Part shown: positions 1 through 32,923 of the stretch, one piece after another
Layout: each line of letters starts with the position of its first letter
How positions within the stretch are numbered: position 1 is the stretch's first letter
Source: Phycisphaerales bacterium
Lineage (GTDB): Bacteria; Planctomycetota; Phycisphaerae; Phycisphaerales; UBA1924
Assembly: GCA_011053195.1 (NCBI GenBank)
Contig: DRKT01000157.1
Location: 1 to 32,923 of the forward strand
DNA length: 32,923 nt
Direction: 5' to 3'
Notes under the pieces: model-generated
The model's input: only the letters and a program-made list of their open reading frames with translations
Databases searched by the model: none
What the model was told of the DNA's origin: nothing
Position numbers and translations under genes: made by a program

Positions 1-995
1 ATCAGCCGGCCCCGCTTGGACAGGGCCGCGATTGTGCGCTCGACAACGTAGCCCGGCATCGCGTGGTTGATCTCGCCGGCAAGCTCGATGAACCGCGCCT
101 CGTGGCCGATCTGCTTTGCTCGCCAACTCAGGTAGTACGGGTCGATCGGGATGCAGTGCCCGCCAAGCCCCGGCCCGGGCCAGAAGGCCTCGAATCCGAA
201 AGGCTTGGTCGCCGCTGCACGGATCACATCGAAGATATTGATGCCCATGTCGGTCAGGATGGTCTTCATCTCGTTGACCATCGCGATGTTGACCGCCCGG
301 TAGACGTTCTCCAGAATCTTGGCAGCCTCGGCGACCTCGGCGCTCTCGACCTCGATCACCTCCTTGATGCCGAGGCGATAGACACCGGCCGCGAGCCGGG
401 TCGCCTCGGTATCGAGCCCGCCGACGAGTTTGGGGATGCTCGCGGTGGTGTGCGATTTTCGGCCGGGGTCCTCGCGCTCCGGGCTGAACGCGATCCAGTA
501 CTCCTGCCCAAGCCGGAGCGAGATCCGGCGATCACTCGCGCCGGCCTCGATCGCGCCGGCGAACTCCCGCCTCGTCGTCCCCGGATACGTCGTTGATTCC
601 AGCACGACGAGCTGGCCCGCGTGGAGCCGGCGCCCGATTTCCACGCCCGTGCGCTCGACATAGGACAAATCCGGCACGCGCCCGGCGCGCAGAGGCGTCG
701 GCACGCACACCAGCACCACATCAACCTCGGCCAGTCGCTCGAAATCCGTCGTCACGTCGAACCGATCGCTGGCTGCGAGTTCGGCTGCCATCGCATCGCC
801 GAGATGCTTCAGATAATTCCGCCCCGCATTGAGCGATTCGATCTTGGCCGGATCGTTATCCACACCGAGCACCCGGGCGCCACCCGCGTACAGCGCGTGC
901 GCCAACGGCAAGCCGACGTATCCAAGCCCGATCACCGCGATGCGCACCTCACGCGAGGCGATCAAAGCTTCGAGATGGTCACGCGCATCATTCAT
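1..995 (-). CDS. Nucleotide-sugar dehydrogenase (UDP-N-acetylglucosamine/mannosamine 6-dehydrogenase family, WbpA/WecC-like), 3' end truncated by window edge
   Basis: Manual reverse-strand translation from ATG at 995: [56 protein letters not shown]...; later [20 protein letters not shown]. The ORF track misses it because it runs off the window. Start overlaps the stop of the upstream gene (ATGA). Confidence 0.93.
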   Translation of the reverse strand, partial: [331 protein letters not shown]

Positions 996-2227
996 GATTC
1001 CAGAGCGCCGCACGAGCGAAACGCTGCGATGAGCCGATCGCCGGTGATCGTTGATGAAAACTCCTGCTCAACCCGCTTCCGACCTCCCTTGCCCAGCTCG
1101 GTCCGTTTGGACTCATCCGTCAGAAGCTCCTCGAGCGCATCCGCGCACGCCCCCGCATCGCCGCCGGGCACCAGCCGACCGCTGATGCCATCCTCGATCA
1201 ACTCGCGGATCGCCGGCAGATCGCCCGAGACGGTCGCCACGCCGCACGCCATAGCCTCCATCAGCGCCACCGGGATGCCGTCGCGATCGCCCGACTGGTC
1301 ATCCCGGCAGGGCAGGCAGAAGACCGATGCACCCGATACGAGCGCCCGAACCCGGTCGTTCGGCATCGCCCCCGGAAGCTCGACCCGATCCGAAAGATTC
1401 AGCCGATCGACCATCGCCCGCAGCTCATCCATCATCGGCCCGTCGCCCCCGATCACGCATGTGCAGTCCAAGGCTCGATCGCGGAGCAATCCGATCGCCT
1501 CGATGAGTGTATCCAACCCTTTTTTCTCAACCAGACGGGCAACGGACACAACCGTGCGCGGCGTGGGGGTGCCCGGCGTGAAATCGTCGATATCCACGCC
1601 GCAGCGGATCACCGGCAAACGATCCTCCCCGATCGGTGTGATCGACCGGTACCACTGCCGATGCCACTGGCTGATGCACGAGACAAACCTCGCTCGCCGG
1701 AGTTTGCGCGTAAGCATCGTCCGCTGCTGAAAGAGATCGTTGGCGTGACCCGTGAAACTGAACCCGATGCCGAGCTGCGTGGCGGCGTACATCGCGATGG
1801 TCGTCGGGACATGCGCAAAGTGCGCATGAATGTGCGCCGGCCGATGCGCTCGAAGCCGATGCGCCAGAGCGATCCCGCCGAGCATCTGCACCAGCACCTT
1901 GGGTCGGCTGGCCATCCTGACGTCACGTGCGGCCAGCGCATCGACACCGCCGCAAAGCATGACCGAGAGCGTGCGCACGGGATGACGGATCAACTCGGCG
2001 CCGACATCGCGAATCATCGCACCGGCCCCGGGCCCATACACACCGATGGCCTCGGCGGCCAACGCGTCAAGCTCCGGCGTCCCCGCGTGCATCTTCGGAT
2101 GATGCACACTCGCGGGCATCACTCGGACGCCCATGCTGCGGAGTGTCAGGATCTCGCGATACACGAATGTTTCCGAGAGCTTGGGCAGCTCACCCGCGAG
2201 ATAGACGATCGGGCCGGGACTAGCCAT
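992..2227 (-). CDS. Glycosyltransferase family 4 (WcaL-like / exosortase-locus type)
   Basis: GPIVYLAGELPKLSETFVYREILTLRSMGVRV N-terminus; HAHFAHVPTTIAMYAA; VVSVARLVEKKGLDTLIEAI; E-x7-E-like region DGIPVALMEAMACGVATVSGDLPAIRELIEDG. Confidence 0.92.
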   Translation of the reverse strand: MASPGPIVYLAGELPKLSETFVYREILTLRSMGVRVMPASVHHPKMHAGTPELDALAAEAIGVYGPGAGAMIRDVGAELIRHPVRTLSVMLCGGVDALAARDVRMASRPKVLVQMLGGIALAHRLRAHRPAHIHAHFAHVPTTIAMYAATQLGIGFSFTGHANDLFQQRTMLTRKLRRARFVSCISQWHRQWYRSITPIGEDRLPVIRCGVDIDDFTPGTPTPRTVVSVARLVEKKGLDTLIEAIGLLRDRALDCTCVIGGDGPMMDELRAMVDRLNLSDRVELPGAMPNDRVRALVSGASVFCLPCRDDQSGDRDGIPVALMEAMACGVATVSGDLPAIRELIEDGISGRLVPGGDAGACADALEELLTDESKRTELGKGGRKRVEQEFSSTITGDRLIAAFRSCGALES

Positions 2228-3239
2228 TGGCGTGCGCCCCGGGCTGAGCCCCCTTGTATTCGATGATCCGGGTCCTTCGGCCTCGTATTCTGTTCAGCAC
2301 GAAGGTGGCGATCCCGATGACCATGGCGAACTGACCGATGAGTGTGTAGGTAGCCAGAAGTGAGGATGCCGAACCGGTCCTGCCCTGATTGCGGGCGCGT
2401 TGCCTGATGCGGAGCCACTGCAGGCCGTAAATCAGCAATGCCAGTCCGATGCTCAGTCCGTACAGGAACCACGACATCGCCAGGGCGGCCAGAGGGAAGG
2501 CGAAACCCCAGAAGAGCGGTCGCAGCACCCGTCTGACATTGAAGTGTTCAGGGGATCGGCCGTGCATCCACGCACCCTCGGCCGCGGCATGTCCCGCGCG
2601 GACCGAGCGCTTCCACCACTGCCAGAACGAGGTCATCGCTGCGTCGTGCCACGTCATTTCCTGATCGATCCGGCGAATCTTCCAGCCACGGGCGCGCAGC
2701 CGGAAACACAGCTCGGGCTCTTCACCCGCGATGACCGAGGGGTCGTATCCCCCCACCTCTCGCAAGGCGGCTGCACGAAACAGCGCATCGCCGCCGCAAC
2801 TCATCGCCGGCCCGATCGGGGTATCCCATTCCATATCGGTGAGCCTGTTGTATCGTGAGGCTTTGGGGAATCGTTCCCGGCGTCGTCCGCAAACCGCCGC
2901 GAGCCGCTCATCCGATTGCATGGCCTCCAGAGCCGCGGGCATCCATCCTGATCGGAGTTCGCAATCTCCATCGACAAACTGGACAAACTCGAGATCGGGC
3001 ATGATGGCGCCCAACGCCTCGAATCCTTCATTGCGCGCCCTGGCTGCGGTGAACGGGATCGACAGGTCCAGCTCGACGACCTCCACGCCGAGCCCGCGCG
3101 CCAGGTCCCGGCTTCCATCCGTTGAACCGGAATCGACATACACCACATGGTCCGCATGCGCCACGAGAGCGCGCAGGCACGCACCGAGCCGCTCGCCCTC
3201 GTTCCTTCCGATCGCGATGGCCCCAACCTTCGCTGTCAC
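2220..3239 (-). CDS. Glycosyltransferase family 2
   Basis: MTAKVGAIAIGRNEGERLGACLRAL...VVYVDSGSTDGS...FVQFVDGDCEL (DxD-like); C-terminal hydrophobic segments. Confidence 0.9.
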   Translation of the reverse strand: MTAKVGAIAIGRNEGERLGACLRALVAHADHVVYVDSGSTDGSRDLARGLGVEVVELDLSIPFTAARARNEGFEALGAIMPDLEFVQFVDGDCELRSGWMPAALEAMQSDERLAAVCGRRRERFPKASRYNRLTDMEWDTPIGPAMSCGGDALFRAAALREVGGYDPSVIAGEEPELCFRLRARGWKIRRIDQEMTWHDAAMTSFWQWWKRSVRAGHAAAEGAWMHGRSPEHFNVRRVLRPLFWGFAFPLAALAMSWFLYGLSIGLALLIYGLQWLRIRQRARNQGRTGSASSLLATYTLIGQFAMVIGIATFVLNRIRGRRTRIIEYKGAQPGAHANG

Positions 3240-4114
3240 GCACTGCTCCCTGATGATGCCCAGTCCAGCGGACGCTCCCGCACGATCGATTTGAAGTTGG
3301 CGCAGTTCAACTCGACGCCGAGTAGTTCACCGAGCCTCTTCAGGTCGGCATCGTAAAACATTTCCAGCGATTGCGCCCGCGCCGGCGAGAGCTCGGGTTT
3401 CGAGTCCAGCCGCCACAACCCCTTGATCCGGTCACGCCAGCCCTGAGGCACCAAGCGCCGGCGGATCTGCTTCAGCCCGGGCAGATCGAGCACCGCATCG
3501 CGAACCGGACTCTTGCGCATCCGCTCGGCGGACACATTCTGCGCCCCGGCATCGACCCACCGCATCTCGCCCTCATAGCCGAGAAACGCCCCGACTCGGC
3601 TCAGCTCCGACTGCGGATCCTCGCGCAGTCTCTCGCTGAAGACGGGCAGGATGCGGTCCGGACCGAAGGCCTCGAGCCAGGGTTCGAGCTGCATGGCGTA
3701 TCGGCCATACTCGAGCATCCACGGATTCGCATCGAGTTCATCCTCGATCGGACCGGTGACGACGCGCTGCGTCCACTCGTGGACATACTGCGACACCAGC
3801 CGATCGATCGGGTGGCGCATCACGTAAATCAGCTTGGCATCGGGCAGCACGGCACGGAACCGATCGACGGTCTGTGGATACGTCGGCAGCTTGGTGTAGT
3901 GCGTGCTCGCCTCGCCGATGATTTTCGCCTCCCGGCCCGGCTCGAACAAGGACTCATACCAGTCCGGCCCGTTGGCGAAAATCTCATCATTGGAAAAGTA
4001 GTTCGGCTCCTTGGGCTCGCACATGAACACGCCCGGCTGGGAGCCGAGCTGCTTGGCCAGCGTGCTCGTGGCACACTTCATCGCGCCGATGATGACAACG
4101 TTCGGCAGCGTCAT
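3236..4114 (-). CDS. Sulfotransferase domain protein
   Basis: Likely start at internal ATG 4114, overlapping the upstream stop: MTLPNVVIIGAMKCATSTLAKQL (5'-PAPS loop-like), KLIYVMRHPIDRLVSQYVHEW (3'-PAPS-like). The ORF extension to 4471 is not supported. Confidence 0.88.
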   Translation of the reverse strand: MTLPNVVIIGAMKCATSTLAKQLGSQPGVFMCEPKEPNYFSNDEIFANGPDWYESLFEPGREAKIIGEASTHYTKLPTYPQTVDRFRAVLPDAKLIYVMRHPIDRLVSQYVHEWTQRVVTGPIEDELDANPWMLEYGRYAMQLEPWLEAFGPDRILPVFSERLREDPQSELSRVGAFLGYEGEMRWVDAGAQNVSAERMRKSPVRDAVLDLPGLKQIRRRLVPQGWRDRIKGLWRLDSKPELSPARAQSLEMFYDADLKRLGELLGVELNCANFKSIVRERPLDWASSGSSA

Positions 4115-5133
4115 GCCTGAACGCCCCGACCAACAGTGCTCCGGCGCGAACGCTTGGGCTTGTGCGATGACCAGAAGGCGGTCCAGTTGTCGCGCAGCGC
4201 CCGCTCGGGCGTGCCGATGCGCCGGCCCTGCACCACCCGACGCCCCAGTGCCACAAGCCAGCCAAGGGTCCAGGCGATGTTCACAAGCACAAGATTCAGC
4301 CGACCGCCCGCGCCGGAAAAATATCGGCTGCGTGAGGCATAGAAATAGGCGGGCAATCTCTTGCGCGCCGCCGCGGCCGATTTGACCGGCGACGACCCGC
4401 CCCGAAGATGCACAACATGCGCCTCGGGCCAGTAGAGCACCTCGAACCCGGCCCGCCTCGCCCGCCGACAATACTCGGCATCCTCAAAGTACATGAAGAA
4501 TCCTTCATCCATCAGACCGATTCGATCGATCACCGATCGCCGGATCAGCACACAGGCAAAGCTCACCCACTCCACCCGTGTCGGGTCTTCAAAGACACCC
4601 ATCGTGACATCGTGTTTGGCAAAGAGCTTCGTGATCGGGCCGGACTGCGCCCCCGCGATGAGTTCGCTGAACACGCCCATGTCCCGGAAGCAACTGTTCT
4701 GGGGCTCGCCATCCGGCCATTCCAGCCTCGGCCCGATCAGTCCGGCGGATTGATTCTGCTCGGCAGCCCGCAACATCTCCTCGATCGTGCCGGTTCGCAC
4801 GAGCGTGTCGCTGTTGAGCAGGAGATAGAAATCAGCCCGCTCGGCCTTGATGCCGACGTTGTTGCCGGCGCTGAATCCACCATTGACTCCGCTGCGCACA
4901 AGGCGAACCCAATCGCTCCAGCCTTGCTCGGCGATCTCCGATTCGATCACATCGTCCGAACCATCGCCCGAGTCGTTGTCGACGACAATCGCGACATCGC
5001 GCGCTGGATCGAGCTGGCCTTGGAGCGTGGCCAGGCAATCCCGGACCAGCTTCGGCGTCTTGTAGTTCAGGATCACCACCGCCAGCCGCCGCGTCCGGTC
5101 CCGGTGGTGTGGCCATGAGTCGTCGGCGGTCAT
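4111..5133 (-). CDS. Glycosyltransferase family 2 (rhamnosyltransferase/WbbL-like)
   Basis: RRLAVVILNYKTPKLVRDCLATL...VVDNDSGDGSDDVI...GVNGGFSAGNNVGIKAERADFYLLLNSDT; typical GT2 motifs. Confidence 0.92.
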   Translation of the reverse strand: MTADDSWPHHRDRTRRLAVVILNYKTPKLVRDCLATLQGQLDPARDVAIVVDNDSGDGSDDVIESEIAEQGWSDWVRLVRSGVNGGFSAGNNVGIKAERADFYLLLNSDTLVRTGTIEEMLRAAEQNQSAGLIGPRLEWPDGEPQNSCFRDMGVFSELIAGAQSGPITKLFAKHDVTMGVFEDPTRVEWVSFACVLIRRSVIDRIGLMDEGFFMYFEDAEYCRRARRAGFEVLYWPEAHVVHLRGGSSPVKSAAAARKRLPAYFYASRSRYFSGAGGRLNLVLVNIAWTLGWLVALGRRVVQGRRIGTPERALRDNWTAFWSSHKPKRSRRSTVGRGVQA

Positions 5134-6623
5134 CGTCCGACCGCTCCGATCGAGCCCATGCTCCGGCTCACAAGCGGAACCCTCGCGCGTGCACGCCCCT
5201 TCCGGGGACGCTTCAGCGTCACCATCAGCGCCGCGAGTCCGCCGGCCGCCATTGGAAACATCGGGTTGAGCATGGCATTGGGTAGGCTGTCGATCGAATA
5301 CATCACGATCGCAACGGCGAGCCCCGTGGCCGCGGCTCCCTCGGCCGAGCTGAGCACTTTGGCGTCGTACCGCCAGATCAGAACGAATACGGGTCCGAGC
5401 AGTGTCATGTACATCCCCGCCAGACCGATCAAGCCCGTCTGCCCGAGTGTGATGATCCAGTAGCCGTCGGTGACGGTCAGATCATTGCCATCCTCGTCGT
5501 AGACGCGGTTGCGACCCCACCCGCCCCAGCCGAGCATGGGGCGCTGCATCGCCTTGGTCAGCAGCAGCCGCTCGTTGTCGAACCGAAACTCGAGCGAATC
5601 CGCCCGGTTCTGTGAGATTTTGCTGACGATGCTCACCGCCGGCTGGTCGATGGCAAACCCCGTGGCATGCTCGCTGAGCCTCATCCCGACATAGAGAATC
5701 GGGATCAGGGCCATGAGCGCCAACGGCACCCGGGTCTTGGCGTAGAACAGCGCTGCCAGCACCGCCCCACCCATCAGCATCAACCCCAGACCGTTGAGCG
5801 CCCGACACGCCAATGCAATGAAGACCAACACCAACACAATCGGCAGAAAGGGCACCGCGTTGCTCATGCCTTGCCCATCCTTCAGGCTCGGCCCACGCCA
5901 ACCGGGTGGCAACAACGGTAACTGTCGGACTGATCTGGTGAACCAGAGCCACGATGCCAACAGCGCCGCAACCGCCATAAAAACACCGAGCATCAGGCCG
6001 TGACGCATAAACACCAGCGGCCTCCACCCGCCGAGCCGGCGCAGCGCTGTCCCGCCGTGGTCATAGGTCGTATACCCGTACCACGCTTTGTGAAGCCGTG
6101 GGCTGAACCTGATCTCCCAAAGGACAAACGGGACATAGACCAGGGCCGCGACGATCAGGATCATCGCAAGATGCTTGGCCGCCTTGGCATCGGTGACATA
6201 GACCCGGCCGATGAAGTACGGCAGGCCCCACACCATCAGGTGGTCCTTCACCTCGGCGCCGCCGTCGTACGCCCCGAGCCCGTTCGTCATCGACGTAAAG
6301 AACGGCGAAATCACCCATATGAAGATCGGGATGTCAATCCACGACAACCGAACCCGCATCACCCGGGGCAGATCCAGCACCAGCATGCAGGCGACCACAC
6401 TCAGGCAGACCGCCGAGTCGCGCGTGATGTCCATCGGTCCAAGACCAACCTTGGCGCCGAAGGGCAGAAAGAGCCAGCCGAAGATCAGCCCGCTGAAAGC
6501 TGCTGTTCGTTTGGGTAGAACAAGAAACAACCCGGGCACGACCACGAGAAACCAGCCGTACATCATCACGTAGCCAAGCGGTGTCATGTACATGGTGGTC
6601 AGTTCTCGCTCTGGCAGGGTCAA
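5130..6623 (-). CDS. O-antigen polymerase/ligase-like multi-pass membrane protein
   Basis: About 497 aa, many hydrophobic spans; central KAMQRPMLGWGGWGRNRVYDEDGN motif resembling Wzy/WaaL family loops; position in an EPS operon. Confidence 0.75.
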   Translation of the reverse strand: MTLPERELTTMYMTPLGYVMMYGWFLVVVPGLFLVLPKRTAAFSGLIFGWLFLPFGAKVGLGPMDITRDSAVCLSVVACMLVLDLPRVMRVRLSWIDIPIFIWVISPFFTSMTNGLGAYDGGAEVKDHLMVWGLPYFIGRVYVTDAKAAKHLAMILIVAALVYVPFVLWEIRFSPRLHKAWYGYTTYDHGGTALRRLGGWRPLVFMRHGLMLGVFMAVAALLASWLWFTRSVRQLPLLPPGWRGPSLKDGQGMSNAVPFLPIVLVLVFIALACRALNGLGLMLMGGAVLAALFYAKTRVPLALMALIPILYVGMRLSEHATGFAIDQPAVSIVSKISQNRADSLEFRFDNERLLLTKAMQRPMLGWGGWGRNRVYDEDGNDLTVTDGYWIITLGQTGLIGLAGMYMTLLGPVFVLIWRYDAKVLSSAEGAAATGLAVAIVMYSIDSLPNAMLNPMFPMAAGGLAALMVTLKRPRKGRARARVPLVSRSMGSIGAVGR

Positions 6624-6715
6624 CCCATCGTAGACAATTCGATTCTCGGACCAAATGGACCAAGGGGCACCACTTCAAAGATCGGCCGAGTCGGGTCTGA
6701 CCATGAGAACACGGG

Positions 6716-8227
6716 TCATCCGCTCCGGGTATCGCGTCGGAATTCTCGGACGCTTCGCCGAAGATGTGGAATCCAAGGCAGGGCGCTGACCAGACCGGCC
6801 GCGACAAAGGCGACCAGCGTGGCCGGCTTGCCCGCCCCCATCGCCCCGGCGACGGCGTCGCCCGCACCCAACCCGAGCACGCCCCCGAGCACGGTCAACC
6901 AGCATGTCTCGAGATCACCGGGCAGCACGCGCAAGCCCCGCCACGTTGCCAGAAGCGAGATGGACAGGTATCGGCAGGCCTCGGCGATCGGGATCGCCGC
7001 GACGAACCCCACCATTCCCCCGAGGTGGTACCCGATCGGGGCCGCGATCGTAAAGCCCACAATCTTCATCGCCTGCCCGAGGGCCACCTCGCGCGAGTGC
7101 CCGATCGCCAGCAGGGCCGCCTTGGACGTTTCGCTGAGCACCCGTGCCAGCATCCCGACCGCAAGCAATCTGAGCATCCACCCGGCCGCCTGAAACTGGG
7201 GCAGGTACAACAACCCCACAAGCCAGGGCCCCGTGGCATAGAGCCCGCTCGCCGCGAGCCCGGTGCCGGTCAGGATCGGAAGCCGAACCCGATCGAGCAC
7301 CCGTGAGAGGTCATCGCCCCGGTTGACGACCTTGGCGTACGCCGGGAAGACGACCTGATTGCCGAGCCTGAGCACGGCCTGCGTCGGCACCATCGAAAAC
7401 GTCGCCGCCACAGCGAAGATGCCGAGCGACCAGACATCGAAAACCTTGCCGAAGGCGAGCTTGTCGATCTGGGTCGAGGCGAAGGTCAGCGTCGTGGCGA
7501 CAAAGATCCACCCGCCAAATCGCAGCAGCGCCGAAGCGGCTGCCTTGTTCCACCCAAACCTGGCGCGATACTCGCGGAAAACAATGTGCGACGACACAAG
7601 CCGGAATGCCGAGCCTGTCAGGTTCCCCGCGACGAGTGCCCAGACCGATGGGCTGTTGAACGCCCACGTGAGCATGACCACCAGCCCCGCGATCTGCGAG
7701 CCGAGCTCGACAAAGGTCAGTTTTTTCAGGTCCATGTTCCGCCGGGCCAACAGCAAGCCGGGCGACCCAAAGCCATTCATGACCGTCATGAGCCCCGTGA
7801 GCGGGATGAGCGTGGCCAGAATGGGCTCGCCATAAAACCGGGCGAAGGGCACCGCGAAAGCCCAGCAGGCCATCCAGAGCACGATGCCTCTGATCACCTG
7901 AAGCGACCACGCGGTATCGACAAAGACCCGTTCGCCGCCGCGCTTGTGCTGGATGACGCCGAAGTTCAACCCGACATCCGAGAACATGCGCAGGCCCTGG
8001 AGGAAGGTGTTGACCAGCGCCATCAATCCAAGGGCACCGATGTCATCAACCAGAAGCCATGCGAGGATGATGTTCGAGGCGAGCCGAAGGACATTGCCCA
8101 CCGCAAAGCCGCCCATCGACCACGCGCCGGCGCGCATTGTCGTCGATTTGAGCGAGGGCTCCTCTTTGTCCATGACATCAGAATCGGCGTCGCCCGGCAA
8201 AGGAGTGGGCATCTTGAGCGCACTCAT
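6716..8227 (-). CDS. Polysaccharide flippase (Wzx/MOP superfamily, lipopolysaccharide biosynthesis type)
   Basis: MRAGAWSMGGFAVGNVLRLASNIILAWLLVDDIGALGLMALVNTFLQGLRMFSDVGLNFGVIQHKRG...; start chosen at ATG 8227 (MSALKMP); ORF extends to 8254. Confidence 0.88.
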   Translation of the reverse strand: MSALKMPTPLPGDADSDVMDKEEPSLKSTTMRAGAWSMGGFAVGNVLRLASNIILAWLLVDDIGALGLMALVNTFLQGLRMFSDVGLNFGVIQHKRGGERVFVDTAWSLQVIRGIVLWMACWAFAVPFARFYGEPILATLIPLTGLMTVMNGFGSPGLLLARRNMDLKKLTFVELGSQIAGLVVMLTWAFNSPSVWALVAGNLTGSAFRLVSSHIVFREYRARFGWNKAAASALLRFGGWIFVATTLTFASTQIDKLAFGKVFDVWSLGIFAVAATFSMVPTQAVLRLGNQVVFPAYAKVVNRGDDLSRVLDRVRLPILTGTGLAASGLYATGPWLVGLLYLPQFQAAGWMLRLLAVGMLARVLSETSKAALLAIGHSREVALGQAMKIVGFTIAAPIGYHLGGMVGFVAAIPIAEACRYLSISLLATWRGLRVLPGDLETCWLTVLGGVLGLGAGDAVAGAMGAGKPATLVAFVAAGLVSALPWIPHLRRSVREFRRDTRSG

Positions 8228-8440
8228 GCCGGGACCACCAAAGCCTCGCCACACCGACCCGTGAAACGGGTCGTGGTGAACCGCGCCGGATTGTCATGTT
8301 CAATCGGCATACCCGCCCAGCATAGACGGCCCGAACATCGGGCCAGACCTCGGCGAGCCCCCGCCCGCCCTGAATCACGTCCGCCCGGTTTCCCGAGCGG
8401 ACGCGTGCTCTCTCCTCCCGACTCGCTCGCGAGATCAGGA

Positions 8441-10501
8441 TCAGCGCGAACCGACCACCTCGAACCCCTCGCGGAAGTAGGCCTCGATGGCCCCGGCGGT
8501 CAGCCTCTCGTCCCAGGCGCCCTTGCGCATCGCTCGCATGGCTTGGATCAACTCATCCACTCCGCTCATGCCCAGCGACTGGGCGTAGGTATCCAGTGAC
8601 CTGTTTTCATCGGCAAATGCGCCATTCCACTCCTGTGCCCGGCCGTCATAATCCTGCTGCCAATCCTGCAGATCGAGCTGCGTCGAGCCGAGCGTGAACC
8701 ACTGCCCGTTGTCCCGGCCGCTGAGGTAGTGGTTATTCAGGTACGTCACCGCACCCACGGTATCGCGGTAGCGGTGCTTGATCAGGGGCTTGTTGTCGTC
8801 GGAGTCATACAGGACGTTGTCACGGAAGACGGCGCTCTCGGCGTTGTGGCCATGGACGCGGAAGGGAAGGTCCCAGTTGCTGATGATGTTGTCGGCGATC
8901 AGCGCGTTTCGGACCGGGGCCGTGGTCGGGCCGTCAATCGAGATGCCGTAGGCGCTGCTTGGTTCGTTGATGTTGTGGCTGATGATGTTGTCGGTGACTT
9001 CAACACTCGCGGTGTTCTGAAGGATGATGGCATCGCCTCGGATGAGATCGCTGCTGATGTCGGTGCCCTCAAGGATGACATTGCGTTTGACGGTTCCTTC
9101 GACGGGCACCGCGGTGGCCTTGTTGCCCTCGTTGCCGAACATGATGGACATCGGGTTGCGGAAGAAGATGTTGTCTTCAATGATGCCGCCGTGGCGGGCC
9201 TGGATGCCGTGCGAGCCACCGCGCATGACAATGTTGTCTTTGAAGACAAGGCCTGCAGCCGTGCGCTGCATGTAGCAGTTGTGTGCGAAAATCGTTGCGC
9301 TGGCGTCTCTGCCCCGTTCGTAGTCCCAGCCGTTGCGGTCGATAATGTTGCCCTCGACGAGCAGGCCATCGGTGTGGGAGGCGTAGATGCCCTGGGCGTG
9401 GGTGTTTCCGCGGGCATCGAGGATGAGATTCCGGCGGATCCGGACATTCTTGATCGTGTCGCCGAGCTCGCCCTGCACGACGATATTGTCCTTGTAGTCC
9501 TTGATGAAGCAGTCCTCGATGAGAAGATCCTCGACCGCGCCGGTGACGATGCGGAAGCCGGCCGCCGGGTGCCCGGTGCCGGGGCGGAACTCGAGGCTGA
9601 CGAAGGCGAGGTGCTGTCGCATGTCCGAACCGGCAAAGTTCACCGCGGGGCTGGCGCCTGAGATGATCTTGGGCCGGGGTCCTTCGCCGTAGGCGCTGAT
9701 GACCATGGGTTCGGACTCGCTCTTGCCACTGAATGCGAACCGTCCGAATGTTTCGGTGAAGGTGTCGCCTCGGCGCAGAAGAAGCCAGTCCGGGTGGCCA
9801 TCGCGGAGCTTGCTGATTCCGCGGGAGATCGAGCGGACCGGGGTCTGCTCGGAGAGGCCGTCGTTGGAGTCATTGCCGCGAGAGTTGGAGACATAGATCA
9901 CCCGGCTGCCGGGCGAGGGGGCGAGATCGGTCCAGCCGGATTCATCGGTCGGGGGCGTGCCGGGATCGCCCGCATCATCGCCGGGTGCATCCTGACCGGC
10001 ACCGGGATCCGTTGGGGGGGTCGTGCCGCGGAGCCGGGACACCAGATCGGTGTAATCCGCGATGTTGAGCTTGCCATCGCCGTTCTCATCGGCGCGCATG
10101 TCGCCGGCGCGGTACCACTCGAGCCACTGGGCGATCTGCCGGGCAAGGTCGTCCGGCGCGTCCGGGGGTGTGAAATCATCCTTGTTCTGGCCGCCGCCAC
10201 CGGAACCATCGCCGGAATCCCCCCCGCCGCCACTGGGCGGATTCGGCGGAGGTGGAGGCGTCACCTTCGGCGGGGTGGGCGTGGGATTCGAGCCCGAGCC
10301 GGTACCGGGCAGAGGAACCGACGCTTTCTTTGGACGGGGGACATACCGGACGATCCGCTTGCCGTTGGGCAGCGCGATCACGATCTTCTGCATCTGAACG
10401 TCGTCATCACCACCTGACTGGGCAGCCGCCGGGGCCACCAGGGTTCCTGAACAGATTGCCAATGCGTACGTCGCGGATCGCCACTTGCCTGTGAGATTCA
10501 T
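8441..10501 (-). CDS. Secreted right-handed parallel beta-helix protein with Pro/Gly linker and one dockerin-like EF-hand (possible polysaccharide lyase/epimerase)
   Basis: Signal peptide MNLTGKWRSATYALAICSGTLVAPAAAQS; PPPPNPPSGGGGDSGDGSGGGG linker; DENGDGKLNIADYTDLVSRL EF-hand/dockerin-like repeat; repeated N-I-I/V-F-x-D-N-I-I beta-helix-type strands. Confidence 0.83.
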   Translation of the reverse strand: MNLTGKWRSATYALAICSGTLVAPAAAQSGGDDDVQMQKIVIALPNGKRIVRYVPRPKKASVPLPGTGSGSNPTPTPPKVTPPPPPNPPSGGGGDSGDGSGGGGQNKDDFTPPDAPDDLARQIAQWLEWYRAGDMRADENGDGKLNIADYTDLVSRLRGTTPPTDPGAGQDAPGDDAGDPGTPPTDESGWTDLAPSPGSRVIYVSNSRGNDSNDGLSEQTPVRSISRGISKLRDGHPDWLLLRRGDTFTETFGRFAFSGKSESEPMVISAYGEGPRPKIISGASPAVNFAGSDMRQHLAFVSLEFRPGTGHPAAGFRIVTGAVEDLLIEDCFIKDYKDNIVVQGELGDTIKNVRIRRNLILDARGNTHAQGIYASHTDGLLVEGNIIDRNGWDYERGRDASATIFAHNCYMQRTAAGLVFKDNIVMRGGSHGIQARHGGIIEDNIFFRNPMSIMFGNEGNKATAVPVEGTVKRNVILEGTDISSDLIRGDAIILQNTASVEVTDNIISHNINEPSSAYGISIDGPTTAPVRNALIADNIISNWDLPFRVHGHNAESAVFRDNVLYDSDDNKPLIKHRYRDTVGAVTYLNNHYLSGRDNGQWFTLGSTQLDLQDWQQDYDGRAQEWNGAFADENRSLDTYAQSLGMSGVDELIQAMRAMRKGAWDERLTAGAIEAYFREGFEVVGSR

Positions 10502-10853
10502 GCTCAACCTCCGAAACACCTTGGTACATCAAGGCTTACGGCAAGGATCGGCGTCGTCGAAGTACGCCGTGAGACCCAGACGGGTTCGCCCAAATCCCGA
10601 CTCGGCACGATGTGTACAGCGATTCCAATACTTCAAGATCGCACGAACCGCACAGCCCCCCACGCACAGCCGATCCGAGTTCGCTAAGGTGCCACCGAGC
10701 CCGAGACGTCCGATTATCCGTTCGTTCCCACCCTGTTTCAGTGGCCGGATGATTTCTTCGCCAGGCGCGGTTCTCGGTCCGTGGGTGAGCCGATGACACG
10801 CCGTCGATCGGCCGATACCGTGTGGTCACAGCCCACTCGACGAGACCAACGCT

Positions 10854-11834
10854 ATGCCGAGCACCCATCCCATGCCCGAATCACCGAAGCCGGGCCGGCG
10901 GTATGTGCTGATCTGCCCCTGCAAGGATGAGGCGGAGCACGCCCAAGCCACGATCGACTCGTTGGCGGCCCAATCGGAGTTGCCGGCGCTGTGCCTCTTC
11001 GTGGATGACGGGTCCACGGACGAGACGCCGGAGATTCTGGACCGGGCAGCCGAGAAATATCCGTGGTTCAGGGTGCTGCACCGCAAGAACACCGGCGCCC
11101 GCCGGGTCGGGCCGGGCGTGATCGAAGCCTTCTACGAGGGGTACAACTCGCTGGACATGGCCGAGTTTGACTATGTGTGCAAGATCGACGCGGACTTGGA
11201 GTTCCCGCCGAGATACTTCGAGCTGGTGATGGACAAGATGGAGTCGCACCCGAGGTTTGGAAATTATTCGGGCAAGCTCTATCTTCGGCTTGACGATGGG
11301 CGCCTCGTGCCCGAGCCGACCGGCGACGAGAATGCGGTCGGCAACGCCAAGTTTTTCCGGGTCGAGTGTTTCGAGGACATCGGGGGCTTTGCCAAGGAAG
11401 TCGGGTGGGACGGTATCGACGGGCACATGTGCCGACTCAAAAACTGGATTGCCCAGTCCGAGGAGCACCCGGACCTGCACATCATCCACCGAAGAATGAT
11501 GGGCTCATCGTTCAAGGGCATTTTCCATGGCCGGCAACGCTGGGGACGCGCCAAGTGGTACATGGGCACCGGCCCGGTCTACATGCTCGTCGTGACGGCG
11601 TACCGCATGGCGCAACGCCCATTCATCATCGGCGGGCTCGGGATCATGGTCGGCTACATCAAATCCTGGCTGACGGGCTACCCGCGTCACGGCACACCCG
11701 AGTTTCGCCGGGCGCTCCGTCGGTTCGAGCACCGCTCACTGATCAAGGGCAAGGCTGCTGCAGCCCGCGAGGCCAACGAAAAGATCAAAGAGAGTTGGGA
11801 TCGGCATCACCCCTCGCATCCTTCCGCCGCATGA
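10854..11834 (+). CDS. Glycosyltransferase family 2
   Basis: GRRYVLICPCKDEAEHAQATIDSLAAQSELPALCLFVDDGSTDETPEIL...YVCKIDADLEFPPRYF. Confidence 0.9.
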   Translation: MPSTHPMPESPKPGRRYVLICPCKDEAEHAQATIDSLAAQSELPALCLFVDDGSTDETPEILDRAAEKYPWFRVLHRKNTGARRVGPGVIEAFYEGYNSLDMAEFDYVCKIDADLEFPPRYFELVMDKMESHPRFGNYSGKLYLRLDDGRLVPEPTGDENAVGNAKFFRVECFEDIGGFAKEVGWDGIDGHMCRLKNWIAQSEEHPDLHIIHRRMMGSSFKGIFHGRQRWGRAKWYMGTGPVYMLVVTAYRMAQRPFIIGGLGIMVGYIKSWLTGYPRHGTPEFRRALRRFEHRSLIKGKAAAAREANEKIKESWDRHHPSHPSAA

Positions 11835-12619
11835 GCACCACCGAACCCAAGCGGGTGATGATCGCTGGCGCGTGGGTCCACTCGATCACGATGGATGGCG
11901 CGGTCGACGTCATCGCGCACGCTCTGGATGATGGTCGTGGCGGTTGGGTCGTCACTCCGAATCTGGACATCCTGCACAAACTGACGCATGACCGGTCGTT
12001 TGCATCGCTTGTTGAACCGGCCTCGCTTCGGCTGGCGGACGGGATGCCGCTGATCTGGGCGAGCAGACTCGCGGGCACCCCGCTGCCCGAGCGCGTCGCC
12101 GGCTCGGATCTGGTCTGGGCGATCTGCGAGCGGGCGGCCCGTGACGATCGGAGCGTCTTTCTGCTCGGCGGCGACGAAGGCATCGCGCCGAAGGCGGCCG
12201 AGGTCTTCGAGGATCGGTATCCCGGGCTTCGGGTTGTCGGAACACATTGTCCGCCCTTCGGCTTCGAGCGCGATGCCGGGCAGCGCGCGGAGATCATCAC
12301 CCGGCTTCGAGAGGCGAACCCCGACATCGTGCTGGTCGCGCTCGGCTGTCCGAAGCAGGAAAAGCTCATCGCCTCGCTCCTCACCGATTTTCCGAAGGCC
12401 TGGTTTCTTGGGATCGGAATCAGCCTGAGCTTCGTGACGGGCGATGTCCAGCGGGCCCCTCGCTGGGCCCAAAAACTGGGGATGGAGTGGATTCACAGAC
12501 TGATTCAAGAACCCGGCCGGCTCGGTCGGCGATACATCATCGTCGGGATTCCGTTCGCGCTGCGCGTGCTTGTCGGCGCGGCCGGCACCCGGATTCGGGG
12601 GTCTGCCTCTCTGTTCTAA
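11831..12619 (+). CDS. WecB/TagA/CpsF family glycosyltransferase
   Basis: MSTTEPKRVMIAGAWVHSITMDGAVDVIAHAL...WVVTPNLDILHKLTHD...LADGMPLIWASRLAGTPLPERVAGSDLV...FLLGG...IVLVALGCPKQEKLIA. Start 11831 overlaps the upstream stop (ATGA); the ORF 11366 extension is spurious. Confidence 0.93.
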   Translation: MSTTEPKRVMIAGAWVHSITMDGAVDVIAHALDDGRGGWVVTPNLDILHKLTHDRSFASLVEPASLRLADGMPLIWASRLAGTPLPERVAGSDLVWAICERAARDDRSVFLLGGDEGIAPKAAEVFEDRYPGLRVVGTHCPPFGFERDAGQRAEIITRLREANPDIVLVALGCPKQEKLIASLLTDFPKAWFLGIGISLSFVTGDVQRAPRWAQKLGMEWIHRLIQEPGRLGRRYIIVGIPFALRVLVGAAGTRIRGSASLF

Positions 12620-12731
12620 CGTTGGGCTGGACGTGGTGAGGGCATAAACTCAGTTGATCGTCCAATCTGGCGATGGTTGATGGTGTGGGTACCGGTGCCC
12701 TTGTGGGGGACCGGGCGGGTGGAAGTGCCGA

Positions 12732-13676
12732 GTGATGACCGAGCCGGGGCCGCACATGAAGATCATGCCCGTTGAGGATCCGCCGGGCGACCACATCGGG
12801 CTGGATGTGTGCATCCTGCTGGCGGGCGGCTTGGTGCCTTCGCCGCTGGTGAAGATGACGCATCGGCTGACACTGGAACTCTGGCTCTCGGCGCATGAGA
12901 CGGTCTTTGGCCGCTGGTGTGATGTGCTCGCGGAGCTGGCTGAGCATGCGGAGATACCGAAACCCTCAATCCGGGTGGTTCACAGCGGTCCCCCATTTGA
13001 GCCGAGTTACCGGCTTGCGGATGAGCGATTTGATATCCAGACGATGGCCGAGCCGGACGGATACCGAGGTCCGGCCGGGGTGCTGCGCGATGTGATGCAG
13101 AATGATCCGCCGGACACGACCATTCTGGTCGCCGAGGCGGCCCGGTACATCGCAGGCGGGCTTGACACCCTGTATGAGGACTGGGTTCGCCTCAAACCGG
13201 ACGTGCTGGTGGCCAAGCATCCAGACGGTTCTCCGGCGGGTCTGATGATGATGCGGGCGTCGGCCCTGAAACTCGTTCAAGACACGGGGTTTATGGATAT
13301 CAAGGAGCAGTGGCTCCCCAAGTGCGTCGAGGCCGGACTCGAGGTGTGGACGTCGGAAACGACGCACTTCCGGCCCTATCCTCTGCGGACACTGGAGCAG
13401 TATCTCTCGGCCTCGGCGGCGTCGGTTGGGAAGACGTGCCCGATCGAGGAGATGGGCCCGGTTCTCGGACCGTTGAAGCCGTTGCCGAGGCAATTGGAGA
13501 AATCACGCATCGCGGACGATGCCGAGGTGGCGCGAGACGCCGTCGTCGCCGATGCAATCATTATGCCGGGGGCCAAGGTGGAGACCGGGGCGATCGTCGT
13601 GCGGTCGCTGGTGTGTCCCGGGGCGATCGTGCCTGCGGGCGCGGAGGTTGTTGACATGGTGGTCGCTGCCGACTGA
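12732..13676 (+). CDS. Degenerate sugar-nucleotidyltransferase-like protein with C-terminal hexapeptide (left-handed beta-helix) repeats
   Basis: VCILLAGGLVPSPLVKMTHRLTLELWL resembles but lacks the AGGxGTRLxP(L/M) loop; C-term IADDAEVARDAVVADAIIMPGAKVETGAIVVRSLVCPGAIVPAGAEVVD hexapeptide repeats. Confidence 0.65.
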   Translation: MMTEPGPHMKIMPVEDPPGDHIGLDVCILLAGGLVPSPLVKMTHRLTLELWLSAHETVFGRWCDVLAELAEHAEIPKPSIRVVHSGPPFEPSYRLADERFDIQTMAEPDGYRGPAGVLRDVMQNDPPDTTILVAEAARYIAGGLDTLYEDWVRLKPDVLVAKHPDGSPAGLMMMRASALKLVQDTGFMDIKEQWLPKCVEAGLEVWTSETTHFRPYPLRTLEQYLSASAASVGKTCPIEEMGPVLGPLKPLPRQLEKSRIADDAEVARDAVVADAIIMPGAKVETGAIVVRSLVCPGAIVPAGAEVVDMVVAAD

Positions 13677-13695
13677 AGCAAGAGACGAGAGGGTC

Positions 13696-14562
13696 ATGGT
13701 TCTGATCCGCGGATGGCGCCAGTTTGATGTGATCGCGTTGGCGGTGCTGCTCACCGGCGCGATCGCTGCGTCATGGTCGGCGTGGCGCGACATTTTTTCA
13801 CAGGCGTGGCACAATCCCGAGCAATCGCACATTCTGCTGGCGATCCCGGTGGCGCTGTGGCTTGGGTGGCTCAGACGTGGACGTTTGGCGCGGTGCCAGC
13901 CGGAGCATTCGCTGCTCGGGCCGGTGGTGATCGCGGGCGCGTGGGTGCTGGGCAACATCGGGCTCAGCCGATCGATCGATCTTTTCTGGCACCTTTCGGC
14001 GATTCTGCTGGCGGCGGGCGCGATTCTGACGGTGACGGGGCCGAAGCTCTGGATCCGCTTCGCGGTGCCCGCGGTGGCGTTGCTTGCGTTGCTGCCGGTG
14101 CCGGCGTCGATTCGGATGGAGATCGCCCAGCCTCTTCAGGACATCAGCGCGAGGTGTTCGCAGTTTCTGCTTGACATCGTGGGGATCCCGGTTGTGCGCA
14201 CGGGGAATGTGCTGATCATCAACGGTGAATCGGTGGCGATCGCGGAGGCGTGCAACGGAATGCGCATGGTCGCAGCCCTGGGATTGGTGGCGTACACGTT
14301 TGCGTTCTCGATCCCGGCGAGGCGGTTGGTGCGTGTGCTGTTGCTGGTGCTGAGCCCGCTGCTGGCGGTGGTGGTGAACATACTCAGGTTGATGCCGACG
14401 GTGTTGTTCTACGGGTATGCGTCGAAGCCGACGGCCGACGCATTCCATGCGTTTTCAGGGTGGTTCATGATGGTGGCGGCTCTTGGAGTGATGTGGGCGA
14501 CGATCAGGCTTTTGCGCTGGATGGAACTTCCGGTGCTGAACTATGGGGCGATGCGCGAGTAG
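13696..14562 (+). CDS. Exosortase/archaeosortase family transpeptidase
   Basis: Multi-pass membrane protein with EACNGMRMVAALG (catalytic Cys), VVNILRLMPTVLFYGY (Arg) and DAFHAFSGWFMM (His). Start ATG 13696; the ORF extension to 13519 overlaps the previous gene and is not supported. Confidence 0.95.
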   Translation: MVLIRGWRQFDVIALAVLLTGAIAASWSAWRDIFSQAWHNPEQSHILLAIPVALWLGWLRRGRLARCQPEHSLLGPVVIAGAWVLGNIGLSRSIDLFWHLSAILLAAGAILTVTGPKLWIRFAVPAVALLALLPVPASIRMEIAQPLQDISARCSQFLLDIVGIPVVRTGNVLIINGESVAIAEACNGMRMVAALGLVAYTFAFSIPARRLVRVLLLVLSPLLAVVVNILRLMPTVLFYGYASKPTADAFHAFSGWFMMVAALGVMWATIRLLRWMELPVLNYGAMRE

Positions 14563-14565
14563 ATC

Positions 14566-15267
14566 ATGCCGATCAAACGGATCAATCCTGTTCGGAGTGT
14601 GCTGGCGCCGGTGCTGTCGGGGTGTTTGCTCGTGGTCTTGGTGGCGATGGGTGATTTGAATCCCTCGCCGCCACAGAATGTCGATTCGTACTTTGAGGAC
14701 GTGGCGCACGCAATCGACAAGATGCCATACCGGATCGGGCACTGGACGGGTTCGGATCTTGATTCGGCCCCGCCTCAGGTGGAGAGCATGCTCAAGCCGA
14801 ACCGGATTCTGCACCGCGGGTATGTCAACGACCGGGCGAGCGAGCGGGTGAGGCTGGTGATCGTGCACTGCCCGGATGTGCGGGACATGCGAGGGCACTA
14901 TCCGCCGAACTGTTATCCGGCGACGGGCTGGATGCCGGTGGACCACCGGACGCTGAGCGTGCCCTTTCCCGATGGTCCGGAGGATATTTCGGTGTATTCG
15001 TTCAGCCGATCGGGCGAGCGGGGGACGACCCAGATCGTCACGGTTGCGGTGTTCTTTGCGATGCCGGGCACGGATCGTGAGGTGTATGCGGATCTTTCGA
15101 GTGTTCGTCGTGCGTCAGAAAATCGGCGGCGGAACCTTCTTGGGTCTGCCCAGTTGCAAATCATCTTCGACGGTGTGCGATCCGACGAAGCCATCATCGA
15201 GGTCGTCAAGACCTTTGCACCGGCGCTTGAGCCGGTGATCCAAACCGTCGCGGAGGGACTGGAGTGA
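14566..15267 (+). CDS. EpsI family exosortase-associated protein (DUF3485)
   Basis: N-terminal TM, KMPYRIGHWTGSDLD, HYPPNCYPATGWMPVDHRTL motif; directly downstream of the exosortase. Confidence 0.88.
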   Translation: MPIKRINPVRSVLAPVLSGCLLVVLVAMGDLNPSPPQNVDSYFEDVAHAIDKMPYRIGHWTGSDLDSAPPQVESMLKPNRILHRGYVNDRASERVRLVIVHCPDVRDMRGHYPPNCYPATGWMPVDHRTLSVPFPDGPEDISVYSFSRSGERGTTQIVTVAVFFAMPGTDREVYADLSSVRRASENRRRNLLGSAQLQIIFDGVRSDEAIIEVVKTFAPALEPVIQTVAEGLE

Positions 15268-17540
15268 GCAATCCATTCATGGAATCGAATCGGCCTGTGT
15301 CCAAGGCTGTGCCCGAGGAGTTTGTTCCCGGTGGCGACGTGGATCAGGCATTCGACGTTGTGGGTCTGGCCAAGCGGGCGATTCGCGGTCGGGTCAAGCT
15401 GACACTTATCGTTGCGGGCAGCCTGGGACTGCTCGGCGCGATCGCCGGGTATTCGCGATCGGGCAAGACGTATGAGAGCTCGGCGACGATCCACGTGAGC
15501 GCGGATATCGAGGGCATCCTCAATGAAAGCATCGACAAGGTGGACAAGATTGACGACCTTGTGGAACGCAAGACGATCGAGTTCGAGAATGACCGTGTTT
15601 TGTTGATGGCAGCCGAGGATACCCGTCTGCGGGAAGTCGGCTGGCCCACGGGCGAGGTGGGTGCCCGGGCTCTGCGCAATGCGATTGCGACGGAATACAA
15701 ACGCCGAAAGCAATACTTCACGGTTGTTTGCACGACGGACAGCGAGGACACACCCCAAGTCGCACTGGAAGCAACCATCGACTCGTTCCTGCGATTCCAG
15801 AATGAACAAAACGGGATCGATCGAGAAACACGGGAACTGGACAAGCTGATCCGCCAGAGGGACGCGGCGATCAGCAACCTGCGCTCGGCGATCGCGGCGG
15901 CGACGGCGGAGTACGGTACCGACGACCTGTCTTCACTGATCGAGAATGCCGAGAGCAACCGAAACGAGCTCCAGAGCGATATCGAAAATCTGAATATTGA
16001 GATCAAATATCGACAGGGGCTTGGTTCAGCAAACCATTCCGAGGTGGTCGACCCGGAGGAATTGACAGCCGAGCAGCTCGCCGAGCACGATGGGCAGATC
16101 GCGGAACTGATCCGCCAACGTGAGATCCTGCGGGCGACGATCAAAACAACGCTCGAGCGGCAGGGGTCCCGGCATCCGCAGGTGCGTCAGCTCCGGGATC
16201 AGGAGCAGACGCTGACCTACCAGATCGAGGCCCGCGCCAATACGGTGAGAAACAACCTTGCCGAGATGGTACCCGAGATCGACAAGAGCAAGCTGAGTCT
16301 CCAGGAACTCCAGCATCAGCGGGACATCAAACAGGAGAAGAAGGCGCTCTCCGACCAGCGCCTGCGTGAGCTTCGCTCGGCCAATGAGACAATCAGTCAG
16401 GATAAGGAAGACCTCGAGCGGCTGCGCAACGAGCGGTCGAACCTGGCCAAGCGCAAGGCCGAGCTGAATCTTGAGCAGGATCGGATTCGCAAGGGCCGGA
16501 TCGAGATCATCACCGCACCCACAACCCCGAAACAGGCCAAGGACAAGAGGCCGATTCTGGCCGGGATGGGATTCATCGCGGGGAGCTTCTTCGGCCTGGC
16601 CGGGGTAATTGCGTACGGGACATACAAGCGTTCGTTCCGGTACGTGGATGATCTGGAATCAACAACGAGCCTTCCGCCGCTGCTGGGAACGCTGCCAGAA
16701 CTTGAGAAGAACGACAGCGAGAACGAGCGGGTCGCGGCGGTGAGTGTGCACAATCTTCGCAACACGCTGCAGGCGATCCAAGGGTACGACAATGCACACT
16801 CGGTGGTGATCGCGTGCACGAGCGCCGAGCCGGGCGATGGAAAGACAACGCTGATCCAGTCGCTCGGAGCGTCGTATGCACTGACGGGGCTGCGCACGAT
16901 TCTGGTTGATCTTGATCTTGTCGGCGGCGGGATGACCGCCCGGCTCGGACTGACGGGCAAGCGTGGCGTGGCGGATCTGCTGACCGGGCTGGAGCCGACC
17001 AAGTGCATCAAACACACGGCGACGGAGAAGCTGTACGCCCTTCCGATCGGCGACACGACCAAGTGCGGCCCCGAGCAGCTCGCCAGCCGACCGATCCAGC
17101 AGATCATCGACTGGCTTCGTGAACGGTTCGATGTGATCCTGATCGACACGGGGCCGGTGATGGGGAGTCTTGAGTCGGGCCTTGTGGCCTCGGTTGCGGA
17201 TCAGGTTTTGTTGGTGGTGGCGCGTGGGCAGGCGGACAACGTGGTGCATGCTGCGGTGAATCGGTTGAGTCGTCTTGGCGTTCGCGCGACGGGGATCGTG
17301 TTCAATCGGGCGGACCCGGAGGATCTGCGTCACAGCCTGAGCGCGGCTTCGATGGGCGCGCCGAGTGTGCACCATTCAGCACGCCAGCACCGCGAACGAT
17401 CGCTGAATGCAGATGCTTCGCTCTCGAAGGGTGAGATCGCGGGAAGCATTCCGCAGCCGGTGGAACCGGTGCCTCCGGCGACGCCGCCGAAAGGACAACG
17501 GATCGGGACGCTCAAGGCCGAGGATGAAACCGGGACGTGA
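15264..17540 (+). CDS. Wzz/GumC-like chain-length determinant fused to BY-kinase/ParA-like ATPase domain
   Basis: GTG start overlapping the upstream TGA; two TM segments flanking coiled-coil; Walker A CTSAEPGDGKTTLIQSL; ILVDLDLVGGG (A'); FDVILIDTGPVMGSLES (B). Confidence 0.92.
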   Translation: MSNPFMESNRPVSKAVPEEFVPGGDVDQAFDVVGLAKRAIRGRVKLTLIVAGSLGLLGAIAGYSRSGKTYESSATIHVSADIEGILNESIDKVDKIDDLVERKTIEFENDRVLLMAAEDTRLREVGWPTGEVGARALRNAIATEYKRRKQYFTVVCTTDSEDTPQVALEATIDSFLRFQNEQNGIDRETRELDKLIRQRDAAISNLRSAIAAATAEYGTDDLSSLIENAESNRNELQSDIENLNIEIKYRQGLGSANHSEVVDPEELTAEQLAEHDGQIAELIRQREILRATIKTTLERQGSRHPQVRQLRDQEQTLTYQIEARANTVRNNLAEMVPEIDKSKLSLQELQHQRDIKQEKKALSDQRLRELRSANETISQDKEDLERLRNERSNLAKRKAELNLEQDRIRKGRIEIITAPTTPKQAKDKRPILAGMGFIAGSFFGLAGVIAYGTYKRSFRYVDDLESTTSLPPLLGTLPELEKNDSENERVAAVSVHNLRNTLQAIQGYDNAHSVVIACTSAEPGDGKTTLIQSLGASYALTGLRTILVDLDLVGGGMTARLGLTGKRGVADLLTGLEPTKCIKHTATEKLYALPIGDTTKCGPEQLASRPIQQIIDWLRERFDVILIDTGPVMGSLESGLVASVADQVLLVVARGQADNVVHAAVNRLSRLGVRATGIVFNRADPEDLRHSLSAASMGAPSVHHSARQHRERSLNADASLSKGEIAGSIPQPVEPVPPATPPKGQRIGTLKAEDETGT

Positions 17541-18976
17541 TGAGCAGTGTGCCTCAACCAGAACAGGATTCGCCCGGCGCGGTGCTGCAACCGGCCGAAA
17601 CAAGGCTCTGGGGCTTCGGCCTCATGGAGTTGCACGATCGGTACTGGGCGAGCCGGGGATTTCAGATCGTTCGCCCGGGCGGGCCGGCACCGGACCCGGA
17701 TGGGCCTGAGCTGTTTGTGCTTCTGGATGAGAACCTGTTTGTCGGGTTCGGTGTGAGGCACATCCTTCGGACGATGGCGTGGATGCAGCCCAAGGCGATC
17801 CGCGTGCGTCTGGTGGAAACGGAGCACTCGCCTTACCGCGAGCGCGTGCTGAGTGATGATGAGGGTCGGTTTCTTCGTTTCGAGCGTCAGTACAACGCGA
17901 AGGAGCTGCACTCGGCGCAGCTCTGGGTGACACCGAAGCTGAAGTATGCCGAGCTGTGGAACAGGTCGGCGTCGGGCAAGGCGGGTTCGCGTGTGCTTGT
18001 CGATCGGATCGACAAGGATGACCGGATCGCCAAGCGGATTCCGGGGCGGATTTTCCAGGATGATGCAGCGGGTTCGGAGGCCTTTCGTCGCTGGCTTTTG
18101 CATGCGTGGGCGTCTCCGAATCTGGTGGTTCAGGGGATCTACCAGCCGTCGCCGGGGGTGTGGCTGCACGAGACGTGCCGGGTGGACCCGACGGTTCGGA
18201 TCATCGGGCCGGTGTGGCTCGGCGCGGGTCACACGATCGGCAGCGGCGAGACCATCGTCGGGCCCGCGATCGTGCCCGATGCGGCGAGGATGCTGACCAC
18301 GCCCGCGGACATCGACTGGTACACGGTGACGCATTCGTCGTGGAGGCTGATCCCGACGCTGAAGCGTCGACCGATGCGTGCGATCTCCAAGCGTGCATTC
18401 GACATCGTGGTGGCGTTGATGGCGTTGGCCGTGACGCTGCCTTTTTATCCGATCATCATCGCCTTGATTCTGCTGGAAGATGGGCGACCGATCTTCTTCA
18501 CGCACCGGCGTCAGCGGTACAACGGCAAGACGTTCCCGTGCATCAAGTTCCGGTCGATGCGGCGCGATGCGGAGGAGATCAAGGCCAAACTGATGGCGGA
18601 GAATCTGTCGGATGGTCCGCAGTTCTTCATGGGCGAGGACAATGACCCTCGGATTCTGCGTGTTGGTCGGCCGATGCGGAAGCTGAAGATCGACGAGTTG
18701 CCGCAGTTTTTCAACGTGCTGGTGGGACACATGTCGATCGTCGGGCCGAGGCCGAGCCCGGACCGCGAGAACCAGTATTGCCCGGCTTGGCGCGAGGCCA
18801 GGCTGAGCGTCCGCCCGGGGATCACCGGGCTTTGGCAAGTGAAAAGCGAACGCGAGCCACAGACGGACTTCCAGGAATGGATCCGGTACGACCTTGAGTA
18901 TGTCCAGAACAATACATGGAGGCTTGACCTCTGGATCATGCTTGAAACGGCGAAAAAGATTCTGTTCCGATCCTGA
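17537..18976 (+). CDS. Composite protein: N-terminal ELHDRYWASRGFQIVRPG-type domain plus hexapeptide-like segment plus C-terminal bacterial sugar transferase (polyprenyl-phosphate phosphoglycosyltransferase)
   Basis: C-term KRAFDIVVALMALAVTLPFYPIIIALILLEDGRPIFFTHRRQRYNGKTFPCIKFRSM...KIDELPQFFNVLVGHMSIVGPRPSPDREN...RPGITGLWQV; middle VDPTVRIIGPVWLGAGHTIGSGETIVGPAIV. Confidence 0.92.
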   Translation: MMSSVPQPEQDSPGAVLQPAETRLWGFGLMELHDRYWASRGFQIVRPGGPAPDPDGPELFVLLDENLFVGFGVRHILRTMAWMQPKAIRVRLVETEHSPYRERVLSDDEGRFLRFERQYNAKELHSAQLWVTPKLKYAELWNRSASGKAGSRVLVDRIDKDDRIAKRIPGRIFQDDAAGSEAFRRWLLHAWASPNLVVQGIYQPSPGVWLHETCRVDPTVRIIGPVWLGAGHTIGSGETIVGPAIVPDAARMLTTPADIDWYTVTHSSWRLIPTLKRRPMRAISKRAFDIVVALMALAVTLPFYPIIIALILLEDGRPIFFTHRRQRYNGKTFPCIKFRSMRRDAEEIKAKLMAENLSDGPQFFMGEDNDPRILRVGRPMRKLKIDELPQFFNVLVGHMSIVGPRPSPDRENQYCPAWREARLSVRPGITGLWQVKSEREPQTDFQEWIRYDLEYVQNNTWRLDLWIMLETAKKILFRS

Positions 18977-18995
18977 CAGTCATGGATAGACACCA

Positions 18996-21900
18996 ATGAG
19001 ATCACACAAACAACGTGTTCTGAAACGTTTGGCGATCCTGGGCACACTTGCAGCAGTGGTGCTGGCGGTCGGGCTGGTGCTTGTGGTCGCCAACACACTC
19101 CAGAAGCAGCGGATGCTGACCGATGCGCGGAATACCGGCCTCGCGGCATACGATGCTGGAGAGTATGACATCGCGGTCGAGAAGCTCGGATATGTCCATT
19201 CCCGGCAGAGTGATGACCCGGAGATTGCATACAAGCTCGCCGACGCGAGCCGACACGTGCCGAGACCGAATCGCGAGCATCTCCGTTCGGCTGTTCTGCT
19301 GGCGCGTCAGGCATCGAGCCTGGCCCCCACCGATCCCAAGCCGATCGAGCTGGAACTCGAGCTCAATGAGATGCTGAATCAACAGACGGAGCGATTGTCG
19401 GCGGCCGATCGTCTCCTGGCATTGGACCCCAACAATGAGGCCGCCCTGACGGCCAAGGCCAAAGCACTCTCGGCGCTCGGCCGGACGGACGAAGCGCTCG
19501 AAGTGGCCCGAGATTTGGCCGAGTTGATGCCTGACAATTCTGATGCGCACCGGCTCGTGATCGCGCTGCTGGCCAGCGAAGACGAAGCGGTCGGAAAGAC
19601 GCAGATCAGGGACTACATCAAAGAACTGGCCAAGATGCATCCGGTTGATCCGGACTTCACCATCCTGCGCATCCACGCAGCGGCTCTGATCGGTGATGTC
19701 GAACACGCCCGAACAATCGCCGACACGCTGAAAGATGCCCAGTTCGACGCGGAGAACCTGACCGAGGCGGTGCGGGCGCTCGATCTGCTCGGGATGCGCA
19801 GTGACGCCGATGATCTGCTGGATCGGTACGGTCAGGACCCGGAAATGTCGAAAGCGACGGCGGTGCTTGCCGTGCGTCGATTGTTCATGCGTGGTCGGCC
19901 GTCAGAGGCGAAACAGGTCGCGGAGAGGGCTTTGGAAGCCGATGGCACACCGGATCCGGAACTGATCCCGTGGGCGCTGGCCTGCGGTATTGATCTGGAC
20001 CAAGCAACGATTGAATCGGTGATCTCGGCTTCGGGTGAAGAATCGGCGTACTACAAAGCGATCGTGGATGGGTTTGATGCTCTGGAATCGGGTGATGCGG
20101 CATCGGCCAGAGAGATCTTTCGCATGGCGCTCGCGGCGAGGCACAACGACCCGCTCGCGGGGGCGCTGTTGGCCGATGCGCACGACCGCCTGGGCGCGTG
20201 GAATGACGCGGCTCGAGAGCGTCAGATGGTGCTTCGCGCCGCGCCGGAGTTCACGACGGTTCGTCTTGCCTATATCGAGTCGCTCCTTGACCGCCACAAG
20301 CCGGTGGAAGCCGATGCGGTGGTTCGTGAGGGGTTGAACCTTGATCCGAGCAATGGCGCGCTGCTTCTGGCTCATGTGCTTGCCGTCGCGGACATGACGT
20401 CGACGGGCCAGGCCCAGCCGGAGGAGATCCGCGGGGCGATCCGGGTGTGCCGGGCGCTCGAAGACGGGACCGATGGCGTGACACCGGCAACGATTCCTCT
20501 GGCGCGGCTGCTCGTGGCCTCCGGCTCCGATATCGAGGCGCGGCACACAATCGGCCGCTTACTTGATGCCGATCCCGACGCGCTTGATGTGCGACAACTC
20601 CTGGCACTTGGATCGCTGATGAAGCTGTACCAGTTTGAAGGCGAGGAGGGGATTGAATCCATTATTGACCGGTCATCGAATCTTGATCCGTATGTACTTC
20701 TTGAGCGTGCGACGGCATTGGCCGACGCGGGAGATTCGGAGGCCGGGCTGGCACTGATTGACGGGCGATTGGAGGCTGCCAAAGCCGCATCGGATGCCCA
20801 TGTGACCCAACTTGAGATGGCCCGCGCGGCGTATCTTGACCGGATTGCCGATCCCGACGCCATCGAGGCGATTCGCGCGCTGGCCGATCGCTATCCGGAT
20901 ACACCTTCGATCCAGGTGCTGGTGCTCGAATCGCGGTCGGCGTGGTCGGACCGGGAGCTGATCTCTCGCGCGGTGGCCAAGCTTCGCCAGGCGACGGGGG
21001 ATGATTCGACCGCGTGGCGCATCCATGAGGCCCGACGTCGGTTGACATTCGACCCAACCGAGCAGAGCGCCGCGAGTGTCGTGACGCTGTTGGACCCGAT
21101 CGTGTCATCACCCATGGCGGACCCGATGGCCAACCTGGTGCTGGCGGACGCGATGAGCGTTCTCGGCGATAGCGAGGCGGCAGCGGACAACCTCACACGC
21201 GCCATCGATGGGGGAATGAATAATCCCGGCTTAATCCTTCGCCTGATCGCCATTCGACAGGCACAGGGCGACATCGATGCAGCACGACGTCGGGCGATCT
21301 CACTGGCAGGAGTCGAGCCGGTGAGCGCCCAGACGCGGCGCGAACGTGTCGCAGCCATGGAACGGCTTGGACTCTTTGAACAGGCGCGTCCCGACGCTGA
21401 CATCCTCGCGCAGTCGGATGATCCGCGGGACCTGCTCGTGTCGGCACGGATCGCGGGCCGGCTTGGGGATACACAAGCGGTCAACGATCGGCTCGATCGT
21501 TTGTTGGATTCGGAAGCGATCCCTGAGGCGGTACTCGGGCCGGCACTGCAGGCGCTGGCGGAAGCGGGTCGGACGCGTGATGCCTACGCGCTGCTCGAGA
21601 GGATGCGAACCGATCCACCTTCGACGGCATTCACACTCGCCGAGGTCGCCTTGATGCTGCAGACCGGACGGACAGAAGATGCCGTCGGGCTGCTGAAAGA
21701 TCGGTACGAGAACAATCCGAATACCACACTGGCAGCGGCCAGGGTCCGGCTTCTGGCGAGGCTCGGTCGGGCAGACGAGGCGAGCGCGGTTTGCAACGCG
21801 GCGCTCGCGTCGGCGCCCGAGAACTCGGAATTGCAGCTGCTGCGAGATGCGATCTCGCTGGTGGAGGCGCCGAGCGGGGCCAATCTTGCCTCCGGACAGA

Positions 21901-23165
21901 CGGATGCCGCCCGGCGGGTGATCGATGCAATCCGACAGCATGCAATCGAAAGCAACGACCCGGATGCGCTGATCGCACGGCTGCGCGAGGTGACGAATGA
22001 TTCGCCGACGTACTTTCCGGCGTGGTCGGTGCTGACAACGCAGCTCCAGAAGGCGGGCCGAATCGAAGAAGCGGCGGAAACGGCGCAGACGGCGATGCGA
22101 CTCCTGCCGGGCGATCCCAGACCGGCGAGATTGGCGGTCGATGCGCTGCTCCTGCAGGGCGAGCCCCGGCTGGCGCTGGCGGTCGCGGTCGAGTGGAGCC
22201 GGCGCTCGCGACCCGAGTCGTACGAGGCGGACACGACCATCGCAGCCCTGCAGACTCGGCTCGGCAACTATCAAAATGCGGTACGGGCACTGGAGCCGTG
22301 GACCGACAGAATCAGCTCCGACCCCGATGCGACGCCGATCCTGGTCCGGCTTCTGGCAACACTTCGAATCATGCAAGGGCTCGAAGATCAGGCGTGGGCT
22401 CAGCTCAAACAACGGATCGAACATGACGAAAGATGGAAATCCCATGCGATCGAGGTGGCCCGCGATCTGCTGAACCGCGAGGGTTCGCCCGAATCGGCCG
22501 CCGCGTGGCTGGACCGTGTCGAGGCAACGCGGTCGCTTGACAGCGAGGACACACTCCGGATGGCCCAGGCTCGGCTTGACATCGCTTCCAAGACGGGGAG
22601 CGAATCGGACGCCTTGGCTGTGATCGAAACGCTGGATCGGCTCGAGGCCATGCCAGACAGGCCTGTCTCGCTGGAACGTGGAGCAGGTCTGCTCCGGATC
22701 GCCGGTGAGCGACTTTTGGGCCGTGAAGACGCGGCAGCGAGACACGCAGCCGAGCTTGCCAATGCGTACCCCGACGACCCGATCGTGCTGGGCATGCAGG
22801 CCTTGACGATTATCGAAGCGGGCGGTGACAATCAGGCGGCACTCAAGGCTGCGAAAAAGGCTGTCACACTGGCAGAATCCGGTTCTGACGATCGCTTCAC
22901 GCTCACCAACGCCCTGGATGCGCTGGGCCGGGCACAGCTGGCACTGGGGCATCCAGACGAGGCGGAGAAGGCCTTTCGGCGGATTCTCGGACTTCAGATC
23001 GGGTCGGTATCGGGGAGGCTTGGTTTGGCCGAGGCCCTGCATGCTGCAGGCAAGCTCCGGGAGGCCAAGCGGATCGCCAATGATCCGACCCTGATCGGTG
23101 AGATCGAGGCAGTGCCGACCCTTCGTGGTCGGTTTGAGCACCTCCGGGCCGAGCTCGATCGCTGA
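18996..23165 (+). CDS. Large TPR-repeat protein with N-terminal TM anchor (PrsT-like role possible)
   Basis: 1389 aa; N-term LAILGTLAAVVLAVGLVLVVANTL; repeated A-rich helical pairs (e.g. LLALDPNNEAALTAKAKALSALGRTDEALEVARDLAELMPDN; ALGRAQLALGHPDEAEKAFRRILGL). Confidence 0.85.
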   Translation: MRSHKQRVLKRLAILGTLAAVVLAVGLVLVVANTLQKQRMLTDARNTGLAAYDAGEYDIAVEKLGYVHSRQSDDPEIAYKLADASRHVPRPNREHLRSAVLLARQASSLAPTDPKPIELELELNEMLNQQTERLSAADRLLALDPNNEAALTAKAKALSALGRTDEALEVARDLAELMPDNSDAHRLVIALLASEDEAVGKTQIRDYIKELAKMHPVDPDFTILRIHAAALIGDVEHARTIADTLKDAQFDAENLTEAVRALDLLGMRSDADDLLDRYGQDPEMSKATAVLAVRRLFMRGRPSEAKQVAERALEADGTPDPELIPWALACGIDLDQATIESVISASGEESAYYKAIVDGFDALESGDAASAREIFRMALAARHNDPLAGALLADAHDRLGAWNDAARERQMVLRAAPEFTTVRLAYIESLLDRHKPVEADAVVREGLNLDPSNGALLLAHVLAVADMTSTGQAQPEEIRGAIRVCRALEDGTDGVTPATIPLARLLVASGSDIEARHTIGRLLDADPDALDVRQLLALGSLMKLYQFEGEEGIESIIDRSSNLDPYVLLERATALADAGDSEAGLALIDGRLEAAKAASDAHVTQLEMARAAYLDRIADPDAIEAIRALADRYPDTPSIQVLVLESRSAWSDRELISRAVAKLRQATGDDSTAWRIHEARRRLTFDPTEQSAASVVTLLDPIVSSPMADPMANLVLADAMSVLGDSEAAADNLTRAIDGGMNNPGLILRLIAIRQAQGDIDAARRRAISLAGVEPVSAQTRRERVAAMERLGLFEQARPDADILAQSDDPRDLLVSARIAGRLGDTQAVNDRLDRLLDSEAIPEAVLGPALQALAEAGRTRDAYALLERMRTDPPSTAFTLAEVALMLQTGRTEDAVGLLKDRYENNPNTTLAAARVRLLARLGRADEASAVCNAALASAPENSELQLLRDAISLVEAPSGANLASGQTDAARRVIDAIRQHAIESNDPDALIARLREVTNDSPTYFPAWSVLTTQLQKAGRIEEAAETAQTAMRLLPGDPRPARLAVDALLLQGEPRLALAVAVEWSRRSRPESYEADTTIAALQTRLGNYQNAVRALEPWTDRISSDPDATPILVRLLATLRIMQGLEDQAWAQLKQRIEHDERWKSHAIEVARDLLNREGSPESAAAWLDRVEATRSLDSEDTLRMAQARLDIASKTGSESDALAVIETLDRLEAMPDRPVSLERGAGLLRIAGERLLGREDAAARHAAELANAYPDDPIVLGMQALTIIEAGGDNQAALKAAKKAVTLAESGSDDRFTLTNALDALGRAQLALGHPDEAEKAFRRILGLQIGSVSGRLGLAEALHAAGKLREAKRIANDPTLIGEIEAVPTLRGRFEHLRAELDR

Positions 23166-23335
23166 CACGCGCTTCCCGTGGCAGCCGTTCTTTTTGCGCT
23201 CGGTCGGGGCCATTTTTTCCCCGGAGTGAGTGAATTTTTTTCCCTTTGGTACCGAGAATCCCCCACTTTCGGCTGTCATCCGATCGGCAAAACGTCCGAA
23301 TACCTATTTTCACTCTGAATGTAGGCTTCATGGAC

Positions 23336-23364
23336 TTGACCCACTCCCCCAATGCGGGCATGAT
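23336..23364 (+). promoter_or_regulatory. Candidate sigma70-like promoter upstream of the first PTPQ-tailed gene
   Basis: TTGACC - 17 nt - CATGAT, read directly; about 112 nt upstream of ATG 23476. Confidence 0.4.
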
Positions 23365-23475
23365 GTGGGTAAGTATCGCTTAGACAGTCAATTGCGGCTG
23401 AAACGGGTTGCCCGTAGTATGTGGTTACGAGAAACGTTTCCGCCCGATAAGTCAAAGAGAAGTAGAGGATCAGTC

Positions 23476-24225
23476 ATGGACGCGACCAGATTCACCGTAC
23501 TCACGGCATTGGCTCTTGCAGCCGGTACCACCGCCGCTCAAAGCCTCACGGTTGTCAATCAGCCTTGGCCGGGCGAGAGCACCCACGCCCAGATGCTTGC
23601 TGAGGCCTTCGGGGGTTCGTTCAGCTCGATGGGGCAGGTCACTGGTGTCAATGCCAAGGCCGGTCAGTCGAACTTGGTAGACATCGGCTACACCAACGGC
23701 TCATACACCTTCACTCGTGTCGCCGACATGGGTGGCTCGGCTGGCAATGTCAGCCTGAAGAACCTGATGGGCGGCGGCGACGACGACATGTGGCGCGATG
23801 GCTCATACCGCGCCACTTCGCTCGGCGGCTACTCGTCGCTCTCACATGAGTTCGGCTACATCGGCGCCAACGGCGAATACCACACGATCGTTGCCGAGGG
23901 TGTTTCGGCCCTCGAAAATTCGATTCACCCCAATGAAGATTTCACATGGGCGATCCGCACGAGCAACGGCCGCGAGTACAACTCCAACGAGATGCTCAAC
24001 GGCAGCGGTGCCGACCACATGGTCACATACGCGATGTATGACGATTCGAACACACTCATCGGCGCAGTGCTCTTCTTTGAAGACTGGGCCGGGGGCAACA
24101 GCGACTACGACTACAACGACTACGCGGTCATGCTGACACTCGCCCCGACGCCTCAGGCGGCACTGCTTGGGCTGCTCGGGCTCGGCGGTGTTGCAGCGGG
24201 TCGCAGACGCCGGACCATCGCCTGA
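23476..24225 (+). CDS. Secreted DUF4114-like protein with variant PEP-CTERM-like (PTPQAA) C-terminal sorting signal, paralog A
   Basis: Signal peptide MDATRFTVLTALALAAGTTAAQS; LFFEDWAGGNSDYDYNDYAVMLTLAPTPQAALLGLLGLGGVAAGRRRRTIA. The ORF extension to 23230 is not supported. Confidence 0.88.
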   Translation: MDATRFTVLTALALAAGTTAAQSLTVVNQPWPGESTHAQMLAEAFGGSFSSMGQVTGVNAKAGQSNLVDIGYTNGSYTFTRVADMGGSAGNVSLKNLMGGGDDDMWRDGSYRATSLGGYSSLSHEFGYIGANGEYHTIVAEGVSALENSIHPNEDFTWAIRTSNGREYNSNEMLNGSGADHMVTYAMYDDSNTLIGAVLFFEDWAGGNSDYDYNDYAVMLTLAPTPQAALLGLLGLGGVAAGRRRRTIA

Positions 24226-24258
24226 TTGCGACACCGGGATTCGATTGGCTTCCTCGTG

Positions 24259-24294
24259 CAGACCTCCAGTTTGGGGGTCTGTTTTTCTGTTTTT
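24259..24294 (+). terminator. Rho-independent terminator after paralog A
   Basis: CAGACCTCC-AGTTT-GGGGGTCTG (9 bp, one T-G) followed by TTTTTCTGTTTTT. Confidence 0.85.
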
Positions 24295-24383
24295 CCCTAT
24301 AAAATCCATGCAAAGTGGATACAATGCAACCGCGGACTGGTGGGGTTCGTGTATGTGATGTGTTGCAAAGAAGGGGATAAAAA

Positions 24384-25094
24384 ATGTCTCAGGTGAATAA
24401 TGTGTTCCTTGCCGGGTTGGCCGCCTCGATCGGTGCTGTCGCCGGTGCTCAGGAGGGGTATACCGTCGTGCAGTCGCCGCCGACCAATGAGGCGACCCAT
24501 GCCGAGATCCTCGCGGGCGCCCTCGGTGGGACGTTCAATGAAAACGGACTCGGGCTGTCCAACGGCACCATCTCGGCTGTTCGCAACATCGACAGTGCGG
24601 CCTTTGAAAACAATGACCAGAACTGGGCTCCCGGCACCTACAACGCCAAGATCGTCGCCCACGAATCCGCTGGTCGTTCGCTGTTCGGATTCGCAACCGG
24701 ATCCGATGGCGGCGAGGGGGATGGAGGTTTCCTTGATTTTCATGCCCTGCTCAATACGAGCGACATCGGCTCCTCTGTCACGGTACAGATCCCGGAGCAG
24801 TTCCGCTGGGCGCTCCAGCTCGGCAACAGCACCAACGGTCATGTCTACACCTCCCGTGAGTCGGACAACAACGGGCTGGACGTGATGGTGTCCTACACCA
24901 TCCGCAATGAAGCCGACAAGGTCATCGGGATGGCGCTTTTCTTCGAGGACCGGATCATCGGCAGCGATCGTGACTTCAACGATGTGGCGGTCCTGCTGAC
25001 ACTCGCGCCGACGCCTCAGTCGGCCCTGCTCGGGATGCTCGGCCTTGGCGGATTGGGTGCTGCGGCGGGTCGTCGGCGGCGACCAATCACCTGA
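24384..25094 (+). CDS. Secreted DUF4114-like protein with variant PEP-CTERM-like (PTPQSA) C-terminal sorting signal, paralog B
   Basis: Signal peptide MSQVNNVFLAGLAASIGAVAGAQ; ALFFEDRIIGSDRDFNDVAVLLTLAPTPQSALLGMLGLGGLGAAAGRRRRPIT. Confidence 0.88.
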   Translation: MSQVNNVFLAGLAASIGAVAGAQEGYTVVQSPPTNEATHAEILAGALGGTFNENGLGLSNGTISAVRNIDSAAFENNDQNWAPGTYNAKIVAHESAGRSLFGFATGSDGGEGDGGFLDFHALLNTSDIGSSVTVQIPEQFRWALQLGNSTNGHVYTSRESDNNGLDVMVSYTIRNEADKVIGMALFFEDRIIGSDRDFNDVAVLLTLAPTPQSALLGMLGLGGLGAAAGRRRRPIT

Positions 25095-25120
25095 TTGATC
25101 CCCGACACACGCATTCTCCA

Positions 25121-25156
25121 AGCGGGACTTGAAAAAAAGTCCCGCTTTTTTCGTTT
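25121..25156 (+). terminator. Rho-independent terminator after paralog B
   Basis: AGCGGGACTT-GAAAAA-AAGTCCCGCT (10 bp perfect stem) followed by TTTTTTCGTTTT. Confidence 0.9.
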
Positions 25157-25288
25157 TCCGAGTCCGATGCACCCAATTTCCGGGTAGTTTACGCATATAC
25201 CCTTGTTCTCGGGGTATTTTGGCTCCATAGCAGGCTAGACTCAATCAGGGTGGTGCCCATTCGATGGGTACCGGATCAAGGGGATGGA

Positions 25289-25789
25289 ATGTCACACCTG
25301 GCGATCGGACTCTTTGTGTCGGCTACAACATTGTCGGTACATGCTCAACATGCCCCGAACATATTCCGAATTTCTTCAGCGTTCCGTGTCGATGCCCGGA
25401 GCATCCCTCAAGCGGCGCCCATCCCGAGCGGCACCAAACCGATGACCAAGCGTCCAGATTCCGACGGCTTGTCCGGCTCGCACGTGTTTGATCCGCTCGC
25501 CCCATATATGACCGACGATTCGCCGGCGAGTGTGGGTACTCTTGATGCCCGATATCGCTGGGCCTTGGGGGCAGATGTTGCCGGTTTTGGCCTCAACATA
25601 TCGCCCTCATTCGATGCGTTCGGGTTCTCTCTTGGAGATTCTCATTCGGTCGAGGTCTTTGATGGCGAGTTTGGGCCGGCCGTGGTGCAGATGGTGGTCG
25701 TTCCCTTGCCTCATGCAGCTCCTCCGGCTCTGGCGGCGATGCTGGTTGCCGGGTGTGCGACCCGCCCGAGACGCGTCAGGGTCGGATAA
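25289..25789 (+). CDS. Secreted protein of unknown function with a divergent CTERM-like tail (VPLPHAAPPALAAML...RPRRVRVG)
   Basis: Start ATG 25289 gives MSHLAIGLFVSATTLSVHAQ signal peptide; C-terminal Pro motif, short hydrophobic stretch, Arg-rich end. The ORF track begins upstream at 25250. Confidence 0.65.
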   Translation: MSHLAIGLFVSATTLSVHAQHAPNIFRISSAFRVDARSIPQAAPIPSGTKPMTKRPDSDGLSGSHVFDPLAPYMTDDSPASVGTLDARYRWALGADVAGFGLNISPSFDAFGFSLGDSHSVEVFDGEFGPAVVQMVVVPLPHAAPPALAAMLVAGCATRPRRVRVG

Positions 25790-25980
25790 CTCATGGTTCA
25801 CGGGATCTGTGGTCCGTGAACATCCACCCGAATGTCCTGCGTCATCCCAGCCGTAACATATTATCTAAATTGAATATTCAATCCTTTCACTCGCCTTGCT
25901 TGGCCCCTGAATGCCGTCATGTTTCGGGTGCTGGTGTATGTATGCCGGCAGGAACAGAGACGAATAGAGGGGTCCGAATC

Positions 25981-26673
25981 ATGAACCACACAGCACTGTT
26001 TACCGCCGTTGTGACCATTGCGGCAGGGATCGCGAGCTCGGCCTCTGCTCAGTACACCCGGGTTCGGGCGCCGCGTGGCGCAGAGGCGAATCATGCTGAG
26101 ATCCTCAGCCGGGCCTTGGGAGGAACCTTCGAGAGGTCCGGGAAGCGTGATTACACCAACGGCAGCATCCTTGCCGATCGCATGCACGATTACAAACGCA
26201 ACAACGATCAGATCTGGGATGCCGGGATGTACCATGTTCAAAGCATTGCGCACGAGGCCGGATATACGCACTCGATCGGCGTGATCGCCGGCGAAAGTAG
26301 GGGCCTTCGTGACTTCCAGACCGTGCTCCGGTCCCAGGAGATCGGAAGCCGACAGACCGTGCGCATGGACTCCGAGTTCCGCTGGGCGCTCAAGGTTGAT
26401 CCGCAGTTCGGCGGCAATCTGTTCACCTCACGCGGACATGACAACGCCGATTGCATCGATCACCAGGTGAGCTACCGGCTGACTCGGGACAATGGTGACC
26501 TGTTCGGGTATGCGTTGTTCTTTGAGGACATCTACGGCGGGGGCGACCGGGACTACAACGATGCCGCGGTGTTGCTGACCATCGTCCCCACACCTCAGGC
26601 TGCGATGCTCGGGCTCGCTGGGATCGGCGGTCTCGGTGTGCTCGGCGGTCGGCGTCGCCGGTCGGTGGGCTGA
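25981..26673 (+). CDS. Secreted DUF4114-like protein with variant PEP-CTERM-like (PTPQAA) C-terminal sorting signal, paralog C
   Basis: Start ATG 25981: MNHTALFTAVVTIAAGIASSASAQ; ALFFEDIYGGGDRDYNDAAVLLTIVPTPQAAMLGLAGIGGLGVLGGRRRRSVG. Confidence 0.88.
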   Translation: MNHTALFTAVVTIAAGIASSASAQYTRVRAPRGAEANHAEILSRALGGTFERSGKRDYTNGSILADRMHDYKRNNDQIWDAGMYHVQSIAHEAGYTHSIGVIAGESRGLRDFQTVLRSQEIGSRQTVRMDSEFRWALKVDPQFGGNLFTSRGHDNADCIDHQVSYRLTRDNGDLFGYALFFEDIYGGGDRDYNDAAVLLTIVPTPQAAMLGLAGIGGLGVLGGRRRRSVG

Positions 26674-26716
26674 TTCCAATCGACAGACTCGCTGCGATAT
26701 TCCCTCGCAGTTCGAG

Positions 26717-26744
26717 CACGGGCCCGATCGGGGTCCGTGTTTTT
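26717..26744 (+). terminator. Rho-independent terminator after paralog C, in the gap convergent with rmlB
   Basis: CACGGGCCC-GATCG-GGGTCCGTG (9 bp, one G-T) then TTTTT. Confidence 0.8.
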
Positions 26745-27768
26745 ATGTGCGTGAACGGTATTGCTTTTCGTAGTACGACTGGTATTCGCCGGATTTGACG
26801 CGCTGCCACCACTGCGGGTTGTCAACGTACCATTTCACCGTCGATTCAAGCGCCGCCGGCCAGGCGGAACGTGAGGGGCCCCACCCGAGTTCGTTCTTGA
26901 TCTTGGATGCATCAATGGCGTATCGGCGGTCATGGCCGAGACGGTCCTCGACATACTGGATCATCTCCTCACCGAAGCCCATGATTTCGAGGATCGAGTG
27001 GGTGAGTTCAAGGTTCGAGCGTTCATTGTTGCCGCCGATGTTGTAGACCTGCCCGGCGGTGCCCTTCTCGAGGACTGTCAGGATCGCCTCGCAGTGGTCA
27101 TCGACATGGAGCCAATCGCGGACATTCTTGCCGTCGCCGTAGAGCGGGACTTTCTTGCCCTCGATCAGGTTGGTGACAAAGAGCGGGATGACTTTCTCGG
27201 GGAACTGGTATGGCCCGAAGTTGTTTGAGCACCGCGTGGTGACGACGTTCATGCCGAAGGTGTGGAAGTATGCATTGACGAGCAGATCGCCACCTGTTTT
27301 GCTTGCGGAGTAGGGGCTTGACGGGTCGAGCGGCGTGGATTCGGTGAACTTGATTTCCGGGTTTTCGAGCGGGAGTGAGCCGTAGACCTCGTCGGTGGAG
27401 ACGTAGACGAATCGCTTCTCGTTGCCGCCGGCGCGACGCCATGCGTCGAGCAGGACCTGCGTGCCGCGCGTGTTGGTGTCGACGAACGGGCCGGAATCCA
27501 TGATGGAACGATCGACGTGGCTCTCGGCGGCCATGTGCACAACGGCGTCGGCATCGGGGAGCACGGCATCGAGCACCTTCGGATCACGGACATCGCCCTT
27601 GACGAAGGTGTAGCGTTCGTCGTGTTCGATGTCGGAGAGATTTTCGAGGTTGCCGGAGTAGGTCAGGGCATCGAGGTTGGTGATTCGGTAGTCGGGCCGA
27701 TCGCGCAGGACGAGTTTGACGAAGTTTGATCCGATGAACCCGGCGCCGCCGGTGAGGACGATGTGCAT
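26743..27768 (-). CDS. rmlB: dTDP-glucose 4,6-dehydratase
   Basis: MHIVLTGGAGFIGSNFVKLVL...DALTYSGNLENL...VVHMAAESHVDRSI...FVYVSTDEVYGSL...YSASKTGGDLL. Confidence 0.96.
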   Translation of the reverse strand: MHIVLTGGAGFIGSNFVKLVLRDRPDYRITNLDALTYSGNLENLSDIEHDERYTFVKGDVRDPKVLDAVLPDADAVVHMAAESHVDRSIMDSGPFVDTNTRGTQVLLDAWRRAGGNEKRFVYVSTDEVYGSLPLENPEIKFTESTPLDPSSPYSASKTGGDLLVNAYFHTFGMNVVTTRCSNNFGPYQFPEKVIPLFVTNLIEGKKVPLYGDGKNVRDWLHVDDHCEAILTVLEKGTAGQVYNIGGNNERSNLELTHSILEIMGFGEEMIQYVEDRLGHDRRYAIDASKIKNELGWGPSRSAWPAALESTVKWYVDNPQWWQRVKSGEYQSYYEKQYRSRT

Positions 27769-27786
27769 TCCAGCTCTCCCATGTGC

Positions 27787-28671
27787 TCAATCAGTCTCAA
27801 GTCTTTCCAGCACAGTATTCAGATTTTCTTGCCAGTTGGTCATTGGCCCGATGATGGATTCGGTCTTGGAAAGATCGAGCACGCTGTAGGCCGGTCTCGG
27901 CGCCGGACGAGGAAACTCCTGCGTGGTGCACGGTTCGATGGTGCACTGATGACCGAGTCCATCGCGGATGGCACAGGCGAAGTCGAACCATGAACACTGC
28001 CCGCCATCGGTGGTGTGGTACACCCCGCGCGCCCCGGCATCGACGAGCTTGACCAGCGTTTCGGCGAGGTGCTCGGCAGATGTCGGGCGCCCGCGTTGGT
28101 CGCTGACGACCTTGAGGCGGTCCTTCTCGCGCGTGAGCCGGGCCATGGTGCGGACAAAGTTGTTGGCCCACGGGGCATAGAGCCAGCTCGTTCGGGCGAT
28201 GATGAACTGGCAGCCGGACTGCTCGATGATCTCTTCGCCGGCGGCCTTGGTTCGGCCGTAGGCGCCGAGCGGCGAACGCGGGTGGTCGGTCTGGTATGGC
28301 TCGCTTGCGGAGCCATCGAAGACGTAGTCCGTCGAGATGTGGACAAGCAGCCCGTCGTCGGCCTTGATTCTCTCGCAGAGGGTGGCGAGCCCCGGCCCGC
28401 CGTTGATCGCCAGGGCGGCGTTCTCGTTTGCCTCGGCGCCATCGACGTCGGTCCAAGCCGCGCAATTGAACCAGACACGATCGAAGACTCGCCCGCTTGT
28501 CTTGATTGATTCGGGATCTGCGAGATCGAGGTCGGCGGTGTGCAGTGGGTCGAACGGTATGTCGAGCCGGTCGAGCAATCGGCACAGCGCTCGGCCGAGC
28601 ATGCCGCCCGCGCCGAGCACGACCGCTCCCGGATGATCCGTGGAATCGTGGAAGAACGATCCGAGGCTCAT
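27787..28671 (-). CDS. rmlD: dTDP-4-dehydrorhamnose reductase
   Basis: AVVLGAGGMLGRALCRLLDRL...VWFNCAAWTDVDGAE...VHISTDYVFDG...SPLGAYGRTKAAGEE; start chosen at 28671 (ATGA overlap with the upstream gene). Confidence 0.92.
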   Translation of the reverse strand: MSLGSFFHDSTDHPGAVVLGAGGMLGRALCRLLDRLDIPFDPLHTADLDLADPESIKTSGRVFDRVWFNCAAWTDVDGAEANENAALAINGGPGLATLCERIKADDGLLVHISTDYVFDGSASEPYQTDHPRSPLGAYGRTKAAGEEIIEQSGCQFIIARTSWLYAPWANNFVRTMARLTREKDRLKVVSDQRGRPTSAEHLAETLVKLVDAGARGVYHTTDGGQCSWFDFACAIRDGLGHQCTIEPCTTQEFPRPAPRPAYSVLDLSKTESIIGPMTNWQENLNTVLERLETD

Positions 28672-29162
28672 CCGTGCTGGACCTCCCACGGGAAGCCCTC
28701 GATGGCGTCGTGGGCGAGCCGTTCCTCATCGGGCTCGGCGGGGTTGTAGGCCTCGGTGACGAAGTAGAGCAGGCCCGCGGATTCCGGGCCGACGGTGGCT
28801 GCTCCGTGCCAGAGGGTCGGTGGAATGATGACGGTGCCGGGGCGTTTTTCGCCGGCGATGATCGCCCAGCTCTGGTTGTCGGTCGGACGGTGGACGCCGA
28901 CCTTGAGATGTCCCCGAAGCACAATCCAGAAATCAGTCTGTTTCTTATGTCTGTGCCAGGCTTTGATGACGCCTGGGTATTGGGTGCTGAAGTTGACCTG
29001 TCCCTTGGGGCTCAGGACGCCCTGAAGCTGGTTCATCAGCGACCAGCCCCGGTCGTCGGCGTAATGGTTTGAAGGCACGAAGACGGGTTCGTGCTCGGCC
29101 AGCGCCCGGCGATAGCCCGTTTCGACCGTGTCATTCCAGATTGGGATACCGATCACGCTCAT
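28668..29162 (-). CDS. dTDP-4-dehydrorhamnose 3,5-epimerase-related cupin protein (non-canonical RmlC-like)
   Basis: MSVIGIPIWNDTVETGYRRALAEHEPVFVPSNHYADDRGWSLMNQL...YPGVIKAWHRHKKQTDFWIVLRGHLKVGVHRP; located between rmlA and rmlD. Confidence 0.82.
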   Translation of the reverse strand: MSVIGIPIWNDTVETGYRRALAEHEPVFVPSNHYADDRGWSLMNQLQGVLSPKGQVNFSTQYPGVIKAWHRHKKQTDFWIVLRGHLKVGVHRPTDNQSWAIIAGEKRPGTVIIPPTLWHGAATVGPESAGLLYFVTEAYNPAEPDEERLAHDAIEGFPWEVQHG

Positions 29163-29166
29163 GGGT

Positions 29167-29919
29167 TCAGGCCTCCGCCGATGCGGTGAGTTCGAGGTGG
29201 TTCGCGCCGCCGGTGGCGACGAGCGTTGCGGCCCGGTACAGGCTTTCGTGCGTGCCGGCGTCGGTCCACCAGCCTTCGAGCACTTCACTGGTCAGGTCGC
29301 CCCGCTTGAGGTAGGCGTTGTTGACATCGGTGATCTCGAGCTCGCCCCGGCCTGAGGGTTTGAGTTTCTGGCAGATCGAGAAGACATCGTTGTCGTAGAA
29401 GTAGATGCCGGTGACCGCGAGGTTGCTCTTGGGCTCGGCAGGCTTCTCCTCGATCTCGACGATGGAATCGCCCGAGACGAGCGCTACGCCGAAGCGTTCG
29501 GGGTCGGGCACTTCCTTGAGCAGGAGCTTGGCGCCGGATTTCTGGGTGAAGAAATCGCCGGCGGCCTTTTTGATGTTGCCCTCGATGATGTTGTCGCCGA
29601 GGACGACGCAGATTTTCTCACCATCGGCGAAGTCCTCGGCGAGTTTGAGCGCGTCGGCGATGCCGCCCTCTCCCTCCTGATAGGCATAGGCGAGGTGTTT
29701 GATGCCGAGTTGTTTGCCGTTGCGGAGGAGTTTGAGGAAATCGCCGGCGTGCTCGCCGCCGGTGACGATCATGATCTCGTCGATGCCGGCGTTGAGCAGG
29801 CACTCGATCGGGTAGTAGATCATGGGCCGGTCATAGACCGGGAGGAGGTGTTTGTTCGTCACCAGCGTGAGGGGCCGGAGTCGGGTGCCGAGTCCGCCCG
29901 CGAGGATGATGCCCTTCAT
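29167..29919 (-). CDS. rmlA: Glucose-1-phosphate thymidylyltransferase
   Basis: MKGIILAGGLGTRLRPLTLVTNKHLLPVYDRPMIYYPIECLLNAGIDEIMIVTGGEHAGDF...LGDNIIEG. Confidence 0.95.
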   Translation of the reverse strand: MKGIILAGGLGTRLRPLTLVTNKHLLPVYDRPMIYYPIECLLNAGIDEIMIVTGGEHAGDFLKLLRNGKQLGIKHLAYAYQEGEGGIADALKLAEDFADGEKICVVLGDNIIEGNIKKAAGDFFTQKSGAKLLLKEVPDPERFGVALVSGDSIVEIEEKPAEPKSNLAVTGIYFYDNDVFSICQKLKPSGRGELEITDVNNAYLKRGDLTSEVLEGWWTDAGTHESLYRAATLVATGGANHLELTASAEA

Positions 29920-30102
29920 TGGAAATGCCGCCTTTCTTTGGGTCTGCGCAGTCTAGACCTTGGAGGGTCTCCTGCCAGTGGATCGGCCAGACCGGGGCGA
30001 AGAATCAGCGGATCCGGGAATGCAGCGTCCCGAATCAGAAAGAAATGGGTCATCGGGTCTTGGGCGACGTATCATGGGCAGACCCAAAGGGAGGGCGTTG
30101 CG

Positions 30103-30774
30103 ATGCGGAGTGCTGTGGTTGTGGTGTGTGCTGCCGGGTGTGTGGTGCTGGGGTCGGGCTGTGAGCCGTCCGGTGGATCCGGTTCTGCGGGGAGTTCCCA
30201 GAATTCGGGGAAGAGCCAGCCACAAAGCCTGCTCGGGCGGTCGGTCCAGACGGCCAAGGACCTGCGCACCGATATCGAGGGGCGGGACTTGGCGACAGGC
30301 GCGATGGCCGGTATTTCCAGCGGCGACGGGGTCGTCGATGCGGGCTCGATCATCATCCCGATCCCGAGCGATTGGACGCAGGAAGAGCCCTCCAACTCGA
30401 TGCGGCTGGCGCAGTTCGCCGCCGGCGATGGCGAGGTGCTGATCACCGTCTCCAGGGCCGGGGGCACGGTGGATGACAACCTTGATCGCTGGTCCATGCA
30501 GGTGCTCGACGGCGGCGAGCCGGTGTATCCGGAGATGGACACGTTCACCGCGGCCGGGAAAGAGGTCACGGTCGCCGAGTACGTCGGGGACTACACCACC
30601 GGCGGCGGGATGATGGGCGGTCAGCAAACCACATACTCGGGGTATTCGCTGGTCGGTGCGGTGATTGATACCGGGCCGACGAAGGTCTTTGTGAAAATGA
30701 CCGGGCCGACATCACTTGTGGATGATGAACGGGCGACGTTCGACAACGTGCTGCACGGCATCCAGGAGAAGTAG
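30103..30774 (+). CDS. Putative lipoprotein of unknown function
   Basis: MRSAVVVVCAAGCVVLGSGCEPSGGSG with lipobox LGSGC; RBS-like GGGAGG upstream. The ORF extension to 29695 is antisense to rmlA. Confidence 0.8.
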   Translation: MRSAVVVVCAAGCVVLGSGCEPSGGSGSAGSSQNSGKSQPQSLLGRSVQTAKDLRTDIEGRDLATGAMAGISSGDGVVDAGSIIIPIPSDWTQEEPSNSMRLAQFAAGDGEVLITVSRAGGTVDDNLDRWSMQVLDGGEPVYPEMDTFTAAGKEVTVAEYVGDYTTGGGMMGGQQTTYSGYSLVGAVIDTGPTKVFVKMTGPTSLVDDERATFDNVLHGIQEK

Positions 30775-30783
30775 CCGGCCCGA

Positions 30784-31443
30784 TCAGGCGGCAAGCTCAT
30801 TATCGAGCATCTTGTCGTACCACGCCCGCCGGGTCGGATCGCGGAGCACGGAATAGGCCTTTGAGATGAGTTCAAAGACTTCGACTGCATTTTCGTCGCT
30901 GTTGTGGTCCGGGTGATAGAGCTTGACGAGTCTTCGGTATGCGGATTTGATTTCGCTCGCGGTCGCTGAGCGGTCAACCTTGAGGATGTCGTAGAGGTTC
31001 TCCATCTCGACGAAGGCGCTCGGGCGATCGCTTGGTTCGGCTTTCTTGTGGGGCCCGGATTTGTTGTGCGACCGATCAGCACCTGTGGGCTGCTGGTCAG
31101 TCGAGGCGAAACCGAACTGACCGAGTTGCCGCAGGGCCTGACCGACACCCGGTCTTGGGTCGATGATCTGGAAGCCGGCTTCATAGGCAGCCGGGAACCA
31201 GCAGACTCGGCGAACCCACTGGACGCGTACCGCCATGGAGATCTGTTTGCTGCCGGAACGGATCTTGATCGAGTGCGTTTCGCCCTTTTTCAGCGCAAAC
31301 TTTTTGCGGGACGAGAGCCGGAACCCGGTCTCGGAGACATCGCGCACGGTGCCGATCGGGCAGGTGAGGGTGTTCGTGTGGAACCGCTCTGCGTTTCTCG
31401 GCATGTGCAGACGCTTCGACGGCGCCTTGGATCGGATGCCCAT
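30784..31443 (-). CDS. PilZ-like domain fused to C-terminal DnaJ domain
   Basis: N-term RNAERFHTNTLTCPIGTVRDVSETGFRL (RxxxR...DxSxxG); C-term NLYDILKVDRSATASEIKSAYRRLVKLYHPDHNSDENAVEVFELISKAYSVLRDPTRRAWYD (J-domain with HPD). Confidence 0.85.
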   Translation of the reverse strand: MGIRSKAPSKRLHMPRNAERFHTNTLTCPIGTVRDVSETGFRLSSRKKFALKKGETHSIKIRSGSKQISMAVRVQWVRRVCWFPAAYEAGFQIIDPRPGVGQALRQLGQFGFASTDQQPTGADRSHNKSGPHKKAEPSDRPSAFVEMENLYDILKVDRSATASEIKSAYRRLVKLYHPDHNSDENAVEVFELISKAYSVLRDPTRRAWYDKMLDNELAA

Positions 31444-31522
31444 CCCCAGACCTTCGGCACAGCAGGGGTCGGCCTTGATCCGGTGGGATCATCGAATTCC
31501 GGGCCGGGTGGTCCGGGTTTGG

Positions 31523-31855
31523 TTATCGGACGCCGAGGAGTTCGATTTCAAACTTGAGGTCGGCCTTGGCCGGGATGGCGGGCGGCGAGCCGTGGATGCC
31601 GTAGCCCATGGCGTACGGGATGGTGAGCATGCGCTTGCCCCCGACCTTCATGCCCGGAATGCCTTCCTGCCAGCCTTTGATGAGGTTGGCGAGGGGGAAC
31701 TCAACGGGCTGCCCCCGGCCATAGGAGGAATCGAACTCGGTGCCATCCATGAGCGTGCCCCGGTAGTGGACCTTGACGGTGGCCCCGGGCTTGCACTCCT
31801 CGCCCTGGCCGACGACGGTGTCCTCGATGATGAGTTCGTTCACTGGCTCGCTCAT
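31523..31855 (-). CDS. FKBP-type peptidyl-prolyl cis-trans isomerase
   Basis: GATVKVHYRGTLMDGTEFDSSYGRGQPVEFPLANLIKGWQEGIPGMKVGGKRMLTIPYAMGYG...LKFEIELLGV. Confidence 0.95.
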   Translation of the reverse strand: MSEPVNELIIEDTVVGQGEECKPGATVKVHYRGTLMDGTEFDSSYGRGQPVEFPLANLIKGWQEGIPGMKVGGKRMLTIPYAMGYGIHGSPPAIPAKADLKFEIELLGVR

Positions 31856-31867
31856 GGTGTTCCCCTT

Positions 31868-32467
31868 TCATGGGTGGAGTTTCGATTCGGTCTTTTCATT
31901 GTTGGCGGTCAGAGTGGCGAAGGCGACGGTTGCCGAGTTGATCCTGACCAGCGCCTCGCCGGCCCGGATTCCGGGATCGAGGCCGAGGTGGCGATCGAGT
32001 GCATGAACCCGGAAGGTGTACGTTGTGGTGTTCGAGTCGCCGGTGTTGGATGGCCCGCGATAGCCGATGGAGCCGAGGTCATTGAGAGCCTGGAACACCT
32101 GAATCGGACCCGCGGGGCCGGCGATGGTGACCACGCGGTCAATCGGGATGGCCTCGGGAAGTTCGGACAGTTCGACCGGGATGGCGTAGATGACCCAGAA
32201 TGTGCGCTCGGAAATGGGTGTGTGCTCGGTCAGCACGATGGCGAGTTCCTTTGTTTCACCGGGCAGGGCCCGCCACTGCAAAGGTGGGCTGTGGTCATCA
32301 CCGATCGAGGTGAACCGTTCGGGGAGTGAGCCGCCATCGGTGAATGCGGGGCTCATGAAGATGAGGCGTGTCTCGGCGTCACGCCCAGCCCGGCGATCAG
32401 TGTCGGGGCCGAGTTGGCATCCGGTCGTGAGCATGATGAGGGCACAGGCCGAGGCGATGGGTTTCAT
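31868..32467 (-). CDS. YbhB/YbcL family (PEBP/Raf kinase inhibitor-like) lipoprotein
   Basis: MKPIASACALIMLTTGCQLG lipobox; SPAFTDGGSLPERFTSIGDDHSPPLQWRALPGETKELAIVLTE...YRGPS. Confidence 0.88.
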   Translation of the reverse strand: MKPIASACALIMLTTGCQLGPDTDRRAGRDAETRLIFMSPAFTDGGSLPERFTSIGDDHSPPLQWRALPGETKELAIVLTEHTPISERTFWVIYAIPVELSELPEAIPIDRVVTIAGPAGPIQVFQALNDLGSIGYRGPSNTGDSNTTTYTFRVHALDRHLGLDPGIRAGEALVRINSATVAFATLTANNEKTESKLHP

Positions 32468-32541
32468 TCCGCGAGCATACGGGCCGGGCAGCGATGGGGT
32501 CGGGGGGTGCAAAGAGCTTCGAAATCTGTCACACTGGGCGC

Positions 32542-32923
32542 ATGAGACCGATCAATCGACGTCGTTTTATCGCTGCCACCGCACTGACCGCCGCCGCGGG
32601 AGCCTCGGGAAGACCGAGCACTGGGATCGGACGCCGAGAACCGGGTGATGAGCACCGCGGGCCGGTGTGCGTGTCGTCGGGCAATGGCCTGCGTGCGGTA
32701 GAGCGGGCGTGGGAACTTGTTGGTGCAGGCCGGGACACCGCCGAGGCTGTGGTCGCGGGTGTGCAGATCGTGGAGACGGACCCGAACGACATGTCGGTCG
32801 GGTACGGCGGCTTGCCGAATGAGGCGGGCGTGGTGCAGCTTGATTCGTCGGTGATGCACGGCCCGACGCACAAGGCCGGCGCTGTGGCGTGCATCGAGGA
32901 CATCAAGACGCCGGCCGCGGTGG
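32542..32923 (+). CDS. N4-(beta-N-acetylglucosaminyl)-L-asparaginase / isoaspartyl peptidase family, Tat signal, truncated by window end
   Basis: Manual translation: MRPINRRRFIAATALTAAAGASG (twin-Arg) ... VSSGNGLRAVERAWELVGAGRDTAEAVVAGVQIVETDPNDMSVGYGGLPNEAGVVQLDSSVMHGPTHKAGAVACIEDIKTPAAV. Confidence 0.85.
   Translation, partial: MRPINRRRFIAATALTAAAGASGRPSTGIGRREPGDEHRGPVCVSSGNGLRAVERAWELVGAGRDTAEAVVAGVQIVETDPNDMSVGYGGLPNEAGVVQLDSSVMHGPTHKAGAVACIEDIKTPAAV

Follow-up and report, generated by a model that had tools for sequence, protein, structure and literature searches.

Tandem lectin-like proteins with PTPQ tails as probable cargo of a second, EPS-locus exosortase in a Phycisphaerales bacterium and its relatives

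The window analyzed here, a stretch of 32,923 nucleotides from a Phycisphaerales bacterium (contig DRKT01000157.1), contains an extracellular polysaccharide (EPS) locus that ends in a tandem of three secreted paralogs, A, B, and C (Table 1). Glycosyltransferases and a flippase are encoded farther upstream of the exosortase locus, and the PrsT-like TPR gene is the last before the substrate genes. The presence of an exosortase, called in a first-pass annotation, was confirmed by the PF09721 score (cut-off 25.7) and by an alignment in which the conserved and invariant Cys, Arg, and His are all present; the protein also passes the generic exosortase profile TIGR02602 (116.5 bits, cut-off 105.55) and falls below the XrtA profile TIGR03109 (123.3 bits, cut-off 208). 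The enzyme lies about 9 kb upstream of the triad and is not adjacent to it. A sulfotransferase-domain protein (3236–4471, minus strand) is encoded amid the glycosyltransferases, and the EPS may therefore be sulfated.

Table 1. Coordinates of the EPS-locus genes, the paralogs, and the associated expression elements in the window
Feature	Position	Strand	Remarks
EPS-locus exosortase, E-type, CNG motif	13696..14562	+	PF09721 171.8 bits; XrtA-like, below XrtA cut-off
EpsI/DUF3485 exosortase partner	14566..15267	+	PF11984 E 1.2e-12
Polysaccharide chain-length/tyrosine autokinase-like ATPase	15264..17540	+	AAA_31, TIGR01007
Polyprenyl glycosylphosphotransferase (EPS initiating sugar transferase)	17537..18976	+	PF02397 E 1.4e-58
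Large PrsT-like TPR protein	18996..23165	+	TIGR02917 101.8 bits, cut-off 312; position conserved in family loci
Promoter-like element TTGACC-N17-CATGAT	23336..23364	+	Upstream of A; conserved
Paralog A	23476..24225	+	249 aa; signal peptide, DUF4114/LecB-like domain, APTPQAALLGLLGLGGVAAGRRRR tail
Terminator-like hairpin after A	24258..24282	+	With T-run
Paralog B	24384..25094	+	PTPQ tail
Terminator-like hairpin after B	25120..25147	+	With T-run
Paralog C	25981..26673	+	ATG with AGAGGGG upstream; predicted fold LecB/BclA-like up to the PTPQ tail

The ORF lists, an alignment, and a genome-wide pattern search all bore out the earlier observation of three tandem, PTPQ-tailed secreted paralogs. B shares 42% and C 37% identity with A, and the alignment recovered in all three the two motifs that had been reported as shared, LFFED-x(5-6)-DxD[YF]ND-xAV[ML]LT and [TN]HA[EQ][MI]Lx2A[LF]GG[ST]F. 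Each tail consists of PTPQ, a hydrophobic span, and RRRR, with P-T-P-Q, G-G, and R-R-R-R invariant in the aligned tails, and a DNA pattern for the PTPQ tail matched the 2,746,280-base genome three times, at A, B, and C, with no match to the reversed control. The genome as a whole was covered by profile and pattern searches, and sequence was extracted for selected stretches. A PEP-CTERM-like sorting signal was recognized by a C-terminal Pro motif, a hydrophobic helix, and an Arg cluster on a signal-peptide protein in a genome that encodes an exosortase; A–C possess all of these, their signal peptides having been read by eye. Scores against named tail profiles fell below threshold, namely for the PEP-CTERM motif PF07589 (cut-off 20.7; A 15.8 and B 11.9 bits in the genome search, C 14.4 bits in a protein scan) and for PTPA-CTERM (NF033465; B 12.9 bits, cut-off 29), and VPLPA-CTERM (TIGR03370) matched none of A–C. 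A further plus-strand ORF (25289..25789) lies between B and C, with a signal-peptide-like start and a VVVPLPHAAPPALAAMLVAGCATRPRRVR end whose PLPH...RPRR resembles a degenerate locus-type tail; its codon-position GC is weaker than that of the neighboring genes, a homolog search returned none, and it may be a fourth substrate that is either young or in decay.

Upstream of A, five genomes share CTTGAC-N17/18-CATKAT, with CTTGAC and CAT.AT unchanged in all of them; the promoter scan alone performed no better than chance. This conserved promoter-like element, together with the hairpins following A and B, suggests that the triad genes are separately controlled. Sigma-54 control of the kind described for the PEP-CTERM/EpsH (XrtA) system (PMC1569441) was rejected, as no such box is seen by eye upstream of A and a sigma-70-like element is conserved there instead.

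The first-pass annotation had assigned the paralogs a DUF4114-like domain, possibly one that binds calcium. Profile scores for this domain are marginal (PF13448, cut-off 27): A–C reached 25.2, 22.7, and 26.9 bits (E 1e-5 to 2e-4) in single-protein scans and 27.2, 23.6, and 28.8 bits in the genome search, where two of the three exceed the cut-off and no other DUF4114 matches occur. The domain is better read as a LecB/BclA-type two-calcium lectin. In Foldseek, the 19 top PDB matches to the model of paralog C (pLDDT 85) are lectins of the LecB/BclA/RS-IIL type, all at probability 1.00 (BclA: probability 1.00, E 8.5e-5). For paralog A, whose model is weaker, no PDB match was significant, the best plausible one being the LecB-like lectin thrombocorticin (probability 0.6). 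The first alignment used for structure prediction included rows taken by position from related genomes, and the second drew only on the window and its related loci. LecB was also the best PDB match to a domain-only profile (E 0.03), with LecB/PA-IIL accounting for seven of eight matches up to E 10; a 60-residue single-sequence search of the PDB gave no match and the full-length profile a chance match only. Across 31 homologs the acidic motif E-D-...-D-x-D-[YF]-N-D is conserved (D, D, N, and D invariant, E near-invariant), such that paralog C agrees with the LecB/PA-IIL-type lectins in both predicted fold and calcium-site acidic residues, and the predicted fold strengthens the idea of a calcium-binding domain. 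The DUF4114 domain of Myxococcus PilY1.1 was earlier linked to LecB-type lectins, calcium, and EPS-dependent motility (PMC9109919). The beta-sandwich and D-x-D-[YF]-N-D calcium motif of LecB/PA-IIL, BclA, RS-IIL, and PilY1.1 are paralleled in the predicted structures here; unlike in those proteins, an exosortase-type tail directly follows the last strand and the genes sit in an EPS cluster. Outside Planctomycetota, an Acidobacteria MAG (L060) encodes a tandem pair of DUF4114-like proteins that end in true PEP tails.

The spacing between domain and tail is regular: PxP begins 8 residues after D-x-D-[YF]-N-D in 24 of 31 homologs, and 8–11 residues after it in 30 of 31, whatever the tail class. 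In the profile alignment, LecB (a chain of 114 residues) ends 10 residues past the same N-D, so the middle residue of PxP coincides with LecB's last residue. The C-terminal glycine of one LecB subunit helps form the sugar site of its neighbor (PMC4463410). By analogy, exosortase cleavage at the motif might free a C-terminus that builds the sugar site, the lectin becoming active only after sorting, although we hold this to be doubtful.

The source genome encodes a second exosortase besides that of the EPS locus, and this duality recurs in many genomes of the family. At least one exosortase was found in 147 of 150 genomes of the same family, and a profile of the EPS-locus enzyme, which separates the types (main group at least 348 bits, all others at most 213), detected the EPS type in 66 of the 150. 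In a tree of 60 exosortases, the EPS type (E-type, CNG) and the other type (H-type, CSG) form two clades with 100/100 support. The CSG type is near-universal, and genomes have it whether or not they encode the EPS type. In many cases it is fused to an EpsI-like part; its best known match is XrtD, below the cut-off, and it is read here as the housekeeping enzyme. All scores against named exosortase subtypes (XrtA, XrtD, XrtW, XrtV, XrtB, and others) were below their cut-offs. The second exosortase (G000, contig C99:6–785, L024; also L148 and L149) is XrtD/XrtW-like and about 620 aa long in relatives, and genus g24 (G023, G083, G109, G127, G137, G141, G145) has a third, EPS-like exosortase scoring about 199–213 bits against the EPS profile.

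A PEP-CTERM search of the source genome yielded about a dozen ordinary tail proteins away from the locus, mostly ending in PAPASLALLGLGGLA-x-RRRR, with some PTPAS, PTPST, and PSPSS. Ordinary PAP/PEP-type tails in the same proteome had been named beforehand as evidence against a dedicated pairing; they are there, but they do not refute it, because the genome has a second exosortase and each tail class may have an enzyme of its own.

Among relatives, 38 EPS loci could be read over sufficient length, and in these the order exosortase, EpsI, kinase, sugar transferase, TPR is conserved. Downstream of the TPR gene, 32 of the 38 carry one to nine same-strand, tail-bearing secreted ORFs (86 in total), the first usually 8.6–9.8 kb past the exosortase; the remaining six have none by the letter pattern used. 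About 0.03 such ORFs per locus would be expected by chance, assuming 35 tails per 3.4 Mb. The triad itself is syntenic in G056 and G095 (all three genes), in G130 (A and C), and in G054, which belongs to another genus. The passengers at the loci fall into 15 clusters, mostly not common to other sites, and the tail class is therefore kept across different passengers; DUF4114 was dropped as a defining feature of the substrates, since most other loci carry other passengers. In G042 (C2:82500–102400, L119), the EPS locus is followed by nine consecutive tail-bearing secreted ORFs, including two DUF4114 homologs. The locus order also recurs beyond the family, both in its sister families and in a few more distant ones; PLP tails (PLPAP, PLPPA) often adjoin the locus there, and PEP tails occur elsewhere on those same stretches.

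Locus tails across the family are mostly VPLPxAA, and they differ from the tails found elsewhere in the same genomes, which are typically PAP[AGS]S. PAP occurs in 4 of 35 locus tails but in 79 of 106 tails from other sites in 11 of these genomes (p 3e-11), and PxPQ in 13 and 0, respectively (p 2e-9). A classifier of locus versus other tails attained a leave-one-genome-out AUC of 0.94 over all loci, misplacing 12 of 86 locus tails and 11 of 106 others; in the window's genus, few letters set the locus tails apart (Q, and A at +5). A possible bias is that the tails elsewhere were picked by PF07589 and the locus tails by letter pattern, but the contrast holds with PF07589 as the selector for both sets (PLP in 9/9 locus tails versus 5/106 elsewhere, p 3e-10). 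When a tail model was built from 12 genomes and applied to other genera, it gave matches at E ≤ 1e-8 in 15 of the 35 genomes that encode the EPS exosortase versus 2 of the 81 that do not, or 12/23 versus 2/42 with one genome retained per genus and state; the model scores the window's genus low, since PTPQ and PLP differ.

These comparisons bear on the strongest competing explanation, that both exosortases take both tail classes and that locus tails are alike merely through tandem duplication and close kinship. The window's triad are indeed paralogs of common descent, and the two tail classes share a general layout; moreover, genomes that have the EPS exosortase also contain some VPLP-type tails away from the locus, which together with the classifier's misplacements makes cross-talk between the enzymes possible. 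Shared ancestry sits poorly, however, with locus tails that are distinct across the 15 passenger clusters and with the positive held-out co-occurrence test. It also sits poorly with the DUF4114 homologs: PAP tails are borne by 9 of 10 in genomes without the EPS exosortase versus 2 of 21 in genomes with it (p 2.5e-5, genome kinship ignored), indicating that the tail follows the exosortase and not the domain. We accordingly regard this explanation as unlikely.

The first-pass annotation had gone further in proposing that PTPQ is a specific code that co-evolved with one EPS exosortase subtype. The confinement of PTPQ-type tails to the locus in six genomes is in keeping with such a code: a PTPQ-tail model gave 48–70 bits for the locus ORFs and 28 bits for the next best match, a result in which only the absence of other matches is informative, as the locus ORFs are within the model. 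Against it, PxPQ accompanies three or four separate exosortase branches (the window's genus and G054, G053 with G063, G055 with G116), and the locus tails of the same clade are mostly PLPxAA. Locus tails in the window's genus are PTPQ, with PAPQ in two orthologs; those of G054 are PTPQ/PVPQ/PTPH, those of G053 PTPQ/PAPQ, and those of G063, G055, and G116 PLPQ. Neither the proposed conservation of PTPQ nor its tie to a single exosortase subtype survives, and PTPQ is instead a lineage-level version of the broader locus signal, which leaves the specific code distinctly improbable. That the tails are plain membrane anchors and no exosortase substrates is hardly credible. Any secreted protein would be anchored by a hydrophobic helix with an Arg run, but 31 homologs retain the PxP motif, the occurrence of the tails follows that of an exosortase, and PEP-CTERM profiles match them, if weakly.

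Synteny, tail class, and the co-occurrence of tail and exosortase support the remaining part of the original proposal, that the paralogs form a substrate family encoded at the EPS locus and probably dedicated to its exosortase. We consider it probable that the triad is the lectin-like cargo of a second, EPS-dedicated exosortase system, with the PAP tails left to the housekeeping enzyme. Under this arrangement, the EPS cluster would make and export extracellular polysaccharide, and A, B, and C would be exported by Sec via their N-terminal signal peptides and retained in the inner membrane through their hydrophobic C-terminal helix, with the Arg residues inside. The locus exosortase, with EpsI, would then cut them at or near P-T-P-Q, and the freed LecB/BclA-like, calcium-dependent lectin domain may bind the EPS or anchor it to the cell surface. 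Other PEP-CTERM-like proteins, with PAP[AS]SLALLGLGG tails, would be handled by the housekeeping EpsI-fused exosortase.

The nearest described system is PEP-CTERM/EpsH (XrtA; PMC1569441), which resembles the present one in its EPS cluster with exosortase, EpsI, tyrosine kinase, sugar transferase, and PrsT-like TPR protein, in its tripartite C-terminal tails, and in substrates encoded by single genes with long upstream regions. It differs in that the exosortase here is below the XrtA cut-off, the tail is PTPQ/PLP rather than PEP, and the substrates stand in tandem at the end of the locus in a genome also served by a second exosortase. The VPLPxAA locus tails of most relatives recall VPLPA-CTERM with XrtD (TIGR03370/TIGR04152), but here it is the housekeeping enzyme, not that of the EPS locus, that is fused and XrtD-like, and the relatives' locus tails that were tested remained under the VPLPA-CTERM cut-off (best 16.7 bits, cut-off 25.35). 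PTPA-CTERM is similar to PTPQ in its letters, with a score below its cut-off. The triad is genuine, conserved, and encoded at the locus, and it is the probable cargo of a second exosortase, bearing a variant signal of a known sorting type. No description of a dual exosortase and tail arrangement in Phycisphaerae was found in the literature searched, which was mostly without subscription journals and later work on exosortase subtypes.

The pairing of exosortases with tails is mostly guessed from genome content. In dozens of the genomes surveyed here, two exosortase clades, two tail classes, and locus-linked substrates coexist within one genome, which makes exosortase specificity directly testable. 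The direct tie between an exosortase and lectin-like cargo within an EPS cluster would also suggest a concrete reason for the presence of exosortases in EPS loci.
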